Part shown: positions 1 to 42,769 of the stretch, piece after piece | Numbering within the stretch: position 1 is the first letter of the stretch | How the letters are laid out: each line of letters begins with the position of its first letter | IMG/VR virus record: IMGVR_UViG_3300034102_000967 | Span: 1 to 42,769 of that record | Reading direction: 5' to 3' (one strand) | Source: a virus | DNA: 42,769 bases | The notes under the pieces: model-generated | Database searches by the model: none | Told to the model about the DNA's origin: nothing | The model's input: the letters and a program-made list of their open reading frames with translations, nothing else | Translations under genes and position numbers: made by a program

Positions 1-177
1 GCGCCTGTGGTTGAAGTCGCAGTACCAACACCGGTGGTCGAAGAAGCAAAGGCACCTGCCGCAAAAGTAGAGCCACAGAAAAAGGCCGCTCCTGCGAAGA
101 AAGCAGCCCCAAAAAAGCCAGCGACAGATAAGAAGCCACCTGCTCCTAAAAAACCAAAAGCTAAGCCGGCAGCTTAA
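1..177 (+). CDS. C-terminal end of an Ala/Pro/Lys-rich protein (partial)
   Basis: An open frame enters from the left edge and ends in TAA at 175-177. The 58 visible residues are almost only A, P, K, V and E, with repeated KKAAP- and KKP-type units. Such basic, disordered tails occur in histone H1-like and other nucleic-acid-binding proteins, but the domain that would identify the protein lies outside the window. It is the only plus-strand gene in the first 13 kb, and its last 17 bases overlap the end of the convergent uvdE gene. No function is assigned. Confidence 0.6.
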   Translation, partial: APVVEVAVPTPVVEEAKAPAAKVEPQKKAAPAKKAAPKKPATDKKPPAPKKPKAKPAA

Positions 178-1186
178 GACTCTGTTCGTAAAGTGCAAAG
201 CTGGCTAAGTTCTTAGCCTTGCTCTCGCACATAATATCGAACTGATCTCTAAAACTCAGTGCCCATTCATTTACTGCTGTATTCCAATAGAAGTTTGAAT
301 GAGCCCTGAGTTTTGCCTTCTTGTGTCCGCTTTCGATCAGCGCATCAAGGGAGGGAAAGGTGTCTGTGGCATGGTCAATAACAACGTCTTCCCGTGAAAC
401 ACTATAATGTATAACAGGCCTAACACCACGCCAACTATCAATAATCCTTTTAACACGGTCATCATTCGGGTCAATATATTCTCCAGTTTTAATCCAATGG
501 TGATGAATGTCCATAACCAATGCACAGTCATTGACTAGTTCAATGCTGGAATCGATCCCCCAAGTCATTTCATCGTTTTCGATTGTAAGGGTATTTCTTG
601 CTTCCGGAGTCATCCGTGCCAAAGCACTACGGATACCGGCTGGGCCTTGTCGGCCAGCGATATGAACATTGATCTTAAAATCTTGAAACGTTTTACCATA
701 CCCCATCCAGCGAGCCATGTCCACATGATATTCAAATTCCTCTATTGAACGTTCTACAATACCCGGGTTATCACTAGCCAAGACAGTAAACTGACCAGGA
801 TGGAAACTAAGCCTAACGTTATTCTTGCGGGCCAGATCGCCCACGGTTCGAAATGCTCTTTCGCAATAGGCTCGGACATCGGGAGTCCGCCAAAACCAAC
901 TCCAAGTTGGCTCAGTGTACACAGGAAGGATATCGCTGCTGAGTCGTACCATTCTAAGATTTTCATCCAAACTCCCTACTCGTTCTACAAGCAAGCGGCA
1001 TGACTCGATATTCTGTTCCATTAAGGACCAGAGTCTTTCAGTGGCCACATCCTTGGTCTGTCTATTTAACCAGGCCACTGTGGTAGATCCTGTGTTATAT
1101 TTCTTGCAGTCGTCTTTGATATTAATGCCATTAATTTGGCTAGGACCGTCGATCCACTTACAGGCAAATCCAATACGTTTAATCAT
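161..1186 (-). CDS. uvdE: UV damage endonuclease UvdE
   Basis: 341 aa, a full-length UvdE/UVDE TIM-barrel nuclease. This family nicks DNA 5' of UV photoproducts and starts an alternative excision repair. Conserved metal-site segments are visible in order: SFHPGQF, NVHIAG, TIENDE, DIHHHW and HYS near the C-terminus. The frame is open further upstream, but the start was set at ATG 1186 because it gives the usual MIKRIGFACKW-type N-terminus and forms an ATGA overlap with the stop of the upstream gene. Stop codon TAG. It probably protects phage DNA in sunlit water. The family assignment is firm. Confidence 0.93.
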   Translation of the reverse strand: MIKRIGFACKWIDGPSQINGINIKDDCKKYNTGSTTVAWLNRQTKDVATERLWSLMEQNIESCRLLVERVGSLDENLRMVRLSSDILPVYTEPTWSWFWRTPDVRAYCERAFRTVGDLARKNNVRLSFHPGQFTVLASDNPGIVERSIEEFEYHVDMARWMGYGKTFQDFKINVHIAGRQGPAGIRSALARMTPEARNTLTIENDEMTWGIDSSIELVNDCALVMDIHHHWIKTGEYIDPNDDRVKRIIDSWRGVRPVIHYSVSREDVVIDHATDTFPSLDALIESGHKKAKLRAHSNFYWNTAVNEWALSFRDQFDIMCESKAKNLASFALYEQSLKLPA

Positions 1187-1473
1187 TCTTTTGCTTTCGC
1201 AGAAATCACATTGGCGATACGGAAGGAGCGCCATTCCTTTTTATCCAAACACCAGACGTTTAACACATCTGAATTGACTTTCTTTTCTTTCTTAGGAATC
1301 GGAAAGTCGATGGGATTATCTGTGTTGGTTTCGTGTACAGGAGGCGGAGGTATCAATGATTCATTGAGTGTACAAGGCATTGTACGTACTTCGCCATTTA
1401 TTTTGGTAAATTCTACAATGCACTCGCCGGTGTGCAGCAGGTCGGATAGTTGTTCACGAGTAGTAATAGTCAT
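1183..1473 (-). CDS. Small SH3-barrel-like phage protein (DUF2693-like)
   Basis: 96 aa. The pattern is an N-terminal MTITTREQL, a strand rich in VEFTKINGEVRTM, a Pro-rich linker and a C-terminal NVWCLDKKEWRSFR segment. This is the pattern I know from small T4-like phage proteins described as DUF2693 or SH3-beta-barrel proteins. The molecular role is unknown. It is coupled to uvdE by an ATGA overlap, so the two are probably co-translated. The family name is from memory, not from a search. Confidence 0.75.
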   Translation of the reverse strand: MTITTREQLSDLLHTGECIVEFTKINGEVRTMPCTLNESLIPPPPVHETNTDNPIDFPIPKKEKKVNSDVLNVWCLDKKEWRSFRIANVISAKAKE

Positions 1474-1491
1474 ACAACTATTATAGCATCG

Positions 1492-2274
1492 TCAGCACCA
1501 GTTGTCAACTACAAATTTATCTTTAACATCTTGAGGTTTTGGATCACCGTGGAATACAGTAACACAACAATCTGGATGCAGTTGTATGGCATGATCTTCT
1601 TGTTTGAACTTTCTCTTACCTTCGACCATGGTTAATTCTTCTCGACTGCGGATCTCCCACTTATAACTCTGTATCCACTCCCTAGGCCAAAATCTAATCC
1701 TGTCTTTACCTAGCTTCCAAATCCAATCTTGATCTCCTTGCAGACGCATGGCTTCTTTAGGATTGGATTTAAATTGATCCCAGATGTAATTCTGACTTCC
1801 ATGATCCCAAGCCATGACTGAACTGTTGAGATATTTCCAATTGGCAAAGAACTTGCGATTGAAATCGTGTATGCCCATGAACTGATCTTTAAACATCATA
1901 GCTAACTTATCTATATTATCGTGTATGACCACGTCTAGATCAAAGTATAATATTCTACCAGCTAATGGAAGTTTGTGATCGAACATGTGAACTTTATGCC
2001 ACCAACCTTTAGAATAGCCGGCATTCTGTTGATAGATTGATCTAACGCCAGGTATTGGATGTTGATCGTCGGTGAGACAGGCAAACTCATAAGGAATCGT
2101 CATATGTCTAGCTACCATATTCCGTAGTCTTTCTACATATTCGCGACCATATCTATTACCAAATCTCACACACAATATGGTAATTTGGGTACCGGTGGTC
2201 TGTACTACCAGTCTTTCTTTTTCCATACGACGCAGAGCTTTTTGTTGCTTACGCTCTTCTTTTGAAAATTCCAT
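1492..2274 (-). CDS. Glycosyltransferase, GT-A fold, DxD type
   Basis: 260 aa. A central YFDLDVVI segment gives the metal/nucleotide-sugar DxD motif of GT-A transferases. It is preceded by CLTDD and GWWHKVHMF segments and followed by LNSSVMAWDHG, QGDQDWIW and a late VTVFHGDPKP. These features match phage and bacterial GT8/GT-A-like proteins that transfer sugars onto glycans or proteins. The first ~25 residues are a charged helix. The start overlaps the kdsA end by 26 nt, so it belongs to the Kdo operon. The donor and acceptor sugars cannot be deduced. Confidence 0.75.
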   Translation of the reverse strand: MEFSKEERKQQKALRRMEKERLVVQTTGTQITILCVRFGNRYGREYVERLRNMVARHMTIPYEFACLTDDQHPIPGVRSIYQQNAGYSKGWWHKVHMFDHKLPLAGRILYFDLDVVIHDNIDKLAMMFKDQFMGIHDFNRKFFANWKYLNSSVMAWDHGSQNYIWDQFKSNPKEAMRLQGDQDWIWKLGKDRIRFWPREWIQSYKWEIRSREELTMVEGKRKFKQEDHAIQLHPDCCVTVFHGDPKPQDVKDKFVVDNWC

Positions 2275-3079
2275 CTATGGCCACCAAGTCTTTTAGTATT
2301 TCGCTCAAATCGTCTAGCTTGATCATGTTAGGACCATCGCTAGGTGCATTATCTGGGTCTTCGTGGCATTCCATGAATAACGTAGAAACACATCCAGTGG
2401 CTATAGCAGCTCTCGCCAAGTACGGGACCATGGTCCTATCGCCTCCAGATCTTTCCCCCATTCCGCCAGGTTGTTGTACAGAATGTGTGGCATCAAAAAC
2501 CACTGGATACCCGGTGCTTGCCATAATAGGCAAACTACGCATATCCACAACAAGATTATTGTATCCATGAGTGTATCCTCTTTCGCATAGCATGATGCGT
2601 TCATTACCAGTCGAAGCAATCTTTGCCGCAACATTTTTCATATCGTGCGGTGCAAGGAACTGTCCCTTCTTAACATTAATAGCACAACCAGTTTCGCCTG
2701 CGGCCAATAACAGATCAGTCTGCCGGCATAAAAACGCTGGGATCTGTAGTATGTCTATACCGGCTTCTGCACATTCTTTGGCATGCCATGATTCGTGAAT
2801 ATCGGTTAAAACAGGCACACCAAACTGATGTTTGATGCCATTAAGAATTTGTAAGCCTTCCTTGATGCCAACGCCTCGTTTAGTGGTAATACTACTTCGA
2901 TTGGCTTTGTCAAAACTGCTTTTATAGATTAAAGGAATACCAAGCAACGCAGTGATAGCAATAAGTCTAGCACAGGTAGCTTCCGCATGTTCTTGACTTT
3001 CTATCTGACAAGGACCAGCTATAAGAACGAACGGAAGGTCATTGCCGATCGTAAGGGAGTTAATGTTAAATGTACGCAT
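2249..3079 (-). CDS. kdsA: 3-deoxy-8-phosphooctulonate synthase (KdsA)
   Basis: 276 aa, near the usual 280-285. KdsA condenses phosphoenolpyruvate with arabinose-5-phosphate to Kdo-8-phosphate, the first committed step to the LPS core sugar Kdo. Family segments are visible: VLIAGPCQIES at the N-terminus, YKSSFDKANRSS, TDIHE, IPAFLCRQTDLL, NVKKGQF, CERGYTHGYNNLVVDMR and DATHSVQQPGG. The ATG at 3079 was preferred to an upstream in-frame TTG at 3094. The gene sits between a tiny membrane protein and a glycosyltransferase; kdsB lies 7.7 kb away on the same strand. A full-length gene suggests an active enzyme. Confidence 0.95.
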   Translation of the reverse strand: MRTFNINSLTIGNDLPFVLIAGPCQIESQEHAEATCARLIAITALLGIPLIYKSSFDKANRSSITTKRGVGIKEGLQILNGIKHQFGVPVLTDIHESWHAKECAEAGIDILQIPAFLCRQTDLLLAAGETGCAINVKKGQFLAPHDMKNVAAKIASTGNERIMLCERGYTHGYNNLVVDMRSLPIMASTGYPVVFDATHSVQQPGGMGERSGGDRTMVPYLARAAIATGCVSTLFMECHEDPDNAPSDGPNMIKLDDLSEILKDLVAIDGIFKRRA

Positions 3080-3087
3080 ATTATTAT

Positions 3088-3246
3088 TTACCAATGTCTG
3101 ATGACACCAGCAATAATAAACAGGTTAGTAATGATATAGGTTAGTACAATAATGGTACGAACAAGTGCTACTGAATCAGCTTCTTGATCAGTAGCACCTG
3201 ATTTTTCACCTAATGCTTTAGCCCATAAACGCCAAAGCCTTTTCAT
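3088..3246 (-). CDS. Small one-helix membrane protein
   Basis: 52 aa, too short for most ORF filters. It has a basic N-terminus (MKRLWRLWAKALG), an acidic linker, then one hydrophobic helix (about residues 29-47, rich in I, V, L, T) and a charged IRHW tail. Small proteins of this layout are common in T4-like marine phages; their role is unknown. The start overlaps the stop of the QueD-like gene as TAATG. The last codons are immediately upstream of the kdsA start. A small holin or antiholin is possible but unsupported. Confidence 0.75.
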   Translation of the reverse strand: MKRLWRLWAKALGEKSGATDQEADSVALVRTIIVLTYIITNLFIIAGVIRHW

Positions 3247-3770
3247 TAGGCCTCATAAATTGCCGAGTTGCCAGCGTGTTCAAATACTTCAGCACTGCGA
3301 AGTTTGACACCTTGACCAACAGGATAACGTGCTTCAAACACACGACCATCCGGATGTGTCCATCCGCGACCTTCTTTGTATGCTTCTAGGATTTCATTCA
3401 TAGTTCGATAAGCCAACTCAGCAAACTTTTCGCATCCGACTGCTTCTACAATACGTAGATCCAGTACGCCGCCTTCTGCTTGCTTGCCTAACTTAGCCAG
3501 TTCTTTGAACTTTTCTAGATGAGGATCATCACTGCCCATTACAGTAGTATGATCAAACTGCCACTCGCTCCATTCTTTAAATGCTTTGAGTCCACCGAAG
3601 TCCATGACCCAGTTGCGGTCATCTAAGGTTTCTGATTCGAATATTAATTTGATACCGATTGAGTATCCGTGCAGTAATGAGCAATGTGAATGCGTACTTC
3701 TCCACTGTCTAAAACAGCATGATAGTCCGCGGTCGTTGCCGTAAGTTTTTGTTGAAAGATATTTTGCCAT
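3246..3770 (-). CDS. queD: QueD-like 6-carboxytetrahydropterin synthase / PTPS family protein
   Basis: 174 aa. The family makes 6-carboxytetrahydropterin from 7,8-dihydroneopterin triphosphate on the way to 7-deazaguanines. Seen: the HSHCSLLHGY segment near residues 27-36, which holds the Cys and part of the zinc site; WVMDFGGLKAF; FDHTTV; and a C-terminal EHAGNSAIYE. The usual HGH reads HGY here, a variant I recall from phage homologues. A good Shine-Dalgarno (AAAGGAG) precedes ATG 3770, and a TATAAATA box lies ~110 nt upstream. No clear QueE is present; a PP-loop protein at 27.1-27.8 kb is a possible QueC counterpart. Confidence 0.82.
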   Translation of the reverse strand: MAKYLSTKTYGNDRGLSCCFRQWRSTHSHCSLLHGYSIGIKLIFESETLDDRNWVMDFGGLKAFKEWSEWQFDHTTVMGSDDPHLEKFKELAKLGKQAEGGVLDLRIVEAVGCEKFAELAYRTMNEILEAYKEGRGWTHPDGRVFEARYPVGQGVKLRSAEVFEHAGNSAIYEA

Positions 3771-3877
3771 CTCTAGTCTCCTTTATATAGGTAGCAAGTT
3801 TGATGACTGCAGAGTGTTTAGAGAGGGATGATGCCATAGAGTCCTCTTTGTGTGTATTGTAATATTATATTACATTT

Positions 3878-4495
3878 CTATTTATAATGCAATGAAAAGT
3901 CAGAAATATTTTTCAAAGAAACATTTTTATTTTGCCATTCTCGAGGAATCTGCCATTCTGTATCATTGACTATGAAAAAGTTTGTGTTAGGAAAGTATTT
4001 GAATATTTTAGAAATTTGGTAGACCCAATAACTGTAGTCCACCGGACCAGCTTCTTGTTTAGCATAATGTTGTGTTCCTTTATAGATATTATTAACTTTG
4101 TTTCTATAAGGGTAAAGATCAAAACCTAATATGTAGATATTTTTAATTCCTAAACTAGCTGCCAACAATATAGCGTATCCACCACTGCCCCAGTGTTCGG
4201 GTTGATCCTGTTTGTGTTCTCCCGTGTACGGCAGATCCGGAACGATTCTTATATTTTTATTCTTTCTTATTTTTCTGAAGTAATGATGCCAGTCTTCTCT
4301 GACGTATATTAAAGTATCGACTGTATTGGGATTAGTTGTAGCTTCGTCTGCCATTCTTCGATCGCAGCATATCAGATGATCAACTGTTATATCCCTATGC
4401 AGAGCATTGCACCCTATTAGAGTAAAATGATTTTTAAGTTGATTGAGATTTATTGCTCTTCGGCTTTCACCGTTGCCGATAACAACAGCATCCAT
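3878..4495 (-). CDS. Sialyltransferase-like / DUF115-like glycan protein
   Basis: 205 aa. Opens with VVIGNGESRR and GCNALHRD, then DHLICCDRRM, later WGSGGYAILLAASLG and NIYILGFDLYPY. This series resembles the CMP-sialic-acid-using GT42 sialyltransferases and the related DUF115/MptE-like proteins. GT42 enzymes take CMP-activated 9-carbon acids. CMP-Kdo, which KdsA and KdsB of this window could make, is a chemically similar donor, so a Kdo transferase role is an attractive inference. No signal peptide. The gene is followed by a late-promoter box and preceded by two tail-fibre-like genes, possible glycosylation targets. Confidence 0.6.
   Translation of the reverse strand: MDAVVIGNGESRRAINLNQLKNHFTLIGCNALHRDITVDHLICCDRRMADEATTNPNTVDTLIYVREDWHHYFRKIRKNKNIRIVPDLPYTGEHKQDQPEHWGSGGYAILLAASLGIKNIYILGFDLYPYRNKVNNIYKGTQHYAKQEAGPVDYSYWVYQISKIFKYFPNTNFFIVNDTEWQIPREWQNKNVSLKNISDFSLHYK
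3879..3886 (-). promoter_or_regulatory. T4-like late promoter box TATAAATA
   Basis: A perfect TATAAATA on the minus strand, in the short gap before the QueD-like gene and overlapping the TAG of the gene upstream. This is the T4 late promoter -10 sequence read by gp55-type sigma factors. It would drive queD, the small membrane gene and kdsA. No transcription data. Confidence 0.55.
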
Positions 4496-4498
4496 GTT

Positions 4499-5347
4499 TT
4501 ATTTTATTTCGCCGAATGCGTTCCACATGCCTGGGTTTCCGGCCTGTATGCAAACCCATCCTATACATCTTCCAGGCTGCGGATTTGAATTCCACATGAT
4601 ATCTCCCTGATTAAATGCACCGCCCTGAGGAGGTTCTATTCCACTTAGGTGAAGTTTATCATTGAACTTGATTGCACCGCCTACGTGTAGGCTGGTTCTA
4701 GAGTCTGGAGTGCCTACATTTACCCCTAGGGTTCCGTGTATTGATACTTGTATAGGCCCATTGTTGCGATTACCTAATTCAATATTGCCACCAGCACTGA
4801 TAGATATCCTAGCAGTATTGTCGGTTAATAGTTCTAGATCTGCGCTGTTGAATGTACCTATACCTGCTCGAACATATTCTCTCGCCCCTAACACTAATTC
4901 TATTCCTTGATCAGCGATGCTTAACGCAGCATTTGGTTGTTCAGTTCCTAGTCCTAGTCTATCAGTAATGGCATCATAATATAGATATTGGTTAACACTC
5001 ATCGAACCGTCGACTACTAATCCTTTTAACCTTCCTAGCTCTCTAAGATTGCTTTTAATTATGCTTGTACCTAATTCGGAATCATCGATTACCTTAACGC
5101 CGTTGACCGAGAAGTTTTTACCTTTAGCTAGGTCGATGTTTTCAGAACTGAAGAATTTATCTGGTCCTGCATGGAACAGGAACTGTTTGGTATGACCAGA
5201 TCCTGACCATATAAATCCTTTTCCGGAAATATCATCCTTGAAGTTTATGAATTTTAATCCGTCTATGACTGATTCATCCTGACCTTCGGAGATTACTTCG
5301 CCCATCAACTTCAACAGTGATTCTAATTTTTCTATTCTATCGGTCAT
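4499..5347 (-). CDS. Tail-fibre-like structural protein, copy 2
   Basis: 282 aa from ATG 5347 (MTDRIEKLESLL, a short coiled coil). The open frame extends upstream but only through the end of the preceding gene. The body is a beta-rich repeat protein with FLFHAGPDKFFSSE, LRELGRLKGL, DRLGLGTEQPNAA and TDNTARISISA. The C-terminus is a GW(V)CIQAGNPGMW-type tip. It is clearly paralogous to the gene just upstream (5-nt gap), with most blocks shared in the same order. Such proteins are fibre, decoration or receptor-binding components; which one is not shown. Confidence 0.7.
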   Translation of the reverse strand: MTDRIEKLESLLKLMGEVISEGQDESVIDGLKFINFKDDISGKGFIWSGSGHTKQFLFHAGPDKFFSSENIDLAKGKNFSVNGVKVIDDSELGTSIIKSNLRELGRLKGLVVDGSMSVNQYLYYDAITDRLGLGTEQPNAALSIADQGIELVLGAREYVRAGIGTFNSADLELLTDNTARISISAGGNIELGNRNNGPIQVSIHGTLGVNVGTPDSRTSLHVGGAIKFNDKLHLSGIEPPQGGAFNQGDIMWNSNPQPGRCIGWVCIQAGNPGMWNAFGEIK

Positions 5348-5352
5348 GTTTT

Positions 5353-6486
5353 TTAACTTCCAATTTTGCCAAACGGTGCCCATATGCCAGGACTTCCGGC
5401 TTGCAGGCAAACCCATCCAACATATGCATTCATTCTAGGTTCTATGTTCCACACGATATCTCCGGCATTGAATGCTCCAGCGATAGGATATGTTTTGTCG
5501 TATTTCTGTAAACGCCCGTTGAATTTGATAGATCCATTTACATGTAAGTCCACTTCTGGATCTGGGGTATTAACTTTGATCGCCAACTTGCCATGTACAG
5601 AAACTTGTACAGGCATAGACTTGGTATTGCCTAGTTGTATATTTCCAGATGCACTGATTGAAATTCGTGCGGTGTTATCTGTTACGATATCAAATTGCTG
5701 GCTAGCATATGTTCCAACTATTCCCCGAACACTATCTCTGGTTCCTAACATCACTTCAATGGCATCTTCAGCGACAGAAAATGCTGCATTGGGTTCCTCT
5801 GTGCCTAACCCTAGTCTATCTGCAGATCCATTATAGAACAAATAGTTATTGATGCTGACTGAGCCATCCACTATCAATCCTTTAAGCCTTCCTAGTTCTC
5901 TAAGACTACTCTTAACCACGCTGGTACCTAATTCTGAATCATCTAATACTTTAATGCCGTTTACACTGTAATGTCTGCCTTTGGCTAGATCTAAAATCTC
6001 AGAACTAAAAAATCTATCTGGACCTGAATTAAAAACAAATTGTTTGGTATGTCCTTGCCCGGCCCATAACATACCTTTTCCGTAGATGTTATCTCCACTG
6101 AATACGATTGGCGTATTTTTTTCAAATTGTATATCAGCTTTGATTTCTTTGACTTCAAGGATATCAACTGATAACTTTTTAGTTTTAACCTCTTCGGAAA
6201 ATATAGTTCCGTCTACTGTGAGATTTTCTTGTATATTTGAAACTTTAAGAGTCGTGATCGATACGGCATCGTCTCGAACGACGAGTTGTTCTTTGCTAGC
6301 GAGATCGGTGATCCCGGCACTGGCAAATTTCAGTATCTTTCCGCCGTTGATATGATCGCCGCTGAGCGATCGTTTTGGCATTTTTTCGATAAATGTCAGA
6401 GGATTATTTAGAAGAGATTCTGGATCTTGTTTTTCTAATTCATCTGCTAACGCGGCTAGTACTTGACGAAGGTTGGTTTTATTCAT
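5353..6486 (-). CDS. Tail-fibre-like structural protein, copy 1
   Basis: 377 aa from ATG 6486 (MNKTNLRQVLAAL); an upstream TTG at 6507 falls in the terminator region. Blocks shared with the next gene are FVFNSGPDRFFSSE, DSELGTS, LRELGRLKGL, LGLGTEEPNAA and TDNTARISISA, ending in VGWVCLQAGSPGIW. The N-terminal ~110 residues, rich in VxxITTLKVSNIQENLTV-like beta strands, are absent from the shorter copy and may attach the fibre. It is downstream of a strong terminator and carries its own GATAAATA box, so it probably starts a late transcription unit. Confidence 0.72.
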   Translation of the reverse strand: MNKTNLRQVLAALADELEKQDPESLLNNPLTFIEKMPKRSLSGDHINGGKILKFASAGITDLASKEQLVVRDDAVSITTLKVSNIQENLTVDGTIFSEEVKTKKLSVDILEVKEIKADIQFEKNTPIVFSGDNIYGKGMLWAGQGHTKQFVFNSGPDRFFSSEILDLAKGRHYSVNGIKVLDDSELGTSVVKSSLRELGRLKGLIVDGSVSINNYLFYNGSADRLGLGTEEPNAAFSVAEDAIEVMLGTRDSVRGIVGTYASQQFDIVTDNTARISISASGNIQLGNTKSMPVQVSVHGKLAIKVNTPDPEVDLHVNGSIKFNGRLQKYDKTYPIAGAFNAGDIVWNIEPRMNAYVGWVCLQAGSPGIWAPFGKIGS

Positions 6487-6493
6487 GGTACTG

Positions 6494-6501
6494 TATTTAT
6501 C
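6494..6501 (-). promoter_or_regulatory. Late-promoter-like GATAAATA box
   Basis: GATAAATA on the minus strand only 7 nt before ATG 6486, just after the terminator of the upstream gene. It matches the NATAAATA late consensus. The short distance would give an almost leaderless mRNA, which weakens the call. Confidence 0.4.
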
Positions 6502-6504
6502 AGC

Positions 6505-6534
6505 CAAAGAAAAAGCGGGCCTGAGCCCGCTTTT
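6505..6534 (-). terminator. Rho-independent terminator
   Basis: Ten-base arms AAAAGCGGGC and GCCCGCTTTT around a 4-nt loop, 17 nt after the stop of the 391-aa hypothetical gene. U-tracts exist on both strands, so it could act bidirectionally. It separates that gene from the tail-fibre pair. Confidence 0.85.
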
Positions 6535-6551
6535 ACTGTAAATTTACTTTG

Positions 6552-7727
6552 TTATTGCACTTTTAACAACACAGTATCTTCGTTAATACGTCCGTTGAGC
6601 TTGATATCTACAGCCTTGATGTCCTCTAAGAACTTACGCAACTGTACTTTGCCCGCAGCCTTGAACTCTTTCAACTGTTCTTCTGGCTTACGCAGAGTCT
6701 TTTGCACACTCTTGATAGGATCAAACCCAGTTAAGCTGGTACCTTTTACACCCAATTCTTGATATTCAGCGGCCACATACTTACCCAACTTCCTAGTTTT
6801 GGTATTGAAAATCCAAAGCTCTTTGGCGCTGATGATATCTGTGGGATTAATAGATACCAGTTTGAGTTTTTCTTCCGACTTTAGATATTTGAGCTTAGAA
6901 ACCAGCTTGTCTTTTGGAACCGCTTTCTTGGCTCGAGGCTTCTTATTAACCTTGGCTTCTTGCATCAACATGTCGCAGGCACTGAGAATCTCGTGATAGA
7001 ACAATGTAATCTTCTTAAGATTTGCTTTGCTAAGATGGCTATAACCTTCTTTAAGCTGTTCGTCTTTGGTGGTAGCAGCTTCAACTAGCTCGTCGTGTTG
7101 GCGTGTGTACAGGTCTTTGATAATGCGAGCATGGGCCGCCTTGACTTCTTTACCACGTAATAGGTTCAACAGTTTGAATGCTTTTGGATCAAATGTATCT
7201 GGATCTTGAGCGAATGCTTCAAGAGCATCTTCGATTTCTTCAGTCATCCTATAGCTTGCTTCTCGAACACGTTCTTGAATGCTAGGTTGTACAACTACAG
7301 AAACAGAAACGTCTGCAACCTCATCGTTGTCAGTGTCAAACTTGCCCTCATCAACTACTTTAGAGATAGCCTCTCCCAACCACTGTGCAGTATTTCGACC
7401 GTCGTTGAAGTCTTCTCGTACAGGCGGCATCCCTCGTAGCAGATTGGCTGCGATAGCACCCATAGTAGTTCCGCATCGATTGTCTTTGGTCTTTTTAAAC
7501 TGGGCGATTTGTTCTTTGGTATAGCCAGTTTGGCTCATCCAATTAATGACTTTGGGTTTGAGTTCTTTAGAGCTAGACTCCAGACGATACCAAGTCATTG
7601 CCGAGTGGAAATGACGCAAGAACTGATCGGTACTCCAAGTCTCATGACCTTCCCATTTTGGGGAAAAGTCCTTGCCTTTTGCCGATCTTGCATGAGCCAA
7701 ATGTTGGGCTTTGGTTTTAGTAGCCAT
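6552..7727 (-). CDS. Conserved phage hypothetical, 391 aa
   Basis: 391 aa, not recognised as a named family. The N-terminal ~60 residues are rich in W and K (KWEGHETWSTDQFLRHFHSAMTW). The middle (~150-260) is a charged, probably helical region (ERVREASYRMTEEIEDALEAF). The C-terminal third is Lys-rich with FNTKTRKLGKY and a TGFDPIKSVQKTLRKP segment. No signal peptide or membrane segment. It has its own terminator and lies between fibre genes and small hypotheticals. It may bind nucleic acid or be a structural helper; neither is demonstrated. Confidence 0.7.
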   Translation of the reverse strand: MATKTKAQHLAHARSAKGKDFSPKWEGHETWSTDQFLRHFHSAMTWYRLESSSKELKPKVINWMSQTGYTKEQIAQFKKTKDNRCGTTMGAIAANLLRGMPPVREDFNDGRNTAQWLGEAISKVVDEGKFDTDNDEVADVSVSVVVQPSIQERVREASYRMTEEIEDALEAFAQDPDTFDPKAFKLLNLLRGKEVKAAHARIIKDLYTRQHDELVEAATTKDEQLKEGYSHLSKANLKKITLFYHEILSACDMLMQEAKVNKKPRAKKAVPKDKLVSKLKYLKSEEKLKLVSINPTDIISAKELWIFNTKTRKLGKYVAAEYQELGVKGTSLTGFDPIKSVQKTLRKPEEQLKEFKAAGKVQLRKFLEDIKAVDIKLNGRINEDTVLLKVQ

Positions 7728-7785
7728 TTAATCCACTCCTATTAATTAAACAATACTTATATTATAGCACCATTTGGCAACTATG

Positions 7786-7980
7786 TCAATCACTTTCAAA
7801 TCGTTGTACTTCTACCAAATCGCCATTTTCGTCTTCTTTATAGACTATGGTTTTTAGATAGCCTAGTCCCAAATTTGCTTCAGCGATTTCCATAGCTTCT
7901 TTTCTGCTACTGGTGGTTTCTACCAATTCTTCATGGCCAGATTCTTCCACCGCCCAAACTTCGTATAGTTCAAAGTTCAT
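7786..7980 (-). CDS. Small acidic phage hypothetical
   Basis: 64 aa, strongly acidic (many E and D), with alternating strands and a helix: MNFELYEVWAVEE, SRKEAMEIAEANLG, KTIVYKEDENGDL. It resembles small beta-alpha-beta accessory proteins of phages. Stop TGA. It lies in a run of minus-strand hypotheticals with ~20-60 nt spacers. No function assigned. Confidence 0.6.
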   Translation of the reverse strand: MNFELYEVWAVEESGHEELVETTSSRKEAMEIAEANLGLGYLKTIVYKEDENGDLVEVQRFESD

Positions 7981-7998
7981 GATACTAACACAATCTCC

Positions 7999-8571
7999 TT
8001 AGATAAATTTTTCCCAATCTCCACCAGGCACCACTGCCCAGCCAAGACGTTGGAGATCATTCCGGATCTCGTCGGTGATGCAACCTTCCGGCACATACTT
8101 AGTGCGAGCTTGCCACTGCTCGTTTGTTTCTTCACCATCGTATTCGCGATTGAGTCCGCCCATTCCAGAACAATACCAATCTATATAGTCGCCTTCTTCA
8201 CGCATGTCTGCAATAATGCCACCAGCGGATCTCCAACTGCGGCTCCAATAATCTTTGTCTGGATCTTGTCTGAGGATAGGAACAACTTCTAATTTAATAA
8301 AATCGTTATTACACATTGCCGCATACAAATTTTGTGCATACGACTCAGCGGAACGAACTTTGCCTAGAATCCAATCAGTGGTCAACAGGTCGTATTCCAT
8401 ATTGTTTTTGTGGGATTCGGGATCGTCAAACTTATGTTTATGCTCGTCCAGAATTTTATCGAATAAGTCGAGGTAATCTTCGTTTAACGGCTCGCCTTTT
8501 TCTTCCTGACGATTAACATATCCTGTTTTTTGAAAGCTGAATCGATCAGGGCTTTTTGAAATTTTTGACAT
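7999..8571 (-). CDS. Phage hypothetical, 190 aa
   Basis: 190 aa, soluble, acidic. Distinctive parts are a disordered N-terminus (MSKISKSPDRFSFQKTG), a helical middle with WILGKVRSAESYAQNLYAAM, and a Trp/Gly-rich second half (DYWSRSWRSAGGIIADMREEGDYIDWY, then CSGMGG). The ending, RLGWAVVPGGDWEKFI, is a compact tail. I know no family for it. The start overlaps the end of the next upstream gene by 26 nt, indicating coupled translation. Confidence 0.65.
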   Translation of the reverse strand: MSKISKSPDRFSFQKTGYVNRQEEKGEPLNEDYLDLFDKILDEHKHKFDDPESHKNNMEYDLLTTDWILGKVRSAESYAQNLYAAMCNNDFIKLEVVPILRQDPDKDYWSRSWRSAGGIIADMREEGDYIDWYCSGMGGLNREYDGEETNEQWQARTKYVPEGCITDEIRNDLQRLGWAVVPGGDWEKFI

Positions 8572-8959
8572 CTTGAATTGCGGATTTGAGAGTTTCTGCG
8601 TAGTTCAGGGCCTGTTGCTCTGTCATAGCGATAGTTGATTCTGTTTTAACATACCCTCGAATCCATACGGTCCATGTCAACTTGACACGGCATACAAATC
8701 CGTTGATTAGATCTTTCCAGAACCAATCCCATTCTTGCAGCCAAATATTATCAATATCATATCGTTTCTTAAATGATTCGGACCAATAATCAGTTTTGGA
8801 TACAATATAGGTATTGACATTGATTCCTGTATCAACTGCTTCAACTTCAAAGTCAATGTTGTGATCAGGTTGACCGCAGCCACACACTACTTTATAAAAC
8901 TTTGAATCTCCGAACTCGCCGGTTTTCATAATACCTAGTGCTGGAGTTTCACTTTTCAT
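8546..8959 (-). CDS. Phage hypothetical, 137 aa, with C-G-C near the N-terminus
   Basis: 137 aa from ATG 8959. A GTG 21 nt further up is open but would overlap more of the neighbour. A VVCGCGQPDHNIDFEVE segment near residues 23-40 could bind metal. The middle is aromatic-rich (LQEWDWFWKDLINGF) and the end is a helix with MTEQQALNYAETLKSAI. The start overlaps the stop of the 54-aa gene upstream (ATG inside AATGAAAAGTGA). Function unknown. Confidence 0.65.
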   Translation of the reverse strand: MKSETPALGIMKTGEFGDSKFYKVVCGCGQPDHNIDFEVEAVDTGINVNTYIVSKTDYWSESFKKRYDIDNIWLQEWDWFWKDLINGFVCRVKLTWTVWIRGYVKTESTIAMTEQQALNYAETLKSAIQDVKNFKKP

Positions 8960-9113
8960 TGTGTTTGTACCTGTATTCACGTTTTAACCACCATTTGTAT
9001 CTATCCCAATATTGTTTTATGGTATAGACACTTTCGTTGTAGATCAGATGTTCTTCACAGTTTTCTCTGTAAATTTCTCCGACCCACAGTCTAAAAGAAG
9101 TTTGCCTTTGCAT
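8949..9113 (-). CDS. Small basic phage hypothetical, 54 aa
   Basis: 54 aa, found by reading the minus strand between larger frames. It starts at ATG 9113 (MQRQTSFRLWVGEIYREN) and ends with the aromatic and basic KQYWDRYKWWLKREYRYKHNEK before TGA. Small Trp/Tyr/Arg-rich proteins with this W-V-G-x-I-Y-R-E-N pattern are familiar from T4-like cyanophages. It is translationally coupled to the downstream 137-aa gene. No known role. Confidence 0.65.
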   Translation of the reverse strand: MQRQTSFRLWVGEIYRENCEEHLIYNESVYTIKQYWDRYKWWLKREYRYKHNEK

Positions 9114-9143
9114 AGCTCTTATTATATATAAAATATTCCAGAT

Positions 9144-9869
9144 TTACAATCTCTTTAAGAACCAATCTGCAACATCTTTGTGCCAAATGGGTCCGGGATG
9201 CATCCCGTCTCTAGCTCGATCGATAGTCTCGATTGGTGCGAGATGAATGATATCATCTAATTCTAATAGGTTGACTTGATGTAATCCGCACACTGTTCGA
9301 ACTAATGCAATGTTTTTTTCTTTGTTATATTGATTTGATTCGTTGTCTATCAATCTTAGATAGTCTTTGATCGGAGGTGGAGTGGCTGTGTTAAAAGAAT
9401 ACTGATAGTCTTCGGTGAATATTTCTCTTCGAGAGTCGTAGGGCCATGCCACCAGCACTGTAAGATTCTGTGAAATCGCTTTGAAGTAGGGAACGATACA
9501 ACAAACCATCCTAGCGATAGTATCACAAGACGCACCAGGAATACCAAAATTTAAAACTTCAGTGCCCGATGTTGCTTTTATTATGCTAGAATAAGTTTGA
9601 TCTAGTCGTACTCCCAGTCCGGCAGTACTGCTCATACCTAATGACACTATGATTGATATGTATGCTGTTTGATATTCGTCATCTCGATATCCTAATGAGT
9701 TGGCCTTAAAACTTATTCTTGGGTCGTTATACAATTCTTTATCAGGCGAATCGCTTGATCCAGGAATAATTTCAGAAATATATTTTATTTCTTTACCAAC
9801 CATTGACTTGATTTCGGGTCTCGCCAACCATGCTGGGGGTATATGAGGATGAAAGTATTTTAGGTCCAC
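9144..9869 (-). CDS. SGNH/GDSL-like hydrolase fold protein
   Basis: 241 aa. The order SLGMSSTAGLGV (altered block I), LNFGIPGASCDTI (block II Gly region), TVLVAWPYDSRRE and a C-terminal DGMHPG (Asp-x-x-His) follows the SGNH/GDSL fold. The canonical nucleophile region GDS reads SLGMSS, so the catalytic Ser is uncertain. SGNH proteins deacylate or acetylate sugars and lipids. The start is GTG 9869, overlapping the preceding stop by 10 nt. A second SGNH-like gene of different sequence lies at 14.4 kb; both have the DxxHPG ending and WPYDSR/WSYPSR segments. Confidence 0.62.
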   Translation of the reverse strand: MDLKYFHPHIPPAWLARPEIKSMVGKEIKYISEIIPGSSDSPDKELYNDPRISFKANSLGYRDDEYQTAYISIIVSLGMSSTAGLGVRLDQTYSSIIKATSGTEVLNFGIPGASCDTIARMVCCIVPYFKAISQNLTVLVAWPYDSRREIFTEDYQYSFNTATPPPIKDYLRLIDNESNQYNKEKNIALVRTVCGLHQVNLLELDDIIHLAPIETIDRARDGMHPGPIWHKDVADWFLKRL

Positions 9870-10693
9870 AGGCTTTCGCGAATCTTGATAAGGCGAATCA
9901 TCATTTCTTCATCTTCCTTTTCATAGGCTTTTTCAATTTTACTAAGCAGCTTATGAGCCTTGTTGCTGGCTTTGCGATCTTCGGGATTTTTTGAGTTTAG
10001 GCTGGAAAAGAAACTGCCTGGGTATTTGACTCGCATGGCTTCACAGTGGGCACTCCATCCACTGGCGTCCATCGGATCTGGCCGGTTGCGATAAGTGGTG
10101 GTCCACCAAGTGTAGAGCTCGATGATTTCTTTTGCAGCTTTGGCCTGATATGTAGGTTCAGCTTTATGCTTTTCACCTTCTTCCAAAAACTCTTCGTTAG
10201 TTAAAGTGCTGGCCCATTTTAGATATTCCATACCTGCTTCTGGACAGCGCCAGGTGCGCCAACGTAGCCAACCCTTGCGCCACCATGGGGTTTCAAATTT
10301 AGTCTTAGCATCATCACTCCAAATACAGTGATGCCACGCTTGTTCTATTTCAACAAAATCCACAAGCTCGTTAAAGAGACAAGGAAGAAAGCGATTGCCC
10401 ACATCACGCCAAGTGCCCGGTTTAATATCTCTGGGATGGGCAGTAAGGGAATGAGTGCGACTAACCCAGCGATTATTAATATAATAGCGAACGTCATTTA
10501 GTTTATCTGGTATGTAATGCACGATTGTTTGGAGATGATCGAGACCTTCTTCAGCGATCCAATAACGGACAGGATGCGCTTTGGCTGAACTGGCATACCA
10601 AGCATCCCATTCTTCACTGGTGCCACATTTGAGTTTTGGCGAACCACGAAGCCAATCTGCAAATTTTGAACATGTCCAATAATGACTACGCAT
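9860..10693 (-). CDS. Conserved phage hypothetical, Trp-rich, 277 aa
   Basis: 277 aa. Strikingly conserved-looking start MRSHYWTCSKFADWLRG, then YWIAEEGLDHLQ, SRTHSLTAHPRDIKPG, LPCLFNELVDFVEIE, Trp/Arg-rich WWRKGWLRWRTWRCPEAG and the C-terminal KIEKAYEKEDEEMMIRLIKIR helix. I recognise this as a protein seen in many T4-like aquatic phages without known function. It has a good Shine-Dalgarno (AAGGAATT) before ATG 10693 and a ~60-nt untranslated spacer upstream, so it may head an operon. No catalytic motif recognised. Confidence 0.75.
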   Translation of the reverse strand: MRSHYWTCSKFADWLRGSPKLKCGTSEEWDAWYASSAKAHPVRYWIAEEGLDHLQTIVHYIPDKLNDVRYYINNRWVSRTHSLTAHPRDIKPGTWRDVGNRFLPCLFNELVDFVEIEQAWHHCIWSDDAKTKFETPWWRKGWLRWRTWRCPEAGMEYLKWASTLTNEEFLEEGEKHKAEPTYQAKAAKEIIELYTWWTTTYRNRPDPMDASGWSAHCEAMRVKYPGSFFSSLNSKNPEDRKASNKAHKLLSKIEKAYEKEDEEMMIRLIKIRESLWT

Positions 10694-10754
10694 TTTAATT
10701 CCTTAAAGATTGTTCTGCTGAACAAGTTAATTATACTATCTTTCTATAAACCTG

Positions 10755-11414
10755 TCAAGATGATTGTTTTTTGAATGATTCCAAATCTTCAGGTGTATTA
10801 ATTTCAGCAGCCACTCCAGCATCGGCAATGCCAATTGTGTATCCATTTTGGATCCAACGCAGTTGTTCAAGGCTTTCAATTGACTCTTCTGGATAAACAG
10901 TTAAACTTCTATAGCATTTCAATGCAGGGGTTCGATAGGCATAGATTCCATAATGCCAATCTCCATACTTCAGCGGCGCACGACAAAACCAATGTGCTTC
11001 TCCGTTGCTGGAAATTACTTTGACTGTGTTTGGATCGTGTTGTTGGTCTGGTTGCATTGGATGTTTAAGTGTAGCAACATCATGCATGTCTAACAATGCC
11101 GGTAGTTTGAGAACATCTTCTACAGGAACAACAATCATATCGCCCTGAACATTGATGATGCAATCATAGTGTGGCATCTGTTTATATGCTTCTGCAATGC
11201 GAGCAGTTCCATTTTCACAGTCGTAGGCAAAGATCGCATTGTCTACTTGGTCAGCAATCTCTTTGCTATCAGTAGCAACATATACATCAAACCCTGTTTG
11301 TAAACATTGTTCATATACTCTGCGAATCAGTGTTTGACCACCTACATCACACAGCATTTTATTTGGAAAACGTGAACTATCTAGTCTTGCTGGAATGACA
11401 ACAGCAGTTTTCAT
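10755..11414 (-). CDS. kdsB: CMP-Kdo synthetase (KdsB), 3-deoxy-manno-octulosonate cytidylyltransferase
   Basis: 219 aa, somewhat shorter than bacterial KdsB (~250). The enzyme activates Kdo with CTP to CMP-Kdo. Seen: the nucleotide-binding PARLDSSRFPNK at residues 8-19, GQTLIRRVYEQ, ATDSKEIAD, NVQGDM (metal/CTP Asp), VKVISSNG and HYGIYAYR, then IESLEQLRW and the end INTPEDLESF. It shares the strand with kdsA. Together they cover the two ends of the Kdo activation route; the Kdo-8-P phosphatase (KdsC) would have to come from the host. ATGA overlap with the upstream gene. Confidence 0.92.
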   Translation of the reverse strand: MKTAVVIPARLDSSRFPNKMLCDVGGQTLIRRVYEQCLQTGFDVYVATDSKEIADQVDNAIFAYDCENGTARIAEAYKQMPHYDCIINVQGDMIVVPVEDVLKLPALLDMHDVATLKHPMQPDQQHDPNTVKVISSNGEAHWFCRAPLKYGDWHYGIYAYRTPALKCYRSLTVYPEESIESLEQLRWIQNGYTIGIADAGVAAEINTPEDLESFKKQSS

Positions 11415-11794
11415 ATTTTTCTTTGATAACCTGCAAGGTTAAGCATAACTGAATATTGCTCGTAGGCCTTTTGCACAGCAGCGTTGGTATGCCTGTAGTG
11501 TGCTTCTTCCCGTTCTTTGTTCATTAGGGTCTCGAACATGTCAATTTCTCCTTGACTATGCCTTTGCCATTTAAAGAAACGACGTTCCATTTCTACAAGT
11601 GTGCGTAGTCGACTTTCTGGAATTTCTAAAGTAATGACTGGTTCGGTTTCAAACTCCACGATGTCATTGCGAATAATATCAGCTCGGGATGGGTCTGTAA
11701 AGAAACGTGGAGGGTGATAACGTGCTCTACGTTTTTGGTCGTTGAGAACGTTGACCTCATAGTTGCGACAGAAGTCTTTTAATTCGTCAGTCAT
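11411..11794 (-). CDS. Phage hypothetical, 127 aa, helical
   Basis: 127 aa, charged and mostly helical. The N-terminal half is basic with RRARYHPPRFFTDPSRADIIRN. The C-terminal half (from ~70) is a long helix with VEMERRFFKWQRHSQ and REEAHYRHTNAAVQKAYEQY, which could form a coiled coil. It sits between thyX (8-nt overlap) and kdsB (ATGA overlap), so it is part of this operon. No recognisable family. Confidence 0.65.
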   Translation of the reverse strand: MTDELKDFCRNYEVNVLNDQKRRARYHPPRFFTDPSRADIIRNDIVEFETEPVITLEIPESRLRTLVEMERRFFKWQRHSQGEIDMFETLMNKEREEAHYRHTNAAVQKAYEQYSVMLNLAGYQRKI

Positions 11795-12473
11795 GTTTGG
11801 TTAGACTTTCGGCCATCGGAAAGATTGCGGCAATGGCTTTGGCACAGGCAATGGCTACAAGCTGATGTTCTTTCTGTGTGCCATTGGCCGAGCGAAGTTC
11901 GATGAAGTGTACCCAAGAACGCAGGGTACCGTTCATGTAAACACGGCTTTCGGTATTGCCTTCTGGTAGCACTGCGCGAGCTTGTTCCTTGGCTAGGCCA
12001 TTCTGGACAGCCCAAGTGTAGGCTTCCTTAGCGGCTCTAATAACACCTTGTTGTTTTTCTTCCCATAAACGTGTGAGCTCTCTCTGACCAGGGTCTCCCA
12101 TGTCCAGTTCGACACTATTCTGTCTGTTCTTGGTGTCCTGCAACCGTGCTTCTCTAATGACGAAGTTAAGATCTTTTGTAGGGTCAGCGTATCGTTGACT
12201 AAACTCTTGGAAGGCAAAGCTTCTGTGTCGTAGGATCTGTCTGGCGATGTCTCTGGTTGTGGTGATTTCAACGCAGGCTGAAACCATTTCCAAGGGACTC
12301 CAGTGTGCGTGTTTAACAAGATATCGTATAAGCTTCTCTGATGTCTCTGTATTGAGTTGGTTTGATGGGTTGGAGACACGGGCGCAATACGCAATGAGTT
12401 CCTGCGCATCGTCGATGCCAAGCTCTGCAAATTCTGCTGTGGGCTGGCTGTAGGATAAAAGTTTAACATTCAT
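11787..12473 (-). CDS. thyX: Flavin-dependent thymidylate synthase ThyX
   Basis: 228 aa. ThyX methylates dUMP to dTMP with methylene-tetrahydrofolate, FAD and NADPH. The signature RHRX7S is seen at residues 82-92 (RHRSFAFQEFS), followed by QRY, with HAHWSPLEM upstream and ARAVLPEGNTES, VYMNGTLRSWVHF and AQKEHQ-like segments downstream. Length and motifs are complete, so it should be active, supplying dTMP for phage DNA synthesis. ATG 12473 is immediately next to the stop of the upstream structural-like gene. Confidence 0.95.
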   Translation of the reverse strand: MNVKLLSYSQPTAEFAELGIDDAQELIAYCARVSNPSNQLNTETSEKLIRYLVKHAHWSPLEMVSACVEITTTRDIARQILRHRSFAFQEFSQRYADPTKDLNFVIREARLQDTKNRQNSVELDMGDPGQRELTRLWEEKQQGVIRAAKEAYTWAVQNGLAKEQARAVLPEGNTESRVYMNGTLRSWVHFIELRSANGTQKEHQLVAIACAKAIAAIFPMAESLTKHD

Positions 12474-12977
12474 TTATTTTTCTTTCAATATCTTCATGAT
12501 CTTCTCTTTTTCGAGAATATCTTTTTCTAGTTCCATATATTGCTTACGCAACTCTTTTAATGTGCTCCACCGTTCTTCTAGTTCTGAATTAGGGTGAAGT
12601 ATGCCTAACCGTTCTTCAATTTTTTCAATAGCTTCTGTTAGACTCTTACCGCCAATTTTAATGTCGGCCCCCTTCTTCATGGTCAGACCATCTGCATCAA
12701 TGTTTACGACAGTTCCAGTGTTCCAACTTGTACCACCAGCTCCGGTCGTTAAAAACTGCCCGGCTCCGCCAGTACCGTTGGTAGTAAATGTATACGGCAC
12801 AGTTGTACTACCGGTTGATATAGTATATCCACCACTAGAAATAGTTGTTGAACCAGCACCATAAGCATTGATAACAGAGCCGGCGCCCCCTGGCGGGATT
12901 GCGCCGTATCCATTTAGATCTACAACATCTACAACGTCTTGAGCAATGATGCCCGGATGTGTAAGATCATCAGTCAT
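12474..12977 (-). CDS. Gly/Thr-rich phage structural-like protein with C-terminal coiled coil
   Basis: 167 aa from ATG 12977 (MTDDLTHPGIIAQDVVD). The middle is Gly/Ser/Thr-rich with short beta repeats (PPGGAGSVINAYGAGS, TISSGGYTISTG). Then comes ADIKIGGKSLTEAIEKIEERLGIL and a charged helix to the end (LEKDILEKEKIMKILKEK). This layout, a repetitive beta region and a trimerising helix, is typical of phage tail or fibre accessory proteins. A longer frame upstream overlaps the histone-like gene and is not favoured. Confidence 0.65.
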   Translation of the reverse strand: MTDDLTHPGIIAQDVVDVVDLNGYGAIPPGGAGSVINAYGAGSTTISSGGYTISTGSTTVPYTFTTNGTGGAGQFLTTGAGGTSWNTGTVVNIDADGLTMKKGADIKIGGKSLTEAIEKIEERLGILHPNSELEERWSTLKELRKQYMELEKDILEKEKIMKILKEK

Positions 12978-12978
12978 A

Positions 12979-13185
12979 TCAAGCGGCTTTGGTTGTGGCT
13001 TTTGCTTCTTTACGAGCATTTTTTTCTTCAGTGATTTCTGTGCGGCGAGCCTTAACTGCCTTGCCTACTTCCTGCAATGCTTTGCGAGCACGGGTACCTG
13101 CTGCGGAATTTCCTGCTGTGAATTTTGCATCCTCTGCTAAAAATTCATCAAATGCTGCTTTCAATTGTTCTACTGTGTTTGACAT
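12979..13185 (-). CDS. Histone H1-like small basic DNA-binding protein
   Basis: 68 aa. The pattern MSNTVEQLKAAFDEFLAED, then GTRARKALQEVGKAVKARR and an Ala/Lys tail (KNARKEAKATTKAA), matches small Hc1/histone-like proteins in bacteria and phages. It probably binds DNA non-specifically. It heads the minus-strand operon that contains thyX and kdsB, and its 5' end lies ~45 nt from the tRNA at 13.2 kb. Confidence 0.65.
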   Translation of the reverse strand: MSNTVEQLKAAFDEFLAEDAKFTAGNSAAGTRARKALQEVGKAVKARRTEITEEKNARKEAKATTKAA

Positions 13186-13227
13186 AATGTTTTCCTTTTG
13201 TTATGTTATTCTACTTATTATAGAATT

Positions 13228-13337
13228 TGGTGTGGTCGGTAGGATTCGAACCTACAAAGGCTGTGTCTAAGACGGCGCCCCATTCCCAAGTGCGTTTCTC
13301 AACGGACCGGAGGTATCCCAGTTCCACTCACGACCAC
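13228..13337 (-). tRNA. Atypically long tRNA, Leu-like, anticodon uncertain
   Basis: The minus strand has a perfect 7-bp acceptor (GTGGTCG/CGACCAC), A73, encoded CCA, a perfect T-arm (GTAGG, TTCGAAT loop, CCTAC) and a Leu-type D-loop (TGGAACTGG). The 106-nt body is ~20 nt longer than ordinary class II tRNAs. Two anticodon choices exist: GAG in an 8-nt loop with one stem mismatch followed by a very long variable arm, or TAG in a 5-bp stem with one mismatch just before the T-arm, which would leave a ~33-nt insertion. It stands alone at the border of the mixed-strand island. Confidence 0.7.
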
Positions 13338-13400
13338 AAGTATATTATATACTCTCGTTTAAAACAAATCAACAGAAGATGGCTTAAATATGTGTACTTT

Positions 13401-14387
13401 ATGAAAAATGATTTTCAATCCATACCTTTCTATGATATAAAACGTTTTGGACAACGTACTATGCTGAGTCGTCCGTTATTTTCTGTAAGTTGGATACTTG
13501 GCAGATTCTGTAATTACAGTTGTTCTTATTGCTGGCCGTATGCTAGATCAGATAAACCCGATCATCAAGAATTGGAAGTCTATAAAAGAACCATAGATCA
13601 AATCAAGAGCCAGGCTCGTACCAACGGGTTCACAGAGTTTCATTGGAGCTTCAGTGGCGGTGAGCCTACTGCTTACAAACAATTACCCGATCTAATGCGG
13701 CATCTACAGGATGACACCACAAGTCCTTACCAAAGCATACACATGACCACTAATCTATCCCCGGGATCTAAGTGGTGGAAAACATGGAATGCCAATACTG
13801 AAATGATGCAGCGTAGAAGTATCACAGCCAGTTATCATGCAGAACATGCCAAGGAACAAGAGTTCGGGGACAAGTGTCTACAACTTATGGAAGATCAAAT
13901 ATTTGTAACTATAAATCAAGTAATGGTACCGGAAAACTTTTGGGAACTTTATGAAAGATGTGCTAGATTTCATGCCAAGGGAATAAATGTTACACTGAAA
14001 CCGCAGAGTGATCCTACTGCCAGTTTCCTAGTAAGTGGTTATACTGATGAAATGATAAACCTAATGCAAACAGGATTCCCTCAGGTAGCACGGGGTGAGG
14101 ATTTATACCAGATCGCGTTATATGATTCTGAAGATCGAGAATATCTGTTTGATCAGGCAGAAAGATTTAATGCATTCGGGTTCAATAAGTTTCAAGGGTG
14201 GCAGTGCAACTCGGGATTTCAAAGTGTTATTATACGAGGCAACGAAGTTAAAAGAAGTTATAGTTGTCATGATCGGCCTCTAGGTACCATAGATGCTGGC
14301 TTCAAATTATTTGATGCTCCTAAAACCTGTATCACTACCAGCTGTGTCAGTTCTGCAGATAGTAAAATACCCAAACAACATGTCTAG
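13401..14387 (+). CDS. Radical SAM protein, family 1 (first of a pair)
   Basis: 328 aa from ATG 13401; the open frame upstream runs through the tRNA and is rejected. Radical SAM cluster motif C37xxxC41xxC44 (CNYSCSYC) binds the [4Fe-4S]/SAM; GGEP at ~86-89 is the SAM-binding motif. A C-terminal FQGWQCNSG...SYSC...TTSC cysteine set could hold an auxiliary cluster. Paralogous to the gene at 24960-25856, which shares CNYDCSYC and FKGWQCNAG. First gene of a plus-strand run: overlaps the SGNH-like gene by 8 nt. Substrate unknown. Confidence 0.85.
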   Translation: MKNDFQSIPFYDIKRFGQRTMLSRPLFSVSWILGRFCNYSCSYCWPYARSDKPDHQELEVYKRTIDQIKSQARTNGFTEFHWSFSGGEPTAYKQLPDLMRHLQDDTTSPYQSIHMTTNLSPGSKWWKTWNANTEMMQRRSITASYHAEHAKEQEFGDKCLQLMEDQIFVTINQVMVPENFWELYERCARFHAKGINVTLKPQSDPTASFLVSGYTDEMINLMQTGFPQVARGEDLYQIALYDSEDREYLFDQAERFNAFGFNKFQGWQCNSGFQSVIIRGNEVKRSYSCHDRPLGTIDAGFKLFDAPKTCITTSCVSSADSKIPKQHV

Positions 14388-15066
14388 ATTAATCGCATTT
14401 GGATGTTCATTGACCTACGGTCATTGCCTACCGTCTAGGGATCTAGCATGGCCCAACCAATTATCTAGAGTGTTGGGTCTCGACTGTGTAAACATGTCTC
14501 GAGTTGGATCTAGCAATAAGCAAATATGGCATGATCTAATAAACTTTGATTTTCAAGAGGATGATGTGGTGTTTGTTCTATGGTCGTATCCGAGTAGAAG
14601 CTGTGTGCTTAAAAATAAAAAAGAATCGGTTAGCATCGGGCATTGGATGATCGAGGAATCTGAATTGTCTAAAACATTCTATGAACAATTCTATACAAAA
14701 TATGACATGGAGACCCAGAGCAAATTGTTTGTGAGTCATGCTAATCTTTTTTTAGCAGATAAAAAAATAACAATATATAATCTATGCATAGAAAAGTCTC
14801 ACACACTGTTGTTTGAAATGGGTGTAAATCATATTCCCTTACACTTTGGATCTTATGAAAAGATCTTCCCTAAAGCAGATGACAATCTACATCCTGGCGT
14901 GGATGCCCACGCTATGTTCTCTAGAGATATTTTAATGCATCTAGGAAGAACCGAATATAAACATATTCCAAAAAAGAATCCCATGAGTTTGGTAGAACGA
15001 TTATCGCAGCCATTCGATTTTAAAAACTTCTATGAACAACTTAGAAAACTAATAAAGAGATTGTAA
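14380..15066 (+). CDS. SGNH-like hydrolase fold protein
   Basis: 228 aa from ATG 14380. It opens with RLIAFGCSLTYGHCLP (block I, with GCS in place of GDS), then MSRVGSSNKQIWHDL (block II/III), VFVLWSYPSR and the late DDNLHPGVDAH (Asp-x-x-His). All four SGNH blocks are in order. SGNH proteins act as esterases or sugar O-acyl-handling enzymes. The start overlaps the radical SAM stop by 8 nt and its TAA overlaps the next ATG by 1 nt (TAATG), so three genes are coupled. The residues after ~200 are basic and may be a partner-binding tail. Confidence 0.7.
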   Translation: MSRLIAFGCSLTYGHCLPSRDLAWPNQLSRVLGLDCVNMSRVGSSNKQIWHDLINFDFQEDDVVFVLWSYPSRSCVLKNKKESVSIGHWMIEESELSKTFYEQFYTKYDMETQSKLFVSHANLFLADKKITIYNLCIEKSHTLLFEMGVNHIPLHFGSYEKIFPKADDNLHPGVDAHAMFSRDILMHLGRTEYKHIPKKNPMSLVERLSQPFDFKNFYEQLRKLIKRL

Positions 15067-16058
15067 TGTACAATATCGCAGAAATCGAATCAGTTCATTT
15101 TGAAATTACCAATAAGTGTCAGGCTAGGTGTCCAATGTGTCCTAGACGCATACTCGGTGGTCCAGAAAACCCATTCGTTGAGCAGGCTGAAATTTTGCTA
15201 GATGATTTTAAAAAATGGTTTCCTGTGTATTTTATCAAGTCTTTGAAAAATTTTATCATGTGCGGTAATCTAGGAGACCCTATAGTTGCCAAAGATACAC
15301 TAAAGATCTTTGAATACATCAAAGATATCAATCCCGGTATAGAACTACATATGCATACCAATGGCAGTGGCAGATCCAAAGACTGGTGGGAAGGTATGGC
15401 CGCACTAGATGTGATAATAACTTTCGGTATTGATGGTCTTGGAGATACCCATCACTTGTACAGAATAGATACTGATTGGAATAAAATAATTGCCAATGCT
15501 AAAATTTTTATCCAGGCAGGGGGTAGAGCTCGATGGAATATGTTGGCATTCAAACACAACGAACATCAAATAGAATCTTGTCAAGAACTTAGTAAGTCTC
15601 TAGGGTTTGAAGTTTTTGAAGTCAAACATACTAGTAGATTTAAAACAGAGCAATGGCGGGCTATCGACGACCTAGGCAGGACTGTACATGTCCTAGAACC
15701 TACAGCAAGAAGCCTATCCATGATACCTAAAATGATTGAAGCAGAGGCTGAAATTAAACCGTTCATTGATTGCAAAGCAGTTAAGAGCAAACAAATTTAT
15801 GTCGCAGCCGACGGAAATGTTACGGCCTGTTGTTGGGTTGACAGCAAATGGAAAGCTCCCATGGACGATTATAGAATTGATTACATGGACAAAATTGGTG
15901 TATTCCATAATCTTAAAAATAATTCTCTAGAAGAAATATTTAATAGTGGATATTTTAGAGATATTGCAGATACTTGGTCCACATGTGCATTAAAAGAATG
16001 TTCTAAGCAGTGCGGAAGTTTTAATAAATTCGGAGAACAATTTGAAAATAGATCTTGA
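15066..16058 (+). CDS. Radical SAM/SPASM-like protein, family 2 (first of a pair)
   Basis: 330 aa. C18xxxC22xxC25 (CQARCPMC) binds the radical SAM cluster. A strand-like HMHTNGSG and FGIDGLGDTHHLYR follow. The C-terminal part has C residues in ACCW, CALKECSKQC, fitting a SPASM/twitch-type auxiliary iron-sulfur domain as in peptide- and glycan-modifying enzymes. It is clearly homologous to the minus-strand gene at 18102-19145 (same Cys positions; FGIDGL-DT-H-YR; FxHNEHQ). Coupled to the genes on both sides (TAATG, 17-nt overlap). Confidence 0.85.
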   Translation: MYNIAEIESVHFEITNKCQARCPMCPRRILGGPENPFVEQAEILLDDFKKWFPVYFIKSLKNFIMCGNLGDPIVAKDTLKIFEYIKDINPGIELHMHTNGSGRSKDWWEGMAALDVIITFGIDGLGDTHHLYRIDTDWNKIIANAKIFIQAGGRARWNMLAFKHNEHQIESCQELSKSLGFEVFEVKHTSRFKTEQWRAIDDLGRTVHVLEPTARSLSMIPKMIEAEAEIKPFIDCKAVKSKQIYVAADGNVTACCWVDSKWKAPMDDYRIDYMDKIGVFHNLKNNSLEEIFNSGYFRDIADTWSTCALKECSKQCGSFNKFGEQFENRS

Positions 16059-16638
16059 ACATCTACATTATTGGATGTGTGCGATCAGAGAAAGCAATGA
16101 CCCTAAACGCACACTAGATGCATTCTGGAAAGGCCAGATGCAGAGCAAGGAATGGTTGATAACAAACCTTAGACCGTTTATTAAAAACTGGGTTCGGATT
16201 GAAATACACGGGGGGTGGGTTGGTGTATTAGCTAGTATGCTATTTCAAAGTGATATTCCTGCCAAGTATATCCTAAGTGTTGACATAGATCCCGAATGTG
16301 AACCCATCGCAATGATGATGAACAAAGGTGAAGAACAGGTAGGAAAGTTTCGTGCATTAACCGCAGACATGTGTGAAGTTCCCACACACGGTGATATTAT
16401 CATCAATACCAGCTGCGAGCATATAACACAAGACCAGTATGCCGCATGGTTAAACAACATTTCTGGAGATCCGTTATTGGTATTACAAAGCAATGATTAT
16501 AGAATTCCAGAACATGTAAGAACCGCAGATTCTCTAGAAGATTTTAAAAATCAATGCGGTGTTAATGTTTTGTGGTCAGGATCGTTAAAACTACAACTAT
16601 ATACAAGATTTATGATTGTTGGAAAATTAAAGAGATAA
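16042..16638 (+). CDS. Methyltransferase-like protein (class I fold, probable)
   Basis: 198 aa with a TTG start at 16042, preceded by a good Shine-Dalgarno (GGAGAA, 5-nt spacing) inside the upstream gene; the next ATG (16075) would lose the N-terminus. VRIEIHGGWVGVLASMLF looks like a glycine-rich nucleotide loop, YILSVDIDPEC like the acidic motif II, and DIIINTSCEH like motif IV of class I SAM methyltransferases. The canonical GxGxG is not perfect. It ends in a 12-nt convergent overlap with the B12 radical SAM gene. Probable substrate: product of the adjacent radical SAM enzymes (inference). Confidence 0.65.
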   Translation: MKIDLEHLHYWMCAIRESNDPKRTLDAFWKGQMQSKEWLITNLRPFIKNWVRIEIHGGWVGVLASMLFQSDIPAKYILSVDIDPECEPIAMMMNKGEEQVGKFRALTADMCEVPTHGDIIINTSCEHITQDQYAAWLNNISGDPLLVLQSNDYRIPEHVRTADSLEDFKNQCGVNVLWSGSLKLQLYTRFMIVGKLKR

Positions 16639-18105
16639 TTTCTTTTCTATGTAAGACTTTATTATTTGATCTTTAAGAATTTTTAGATTAGAACTTCTAT
16701 TCTGTGAGTTTTCAGACAATGCCTGTTCAACTGACACTCCTTGACTCATGATGCCCCAAACTGCAAAAATGCCTGCTTTAGATTCAAATGGTCCTTGCAG
16801 CGGATCATATTCCTTCGACAACTTCCCAAACGAAAAGATATCTCCGTAATCATTCTTCCAAAAGATCTGCGGTGTTGATAAACTAATATTATGTTGTTCG
16901 AACGATGTCCGGTCCTCATATTTTTTTATTTCATCTTCGCTCATTTCGGAATATCCAAATTTAGAAAAATCTTCACCAAACGCACTTAGTACTTTGTTTT
17001 CTCCTATCTTTGGAATTGATAAATTCCAAAAATGCCAATGCTGATCTTTCCAATTTTCTTTCAACCATTGAATTGTTTTTTCTAATGATTCTTTTGGCTC
17101 TAAAGGAAGCCCTGCTATCAATGATGCAGTTCCCCGATAATATCCTACATCGGATAACATGCGTTCCCTGATTTTTAACATGGTTTCTTTAGTTGTATCC
17201 GGAGACATCCCTTTGCCGATTATTTTTCCAGTAGGATGATTAAAACTTTCCACTCCATAAAAATGTCCCCATATCCTACACCTCACTAATAGATCGAGTT
17301 GATAGGGTTTGGCATTAACTAAATCCAATCGAATGAACCCAGCAAAATTGGGTTTAAAATTAAGACGCTCTACTGCCGATGCTAATTTTTCTAACTTAGT
17401 GTCTCTTTCATTTATTGTTTCGTCGGCAATTAGGTAGTTGGTTATTCCCCATCGGTCGTAGTTAGACTGTAATTCTTGGTATAATTCATCTTCACTTGTT
17501 GATGTATCTTCTTTTAATCCTAACACAGGACTATCACAAAATTTGCATTTAAATCTACAACCCCTAGCTAGTTCAATGGTTAATACATCTGCACTTCTCA
17601 TAAAATCTCTATCTTCGTATTCTATCCTGTATGTCTCCAACGGCCACGCAGGATAGAATTCGAGAGCATCAGTGAACCATCCTTTGAAAAAAGGCTGTCC
17701 TGTAGGCTTCTTTGTACCGTTTCCAAATTCATAATTTAGAACCTCAGTAATGGCATGTTCACCGAATCCGTAAATGTAGTAGTGAGCATTTAGATCTTTG
17801 TTGAAGCGTTGACTGCCGCCTACTATTATTTTTATATTTTTATATTCTTGTCTAATGTGTGTTATTAGGTTTATAGTGTTATCATGATCTTGCAACCAAT
17901 TAACTGAAACACCCACCCAGCTGATATCCGTACGACTGGCTAATAGTTTTTTTAATTCTTCAATGTTCCAGAATGCAAAATAATCAACAACCTCAATGTC
18001 CCATCCATACTTTCTCAAGTGAGTAGCTATGCGATACGCACCGTTTGATCTTCCGGTACTAGGATTCTCTTCAGAAAATCCTGCAAAAATTAAACCTTTT
18101 TTCAT
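16627..18105 (-). CDS. B12-binding-type radical SAM protein
   Basis: 492 aa. The N-terminal ~140 residues look like a cobalamin-binding Rossmann domain (LIFAGFSEENPSTGR..., WVGVSVNW, IIVGGSQR), though the DxHxxG signature is not obvious. Then the radical SAM core with RGC183RFKC187KFC190D. Further down are GVESFNHPTGKIIGKGM and ASLIAGLPLEPKESLEKTIQWL, typical of the B12-radical-SAM class that methylates unreactive carbons or rearranges rings. Last gene of a minus-strand operon, ATGA-coupled to the family 2 radical SAM gene upstream. Confidence 0.8.
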   Translation of the reverse strand: MKKGLIFAGFSEENPSTGRSNGAYRIATHLRKYGWDIEVVDYFAFWNIEELKKLLASRTDISWVGVSVNWLQDHDNTINLITHIRQEYKNIKIIVGGSQRFNKDLNAHYYIYGFGEHAITEVLNYEFGNGTKKPTGQPFFKGWFTDALEFYPAWPLETYRIEYEDRDFMRSADVLTIELARGCRFKCKFCDSPVLGLKEDTSTSEDELYQELQSNYDRWGITNYLIADETINERDTKLEKLASAVERLNFKPNFAGFIRLDLVNAKPYQLDLLVRCRIWGHFYGVESFNHPTGKIIGKGMSPDTTKETMLKIRERMLSDVGYYRGTASLIAGLPLEPKESLEKTIQWLKENWKDQHWHFWNLSIPKIGENKVLSAFGEDFSKFGYSEMSEDEIKKYEDRTSFEQHNISLSTPQIFWKNDYGDIFSFGKLSKEYDPLQGPFESKAGIFAVWGIMSQGVSVEQALSENSQNRSSNLKILKDQIIKSYIEKKLSL

Positions 18106-19145
18106 AATTGGTCTCTGTCAGATACAGGTGCTTGTGCGTTTATTGCGCAGAACAAAACACATATTGCGATTCTATTTTGAGATATCCACCTAGCCTCAAT
18201 CTGGTTAAAAAAATCACCAGCAACGATGTCGGTCCAATTATTAAATTTAAGACTGATGTTTCGATCTCCATGATCTTTCCATAATTGATCCCAACCATCG
18301 TGCATGGTCTTTCCGAATTTGGTTTCATATTGATAAACTCCCGATGCTGTATAACAACACGGAAACAATCTACCTTTAACATCAATGTATGCTTCTTGAT
18401 GATTTTTCGATATGCAGGAGATGTCAAGAGATTTAGTTTGTTCTTTCCAAGTTGCTGCATTTGGTACAAATTTAATTTCGCTAATAAATTCTGTATCAGT
18501 TGGAGGTTCTATTTTTGTCTGTGATGCTCCGACTATTTCTATTCCTTTTATCTCGGACTGTACAAATCTATGAGGTTTCTTTAACATGAATGTTTTGAAC
18601 CCTAACTCGGAAGCAAGAATGCGAGCTTGATCTCGTTGATGTTCGTTGTGCCTAAATACAATAAACTGCCAAGTAGCATTGCCGCCTGCTGCTATAAATG
18701 CCTTGACATTTTTTATCAAACTATTCCAATTGACATTTACTCTATAGATATGATTGGTGTCTTCCAACCCATCAATACCGAATATAACTTCGTGATTTGC
18801 CGGCAATGCTTTTGCTAATTTTTCCCACCAACTAGCAGATTTCATACCGCCATTAGTAGCCACTGAAATTTTCAAGTTAGGATTAATGTTTTTAACAGTC
18901 TCGACAACTTCTAAAAAATTAGGTGCGGTGCAGGGATCGCCTATGCTACCAGCGAAGTGTACAGTCGACAACTCGTCGTAGACATGTTTAGGTATAGACT
19001 TAACAAAGAATTCAGTTTCTAAATACTCTTCTTGAAACCAAGACTTATCGTCCCCTTTGTCTTCTCGTAAACAATGAGGGCATCTCGCGTTGCATATAGA
19101 GCTGTTTTCTATTTCTAGAAAATCTAATTTATTATAAAAATTCAT
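18102..19145 (-). CDS. Radical SAM/SPASM-like protein, family 2 (second of a pair)
   Basis: 347 aa. C18xxxC22xxC25 (CNARCPHC), GSIGDPCTAP, ISVATNGG, FGIDGLEDTNHIYR, and FRHNEHQRDQAR match the gene at 15066 block by block; the late LFPCCYTASG and VLFCAI are the auxiliary cysteines. The two copies lie on opposite strands about 2 kb apart. The start overlaps the upstream kinase-like gene by 14 nt. The unusual last ~20 residues (ICVLFCAINAQAPVSDRDQL) have no counterpart in the paralogue. Substrate unknown. Confidence 0.85.
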   Translation of the reverse strand: MNFYNKLDFLEIENSSICNARCPHCLREDKGDDKSWFQEEYLETEFFVKSIPKHVYDELSTVHFAGSIGDPCTAPNFLEVVETVKNINPNLKISVATNGGMKSASWWEKLAKALPANHEVIFGIDGLEDTNHIYRVNVNWNSLIKNVKAFIAAGGNATWQFIVFRHNEHQRDQARILASELGFKTFMLKKPHRFVQSEIKGIEIVGASQTKIEPPTDTEFISEIKFVPNAATWKEQTKSLDISCISKNHQEAYIDVKGRLFPCCYTASGVYQYETKFGKTMHDGWDQLWKDHGDRNISLKFNNWTDIVAGDFFNQIEARWISQNRIAICVLFCAINAQAPVSDRDQL

Positions 19146-19836
19146 TCTTAATCGTTAGTAGCTGATCCACAAGGTCAGATGGATAATTATGTCTGAAACT
19201 TTCAAAACATATGTTCTGTAAAAACCAAAGATCGTATTTTCTTTTTATATCTACTCCGGTCTCTTGCAAAATAGGAGCAAGTTTTTCTTGCCGACTATCA
19301 CTTAACTGTATTAGATAATCGTGTATAGACCGATCTTCTTCATTTCTTTGAAAAGAAAAAAACCAATTGAACGGGCGCAGTACTCCGTCATCATATACCA
19401 ACCAACTATTAGGATGCATACTGAATTTCAATATGCCAGAACTCCACATCTCCCTATATCGCTGCTTTACCTGTTCTCTCCAATCCGGCAGCACATCGTC
19501 GTAGTTGCGTCCGTAGCCCATCATATAAAAATCATCCCCTGGCCACTTTATATAAATCTCTCTCTGAGATTCGTTGACGTCGATGACATCAGCAACGGCC
19601 ACTGTTGTCTTGGCTACGTTGTACATGGCTATTTCACGTTGGAAACGCTCAGTTAACAGATCCTCAGACCACTGTTCGTTTTCTAACTGAACATTATGAT
19701 ACTCTAGATTGCGATGAAACTTCATACAGAAAGTTTTGTTGTCAGGACTTACGTATGGAGTATAGACCAGATTGGCCCTGCAAATACCGTCAGGTTCTTG
19801 ATTGTAGTAGAAATTCCATTTGGTTAAGTTTGGCAT
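19132..19836 (-). CDS. Phage protein with possible kinase-like fold
   Basis: 234 aa from ATG 19836; in-frame codons further upstream overlap a promoter-like box. A possible kinase-like pattern is seen: TFCMKFHRN (Lys strand), RFQREIAMYNVA (C-helix), IYIKWPGDDFY (hinge) and SMHPNSWLVYDDGVLRPFNWF (His-x-x-N / Asp-like catalytic loop). This resembles LPS/aminoglycoside-kinase-like proteins, but the catalytic Asp is not certain. First gene of a minus-strand unit with the two radical SAM genes. Confidence in the kinase fold is low. Confidence 0.5.
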   Translation of the reverse strand: MPNLTKWNFYYNQEPDGICRANLVYTPYVSPDNKTFCMKFHRNLEYHNVQLENEQWSEDLLTERFQREIAMYNVAKTTVAVADVIDVNESQREIYIKWPGDDFYMMGYGRNYDDVLPDWREQVKQRYREMWSSGILKFSMHPNSWLVYDDGVLRPFNWFFSFQRNEEDRSIHDYLIQLSDSRQEKLAPILQETGVDIKRKYDLWFLQNICFESFRHNYPSDLVDQLLTIKNEFL

Positions 19837-19850
19837 AATAAATACGTACA

Positions 19851-19858
19851 TATTTATG
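19851..19858 (-). promoter_or_regulatory. Late-promoter-like CATAAATA box
   Basis: CATAAATA on the minus strand, 14 nt before ATG 19836 and facing the minus-strand radical SAM unit. It fits the NATAAATA consensus. The divergent plus-strand gene begins at 19872. Confidence 0.45.
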
Positions 19859-19871
19859 AAGAACAATTTTA

Positions 19872-20681
19872 ATGATTAAGGGAATAGACAATCGACCTTA
19901 TTTAGATATGACACCATATCTGGACATGAAGGTCTTCGACCAGTTGCAGCCTGAGATATATAGAGGCTTTGCTGATGCAAGACTATATGCTAAAGAGGGT
20001 ACCTGGATGAAGCCTGGGATGCGGGTAGAAGATGCTAGCTACGTACGAAATTGGAAACCTATCTACCAGGCCATAGAAGAATTCCTAGCACTGCCAGACG
20101 ACGATCCTATCAAACAGGGTGGAATAGATCTCTACAGAGATTTCCACAATTTCGAAGTTAGGAATAGATTTACTCGTTATCTAAAGATGGCTATGGGCGC
20201 ATACGATCCCTACATTTACTATTATCTGTGGGAAGAAGGTTCGTGGGACGATAGAACTGCCGCACGTAAGTTAACACCCGAAGCACAGCATTTTCCTAAT
20301 GTTGTCAGGTGGGTTGAAAGTCTAGTAGGCACAGTGTTTGAAGACATTGGTCGTGTTATATTTTTCCATTGCGAAGCAGATGGTATACCATTTGAACATA
20401 GAGATCTCGATGCTAGTCATGGGGTATGGGACAGCAATACCTATACACCTCATCGTAATGAATTCATTCACGTTAGGCCTAGTTTATCAAAACCGTTTTA
20501 TATATGGGATGCACATGCCAAGAAAAAAGTCTATATCGATAGTAGAGCTGCATGGTGGAATGATCAAGATTGGCATGGAGGAGATCGAATCATGCAGCAA
20601 AGCTACGGTCTTCGAATAGACGGCAAGTTCACTGAAACCTTTCGAACTCGATTAGGGGTTGGACATTTAGAAAATTATTGA
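19872..20681 (+). CDS. 2-oxoglutarate/Fe(II) dioxygenase-like protein
   Basis: 269 aa. A double-stranded beta-helix is suggested by GIPFEH176RD178LD (His-x-Asp facial pair), FIHVRPSLSKPFYIWD, KKVYIDSRAAWWNDQDWH235GGD (second His) and SYGLRIDGKF/TFRTRL (Arg for 2OG). Aspartyl/asparaginyl hydroxylase-like proteins of this kind modify side chains or small molecules. The start is divergent from the kinase-like gene; the end overlaps a second dioxygenase-like gene on the other strand by 15 nt. The substrate is unknown. Confidence 0.6.
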   Translation: MIKGIDNRPYLDMTPYLDMKVFDQLQPEIYRGFADARLYAKEGTWMKPGMRVEDASYVRNWKPIYQAIEEFLALPDDDPIKQGGIDLYRDFHNFEVRNRFTRYLKMAMGAYDPYIYYYLWEEGSWDDRTAARKLTPEAQHFPNVVRWVESLVGTVFEDIGRVIFFHCEADGIPFEHRDLDASHGVWDSNTYTPHRNEFIHVRPSLSKPFYIWDAHAKKKVYIDSRAAWWNDQDWHGGDRIMQQSYGLRIDGKFTETFRTRLGVGHLENY

Positions 20682-21179
20682 ATCTGAATAACTGACAATC
20701 TGTAGAGACACCTTGGCTTCAAATCCCAGATTACAAGCAGCATGCCAAGCATTGGGATCTTCAAACTCAAAAAGATCTCCAGCTCGATAATCTCTTAATG
20801 TTGTGTTCTCGTAGACAAATACATGCCCTAATTTAGCATCTTGCATGGCCATCCAAAATCGTCTTATATTGGGTTTGTTTTCCTTGAATAGATCTTGATG
20901 CATGGGAAACATATCACCCGGATTCAATTTAGAAAACCACCATTGTCCGTCTTCTCCTGGATCAAATGGCATCTCTATTTTATCTTGAAAATGGCTTTGA
21001 TAGTACAGTGTCCAACCTATTTTGTCAATACTGTATCCCGCAGCTCGAGCCTTGTCATATAACGGTATTTTATAAGATCCTACATTATCAGTCTCTGGAC
21101 GTCGATCTCCAGGAACTAACAGGATGGTATCTAGTATGTGTGGTTTCAACCAAGTTGAATAGTTTTTAATAAAACGCAT
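20667..21179 (-). CDS. Aspartyl/asparaginyl beta-hydroxylase-like dioxygenase
   Basis: 170 aa from ATG 21179. GDMFPMH94QD96 supplies the His-x-Asp metal pair, and DPNAWH146AACN the second His; VFVYENTTLRDYRAGDLFEFE is the cupin-like strand run between them. KVSLQIV may give the 2OG-binding basic residue. It resembles short AspH-type dioxygenases. ATG faces the plus-strand radical SAM gene with only a 16-nt spacer that holds a TGTAAATA box. Convergent with the gene at 19872. Possibly acts on the same product as the neighbouring enzymes. Confidence 0.65.
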   Translation of the reverse strand: MRFIKNYSTWLKPHILDTILLVPGDRRPETDNVGSYKIPLYDKARAAGYSIDKIGWTLYYQSHFQDKIEMPFDPGEDGQWWFSKLNPGDMFPMHQDLFKENKPNIRRFWMAMQDAKLGHVFVYENTTLRDYRAGDLFEFEDPNAWHAACNLGFEAKVSLQIVSYSDSIIF

Positions 21180-21187
21180 GATAACTA

Positions 21188-21195
21188 TATTTACA
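21188..21195 (-). promoter_or_regulatory. Late-promoter-like TGTAAATA box
   Basis: TGTAAATA on the minus strand, 8 nt from ATG 21179, inside the 16-nt gap between two divergent genes. A variant of the late consensus; the short distance makes it tentative. Confidence 0.35.
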
Positions 21196-22587
21196 ATGAC
21201 CGACAAACTGAAAAAATTTATTCAAATAGTAGAAGAGAAATCCGGATCTAAAACATTCTGTGTTTTGCCATGGATACACTTGGCCACTAGACCAAATGGA
21301 GATATGCGTATCTGCTGTGTGGCCAATGCCAGTGGTGCGGGATCAGGGGACTATTCCGTAGGCCTAGTTAAAAAAGAAAACGGGGATCCTGCTAACTTTG
21401 GAAAAGACTTACCTACAGATGCGTTCAATAACGAATATATGAAATCTGTTCGTAGGACCATGTTAGATGGTAAGGTACCCAGCAGTTGTACAAAATGTTT
21501 TGATGAAGAGGATCAAGGAATCGCCAGCAAGAGGATGTGGGAAACATTTACCTGGGATAAGGAAGGAGTTGATATTCCTAACCTCATAAAGGAAACATCC
21601 CAAGATGGCACAGTTCCTTACAAACTAGAATATCTGGATCTAAGACTAGGACATACTTGTAATCTAAAATGCATTATGTGTAGCCCGCATGACAGCAGTC
21701 AGTGGGTGGGTGAACACAAAAAAGTTTATCCGTTATTTCAAAGTTCATTGATCAAAAAACAGATGGATTGGAACAAAAAAGATTTCAATAATTTTTGGCA
21801 TGAAAATCCAGAGTTCTGGCAACAAATATACGATCAAATTCCTAACATAAAACATCTCTATTTTGCAGGTGGAGAACCTCTAATGATTCGAGAGCATAGA
21901 TGGTTTCTCGAGGAGATAGTTAAACGTGGATATGCTAAAAATATATCTATAAGATACAACAGCAATGGTGTATTAGTAGACGACGAAATAATCGAATTGT
22001 GGAAAGAATTTAAAACTGTGAGATTCTCAGTTAGTCTTGATGGAATTTTAGAACGTGGGCACTACATACGATACCCCTTAGATTGGAAAAAACTAGAAGC
22101 AGCTTTATGGAAGTTAGATAACACACCGGACAATATTCTTCCAAGGATTGCCTGTGCAGTGCAGATCCTAAATATAAAACATATACCAGATTTTATCAAA
22201 TGGAAGATCAACAGCAAATTTAAAAAACTAAATCTAGAAACAGCACTAGACGGAAATGTGTTAGGCGGGGGATTAATGAGCGTACACTTATTATGGATAC
22301 CCACATGGCTGAGTCTACGAGTCCTTCCTAAGAAAGACAAGGAAGAAGTTAGAAAATTATTTGCTGATTTGCAGTATTGGTTATGGAACAACTATACGCA
22401 AGATGCAGACTTCTGGGAAAAGAATCCATATGGTTGGCGAAGATGGGAAAGTATCCTAGACTGGATGGATGCCGAAGACCACAGCAATTTAATTCCTGAT
22501 TTTAAAGAATACATAAACACTATGGACACACAGCGAGGAACTAATTTTTCTCAGACTTTTCCAGAATTGAGTCATTTAATAAAATGA
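21196..22587 (+). CDS. Radical SAM protein with N-terminal twitch/SPASM-like domain, family 3 (first of a pair)
   Basis: 463 aa from ATG 21196. An N-terminal Cys domain (FC22VLPWIHLATRPNGDMRIC40C41, later C98xxC101) looks like a twitch/SPASM iron-sulfur domain placed before the core. The core carries C155NLKC159IMC162 and FAGGEPLM. This order is unusual because SPASM normally follows the barrel. Homologous to the gene at 25849-27111, which has the same N-terminal pattern. ATGA overlap with the GNAT-like gene downstream. A peptide or glycan substrate is plausible but unproven. Confidence 0.85.
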   Translation: MTDKLKKFIQIVEEKSGSKTFCVLPWIHLATRPNGDMRICCVANASGAGSGDYSVGLVKKENGDPANFGKDLPTDAFNNEYMKSVRRTMLDGKVPSSCTKCFDEEDQGIASKRMWETFTWDKEGVDIPNLIKETSQDGTVPYKLEYLDLRLGHTCNLKCIMCSPHDSSQWVGEHKKVYPLFQSSLIKKQMDWNKKDFNNFWHENPEFWQQIYDQIPNIKHLYFAGGEPLMIREHRWFLEEIVKRGYAKNISIRYNSNGVLVDDEIIELWKEFKTVRFSVSLDGILERGHYIRYPLDWKKLEAALWKLDNTPDNILPRIACAVQILNIKHIPDFIKWKINSKFKKLNLETALDGNVLGGGLMSVHLLWIPTWLSLRVLPKKDKEEVRKLFADLQYWLWNNYTQDADFWEKNPYGWRRWESILDWMDAEDHSNLIPDFKEYINTMDTQRGTNFSQTFPELSHLIK

Positions 22588-23018
22588 AATTTTGTCGTAT
22601 CAATTTAAGCAAGACTAACTATGAGCCAATGACTCGAGGACATCAATGGGAGTATGTTTCAGATCGTAAGTTTTCCGAACTCAACGATATCTACGAAATA
22701 TATTGTAGGTACAAAAAGTTCGATAGTGTCATGCCTATATTCTCAAACCAATACACTGACAGCTCAGTTGACATTGTGGGATATTTTGACGATGGCAAAC
22801 TAGTGGCCTGGGATATGATCAAAATACATGATGCCAAGAACGCAGAAGCATTGCAGTTTGCGTGGGATTATAAAAATCCGGATCTACGATTGGGTATGGA
22901 AAGTTTAAAGAATGCCTGTGCTATCTATAAACACAGAGGCTTTGAATATCTATATCTAGGCGCAGCGGCTAATTACAAAAAAGAAATCGACGGCTACGAA
23001 GAATTAGGCCCCGCCTAA
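22584..23018 (+). CDS. GNAT/acyltransferase-like phage protein
   Basis: 144 aa. The middle, DIVGYFDDGKLVAWDMIKIHD, followed by the RLGMESLKNACAIYKHRGFEYLYLG helix-strand and the KKEIDGYEELGPA end, resembles the C-terminal half of GNAT-type or arginyl-tRNA-protein-transferase-like acyltransferases. No canonical acetyl-CoA loop (Q/RxxGxG/A) can be seen. It is translationally coupled to the radical SAM gene upstream and converges with the gene at 23004 (15-nt overlap). Function uncertain; it may finish the modification begun by the radical SAM enzyme. Confidence 0.5.
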   Translation: MKFCRINLSKTNYEPMTRGHQWEYVSDRKFSELNDIYEIYCRYKKFDSVMPIFSNQYTDSSVDIVGYFDDGKLVAWDMIKIHDAKNAEALQFAWDYKNPDLRLGMESLKNACAIYKHRGFEYLYLGAAANYKKEIDGYEELGPA

Positions 23019-23480
23019 TCTCCAAGCTACTACATCATTGTAAAGATTTTCAGGCCAGTTCTTATAGTATCCAACATCTGTTAATTGTTTACTAGCTGCA
23101 TTTAGTTTTTCCGTCCGCTGTACTAATATGAGATTGTATCGACCGTTGCTGAAATTTAAGTGATGGAATACTTCAGGTATGTCTTTATGATCTTCCAAAC
23201 ATACGAATCCTCTAGACAGCCAATAGTCATTTAGACACCTAACATCTAATACAAAACTAGCTGGCTCTACGTCTCCGCACACAAATCCCACAACATCATA
23301 TTCCGTAGACCAATTTTCTAGACACTGCGTGATGTCAAAAATATAGTTGTCGGTCTCTACAAATTTTATCTTGGCCTTCCTGGCATACGGACATGGAGGC
23401 AACCCGTTAAGTAAAGCATCTGGTTTACTTAGGAATTCATCAATCCACGATCTAAGATACTGTTCAGATTCCGTAATCAA
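23004..23480 (-). CDS. Conserved hypothetical, 158 aa, coupled to the amidinotransferase
   Basis: 158 aa beginning at TTG 23480, 17 nt inside the amidinotransferase gene, with GGCGGA as Shine-Dalgarno; no ATG lies nearby. The N-terminus is a helix followed by LPPCPYARKAKIKFVETDNY, a CPYA segment that could carry a redox or metal-binding Cys. Later parts (FVCGDVEPASFVLDVRCLNDYWL, NLILVQRTEKL) look alpha/beta. I do not recognise the family. The fixed coupling to the amidinotransferase suggests a joint function. Confidence 0.6.
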   Translation of the reverse strand: MITESEQYLRSWIDEFLSKPDALLNGLPPCPYARKAKIKFVETDNYIFDITQCLENWSTEYDVVGFVCGDVEPASFVLDVRCLNDYWLSRGFVCLEDHKDIPEVFHHLNFSNGRYNLILVQRTEKLNAASKQLTDVGYYKNWPENLYNDVVAWRLGGA

Positions 23481-24633
23481 TTTGTCCGCCTGTTCGTTTG
23501 ATATCTAGAGTTAGACAATGCCAACCACCATCCCAGAAAAATCTATTTCTTAGTGGGCACACAATCGGGGTAATGTTGTGTTTTTTTAACACTTTCATTA
23601 ATTCTGGATTGTCGCTGTTGACCACTACATGCCTATCATCCACGACCAAGCAATTTAAGTCGAAGATTGTTTCTTCACAATAGCCAGTCCAGTTAGGCAA
23701 GAAACTTTCTACAAACTCAGTGAACTGGTCATTGCTCTCTTCTCCAGGTACCCACCACTTTCCTCTATTCTTATCACGCAACGAAAACCATTCTGCGACA
23801 TGACTCCAGTTCGAATCATTAAAGTAAATGATTTCCCATCCTGGAAATAGATTTTCGTTGCCTTTAAACCACGGTCCTGCTATCACCAATCCCGGCTTAA
23901 GAATACTAAAGACGCTGTCTAGATGTCCACCGATGGCCAAACTCTTGTATTTGAATATAGGATACTTTTGATCTAGGAATGTTTCTAGTTCTAGTGTTTG
24001 CCAGAGATCTACAATGCAAGAAGTGCCTATCCTTGTTAAGTTTGGACTACAAAATCCAGATAGCTTGTTAACTGTTTCGTTGGGATTCTTGAGATAGTAT
24101 TCCTCGTCTAGTCCGTGATCTTTGGCTTCTGCTTTGAGATTAACTTCGGATCTAGTGAACTGAAATTCTCCGTCATAGACTGTGAGATCTACTTGGTCTT
24201 TACCAAACCACTCGATAAATTTTTTTGTATATCCTGCGACTTCAAAAGTTTTATCAGTTATTAATAATTTCTCACCCATGACTACTGCGTCATCTCTGAT
24301 CTGCAAGGGACTAGTTGGTATGAGATTTTTTTTAGAAATATCGCTGACATCTGTATTGTACCCGATCCTACCATTGATATCTGCATAATCTAATATACTA
24401 TCTTTATAACCTAGTTCTTTAGGAGATGCTTGCAATACTTCGATGTTATGTGATCGCATCTGCTGTTTAAAATACTCAATGTCTTCGTTGGTTTCGTCAA
24501 CTATTTTTTTCAGAACATCGCCTATCTTTTTATTTTTAACACCGTCGAAGAAATTACTGTCGTAGGTGCTGCCCACAGCAACAACTTCTAATGGTTGCAT
24601 TTCATCCCAACTGTTTACTTTAATTTTTTTCAT
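23464..24633 (-). CDS. Amidinotransferase (glycine amidinotransferase-like)
   Basis: 389 aa, the usual length of the GATM/StrB group. These enzymes move an amidino group from arginine onto an amine through a cysteine. The fivefold beta-propeller features are visible: VVAVGSTYD at the N-terminus, SLAIGGHLDSVFSILKPG (Asp/His of the triad region) and GGWHC373LTLDIKR near the C-terminus, with the nucleophilic Cys. The acceptor is unknown. It lies in an operon of a DUF6614-like protein, two radical SAM genes, a PP-loop ATPase and a PLP enzyme, which suggests a guanidino-containing product. Confidence 0.85.
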   Translation of the reverse strand: MKKIKVNSWDEMQPLEVVAVGSTYDSNFFDGVKNKKIGDVLKKIVDETNEDIEYFKQQMRSHNIEVLQASPKELGYKDSILDYADINGRIGYNTDVSDISKKNLIPTSPLQIRDDAVVMGEKLLITDKTFEVAGYTKKFIEWFGKDQVDLTVYDGEFQFTRSEVNLKAEAKDHGLDEEYYLKNPNETVNKLSGFCSPNLTRIGTSCIVDLWQTLELETFLDQKYPIFKYKSLAIGGHLDSVFSILKPGLVIAGPWFKGNENLFPGWEIIYFNDSNWSHVAEWFSLRDKNRGKWWVPGEESNDQFTEFVESFLPNWTGYCEETIFDLNCLVVDDRHVVVNSDNPELMKVLKKHNITPIVCPLRNRFFWDGGWHCLTLDIKRTGGQIDYGI

Positions 24634-24952
24634 CTGGCCAATCTCTAAATAATGCGTGTTGTATGTTTCCTGATACGAATTGATTGAAACTACGATGCTT
24701 GCTTTCCAATTCGCCCTCTAATGGTGCTACTCTATCAAATGCTGAATCTAGCTGTGCCATGTTTTGAAATTCCATCATAATATGCCATTCCGGAATATCC
24801 ATGCTACGGAATCCCATCTTGCATCGAGTTATTCTATATGATTCCATCTTGCCTTCATCAACTAAATGTTGCAGGAATTCTTTCATGTTGTTTACCCAAA
24901 CAGTATCGGGTATGTCTCCGGATTTGTCAGCCCAGATGTGATATATATCCAT
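24620..24952 (-). CDS. DUF6614-like dimeric ferredoxin-fold protein
   Basis: 110 aa starting MDIYHIWADKSGDIPDT, with QHLVDEGKMESYRITRCKMGF, EWHIMMEFQNMAQLDSAFDRVAP and a HALFRDWPD end. It resembles a small bacterial family I recall as DUF6614 (dimeric alpha/beta barrel); the name is from memory. The start is 7 nt from the radical SAM stop upstream, and its stop is overlapped by the amidinotransferase start (14 nt). Such barrels often bind small metabolites, so it may be an accessory to the pathway. Confidence 0.65.
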   Translation of the reverse strand: MDIYHIWADKSGDIPDTVWVNNMKEFLQHLVDEGKMESYRITRCKMGFRSMDIPEWHIMMEFQNMAQLDSAFDRVAPLEGELESKHRSFNQFVSGNIQHALFRDWPDEKN

Positions 24953-24959
24953 GTGGTAT

Positions 24960-25856
24960 CTATGGTCCTTTTATTTTGGTTAATGGTATGTCAGCGGCAC
25001 AGGTACACCAGTCTCTAGTGCATATCACTGGTTCGTTAGGTACAACAAATGTTCCGTTATAGATGTTGCCCAAGCTGTCGCCTACTCTGCAGGTAGCTCG
25101 GTGAACTTCCCCGTCCCAATTGATCATGAGGCTTTCTAGTCCAGCATTGCATTGCCAACCTTTAAATTGATTTAGATGTTTTTTAATAACATCATTAGAA
25201 TGCATGACTTCCGAATCGTCAATACGCACATTGGGCTTTACCGTAGCGTCTTGATTTAATATCCACTCTAGATCTTTTCCATCATATTTTAGATCATCGA
25301 ATATATTGTGATCTCCCTCAGTCCATCGTATTCTACGTACCGCATATTTGATACCTAGTTCGTCGAACTTTTTTACCACAGTCTTAACGTTGTGCATGTG
25401 ATCATGATGAGCCATAACATTCACAAAAAAGTCTCGTTCAGTCTCATCGTAGAATTTCATAATAGTATCTACGATCCTAGTCCAATCATGTTCGAAGTGT
25501 AGACTAAACACTAGATGATTGAAAAACATTTCGTGATTTAAGTACCATCTATAACCTCTAGTACCGTTGGTAGTTAAGTTGACCCAAAAGATATTTTTCC
25601 TTTTGAAATATTCTAATAGATCTTCAATGTCGGGATGAACACATGGCTCACCGCCTGTTAAACTAATACGCAAAGGTTTGCCGATTTCACAGAGCTTATC
25701 AACGGTGGCTTCTAATAAATTAATATCGGTATGCGGACTGAAATTATCGTGTATGAATGACGGGCAGTACGAACAATCGTAGTTGCATCGCTTGCCAAGA
25801 TTCCACTCAACTTTAAGTTGATCTTGATGAGGCCAACTACTGGTTAACTTATACAT
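24960..25856 (-). CDS. Radical SAM protein, family 1 (second of a pair)
   Basis: 298 aa. C24NYDC28SYC31P and TGGEP at 67-71 define the radical SAM core. The C-terminal part, FKGWQCNAGLESLM then ATC and CTRDWCTCAAD, provides a Cys-rich auxiliary-cluster region. Block-by-block like the gene at 13401 (GWQCN-G; GxSLxN; C-terminal C-T-C). It shares SAM-binding and spacing patterns with QueE-like and sulfatase-maturase proteins but is not a clear member. Overlaps the next radical SAM gene by 8 nt. Confidence 0.85.
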   Translation of the reverse strand: MYKLTSSWPHQDQLKVEWNLGKRCNYDCSYCPSFIHDNFSPHTDINLLEATVDKLCEIGKPLRISLTGGEPCVHPDIEDLLEYFKRKNIFWVNLTTNGTRGYRWYLNHEMFFNHLVFSLHFEHDWTRIVDTIMKFYDETERDFFVNVMAHHDHMHNVKTVVKKFDELGIKYAVRRIRWTEGDHNIFDDLKYDGKDLEWILNQDATVKPNVRIDDSEVMHSNDVIKKHLNQFKGWQCNAGLESLMINWDGEVHRATCRVGDSLGNIYNGTFVVPNEPVICTRDWCTCAADIPLTKIKGP

Positions 25857-27111
25857 ATGGTTTGAATTCCGGATTTACTTCTACGAAATTTTGATCTCTA
25901 GAAACATCTAGTCTGCGATTAAATTCCACACAGTCGTTCCAAAGGTCGCTTTGATCTCTAGATTTTAGATAGTTTTGATTATCCTGTATCTGCCCCATGG
26001 TGTATTCGATCAACATAGGATGTTGTTGGCAGGCTTTAAATCCGGCCAATTTACTCTTCACTGCTTCTAATTTATCATAGGCAAGATCGATCAGCGGTCG
26101 AGGCAATACCTGTGCCGATAATACCTTAGGATATTCTACTCTATGAGTATGAAATACGATACCTAGGTCGTCTAGGAAGTATTCGATGATTTTATCTAGT
26201 ACCAACACATTGCTGACCTGCACAGTAACTGCTCCTACGATCCTACTGATGTTAGGTATGGTTTGTATCTGTTTGATGTTATTGACTACTTCAGCCCACG
26301 AGGCATTCCCTCGTATATACTCGTAGCTATCACCTATACCGTCTATGCTGACGTTGACAGCAACTGATTTGAACTTAGGCCAGTATTCCCAGATAGTACG
26401 ATTGCTCTTGCCCAACATAGTTAAGTTGGTAGCATACTTAATTTCAATTTGATGTCCGTATGGTGCAAGCATGTCTAGTATACGATAATGCTGTGGATCC
26501 ATTAAGGGTTCACCACCAGCAAACTCTACTCGTCTAAAATAGGGTAATAACTTCTCTAAGTTAGCCCACCATTCGGGGTTATCTTGGAACTTGTCTAGAA
26601 ACGGTTTACGTTCTAGATCATGTTGCTCTACGATAGCATACATGATATTGTTTTCTTTTTTGTAATACTCTTTTATTACACCCCAATCATTCCATGCAGT
26701 GCTGTCCATTGGATGACACATACGACATTTCAAGTTACACAAATTGTTTAATTTTAATTCCATTGTGGGTATTTCAAACGGCATGGAATAGTCGTCTTTT
26801 AAAGCGTTTAATGCGCTAGGGTACAAGTTGACCCTAGCTTCGGGAATTGCACCGCGTATATGACGTTGTCGCAAGCTCTCGACACCTTGATCTTCTAGTG
26901 AAAAGCATGGTTCGCATTCCGGAGGTCGTATGTTAGTAAGCACTGACTTACGTATGCGTTTCATTGTGTCATTGTTCCAAATCTCTTCGAGATTCTGCTG
27001 ATCGATAAATCCAACAGGATGGCTGCGGCAACAGGCACATATAGCACCGTCTTCCCTAGTAGCTAAACCAGTGAAGGGATGCATACAAAATGTTTTACTT
27101 TGATTGTTCAA
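25849..27111 (-). CDS. Radical SAM protein with N-terminal twitch/SPASM-like domain, family 3 (second of a pair)
   Basis: 420 aa using the TTG at 27111; the frame is open up to 27231, but this lies inside the PP-loop gene. The start is preceded by GAGAGTGGG. N-terminus TFCMHPFTGLATREDGAICACC (C9, C25, C27, C28) with C66xxC69, then the core C125NLKC129RMC132 and FAGGEPLMDP. It is the counterpart of the plus-strand gene at 21196. The 17-nt overlap with the PP-loop stop implies coupled translation. Confidence 0.85.
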   Translation of the reverse strand: MNNQSKTFCMHPFTGLATREDGAICACCRSHPVGFIDQQNLEEIWNNDTMKRIRKSVLTNIRPPECEPCFSLEDQGVESLRQRHIRGAIPEARVNLYPSALNALKDDYSMPFEIPTMELKLNNLCNLKCRMCHPMDSTAWNDWGVIKEYYKKENNIMYAIVEQHDLERKPFLDKFQDNPEWWANLEKLLPYFRRVEFAGGEPLMDPQHYRILDMLAPYGHQIEIKYATNLTMLGKSNRTIWEYWPKFKSVAVNVSIDGIGDSYEYIRGNASWAEVVNNIKQIQTIPNISRIVGAVTVQVSNVLVLDKIIEYFLDDLGIVFHTHRVEYPKVLSAQVLPRPLIDLAYDKLEAVKSKLAGFKACQQHPMLIEYTMGQIQDNQNYLKSRDQSDLWNDCVEFNRRLDVSRDQNFVEVNPEFKPYV

Positions 27112-27829
27112 TTGCCCACTCTCTTTCTTTGCACCAAAAACATTCTCCACATGTTGGAACGACCTGTCCTGCTGTGTAGGTAGTATAATTGATATCGTTG
27201 AACTCGCCTTCACAACTCCGTGTGGTCTCAAACAAATCCATAATCTCTAATCGTCGATATTGACTCAACACCCATGCCTTGTCTACGAATCGAAAAGGAT
27301 GGCTAGCAACACGATTCATGTGTATCATATATTCTAAATGTTTGTTTTCTTCAGTGCGTTCTATATCACGTTCATGCATACCGTTGAAGTTAGCAAGCCT
27401 TGGATTGCGTGTTATTGCATTGTAGTAGGCGCTGATATTGTGCTTATGACAAATAAATTCTGCATAAGCACGTTGTTGTATGTTGTCCCCACTTACTTTC
27501 TTGCCATACTCGTCTGTTAGGTTAGGGCCTATATTTCCGTATTCTATATCGGGTGCAATAAAATTAGTATGTCTTTTAAATGTTGAGTGATAGAATCTTT
27601 GGAACAACCAATCATAGACATTGTCTGCATCATGCTGTTGCCACGGTCGTGTTTTCCACATGCGTACATGATTGATAATGTGGATAGTGGTGTTGTGTTC
27701 TTTAGCAAGACTACAAATCAAGTAGGCTAATAATGCAGAATCAGCACCTCCACTGACACTAATAGCAACGTCCCGCCATGCCGGATTAAATGGAATATGC
27801 ACTCCGTCTATATCATGAAATATTTGCAT
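27095..27829 (-). CDS. PP-loop ATPase, QueC-like
   Basis: 244 aa. SVSGGADSALLAYL (residues 25-38) is the ATP-pyrophosphatase loop. VPTCGECFWCKERE near the C-terminus is a Cys triad close to QueC's zinc site. Enzymes of this fold adenylate a carboxylate or amide before amination, thiolation or nitrile formation. A QueC role (7-cyano-7-deazaguanine) is possible given the QueD-like protein 24 kb away, but the middle of the protein does not decide it. Overlaps the PLP enzyme start by 17 nt and the radical SAM gene by 17 nt. Confidence 0.7.
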   Translation of the reverse strand: MQIFHDIDGVHIPFNPAWRDVAISVSGGADSALLAYLICSLAKEHNTTIHIINHVRMWKTRPWQQHDADNVYDWLFQRFYHSTFKRHTNFIAPDIEYGNIGPNLTDEYGKKVSGDNIQQRAYAEFICHKHNISAYYNAITRNPRLANFNGMHERDIERTEENKHLEYMIHMNRVASHPFRFVDKAWVLSQYRRLEIMDLFETTRSCEGEFNDINYTTYTAGQVVPTCGECFWCKEREWAIEQSK

Positions 27830-28682
27830 TTTCTAAATACCTTATTAACGGAGCGATGCCAACTGGATTGTCATTCCTCATGGCCAAGTGTATAGCCTTA
27901 GTCGGTGTAAGATTAAAATCCTTGCAGATTTTATAATATCTATCTCCGTGTGTGGTCCACAAATAGTCTGTGTCGAGATTCCTTAAAAAATGTAATCCTA
28001 TTATTACATTAGCTCGATTGTTCATTTGAAAATCATTCATGATGGTAATAGAATCGGGTGCTGATAATTTAGTCCACCGAAGCCCTACTCTGTTCCATCC
28101 TAATCCTAGCCCTTTGGAAAGACTGATGCCAACACTAGATATAGCAGGATGCCCATAATCAAATACGATATCACGACAACAGGTGGTCCAAGCACCGTCA
28201 ATGTGGACTTTAATCTTTTTAACCAAACATTCATTTAATATCTCCTCCATGTCTTGATGTGGAGCACCAATGCTAGGAAACGGCATCGCTACTATTAACG
28301 GTATATCCGGAATCAGCGAGCCCACATCTTTAACATACGCTAATCCTAATCTTTGGTGGTATCTGTAATCACCACGCAAGACCTGTACAGGACCTTGCAT
28401 ATACAGATTATCTATAAACTGGGTACACCCACCGATTATATCTACTCGAGTAAATGAATCTAATCCTGACAGCGAATTTATTTTACTACCAAGCAGCCAA
28501 TCAGCCATTTCGTGTTTAAACTCTGTATACACCGAATCTAAAATATTTCTATCCGTGCGGCCATGAAGAACATCATTGACTAGTTCTTCTATACGGACAT
28601 CTGATAATGTTTGAGGTCTATCAATCTCTAAACAATCAGCAGAGTAAATTTTGGATGCTTTATCTCGATTCATAAATATCAT
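27813..28682 (-). CDS. PLP-dependent aminotransferase-like protein (fold type I)
   Basis: 289 aa, short for this fold (usual ~380-450). KVHIDGAWTTCC (Asp162 for the PLP ring) and ISSVGISLSK190GLGLGWNRVGLRW (candidate Schiff-base Lys190) are the hallmark segments; IIGGCTQFIDNLYM corresponds to the Gly-rich phosphate loop. The small domain appears reduced. Start ATG 28682 (or 28673, no decision possible). First gene of the minus-strand operon with the PP-loop, radical SAM and amidinotransferase genes. It may supply the amine that is later amidinated (inference). Confidence 0.65.
   Translation of the reverse strand: MIFMNRDKASKIYSADCLEIDRPQTLSDVRIEELVNDVLHGRTDRNILDSVYTEFKHEMADWLLGSKINSLSGLDSFTRVDIIGGCTQFIDNLYMQGPVQVLRGDYRYHQRLGLAYVKDVGSLIPDIPLIVAMPFPSIGAPHQDMEEILNECLVKKIKVHIDGAWTTCCRDIVFDYGHPAISSVGISLSKGLGLGWNRVGLRWTKLSAPDSITIMNDFQMNNRANVIIGLHFLRNLDTDYLWTTHGDRYYKICKDFNLTPTKAIHLAMRNDNPVGIAPLIRYLENANIS
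28671..28678 (+). promoter_or_regulatory. Late-promoter-like CATAAATA box
   Basis: CATAAATA on the plus strand, ~19 nt before ATG 28698. It lies over the start codons of the divergent PLP-enzyme gene. Fits the NATAAATA consensus. Confidence 0.45.
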
Positions 28683-28697
28683 ATAACAGAGTATTTA

Positions 28698-29387
28698 ATG
28701 CTTAAAAAAGTCGACAAATTATTTTCGATACATCCACTAATAGATCAGTTGAACTCTATTGAGCCTACCTCTCGAGTATTATTGAATTCTCCCACAGGTA
28801 CATTCTTTGGAGATCCGTGGGTCGTTAAAGACGAATTTAAAAACACAGCCATTGGGAATCTATTAGAACAATTACACCCAATCGGCGAAGCTCGGTTGTT
28901 GAGATTAGAATCTGGTGAAACATATACTGCACACAGCGACCCCGATGATAGGTACCACGTGGCTCTATTAACTAATCCATTTTGCTACCTCATAGACTTT
29001 GACGATCAGCAGATGTATCACCTTCCTGTTGATGGGCAATTATGGTATATGGATACTAGCAAACTACACGTGGCTGCTAATTTTGGAGGCACATCTAGAG
29101 TGCATATCAATATAAGGTTGCTGTTGCCGAAGTATGACGAGACCAAGAAGGGATTACAGATATCGTTTGAAGGCGGCGGCGTTGATTGGAAACAAGACAG
29201 CTATCTAGAAATATTGCCGTTCTTAAACAAAAAAATTAAAAGCGGAGATATCACAGGGTTTGACAAACTAAACTCTAAAGAAATATTAGTAAATGTCGAA
29301 GACGAAACCTTGTTCTTGCCTGTAGCTGAGAAATTGAAATTAAAAAATTTCGATGTTAGATTTACAGTTATTGATCGAAAGAAATAG
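28698..29387 (+). CDS. Aspartyl/asparaginyl beta-hydroxylase-like dioxygenase
   Basis: 229 aa. YTAH79SD81PDDRYHVALLTN gives the facial His-x-Asp, YMDTSKLH124VAANFGG the distal His, and SR134VHINIRLLL the 2OG-binding Arg. The cupin strands in between (MYHLPVDGQLWYM) are intact. This is the best-defined member of the dioxygenases in this island. The C-terminal ~80 residues (FEGGGVDWKQDS..., a Lys-rich end) are extra. Divergent from the PLP-enzyme gene and convergent with the GNAT-like gene (20-nt overlap). Confidence 0.75.
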   Translation: MLKKVDKLFSIHPLIDQLNSIEPTSRVLLNSPTGTFFGDPWVVKDEFKNTAIGNLLEQLHPIGEARLLRLESGETYTAHSDPDDRYHVALLTNPFCYLIDFDDQQMYHLPVDGQLWYMDTSKLHVAANFGGTSRVHINIRLLLPKYDETKKGLQISFEGGGVDWKQDSYLEILPFLNKKIKSGDITGFDKLNSKEILVNVEDETLFLPVAEKLKLKNFDVRFTVIDRKK

Positions 29388-29970
29388 TCTTGGGATTCCA
29401 GTCGCTGTAAGTAAACTGATTGTATTCTCTGTAGACTATATTTTGAAAACATTTGGGATCTTCCCCACCTACTACCTGTACTATCCCTTCAATGTCTTTC
29501 CATTCTTGGCTAAATGACATCCATATTTTCTTCCAAGCATTCCACCAACGCTGCTCTCCTTGATAATCTCGATCTCGCATCTGCATGGAAATAAACAGTA
29601 AATCTCGAGACACAGGATTTGATACTATCATAGAAGGTAGTATTAGATCGTGCATGGCTTTCATACGTCTAATTAGTTTAGAAGATCTGTATTCGGGAAA
29701 AAGATAGAATCTGTTAAACGCTCTAGCTACTTTTTCGTGATACCGACCGTTGTTATATATTCCGCAGAAACAGATGGGGTCGTTGGTTTCTTTTACGTAG
29801 GTAATGGAAAAGATATCGTGATCTTCAACTACGCAATTTTTTTCTGTATAGTTTTCTCGTAACCAGTTATCTTCTTCTAAACAAAGAGATCTGACTCTAG
29901 ACCATTCGGTGGTGGTTTTGTTAAACACAACACATTTATAAGTGTCGTTTTCATATTCTTTATAAATCAT
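29368..29970 (-). CDS. GNAT-like phage protein
   Basis: 200 aa. KCVVFNKTTTEWSRVRSLCLEE, FSITYVKETNDPICFCGIY and FNRFYLFPEYRSSKLIRRMKAMHD look like the strands and pyrophosphate-binding helix of N-acetyltransferases, and this layout is common in aquatic phages. The second half is aromatic (RWWNAWKKIWMSFSQEWKD). No substrate can be proposed. ATGA-coupled to the desaturase upstream on the same strand and converging with the dioxygenase gene. Confidence 0.55.
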   Translation of the reverse strand: MIYKEYENDTYKCVVFNKTTTEWSRVRSLCLEEDNWLRENYTEKNCVVEDHDIFSITYVKETNDPICFCGIYNNGRYHEKVARAFNRFYLFPEYRSSKLIRRMKAMHDLILPSMIVSNPVSRDLLFISMQMRDRDYQGEQRWWNAWKKIWMSFSQEWKDIEGIVQVVGGEDPKCFQNIVYREYNQFTYSDWNPKTISFDQ

Positions 29971-30695
29971 TTAACTAGTGTTTTGTTTATAGTATGACCT
30001 ATAAGATCGCAGGGGCCTAACACTAGTTGTCTAGGATTATAATGATGTGTATTTTGATAACTTTCGCCAAATGATAGAATACATAACCAATGGCTATTTT
30101 TAGACTGGTCGGGAACATCGTGATGGATACGATTACCTATTATGTGACCAAACACACCTACTGCTTGTAGACTAGTAAATGTCATAGCACTAGGGAGTGC
30201 CCACATCCAAAAAATTAAAATAGGATTTATTAACAGCAATATCAAACAATATAGTATTTGTATTTTAAAGTATTGATCGTGCAAGAATTTTTGAACAGGG
30301 TCTCTCAATAGATCTCTCACAACTAGTGGTGATGTGTTAACATGCCACGGTCCGTAAATCCAAGATTTAATAATTCCGTTATGAGAATAGTAAGGATCTT
30401 TTCCTTCCACATCACTATTGGCGTGATGTAATCTATGCTGTCCCACCCAACTAATGCAACTACCGATGCCTGCTAGGGTGCCGGCAAATAAAAACATCAA
30501 TTGTACAGGTCTCGAGGCTTCAAATTGTTTATGACTAAACAATCTATGATATCCACCAGAAACTCCAAAATTAAATACGACCCATGTAGCTAACCCTAAA
30601 GTTAATCCCCACCAACTAAAATAAAATATTAGTCCAGTAAATGTTAAAATATGAGCTATGAGTATGGTAGTTTTTACCTTTTGATGTAGAGTCAT
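29967..30695 (-). CDS. Delta-9-type acyl desaturase
   Basis: 242 aa membrane di-iron enzyme that introduces a double bond into an acyl chain, normally acyl-CoA or lipid-bound. Three His boxes: H50RLFSH, H87RLHH and NTHH near residue 218. Hydrophobic pairs at ~10-45, 62-85 and 140-180 form the membrane-spanning helices. Good Shine-Dalgarno (AAGGAAA) before ATG 30695 with a GTAAATA box at 30713-30719. Divergent from a second desaturase 69 nt away. Confidence 0.9.
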   Translation of the reverse strand: MTLHQKVKTTILIAHILTFTGLIFYFSWWGLTLGLATWVVFNFGVSGGYHRLFSHKQFEASRPVQLMFLFAGTLAGIGSCISWVGQHRLHHANSDVEGKDPYYSHNGIIKSWIYGPWHVNTSPLVVRDLLRDPVQKFLHDQYFKIQILYCLILLLINPILIFWMWALPSAMTFTSLQAVGVFGHIIGNRIHHDVPDQSKNSHWLCILSFGESYQNTHHYNPRQLVLGPCDLIGHTINKTLVK

Positions 30696-30712
30696 TATTT
30701 TTCCTTGTAGAC

Positions 30713-30719
30713 TATTTAC
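30713..30719 (-). promoter_or_regulatory. Late-promoter-like GTAAATA box
   Basis: GTAAATA on the minus strand, 18 nt before ATG 30695 with a Shine-Dalgarno between. A TATAAATT at 30724-30731 on the other strand faces the second desaturase 33 nt away, suggesting a bidirectional late promoter region. Confidence 0.4.
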
Positions 30720-30763
30720 CGGGTATAAATTTTAAGCCAAGGTAAAAAGACTTTAAATACACT

Positions 30764-31507
30764 ATGCTTTCGATATCACATTCTCTAGTAGTTAGAACTT
30801 TACAAACAGTAGCTCATCTACTATTCTTTCTGAGTATTTATTACTGGAATAGTAGCTATTGGTTGTTGTCTATTTTTCTTTATTACTTTGCAGGAATTTT
30901 AGGAATTAATATTGGATATCATAGATTACTCGCTCATAGATCTTTTAGAACTTATAAAATTTTAGAACGTGGATTATCGTTGTTGGGGTCGTTAGCAGCC
31001 ATGGGATCACCGCTAGCTTGGGTAGCTATTCATAGGCAACATCATAGATTTTCAGATACTGAGTTAGACCCACACAGCCCACATCGGGTAGGTATTCTTA
31101 GATCGTGGTTGGGATTTTGGGGAAAGATAGAAATATCATCTATGACTACCAAAGATCTAAGAAAAGATAATTTTCAAAAGTTTTTACACAATTACTATCT
31201 TCAAATCAATATTGCTTACATACTAGTATTAGGAATTATAGATCCATTATTGATTATTTTTGCTTGGGCCGTTCCTGCTGTTTTAATTTTTCATTCCGCT
31301 GGTGCTTTCGATGTCATAGCTCACATACAAGGATACAGAACATATGAAACTAAAGATCAAAGTAGAAATAGTTGGATTGCAAATATAATTACTATGGGCG
31401 AAGGTTGGCATAACAATCATCATGCCAAACCCTATGCATGGCAACAAGGCGAAAAATGGTGGGAATTAGACCCACCATCTTGGATTATTAAATTAATTAA
31501 AAATTAA
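30764..31507 (+). CDS. Acyl desaturase, second copy
   Basis: 247 aa, same enzyme class as the divergent gene but only moderately alike. His boxes: H53RLLAH, H90RQHH and HNNHH near the C-terminus (~220); four hydrophobic helices. Short N-terminus and no cytochrome-b5 domain. It ends four bases into the convergent tail-fibre gene. Two different desaturases in one phage suggest a function in membrane-lipid remodelling or in making an acyl group used by the neighbouring enzymes. Confidence 0.88.
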   Translation: MLSISHSLVVRTLQTVAHLLFFLSIYYWNSSYWLLSIFLYYFAGILGINIGYHRLLAHRSFRTYKILERGLSLLGSLAAMGSPLAWVAIHRQHHRFSDTELDPHSPHRVGILRSWLGFWGKIEISSMTTKDLRKDNFQKFLHNYYLQINIAYILVLGIIDPLLIIFAWAVPAVLIFHSAGAFDVIAHIQGYRTYETKDQSRNSWIANIITMGEGWHNNHHAKPYAWQQGEKWWELDPPSWIIKLIKN

Positions 31508-32874
31508 TGCAATGCCACCCAGGCTGTGCCATCATAGATAACAGCCTTATTGGTAACTGATGGACTAGTACCAGAGGCCATGAACACCATCATACCCGCC
31601 GCTGGTGTAGCAATAGCAGCAGATCTTGCAGCATCGTCAGCATAGCTAGTTAATTTGAATACCGGAGCAGCCAACACACCCTTGGAATCAAAGGTCATCT
31701 GATTGTTATTGCTTACAAAACTAGATGAGCTGTTAGCAACAGCAAATACTATCTTAGAAGGAATGGCATCAGCACCCGGAGCAGGAGCACCGTCTACTAA
31801 ACATGTAACAGATGCCGACAGTTGATAATCAGTGCCGTTGAACGGTGAAAAAATTATACCTCCAACCGTGTCTCCATTTTGTATTATTGTAGGAGCAGTA
31901 GTCGTTCCTCTCGATGTTGCAGCTTGAAAAATGGAAGATGCTAGCACTCCTAGAGTGGTACCATAAGCAGTATATCCCTGCCCAAATGTGCCAGCTTCTG
32001 TGTAGACATCTATACCAGTATCTCGAAAGTTAACGACATTAGTAGCACCTGATTTAGCAATGTCAGTACCAGTAAATGTTATTCCTCCAATTTCTAATTG
32101 GTTAGCTCTAATAACATTGGAATTACCATCTAGCATCTGTGTGGAATCTTCTCCAAAGAATGATCCCTTGAACAATCCGTTAAACTGACCTTGATGTGTG
32201 TTAGTCGATGTATTGACTAATACTGTGCTGTCGTCGCCTACGATATTGACATTGATGTTCTGACCAACGGAAAACGCACCTAATGGTTCTCCATTGATAG
32301 TTGATCCTGCGGGCAGATTAACCGCAGTTCCAGATGCTGTAATAGTTGCTGCACCTAGTTTTATGCTAGAACCGCTGAGATATAGATCTCGGAATCTGTT
32401 AGCAGCTGAACCTAGATCAAACTGTTCGTTACTGTTAGGAACGATATGTGTGGCTACTGTTCCGTCTAGATAAAAGGTACCTGTTAACGAATCGACTAAT
32501 GCCTGTGATCCGCCAACGGTTGATCCGTCGTCTGCGAATACCGAACCTTTAAAAGCATCTGCTGTAATAACACCAACGTAGTTGGAAAGATCAACTGTTG
32601 CGTTAATCCTGTTATTAAAATCTTGTATCAACGAATCGTACGTAAATGTTATGTTTGTGTTTGTAGCATTACCTGCTACTAGTGCTGCACCAACGGCATC
32701 GACAGCTTCTTCCGAAGTAAAACCAGTCACCGGAGGCAGTGCATTTGGCAATGTTGCTCCATCACCTATGTATAGTTTTTTATCGTCAGTGACCCACAAT
32801 AGCTCGCCATTTGCGAGTGCTTGGGTCATTGTTTGTCGTTGTACGTTGGTGCCTCTGCGAATCTGTAAGGGCAT
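31504..32874 (-). CDS. Tail fibre / receptor-binding-like protein
   Basis: 456 aa. The N-terminal MPLQIRRGTNVQRQTMTQALANGELLWVTDD and KKLYIGDGAT fit the hyaluronidase/major-tropism-determinant N-terminal module found on phage fibres, in which RRGT and GELLWxTD are characteristic. The rest is beta-repeat and Gly/Ser/Thr/Asn-rich (SNEQFDLGSAANRFRDLYLSG is a frequent fibre segment), ending in a GMMVFMASGTSP...YDGTAWVAL tip domain. Good Shine-Dalgarno (AGGAG) before ATG 32874. Not homologous in sequence to the pair at 4.5-6.5 kb. Confidence 0.82.
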   Translation of the reverse strand: MPLQIRRGTNVQRQTMTQALANGELLWVTDDKKLYIGDGATLPNALPPVTGFTSEEAVDAVGAALVAGNATNTNITFTYDSLIQDFNNRINATVDLSNYVGVITADAFKGSVFADDGSTVGGSQALVDSLTGTFYLDGTVATHIVPNSNEQFDLGSAANRFRDLYLSGSSIKLGAATITASGTAVNLPAGSTINGEPLGAFSVGQNINVNIVGDDSTVLVNTSTNTHQGQFNGLFKGSFFGEDSTQMLDGNSNVIRANQLEIGGITFTGTDIAKSGATNVVNFRDTGIDVYTEAGTFGQGYTAYGTTLGVLASSIFQAATSRGTTTAPTIIQNGDTVGGIIFSPFNGTDYQLSASVTCLVDGAPAPGADAIPSKIVFAVANSSSSFVSNNNQMTFDSKGVLAAPVFKLTSYADDAARSAAIATPAAGMMVFMASGTSPSVTNKAVIYDGTAWVALH

Positions 32875-32908
32875 AGTTTTAACTCCTGGGATCTATCCTA
32901 GCTGAATA

Positions 32909-32916
32909 TATTTATG
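32909..32916 (-). promoter_or_regulatory. Late-promoter-like CATAAATA box
   Basis: CATAAATA, 34 nt before ATG 32874 with an AGGAG Shine-Dalgarno in between: the best-spaced example for a T4-like late promoter, feeding the fibre gene. Confidence 0.55.
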
Positions 32917-32938
32917 CCTTTGTTTCCAGAAACAAGAG

Positions 32939-32967
32939 TCAAAAAAATAGGGCCCTGAGGCCCTATT
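32939..32967 (-). terminator. Rho-independent terminator
   Basis: Nine-base arms AATAGGGCC / GGCCCTATT around a 4-nt loop, followed on the minus strand by a U-tract. It ends the phosphoesterase unit before the fibre gene's promoter. Confidence 0.85.
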
Positions 32968-32979
32968 AAAATGCGTAGT

Positions 32980-33585
32980 TTAATCTACAGTAGGACCGTT
33001 TCCGCTCCTAAAACCAACTACTCCGCCTTCTTCTGCTATGCGCTTTAAAACGTCTTCGAATAAGATAGGCGCAAAGTCTGGAGTTTGTTCTACACAAACG
33101 CAATGATAGCGTGGATCGATTTCATCACTGTATAAAATCTCTCCTGTTCTAGCATCAACTCCACGTGCTTTACGAACACGATTGCTGTGAGTGTGTCCGT
33201 GAATGTTAACACCAAAACGACCTAAGCTATCACTGTGTACAGGAATATGACTTAAGATCATACCGTTCATCACATGGTATGCACGTAATTCTCTAAAGTA
33301 TGTCCTGTACTCGTCATCACGGAAGATGTCGTGGTTGCCACGGATAAGCACCTTGTCCCCATTTAAGCGGGATAAGGTTTTTAGCGCCTTGCGGTTTATA
33401 ACCACATCGCCAAGGTGATAAACCTTGTCCGTGGGCTTGACTCTTTCGTTCCACGCCTTAACCATAGCTTCGTCCATTTCGTCTGGATCTGTCCACGGTC
33501 TTAACTTCTCTCCGTCATTGCGAGTAAAGCGGCAGACGCCGGTGTGTCCGAAATGTGTGTCGCTTACTAAAAATACACTAGGCAT
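32980..33585 (-). CDS. Calcineurin-like metallophosphoesterase
   Basis: 201 aa. All five metal motifs are present in order: SDTHFGH (residues 8-14), HLGDVV, RGNHD, LSHIPVH and HGHTHS, so this is a full catalytic domain binding two metal ions. Family members hydrolyse phosphomono- or diesters such as cyclic nucleotides or nucleic-acid ends; phage homologues are common and their substrate is usually unknown. It has its own terminator downstream and a ~14-nt gap to the next gene upstream. Confidence 0.88.
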   Translation of the reverse strand: MPSVFLVSDTHFGHTGVCRFTRNDGEKLRPWTDPDEMDEAMVKAWNERVKPTDKVYHLGDVVINRKALKTLSRLNGDKVLIRGNHDIFRDDEYRTYFRELRAYHVMNGMILSHIPVHSDSLGRFGVNIHGHTHSNRVRKARGVDARTGEILYSDEIDPRYHCVCVEQTPDFAPILFEDVLKRIAEEGGVVGFRSGNGPTVD

Positions 33586-33599
33586 CTTGCCCTCCTTTC

Positions 33600-33851
33600 C
33601 TATAATTTTAACATTACCATTGTGGCTGTGGATTCATTTTTAAACCCTACATAATAGGGTCTTGCGGTATAGCCTGCGGTTTTATTAAACTTAGCTTTAC
33701 CCCAAAATGTCGAATCCCAGCGCCATCCTTCTAATTCTTTTACAGCCTTTTCTATTCTATTAGAATCAGAGCTCCAACGATCGATTAGAAAGGCATAGCG
33801 ATAGCCCTTGTGATACAGATTGTGTCTTCGATCTAATTTTACCAACTTCAT
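33600..33851 (-). CDS. Small phage hypothetical, 83 aa
   Basis: 83 aa, basic and aromatic: MKLVKLDRRHNLYHKGYRYAF, IEKAVKELEGWRW and YYVGFKNESTATMVMLKL. The layout is beta-alpha-beta with conserved-looking aromatic residues. No family recognised. In a tight minus-strand run with the next gene upstream (9-nt gap). Confidence 0.65.
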   Translation of the reverse strand: MKLVKLDRRHNLYHKGYRYAFLIDRWSSDSNRIEKAVKELEGWRWDSTFWGKAKFNKTAGYTARPYYVGFKNESTATMVMLKL

Positions 33852-33860
33852 ACTGATCCT

Positions 33861-34163
33861 TTACATCGACCAGTATGCCTCCGAACTTGGATCACAGCAA
33901 CGAGGAGTGTCTGTGGCAATTTGGATGTCTTTACCGGTCATCAAATTTTTAACTGTTTTGTATGTGGGCTCATATTCGATTAGGAACATGGGCTCGGGAT
34001 ACATGTGCTTCAATTCACGAACTTCTCGATCCATCGAAGCGGCATCTTTACGATCAAACTCGTATGTACCTACGCAACGGAGACCTAGTTTATTTCGGCT
34101 ACCGTATTTAGAAACACGAGTAAGACGCTTGTCTTGCTTGTAAATTCTTAGAGTGTATTCCAT
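33861..34163 (-). CDS. Small phage hypothetical, 100 aa
   Basis: 100 aa, basic N-terminal half (RIYKQDKRLTRVSKYGSRNKLG), a helix with SMDREVRELKHMYPEPM and a C-terminal CCDPSSEAYWS tail with two adjacent cysteines. No known family. Immediately upstream on the strand is another short gene (57 aa). Confidence 0.65.
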   Translation of the reverse strand: MEYTLRIYKQDKRLTRVSKYGSRNKLGLRCVGTYEFDRKDAASMDREVRELKHMYPEPMFLIEYEPTYKTVKNLMTGKDIQIATDTPRCCDPSSEAYWSM

Positions 34164-34173
34164 TTCGCTCTCC

Positions 34174-34347
34174 TTAATATACTTCTTTTACAATATTAAA
34201 TTCGGCGGCAGGCCACTTGGCTTTGAATTCTTCCGATTTAACGTAATCGTTATATCCCCTGGCATCAAAAAACATTCTGGTAAATTCTGTTTTCATTTGA
34301 CCCTTTTTAGTAATGGTCAAATAAACTGATTTTGCTTTGCCTGCCAT
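34174..34347 (-). CDS. Small basic phage hypothetical, 57 aa
   Basis: 57 aa, recovered by reading the minus strand; starts MAGKAKSVYLTITKKGQMKTEF and ends FKAKWPAAEFNIVKEVY before TAA. Beta-alpha-beta layout, net positive. A Shine-Dalgarno-like AAGGAGCG precedes the ATG. Coupled by short spacing to the 100-aa gene. Function unknown. Confidence 0.6.
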   Translation of the reverse strand: MAGKAKSVYLTITKKGQMKTEFTRMFFDARGYNDYVKSEEFKAKWPAAEFNIVKEVY

Positions 34348-34390
34348 TTTACGCTCCTTGTTTGCTAGTGTATGTGTATATTATACAGTC

Positions 34391-34425
34391 AAACGAAAGC
34401 CCTGTCAACCGAAATTAACAGGGCT
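34391..34425 (-). terminator. Probable rho-independent terminator
   Basis: Eight-base arms AGCCCTGT / ACAGGGCT with a 12-nt loop and a following TTCGTTT, 22 nt after the phosphatase stop. A weaker U-tract than the other two terminators. Confidence 0.65.
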
Positions 34426-34446
34426 CGTGTTGCTAAAAAGCCACAG

Positions 34447-35007
34447 TTAGATATCGCCTTCTCGTTCTCGATGTGCTCTACGCTCTGCGGCAAGAACAAA
34501 GACTTTTTCGTTGTCGTTAGTCCATTCTACAGCTTTAGGAAGAATGATTCCAAACTCAGTTGTTTGACCGTTAATAGTGTGTGGCTCATTCTCGTCGTAG
34601 GTCCAACCTAGTGCCTTCATCATACGATGCTTAACTAACAGGTTAGGACTACGAAACACCTCGGTGTCATTAAAGCCTAACATTACTCCGATTTCACAGA
34701 CAGCACCAGAACGGCACACACCTGCTACACAGTGAACAACAACGTTCATACGATTTTCCAATGCATGTTGTAGCAGTCGAACAAGCTCGTCGGCCTGCTC
34801 TTGGCTGCACCTCATGGCTTCTTCTAAGACCTCGTCTTTAGCTTCGACGTCCAAAAACTGAAACTGATGGACTTCTTTGAACTGGTGCTTAGGTGTAGGG
34901 AAGTCTCCAGGAGGATCCACAATTTGAATCAGCATAGAGTTTATGCCAGCATCGAAATGAAACCCTTTCCGAATATCGCTGAGTGCTACGTTTTGAATCC
35001 AAGGCAT
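34447..35007 (-). CDS. Dual-specificity protein phosphatase
   Basis: 186 aa from ATG 35007, which has a GGAGAT Shine-Dalgarno; a TTG 12 nt upstream is not favoured. VVVHC93VAGVCR99SG is the HCX5R phosphate-binding loop, and an upstream Asp region (FLDVEAKDE) can provide the general acid. It would remove phosphate from Tyr/Ser/Thr or from a nucleotide end. Many T4-like phages carry such a protein, presumably to alter host signalling. It is followed by a terminator and lies right after the release-factor gene. Confidence 0.85.
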   Translation of the reverse strand: MPWIQNVALSDIRKGFHFDAGINSMLIQIVDPPGDFPTPKHQFKEVHQFQFLDVEAKDEVLEEAMRCSQEQADELVRLLQHALENRMNVVVHCVAGVCRSGAVCEIGVMLGFNDTEVFRSPNLLVKHRMMKALGWTYDENEPHTINGQTTEFGIILPKAVEWTNDNEKVFVLAAERRAHREREGDI

Positions 35008-35009
35008 AA

Positions 35010-35687
35010 TTATCTCCAAAGTAAATCGAAATTGCCATTCATTATTTTTTTAACACTAGCGGTCTTGCCGCTGATGTGATCCTGTACTCTATCATCTTGA
35101 AAGCGGTAAGTGCGAATCTTGTCTCCTCGCATCCCCGACCCAACCTGTTGCTTTCTATCGTAGGCGATGTTATCATTATACTGTCTTTCCACAGCATTGT
35201 CAATGCGTTGTTGTATTTCTGACATAGCAGATTCTAGACTATTTTGTCGTGAGCGGCATTCTGATTTGGCAATGACGCCTGACGGGATATGTGTGATTCG
35301 ACAACTGTTCTGATGTTTGTTGCGATATTGTCCTCCAGCACCGGTACCGCTATACCATTCGATTTTTAAATCACCGGACGGTATAGCAACCTTTATCAAC
35401 GGTGTGCTGGTGTCTATGACGGCTACGGTCACAGTGCTGGTATGAACTCTGCCCTTGCGTTCCGTAGGAGGAACACGTTGTATTCTATGTCCACCTGGCT
35501 CGTTATCTAAGCCTGATAAATCTGCGCCCTCAGCTTCTAAACTACACTCGCCAAGACGCACATCTATAAGGCGGGTAGTTCAACCCAGTTTCATTCCTAA
35601 TTTCGAGTACGCTTGTGCTAGATCGCTAACAAACAACTTGCTATCTTCACCGCCTTCTGCGGCACGGATTTCGATTACACGTTTCAT
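35010..35687 (-). CDS. Class I peptide chain release factor, RF1-like, with an in-frame TGA
   Basis: Reading from ATG 35687 (Shine-Dalgarno AAAGGAG, ATGA overlap with the upstream gene) gives 35 residues ending ...SKLGMKLG, an in-frame TGA at 35580-35582, then 189 more residues in the same frame. The first part holds the PCRF-domain start (VIEIRAAEGGEDS). The second part holds GGHRIQRVPPTERKGR with a PxT codon-recognition tripeptide, as in RF1 (reads UAA/UAG), and TGAGGQ, the peptidyl hydrolysis motif. The TGA sits where homologues have a conserved Trp, so one G-to-A change explains it. A GTG 19 nt after it could restart. Either a readthrough-controlled gene or a mutant. Confidence 0.88.
35580..35582 (-). 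other. In-frame TGA codon inside the release-factor gene
   Basis: Codon 36 of the reading frame that begins at ATG 35687. Both halves of the same domain are in one frame around it. Other genes of this window end in TGA normally, so TGA is not generally recoded. Confidence 0.9.
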
Positions 35688-35902
35688 TGGTTTCTCCTTT
35701 TCATCCATGTATATGGTGTGCCATCCGGACACTTACCATCTTTGATTGAGTCGGCTCCGAACAAGCCAACTATTTCCATCCCATCACCGTTTATTGTAAC
35801 GAGGATTCCTAGTGCTTTAGCAAATGCCAAAGCTGCTGATAGATCTTTTACTTCTTCCTCACAGCCTCTGCCCGCTGTGTCTTTCCATTCTACTTTATAC
35901 AT
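35684..35902 (-). CDS. Small conserved phage hypothetical, 72 aa
   Basis: 72 aa: MYKVEWKDTAGRG, EEEVKDLSAALAFAKALG, VTINGDGMEIVGLFG, ADSIKDGKCPDGTPYTWMK. I know this pattern (YKVEWKD...DSVKDGKCPDG) from T4-like cyanophages; the role is not known. Its TGA overlaps the release-factor ATG (ATGA), so the two proteins are produced together. Confidence 0.72.
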   Translation of the reverse strand: MYKVEWKDTAGRGCEEEVKDLSAALAFAKALGILVTINGDGMEIVGLFGADSIKDGKCPDGTPYTWMKRRNQ

Positions 35903-35914
35903 CTATTTAATTTA

Positions 35915-36160
35915 TCAATAACCTTTTTGTTTACGTTCAAATAATCCTTGGCAGTATATGCATCTAGTAATACCTTGCTGTGCTAGTCGCCTAGCTTCGG
36001 GAATTTCCTCTCCACAGTCTTCGCACTCTGCTAGGCTAGGACCTTTGGGTATTTTTTTCCGGACTTCCTCGATAGCATTGAGATGCATATGGATGGAATT
36101 CAACTGAGCAATTTCAGCTTCTTCTTCGTTGTTATACTGATAGTCATCTGGTCCAGCCAT
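35915..36160 (-). CDS. DksA/TraR-type zinc-finger protein
   Basis: 81 aa. Two CxxC pairs (C46xxC49, C67xxC70) form the C4 zinc finger, with the typical PSLAECEDCGEEIPEARRLA and ITRCIYCQGLFE surroundings and a short helix N-terminal to it. DksA/TraR proteins bind the RNA polymerase secondary channel and alter initiation at rRNA and other promoters; phage versions lack the long coiled coil, as here. Good Shine-Dalgarno and a GTAAATA box upstream. Likely acts on host RNA polymerase. Confidence 0.88.
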   Translation of the reverse strand: MAGPDDYQYNNEEEAEIAQLNSIHMHLNAIEEVRKKIPKGPSLAECEDCGEEIPEARRLAQQGITRCIYCQGLFERKQKGY

Positions 36161-36174
36161 AATAGTTCCTTAGT

Positions 36175-36182
36175 TATTTACA
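36175..36182 (-). promoter_or_regulatory. Late-promoter-like TGTAAATA box
   Basis: TGTAAATA, 14 nt before ATG 36160 with AAGGAA between. Drives the DksA-like, release-factor and phosphatase genes if real. Confidence 0.45.
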
Positions 36183-36220
36183 ATGCTAATATTATAACAT
36201 CTTTCAAGCTGTGTGTCAAG

Positions 36221-36294
36221 TGGTGCTCTAACCAAGAATCGAACTTAGAATACCGACATACCAAGTCGGTGTTATACCATTTAACTATAAGAGC
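36221..36294 (-). tRNA. tRNA-Thr(GGT)
   Basis: Loop TTGGTAT between CCGAC and GTCGG. Acceptor GCTCTTA/TTAGAGC has one T-T mismatch; D-stem GTTA/TAAC; encoded CCA. First of the array. Confidence 0.88.
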
Positions 36295-36298
36295 ATTT

Positions 36299-36373
36299 TG
36301 GTCCGGCGTACAGGAATCGAACCCATATTCGCACTTTAGAAGAGTGCTGTATTGTCCATTATACGAACGCCGG
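36299..36373 (-). tRNA. tRNA-Arg(TCT)
   Basis: Loop CTTCTAA in stem GCACT/AGTGC; T-arm TGGG, TTCGATT loop; encoded CCA. Four bases from the Thr gene, so processed from one transcript. Reads the AGA/AGG codons. Confidence 0.9.
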
Positions 36374-36946
36374 CTAGATGTATTCTATATCAGCAGCTAA
36401 GATAAATCTATATTGTTCGCTTTGCACGATGCCCGGGCGATGCCATTGATCGCTGGGATAGATTAACCAATTGTAGTCTGTGGGTTTGACAAAAAACTTG
36501 TCATCTCCCTCAGGCCCGTTTGGAGCCATTTCAGTGCCGCAGTAATCACGATCTTTAACATCATCGGGGATGTGTAAGTAGAAGATCCCACTTAGCATCT
36601 TAGAATTAGGATTTTTTGGATGCCAATGATGATGCCATAGATTGTCTCGATTTTCGGCACCCTGGAGATTTGTCATAAAACTCCAAGCCATCATTTCAGA
36701 GACTTTGACTTCTCTTCCGAGATACATGAACACTGAAAACATGAAACTCATACGGTATTTTAACCACACAGCTTCCTGTCTAGCAAATATGTTTTCTTTG
36801 GTTTGAAACTTAGGTGAGTTGGTGAAGTAATTACCCTCTGCAATGACTGACTTTATTATGCCTACGGCTGTTGCATTATCTTCGGGCGTAATTACTGAAC
36901 TGAAATCAAATTTTCGAAAGGTATCGTTTTGATCTATTACTTGCAT
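36374..36946 (-). CDS. 2-oxoglutarate/Fe(II) oxygenase, phage type
   Basis: 190 aa. H105HHWH109P contains the metal His pair, MLSGIFYLHIPDD follows as a strand, YPSDQWH169RPG is the distal His, and SEQYR180FILAADI the 2OG-binding Arg. This is the 2OG-Fe(II)-oxygenase family 5 type. The stop abuts the preceding Arg tRNA, so it lies inside the tRNA array. A fourth dioxygenase-like gene in the window. The substrate is not deducible. Confidence 0.78.
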   Translation of the reverse strand: MQVIDQNDTFRKFDFSSVITPEDNATAVGIIKSVIAEGNYFTNSPKFQTKENIFARQEAVWLKYRMSFMFSVFMYLGREVKVSEMMAWSFMTNLQGAENRDNLWHHHWHPKNPNSKMLSGIFYLHIPDDVKDRDYCGTEMAPNGPEGDDKFFVKPTDYNWLIYPSDQWHRPGIVQSEQYRFILAADIEYI

Positions 36947-36950
36947 ATTA

Positions 36951-37024
36951 TGGAGCGGAGTGAGAGAATCGAACTCTCGACCGAAGATTGGAAATCTGCT
37001 GTTTTGCCATTAAACTAACCCCGC
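36951..37024 (-). tRNA. tRNA-Gly(TCC)
   Basis: Loop TTTCCAA; acceptor GCGGGGT/ACTCCGC; T-arm GAGAG/CTCTC; encoded CCA. Confidence 0.9.
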
Positions 37025-37042
37025 ATACATTTATTTAACTTT

Positions 37043-37117
37043 TGGTCTCGCCACCAGGAATCGAACCTGGATTTAATTCTTAGGAGGAACTCGTTCTATC
37101 CATTGAACTACAGCGAG
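37043..37117 (-). tRNA. tRNA-Arg(CCT)
   Basis: Loop CTCCTAA in stem AGTTC/GAATT; encoded CCA; D-arm with GGATAG. Overlaps the next gene's stop boundary by a base. Confidence 0.88.
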
Positions 37118-37300
37118 TTAATCTTCATCCGGTGGATTGGCCAACGGACTAGTGGATGGCTTTTTCTTTGACCAAGATGAATAGCTTGCACCATCAACCC
37201 TTCCACTTTGATTTTGTTTGAGTTGTTGCACCACTCCGCCCTTTGCGAAAAATTCTTCTAGTGCTCGATCCAATGCTTCTTTATTATCTTCTTTAGTCAT
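37118..37300 (-). CDS. Small phage hypothetical, 60 aa
   Basis: 60 aa, between two tRNA genes: MTKEDNKEALDRALEEFFAKGG, VQQLKQNQSGRVDG and a Pro/Ser-rich KKKPSTSPLANPPDED tail. N-terminal amphipathic helix and a disordered end. Shine-Dalgarno AAAGG before ATG 37300. No family recognised. Confidence 0.6.
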   Translation of the reverse strand: MTKEDNKEALDRALEEFFAKGGVVQQLKQNQSGRVDGASYSSWSKKKPSTSPLANPPDED

Positions 37301-37320
37301 ATGGCCTTTTTATAAAAACT

Positions 37321-37398
37321 TGGTCGGAGTACAAAGATTCGAACTTTGGACCCCCTGGTCCCAAACCAGGTGCGCTAGCCAGACTGCGCCACACTCCG
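37321..37398 (-). tRNA. tRNA-Pro(TGG)
   Basis: Loop TTTGGGA in stem CCTGG/CCAGG; T-loop TTCGAAT; encoded CCA. Seven-base acceptor CGGAGTG. Confidence 0.92.
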
Positions 37399-37401
37399 AA
37401 A

Positions 37402-37477
37402 TGGTTGCAGGAGTCGGAGTCGAACCGACGATCTGGAGCTTATGAGACTCCCGAGATACCACCTTCTCCATCCTGCG
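37402..37477 (-). tRNA. Initiator-type tRNA-fMet(CAT)
   Basis: Loop CTCATAA gives CAT. The acceptor begins C1 and ends A72 (TCCTGCA then A73, CCA), the unpaired C1-A72 that marks bacterial initiator tRNAs for formylation. The usual three G-C pairs below the anticodon are not kept (stem GGAGT/GCTCC). Adjacent to the Pro tRNA, 3 nt apart. Confidence 0.8.
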
Positions 37478-37807
37478 ATAACTTTATTGAAACATACTCC
37501 CAACAAATGTCTTATGTTTGTTGTACCGTGTGCTAGGCACATTCTCTTGCGGACTCCCCCGGGTTTGGGCAACGTAGACGAAGAGTATATTTTAATAAAG
37601 TGTCTGGCTACTCCCACCACAGGAGCCCCAGACTGAGCGGTTACTCTGTCCATAACATTTGTTCTTCTGGCATTGGCGTTATACCTCACCCTAGGCAGTT
37701 TTCAGGATCTCCGAACGGGAGACTGTAAGGTCAGGTCCTAGTGTACCCCCTGTTCTATCGTTTCAGGGACGCTGTTTTATAACGTAAAAACAGTAAACCG
37801 GGGTCTG
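37478..37807 (-). ncRNA. Gene-free stretch with strong hairpins, candidate structured RNA
   Basis: About 330 nt with no plausible gene between the fMet tRNA and a coiled-coil gene. Seen on the minus strand: hairpins at 37501-37523 (CAACAAA/TTTGTTG), 37602-37633 (GTCTGG/CCAGAC enclosing CTCC/GGAG), 37708-37722 (TCTCC/GGAGA), and 37772-37793 (CTGTTTT/AAAACAG). No tmRNA, RNase P or 6S signature was recognised. Strand assigned from the tRNA array, not from evidence. Confidence 0.45.
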
Positions 37808-38383
37808 TTAGATCAAGCCTTCTGCTTGCAGTGAAGCCACTACTTCATCACTCAGAGGAATCTCTGTCTTGATGTTTAACTCAAGGATTTCGTCGTTGAG
37901 CTTTTGCTTCTGCTTCTTGAGATTCAGGATCTCTGCTTTGGCCTGATCAATCTGGGCCTTGCTCATCACCGAAGTGCTGACGGTGTCGCTGTAGCCATAG
38001 ATACTACGACGGCTTGTTTCGCCCTTGTCGTTCTTGATCTTATCAAGTTTGCCCTTGATAACATCGAGATCAGTGATCTCTGTGGCCTTGGCCAATTCTT
38101 CTAGCTGGCCGATACGCTTGTCGATAAACGCTGCCTTAGCGAGGTTGGTATCGATGCCGCTTTGTGCGTTGGCAGTACCTACCAATGCTCGGATGTTATA
38201 CAACGCCATAGTCAGGCGCTGACGACGGCCATCATTGGCCACCATGTCGCTGTTGGCTTTGGCAAGGGCGGTCTCGACATTAACAAACTCGTTGAGTTCG
38301 ACTGTGAGCTCTACCTTGATGCTCTTAACTGCATCGTTGATGCTGTTTTGAATTGCACTGGCTTTTCTTAGTGTGATATTCAT
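37808..38383 (-). CDS. Coiled-coil phage protein, 191 aa
   Basis: 191 aa. N-terminus [23 protein letters not shown], helix repeats rich in A, K and E, a Gly/Ser-rich break ([18 protein letters not shown]), then a long heptad-like helix ([22 protein letters not shown]). Resembles coiled-coil proteins in T4-like phages of unknown role. ATGA overlap with the omega gene upstream. It may bridge proteins, e.g. to RNA polymerase, but this is inference only. Confidence 0.7.
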
Positions 38384-38610
38384 TCTCTCTGTCCTTTCGT
38401 TTTCTTAGGTAAACTATCGTACCATTCTTTTTTAGTATACTTGCCTTCTTCTATCTCTCTCAATGCCGTTACGATAAACGTAGCATCTTTGCCTTCGACT
38501 CTCTGCACATGACCATTCTTGAGCTCTCTGGCTCTGTGTGATGCCATCAACACCAAATCAAATCTGCCTCCAGCCATTTCGGCTGCTGCCTCTGAAGTGT
38601 ACCTAGCCAT
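38380..38610 (-). CDS. rpoZ: RNA polymerase omega subunit-like protein
   Basis: 76 aa. [33 protein letters not shown] and [15 protein letters not shown] match the bacterial omega pattern closely (GxRFDLVLxAxxRAR; [11 protein letters not shown]). Omega stabilises beta' and is needed for the ppGpp/DksA response. It is shorter than host omega (~90 aa) at the C-terminus. Good Shine-Dalgarno (AAAGGAG) before the ATG. Co-occurs with a DksA-like gene 2.5 kb away. A phage copy may exchange with the host subunit. Confidence 0.85.
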
Positions 38611-38943
38611 GTGGCTCCTTTAAGTTAAAATGACGGGTCCATGAAAGGTCAAGTAATAGACCGGACAATATGCAACGGAAGGTTTGTAATCTTCCTTTGA
38701 CAATGTGCAATATACAATACACAGAGGTCCATATATTTCCGATTAACAAATGACATTCTATTAGGGATCGGATCACATAAACACGTTCCATTGTTCAGAT
38801 GGTTGTAAGTTTGGAGTAAGCATGAAGCTCACGCCTTTGTGTCTATCCTCGTCTACCCTTCACTTCACCGGTTGAAACATTTCTGTCCCAACAAAACTAT
38901 TATACAACAATTAACTTGATATGTCAAGTCTTTTCGGTAATCT
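38611..38943 (-). other. Gene-free stretch, no feature identified with certainty
   Basis: About 330 nt between the omega gene and the next tRNA. One 62-aa frame (38603-38791) overlaps the omega start and looks spurious. Small hairpins are present (GGAAG/CTTCC at 38677-38695; GGTC/GACC at 38647-38662). It is probably the leader of the omega transcript or a small RNA; no decision is possible. Confidence 0.35.
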
Positions 38944-39018
38944 TGGTGCCGGTTGTCGGGATTGAACTGACGACCTACCGCTTACAAGGCGGTTGCTCTA
39001 CCACTGAGCTAAACCGGC
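38944..39018 (-). tRNA. tRNA-Thr(TGT)
   Basis: Loop CTTGTAA in stem ACCGC/GCGGT; acceptor GCCGGTT/AACCGGC; encoded CCA. Confidence 0.92.
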
Positions 39019-39071
39019 ATTAAAAATGACATACTACTTATCTTATTATACACCATATGTCAGGGTGAATT

Positions 39072-39147
39072 TGGTGGAGGTGACAGGACTCGAACCCGCT
39101 ACCTACTGCTTGCAAAGCAGCCGCTCTCCCAGCTGAGCTACACCCCC
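39072..39147 (-). tRNA. tRNA-Ala(TGC)
   Basis: Loop TTTGCAA in stem GCTGC/GCAGT; acceptor GGGGGTG/CACCTCC (one G-U); encoded CCA. Confidence 0.92.
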
Positions 39148-39157
39148 AATTAACTAA

Positions 39158-39370
39158 TTAATCTCTAGTCGATGCAGTACCGGTGGGATTCTTCTGATAA
39201 CCACCCGGACCAGCAGGTCTCTTTTCACGTTTAGGTTGAATGGCAGCACATAGTTCAGCGTCAATACATGCACGTTTCCACGCACCACGTTGATGTGCAT
39301 CTTTGAACTTGCCTGTGGCTAAACTAATTTTAAGCAGCGAACTCATTCTATAATTTGGACCTGGTTTCAT
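39158..39370 (-). CDS. Small basic phage hypothetical, 70 aa
   Basis: 70 aa, pI clearly high: MKPGPNYRMSSLLKISLATG, GAWKRACIDAELCAAIQPKREKRPAGPGG and a disordered NPTGTASTRD end. Basic and Pro/Gly-rich, perhaps nucleic-acid binding. It lies inside the tRNA array between Ala and Ser genes. Start ATG 39370. Confidence 0.6.
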   Translation of the reverse strand: MKPGPNYRMSSLLKISLATGKFKDAHQRGAWKRACIDAELCAAIQPKREKRPAGPGGYQKNPTGTASTRD

Positions 39371-39394
39371 ATATTTCCTCTTTTAAAAAACATT

Positions 39395-39484
39395 TGGCGG
39401 AAGACCGGGGACTCGAACCCCGAAGCCGTTTTAAAGCGACCGACGGTTTAGCAAACCGCTCCAATACCATTATGGGAGTCTTCC
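39395..39484 (-). tRNA. tRNA-Ser(GCT)
   Basis: Loop TTGCTAA in stem GCGGT/ACCGT; discriminator G, long variable arm (class II); acceptor GGAAGAC/GTCTTCC; encoded CCA. Confidence 0.9.
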
Positions 39485-39491
39485 GTATTAC

Positions 39492-39583
39492 TGGTACCAG
39501 CGGAGGGAATCGAACCCTCTCAAGAACGCTAATCTGGCGCTAAAAGGTTTATAAAACCTCTCTGACTACCAAGTCTCGCTGGC
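39492..39583 (-). tRNA. Class II tRNA with apparent TAT anticodon
   Basis: Acceptor GCCAGCG/CGCTGGT with a G1-U72 pair, A73, encoded CCA. The anticodon arm is a near-palindrome centred on TAT (loop TTTATAA; stem GAGGT/ACCTT). The long variable arm (AGCGC/GCGTT) is of Ser/Leu/Tyr type, whereas TAT would be Ile(AUA), a class I tRNA. Identity therefore ambiguous. Confidence 0.75.
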
Positions 39584-39592
39584 ATAACTCTA

Positions 39593-39667
39593 TGGTGGAA
39601 GTTAAAGGGATTGAACCTTTGACCTTGACCGTGTAAGGATCCTGCTCTACCGCTGAGCTAAACTTCC
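39593..39667 (-). tRNA. tRNA-Val(TAC)
   Basis: Loop CTTACAC in GGATC/GGTCA (one mismatch); acceptor GGAAGTT/AACTTCC; encoded CCA. Confidence 0.88.
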
Positions 39668-40098
39668 ATTTCTATTTTGAAACACACTCGAGCCCAGGTC
39701 CTACGGCGTGCTCATCCGTTTCCTAAACTATGTCTAGTCTTTGAATGTGTTTTAGAATAGTGGCGGACTGAGAATACATCCTAACCTATTAGCACCTCAA
39801 GCATTATATGCCACCTTGCGAGCAACACTTCTCTTGACTTCCACTGAGCCCTATTGCTAGGTATCCCAGTCTGCTAACAGCATCGCCGTTTTTAAAGACA
39901 GGCAGTAGTCTTATCATCATATGCTATTCTACGCTTTAATTTCCGTTAACCTTGCGAGCTATTCGAGTGCGCTAACACCCTACGAAACTTCTAGCATAAA
40001 CTAGTATCACCTTGCGAGCTTTACTAGACTCGGTTAGCTTGCGCCCCGAGCGTTAGATGCTTTTCACATATGACTGAGGTAGTCTTTGCGTTTTGTAA

Positions 40099-40171
40099 GA
40101 TAGAAGGAATTGAACCTCCAGGCTTCTGTTTAAGAGACAGATGCTCGACCATTGAGCTATATCAACCTACT
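40099..40171 (-). ncRNA. tRNA-Lys(CTT)-like domain nested in the large RNA
   Basis: D-arm GCTC/GAGC, anticodon arm TCTGT/ACAGA with loop CTCTTAA (CTT), and a T-arm GGAGG, TTCAATT, CCTTC. No proper acceptor stem and no CCA. It is enclosed by a perfect 7-bp helix of GAGGTAG (40076-40082) and CTACCTC (40180-40186), so it is probably a domain of a longer RNA, not a free tRNA. Confidence 0.6.
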
Positions 40172-40651
40172 GCGATGTGCTACCTCGACTGCTTCATACT
40201 CTTTTGGAATACAAAATACAGCACACCACGTACCTTTCCTCTCGCGGAGTAATCAGTCGTCTTTCGCGACCAATGTCTACATATTGCTACGCATCCATCG
40301 ACCACTAAAACTGCATACGAGCTCTTAGGTGCGACCCTTCGAACCAATACACTACCCTTTCTCATACTAATTAACTGGACTGGTTTAGTTGTGAAGACAG
40401 CACCACCTGTTTCTTTCCATCTACTCAAGTTCCCCTTGCGGGCTTGTAAGCAAACGTTCTTTCCACAACATCCGGCGTCATTGATACAACCACCCGTCGC
40501 TGAGTGATCGGACCCTCACGGGCCTGAGCAGGCTTGTCTAAATGAACTATCACTAGCGGAGTTATGTAGGCATACCTCCTTTGGGCATATCGCTATGCTT
40601 ATTCTTCGTAGACGGCAAGCCGCCTACAGGATGTTAAACCACCCTTGAAAT

Positions 40652-40759
40652 CTTATACAACTGCACACTCCCGGGAATCGAACCCAACCATATCGCCCAG
40701 GGCGACACTGTGCTCCACCACATCAGCGTGGCCTACGCCTTTGTGTGCATGTGTATAAG
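40652..40759 (-). ncRNA. Second tRNA-like domain in the large RNA
   Basis: Closed by CTTATACA/TGTATAAG (8 bp) and GCACAC/GTGTGC (6 bp). The 3' part has a T-arm-like TTGGG, TTCGATT, CCCGG. No canonical anticodon arm or CCA; TCGCC/GGCGA forms a tight hairpin in its place. Confidence 0.5.
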
Positions 40760-40931
40760 AACTCTTTCCATTAATTGAAAGCACTATAGCCCTACGGGAC
40801 TTAGCGAATTTCTGAGTGGAGTTCGATTCTCCTCATAAGCCATTGCCACGGTTGTTTCAGAAGAGTAAGATGGCCCTATTCTTCATGAGTCTAAGCGTCC
40901 TTAGACGATACCCGTCAATGCCTTCAATTAA

Positions 40932-41015
40932 TGGTGCGCAAGGAGAGACTCGAACTCTCAATCCTTTCGGCAATGGCTTCTAAGACCATCGTGTATACCA
41001 TTCCACCACTTGCGC
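40932..41015 (-). tRNA. tRNA-Leu(TAG)
   Basis: Loop CTTAGAA in stem ATGGT/GCCAT; class II variable arm; acceptor GCGCAAG/CTTGCGC; encoded CCA. Confidence 0.9.
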
Positions 41016-41131
41016 AAAATTACTAACTTAAATTTTTAATGAACGTTTAACTAATTTCTTAGTATGTGTATATTGTACACTCTAATCTATCATCTGTCAA
41101 TGCATTTTGGTTAACAACAAAAAAATATTTT

Positions 41132-41208
41132 TGGTACTCTTGGAGAGACTCGAACTCTCACTCGCTATCCCCTCAAGATAGTGCGTCTACCAATTGCGCC
41201 ACAAGAGC
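41132..41208 (-). tRNA. tRNA-Leu(GAG) with short variable arm
   Basis: Loop TTGAGGG in CTATC/GATAG; T-arm GAGAG/CTCTC; acceptor GCTCTTG/CAAGAGT with a G-U first pair; encoded CCA. The variable region is only ~5 nt, unlike other bacterial Leu tRNAs. Confidence 0.75.
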
Positions 41209-41210
41209 AT

Positions 41211-41294
41211 TGGTGCGAGTGGCGGGACTCGAACCCGCATGCCTTTCGACGGCAGATTTTAAGTCTGCTGTGTATACCATTCCACCACACTCGC
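41211..41294 (-). tRNA. tRNA-Leu(TAA)
   Basis: Loop CTTAAAA; class II variable arm; acceptor GCGAGTG/CACTCGC; encoded CCA. Adjacent to Leu(GAG). Confidence 0.92.
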
Positions 41295-41299
41295 AATCT

Positions 41300-41375
41300 T
41301 GGTGCTACCTAGAGGGATCGAACCTCTTTCAACGGTGCTTCAAACCGCCGCTATGACCACATCAGCTAAAGTAGC
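41300..41375 (-). tRNA. tRNA-Phe(GAA)
   Basis: Loop TTGAAGC in GCGGT/ACCGT; acceptor GCTACTT/AGGTAGC; encoded CCA. Confidence 0.85.
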
Positions 41376-41379
41376 ATAC

Positions 41380-41470
41380 ATATCTAAACACACTAGCCAC
41401 CGCAGATCCACGATGCCGCAGGCTAGGCCCTAAGAGCTACACTCGTTCTTTCACTAGTGCGTTTAGATAT
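41380..41470 (-). ncRNA. Small RNA with a 17-bp closing stem
   Basis: Arms 41380-41396 and 41454-41470 pair over 17 bp (one G-U) around a 57-nt interior with GC-rich helices. No tRNA features. Between the Phe and Val tRNA genes. Its stem resembles one at ~39683-39765 (AAACACAxxC / GxxTGTGTTT), suggesting a repeated element. Confidence 0.55.
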
Positions 41471-41544
41471 GGTGGATGATGCAGGGTTCGAACCTGCGAC
41501 CGCTTGGATGTCGACCAAGTATTCTACCACTGAAATAATCATCC
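41470..41544 (-). tRNA. tRNA-Val(GAC)-like, C33
   Basis: Loop TCGACAT between CTTGG and CCAAG; C instead of the near-universal U33. Acceptor GGATGAT/ATCATCC; encoded CCA. D- and variable regions resemble Asp tRNAs, so identity is uncertain. Confidence 0.7.
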
Positions 41545-41948
41545 TAGTCTTGTACTGTAGTATCAACCACATCAACACTAACACTTTCGGAATAGTATCC
41601 ATTGCTGGAACCATACCATCGAACAGTCACACTACCTTTTCGTGTACGAAAACGATAGAATGTCCATGTGTAAGACTCGTCTCCTGTAGCTTCACCTTCA
41701 TAATCAGAAACTTCTTCAGCTTCAACTAGTGGTGCTCCAACTAGATCGTTGAGATCTCCGCAGATATCTTCTATGTAAACATGTTCGCAACAATCTTGGT
41801 TATGTTGGAATCTTACATAGTTTGTCTTAGACAGATACAAAGTTAGTACTTCACTGTCTGCTTCTACCTTGTATAATGTTCGTCCTAGAAGTTCCTTGAA
41901 CTCTCGAACAGAACCTTTTAATGTATTAAATGTTTTTATTTTTTCCAT
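41544..41948 (-). CDS. DUF7448-like phage protein
   Basis: 134 aa from ATG 41948 (MEKIKTFNTLKG), the upstream open frame being tRNA sequence. FQHNQDCCEHVYIEDICGDLNDLVGAPLVEAEE and SYTWTFYRFRTRKGSVTVRWYGSSNGYYSESV match a phage family I recall as DUF7448. The CC pair in the first segment is invariant in what I know of it. Function unknown. Its stop abuts the Val tRNA. Confidence 0.75.
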   Translation of the reverse strand: MEKIKTFNTLKGSVREFKELLGRTLYKVEADSEVLTLYLSKTNYVRFQHNQDCCEHVYIEDICGDLNDLVGAPLVEAEEVSDYEGEATGDESYTWTFYRFRTRKGSVTVRWYGSSNGYYSESVSVDVVDTTVQD

Positions 41949-41964
41949 GATATTTCTACTTCGT

Positions 41965-42038
41965 TGGGTTGAACCGGGGAATCGAACCCTCTCTAACTGT
42001 TTCACAGACAGTTGTGCGACCACTACACTAGGAACAAC
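41965..42038 (-). tRNA. tRNA-His(GTG)
   Basis: Loop CTGTGAA; extra G-1 opposite C73, the His identity signature; encoded CCA. Confidence 0.9.
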
Positions 42039-42044
42039 ATTGAT

Positions 42045-42119
42045 TGGTGCGCTCGGATGGAATCGAACCACCGTTCCGAACTTCGTAGGATCGTGTATTC
42101 TCCACTATACGACGAGCGC
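42045..42119 (-). tRNA. tRNA-Arg(ACG)
   Basis: Loop CTACGAA; acceptor GCGCTCG/CGAGCGC; encoded CCA. Confidence 0.88.
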
Positions 42120-42122
42120 AAA

Positions 42123-42290
42123 TTATTGTTTAACTTTCTCTAATGCATCTTTACGCATTAGAAATTTTCTATCTTGAATCGTTCTGCTAACCAATACATA
42201 CTCTATGCCGTCAATTAGCTGAACTTCTTTGAGATCGTTGCAAACTACTCGTTCGCCGTTGAACTTGTTCTTGAGTGTAATTGTTTTCAT
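42123..42290 (-). CDS. Small conserved phage hypothetical, 55 aa
   Basis: 55 aa: MKTITLKNKFNGERVVCNDLKE, IDGIEYVLVSRTIQDRKFLMRKDALEKVKQ. I know this pattern (MKTITLKNKFNGE...FLMRKDALEKV) from T4-like phages; role unknown. It lies between tRNA genes, with AAGGAAAT as Shine-Dalgarno. Confidence 0.7.
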   Translation of the reverse strand: MKTITLKNKFNGERVVCNDLKEVQLIDGIEYVLVSRTIQDRKFLMRKDALEKVKQ

Positions 42291-42305
42291 AACTATTTCC
42301 TTGTA

Positions 42306-42380
42306 TGGCCGGGCTTAGAGGAATCGAACCTCTACCTGCGGTTTCGAAGACCGTAATGATATCCATTTCACCAAAGCCCG
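42306..42380 (-). tRNA. tRNA-Arg(TCG)
   Basis: Loop CTTCGAA; acceptor CGGGCTT/AAGCCCG, G73; encoded CCA. Confidence 0.88.
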
Positions 42381-42385
42381 ATATG

Positions 42386-42459
42386 TGGCAGAGGGTATAG
42401 GAATCGAACCTATAATCACAGAGTCAAAGTCTGTTGTTATACCATTTAACTAACCCCCA
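42386..42459 (-). tRNA. tRNA-Gln(TTG)
   Basis: Loop CTTTGAC in ACAGA/TCTGT; G73; encoded CCA; first pair T-T. Confidence 0.85.
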
Positions 42460-42696
42460 ACATAATGAATTTGTAAGCCTACGTCGACTTTTATCGTAGA
42501 TTTATTCAGGACTTACCGGCCGCCTAGCCTGACCTCGACACGCGATGGATATCACTTGGGATCCGTCCAGCGTAGTCTCCTTTACAGACCTCCGCAGTTC
42601 CCCGCGGGTGGGAGTTGAACCCATTTGCCTTCTACTAACTTGGTCCTTCGAAGAAACCTCATTAGCGTGACTTCACTTGCTGACGCTTACAAAACT
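42460..42696 (-). ncRNA. Gene-free stretch with hairpins and a T-arm-like motif
   Basis: 237 nt between the Gln and last Thr tRNA. Hairpins: CTACG/CGTAG at 42479-42499; CCGC/GCGG near 42592-42607. A TGGG, TTCAACT, CCCA T-arm-like stem-loop appears without an acceptor or CCA. Candidate structured RNA, related in style to the 39.7-40.9 kb region. Confidence 0.4.
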
Positions 42697-42769
42697 TGGT
42701 GCCCCAGGAAGGAATCGAACCTCCACACCCTGATTACAAAACAGGACCTCTACCACTAAGGATACAAGG
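42697..42769 (-). tRNA. tRNA-Thr(TGT), partial at window edge
   Basis: Loop TTTGTAA gives TGT; T-arm GGAGG/CCTTC; encoded CCA. The first ~2 nt of the acceptor lie beyond the window end. A second Thr(TGT) in addition to that at 38.9 kb. Confidence 0.7.

Follow-up and report, generated by a model that had tools for sequence, protein, structure and literature searches.

A release factor gene lies on the minus strand of the window (the whole stretch of viral DNA analysed here, 42,769 nucleotides), running from an ATG at 35687-35685 to a TAA at 35012-35010 and interrupted at codon 36 by a TGA, at 35582-35580, on either side of which the reading frame is uninterrupted. A preliminary description of this DNA had placed an in-frame TGA at a conserved Trp position at exactly these coordinates. 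With the codon read as Trp, the product is 225 amino acids long. The features of the locus are:

35010..35687, minus strand: RF1-type release factor gene without domain 1 (domains 2-4), from the frame, Pfam and PDB matches and an AlphaFold2 model
35580..35582, minus strand: codon 36, an in-frame TGA that takes the place of Trp in a conserved Gly-Trp; TGA in 104/104 distinct relatives
35694..35699, minus strand: Shine-Dalgarno sequence AAGGAG, 5' of the release factor ATG, from the sequence
35553..35579, minus strand: codons 37-45, where synonymous constraint in the gene is strongest, from synonymous identity; candidate cis element
35463..35471, minus strand: P-P-T (RF1-type PxT) stop-codon recognition motif, residues 73-75, aligned with the PVT of RF1
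35328..35336, minus strand: GGQ peptide-release motif, residues 118-120, invariant in every class of phage factor described below
36221..42459, minus strand: tRNA array of 21 genes upstream of the factor, with no TCA anticodon, from a tRNA search of the window

When the TGA is translated as Trp, the window protein gives a Pfam PCRF match over residues 4-88 (E 2.8e-20) and an RF-1 match over residues 98-204 (E 9.5e-20), which make up one continuous factor; Thermotoga RF1 aligns along residues 2-221 with W36 on a Trp, the one that follows a Gly in bacterial RF1, and RF1 ranks first among the PDB sequence matches. The preliminary description was thus right in assigning both sides of the TGA to a single release factor, and also in recognizing an RF1-type PxT motif, given the alignment of P-P-T and the retention of Q70, H82 and T83. 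The AlphaFold2 model, built on the family alignment with a mean pLDDT of 83.7, compares with ribosome-bound RF1 at a TM-score of 0.84 by query length, and the predicted fold is that of RF1. Purine-rich sites of the AGGAG type precede the ATG in most relatives. The profile of PHROG 19918, filed as of unknown function, covers the whole length of the window factor (E 1.2e-43). Overlapping the end of the release factor gene is a further gene (34447-35019, minus strand) for a dual-specificity-phosphatase-like protein, whose DSPc match (E 7e-7) is below the Pfam cut-off and which has a Cys-x5-Arg loop.

The internal TGA and its genomic setting

According to the preliminary description the in-frame UGA is functional, and TGG in related phages would instead have spoken for a sequencing error. 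Relatives were sought in IMG/VR in a first scan with the window protein, whose close relatives all have TGA at codon 36, and in two further scans with alignments; among these relatives the codon is TGA in every one of the 104 distinct full genes, with no other codon found there, and the functional reading holds. A codon-aligned set of 99 rows, with a lowest pairwise identity of about 52% and GC3 of 17-61%, has TGA at codon 36 in all 99, TGG for W111 likewise in 99 of 99 and TGG for W224 in 98, with no second in-frame stop in the factor gene in any row. Conservation of the protein is strong on either side of the TGA, both halves being constrained as one factor. Restart at an internal start codon is rejected, since the ATG immediately upstream of the TGA lacks conservation among relatives. 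The 104 genes end in TAA (98), TGA (5) or TAG (1). Directly after TGA36, the 99 rows have A (75), G (22) or C (2) and never U; in E. coli, a U in that position reduces readthrough (PMC5289835). At one locus (L036), an antisense ORF of 306 amino acids with a weak DUF7487 match (5672-6592) directly follows the release factor stop, and beyond it the last 35 residues of the factor are encoded a second time (6582-6686); the arrangement looks like the insertion of a mobile element with duplication of the gene end.

Codons 37-45, whose consensus begins ACT ACC CGC CTG ATA, have an observed/expected synonymous identity of 1.72 among 88 divergent genes, about 3.9 SD above the gene's windows. There is no conserved hairpin at the TGA site (RNAalifold gives 4 pairs at -0.95 kcal/mol, with no covariation) and no Rfam match, on which grounds selenocysteine insertion and a structured stimulator are both rejected; homologues, moreover, have Trp, Phe, Leu or Tyr at the site, and the 3' hairpin of a selenoprotein gene is missing.

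Six near-complete relatives were read, namely G001 (363,943 bases) and five others of 318-369 kb. TGA ends 82-205 called genes per genome, or 22-51% of called genes; UGA is an ordinary stop in the window gene's family, and the code is standard. The absence of a TCA anticodon, noted in the preliminary description for the array, is true of the window and extends to all six genomes. Each of the six has tRNA-Trp(CCA) and tmRNA genes, and the factor gene of these relatives is located within or close to the tRNA/tmRNA island and shares the strand of those genes. An all-frames scan of the six genomes for in-frame stops flanked on either side by homologous protein showed the codon-36 TGA of the release factor to be the only conserved in-frame stop common to them all; no other readthrough site was shared by all six, and most other matches were antisense frames. 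A suppressor tRNA is rejected on two counts, the lack of any TCA tRNA and the mostly ordinary character of the phage tRNA-Trp(CCA) genes, which show no consistent suppressor feature, neither a shortened anticodon stem nor an A24 change. Five of the six genomes also carry a tRNA gene with a CTA anticodon (ARAGORN 'Pyl'), although TAG still serves as a stop; these are candidate amber suppressors:

G001, 339529-339603: CTA-anticodon tRNA
G010, 363408-363482: CTA-anticodon tRNA
G018, 255570-255644: CTA-anticodon tRNA
G014, 157384-157460: CTA-anticodon tRNA
G017, 258611-258769: CTA-anticodon tRNA

The wider phage family and two bacterial copies

Alignments A3 and A4 brought in more remote phage factors, which were sorted into three classes. 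Class A has TGA at the same Trp site as the window gene and includes L379, L382, L385, L389, L390 and L392. Class B has a +1 frameshift at this site, as in CGGAGGGGT CTT TGA C, and by a refined count 72 of its 80 loci have CTT followed by a stop, which is TGA in 56, TAG in 14 and TAA in 2. At L474-L553 (for example L366, about 3100-3112), the RF1-type genes carry the prfB slip site in its textbook form, with SD-like GGAGG, CTT and stop. The class B recognition loops are near-identical across differing gate stops; the few S-P-x loops sit with TAG or TAA gates (L509, L528, L538, L507), which hints, from few independent cases, at a correlation between gate stop and loop. Class C consists of megaphage factors (loci L323-L354, L339, L374) whose in-frame stop, TGA or in some cases TAG, comes about 16 codons later; two have CTT TAG slip sites. 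Some class C genomes look poor in TGA stops, which may reflect a changed code, possibly mixed with recoding. The overall reading of the preliminary description survives as to a selected in-frame UGA, but it overlooked the related phage factors that have a prfB-like +1 frameshift at this site.

On a quick tree with RF2 as outgroup, the phage factors group together in a clade (SH-aLRT 95) that stands beside the eight bacterial RF1 sequences included and not among them. Class A is one group except for L355 (support 86), class C is one group (support 96) and class B is spread over the rest, its gate stop changing at least 11 times.

Among stop-codon recognition residues, the RF1-type set of P-P-T, Q70, H82 and T83 is kept in class A, with P-P-T in 30 of 31 rows, and its retention makes it reasonable that the window factor would read UAA and UAG and that its gene would sense host RF2 at UGA. 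At the equivalent of Glu119 (chain numbering of the PDB match), which adjoins the codon-recognition site, the Glu of bacterial RF1 and RF2 gives way to Asp in all 31 class A rows, all 18 of class C and 62 of the 65 of class B. None of the bacterial factors compared has this Asp, a substitution that might widen or alter stop-codon specificity.

Factor genes with TGA at codon 36 are also present in Jiella sp. LLJ827 (L394, 8001-8684) and in a Rhodospirillales MAG (L395, 8001-8699), both on alphaproteobacterial chromosomes, where the TGA-interrupted gene encodes a third release factor beside two ordinary full-length ones that are taken to be RF1 and RF2. The neighbours in L395 are carB and an oligopeptidase-like gene, which are housekeeping genes, and those in L394 we take, from a reading of the ORFs, to be rnhA, ispH and cytochrome-oxidase genes, also housekeeping. 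Such bacterial copies are rare, with one among 298 genomes in the family of G023 and one among 385 in the class of G024.

Probable readthrough and its alternatives

With a UGA conserved at a Trp codon, in an intact gene and in phages that use UGA as a normal stop, readthrough by near-cognate tRNA-Trp is the simplest reading, and we consider it probable that programmed UGA readthrough at codon 36 sets the level of the phage RF1-type factor. Consistent with this are the synonymous constraint at codons 37-45, tRNA-Trp(CCA) in all six near-complete relatives, the absence of U after the TGA, the RF1 residues and predicted fold, the slip site of class B at the same place and the TGA kept by both bacterial copies; the lack of a conserved hairpin and of consistent suppressor features in the phage tRNA-Trp genes argues against it. 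Ribosomes would initiate at a good Shine-Dalgarno sequence and arrive at UGA36, where fast termination would release a useless 35-residue peptide, and slow termination would allow near-cognate Trp-tRNA(CCA), encoded by host or phage, to insert the ancestral Trp and so give the whole factor. How often readthrough occurs would depend on how RF2 and tRNA-Trp compete, output of the factor rising as host RF2 grows scarce relative to tRNA-Trp; by taking UAA (and UAG) stops the RF1-type factor would then free RF2 for UGA, a negative feedback through the shared UAA. From sequence comparison we infer the readthrough itself, the insertion of Trp, RF2 sensing and the UAA feedback. RF2 sensing with this feedback is a tentative proposal, held with slightly more doubt than belief; it rests on the RF1-type residues. 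Asp at the Glu119 equivalent, which could alter the specificity, counts against it, as does the free exchange of UGA and UAG gates in class B with an unchanged recognition loop, yet RF2 sensing, put forward in the preliminary description, is the leading idea, ahead of a factor that reads UGA itself.

Such direct autoregulation, in which the phage factor when abundant would terminate at its own codon 36 as RF2 does, is a sub-model of programmed readthrough, so that its probability overlaps that of the broader explanation, and we judge it unlikely. The Asp for Glu in nearly all phage factors speaks for it, as do the class B gates: near-identical loops face TGA, TAG and TAA with at least 11 changes among them, which a reader of all three stops would explain and which contrasts with prfB, where TAG is the gate in 0 of 8,164 genomes (PMC12421855). 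It sits poorly, however, with the RF1 set kept in class A; class C, seemingly TGA-recoded, has the same Asp, although a factor reading UGA would be harmful there, and the S-P-x loops of class B accompany TAG or TAA gates, the opposite of self-sensing if S-P-x reads UGA.

Less likely still is an attenuator without sensing, by which the UGA would simply hold the factor at a few per cent of initiation, a release factor lacking domain 1 being harmful when abundant. A conserved leaky stop would serve this end, and overexpression of RF2 is toxic in Bacillus subtilis (PMC12421855), but a weak ribosome site would suffice, with neither a conserved codon nor constraint downstream of it, and class B has an elaborate slip site known in prfB as a sensor.

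It is very improbable that these phages read TGA as Trp throughout (code 4), codon 36 then being a plain Trp codon: distant megaphage relatives do have in-frame TGA elsewhere and seem poor in TGA stops, but for the window gene's family this is refuted by the stop usage given above, with some release factor genes themselves ending in TGA, W111 invariably TGG and no TCA tRNA. The chance of a sequencing error or a decayed pseudogene is negligible, as nothing beyond the one-base distance of TGA from TGG suggests either, and the TGA of all 104 distinct relatives, together with the strongly conserved protein on both sides, rules out both.

Significance and comparison with known systems

Taken together, the sequences may mean that the release factors of phages form a branch of their own next to bacterial RF1, one in which an internal stop codon ordinarily controls expression: the clade of the window would do so by zero-frame UGA readthrough and another clade by a prfB-type +1 slip with UGA, UAG or UAA, both at one and the same position in the protein. 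Such factors would be the first bacterial-type release factors under readthrough control, and perhaps the first natural ones that read all three stops or are gated by a codon they do not read; over this wider view our belief and doubt are evenly balanced. If it is true, a phage senses and balances the termination factors of its host. With these genes, the tuning of termination by phages during infection becomes directly testable, and many candidate natural UGA readthrough sites are at hand for study. The factor belongs to a large family of giant phages that carry their own termination protein. There is also a warning for annotation, in that the nearest PHROGs family is labelled 'unknown function' and ORF callers split such genes in two.

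The window factor resembles bacterial RF1 (prfA) in its domains 2-4, PxT and GGQ, and its nearest curated model is NF001859/TIGR00019; it differs in lacking domain 1, in the Asp at the Glu119 equivalent and in the internal UGA. It scores below the cut-offs of both RF1 models (195 bits against 400 for NF001859, 190 against 423 for TIGR00019), which align with it only from profile position 107-115 on and so not at full length. Programmed frameshifting was not found in bacterial prfA (PMC12421855). Release factor H (prfH) is likewise without domain 1 (PMC1586002), and its model TIGR03072 matches the window factor weakly, the 35.8 bits falling well short of the cut-off of 166.65. The huge phages of Al-Shayeb 2020 (PMC7162821) likewise encode release factors along with tRNA arrays and tmRNA; that paper lists release factors in such genomes, its main text mentioning neither a frameshift nor UGA in them, and the code changes it describes concern other phages, whereas the window family uses UGA as an ordinary stop and it is the gene itself that would be recoded. 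In the open-licence literature we met no previous description of recoding in the release factors of phages.

What the window gene shares with prfB, the RF2 gene, is an internal UGA early in a release factor gene as its likely gate, the conserved stop at codon 36 standing before most of the coding sequence in all 104 genes. The preliminary description had likened bacterial RF2 genes to the in-frame case, which is incorrect, as they use a +1 frameshift at the internal UGA, with the site CUU UGA C and nearly always TGA as the stop (PMC12421855). The window gene, by contrast, would be read through in the zero frame, encodes a P-P-T factor without domain 1 and has no CUU-stop slip site with an SD-like sequence. 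Class B has both, with the same slip site and an upstream SD-like GGAGG, and differs from prfB in having UAG and UAA gates as well.

According to a 2016 review on frameshifting, in-frame UGA readthrough was once considered for the self-control of RF2, at a time when gene sequences were not yet available; the review states that none of the bacterial RF2 genes sequenced is built in this way and that an RF1/UAG counterpart is unknown, and the only readthrough case it names is that of a giant amoeba virus (PMC5009743). The layout that the review describes is fixed in more than 100 distinct phage genes and on two bacterial chromosomes, with the prfB frameshift at the same place in their sister group of phage factors. 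Closest to the window gene in this respect are R726 of Mimivirus and mg280 of Megavirus, which are also virus-encoded release factors with a conserved internal UGA read in frame and whose recoding is the only one identified in those genomes (Jeudy et al. 2012, PMC3521657); they belong, however, to the eukaryotic/archaeal eRF1 family, are found in viruses of amoebae and have an additional frameshift, and they amount to two viruses as against 104 distinct phage genes here.
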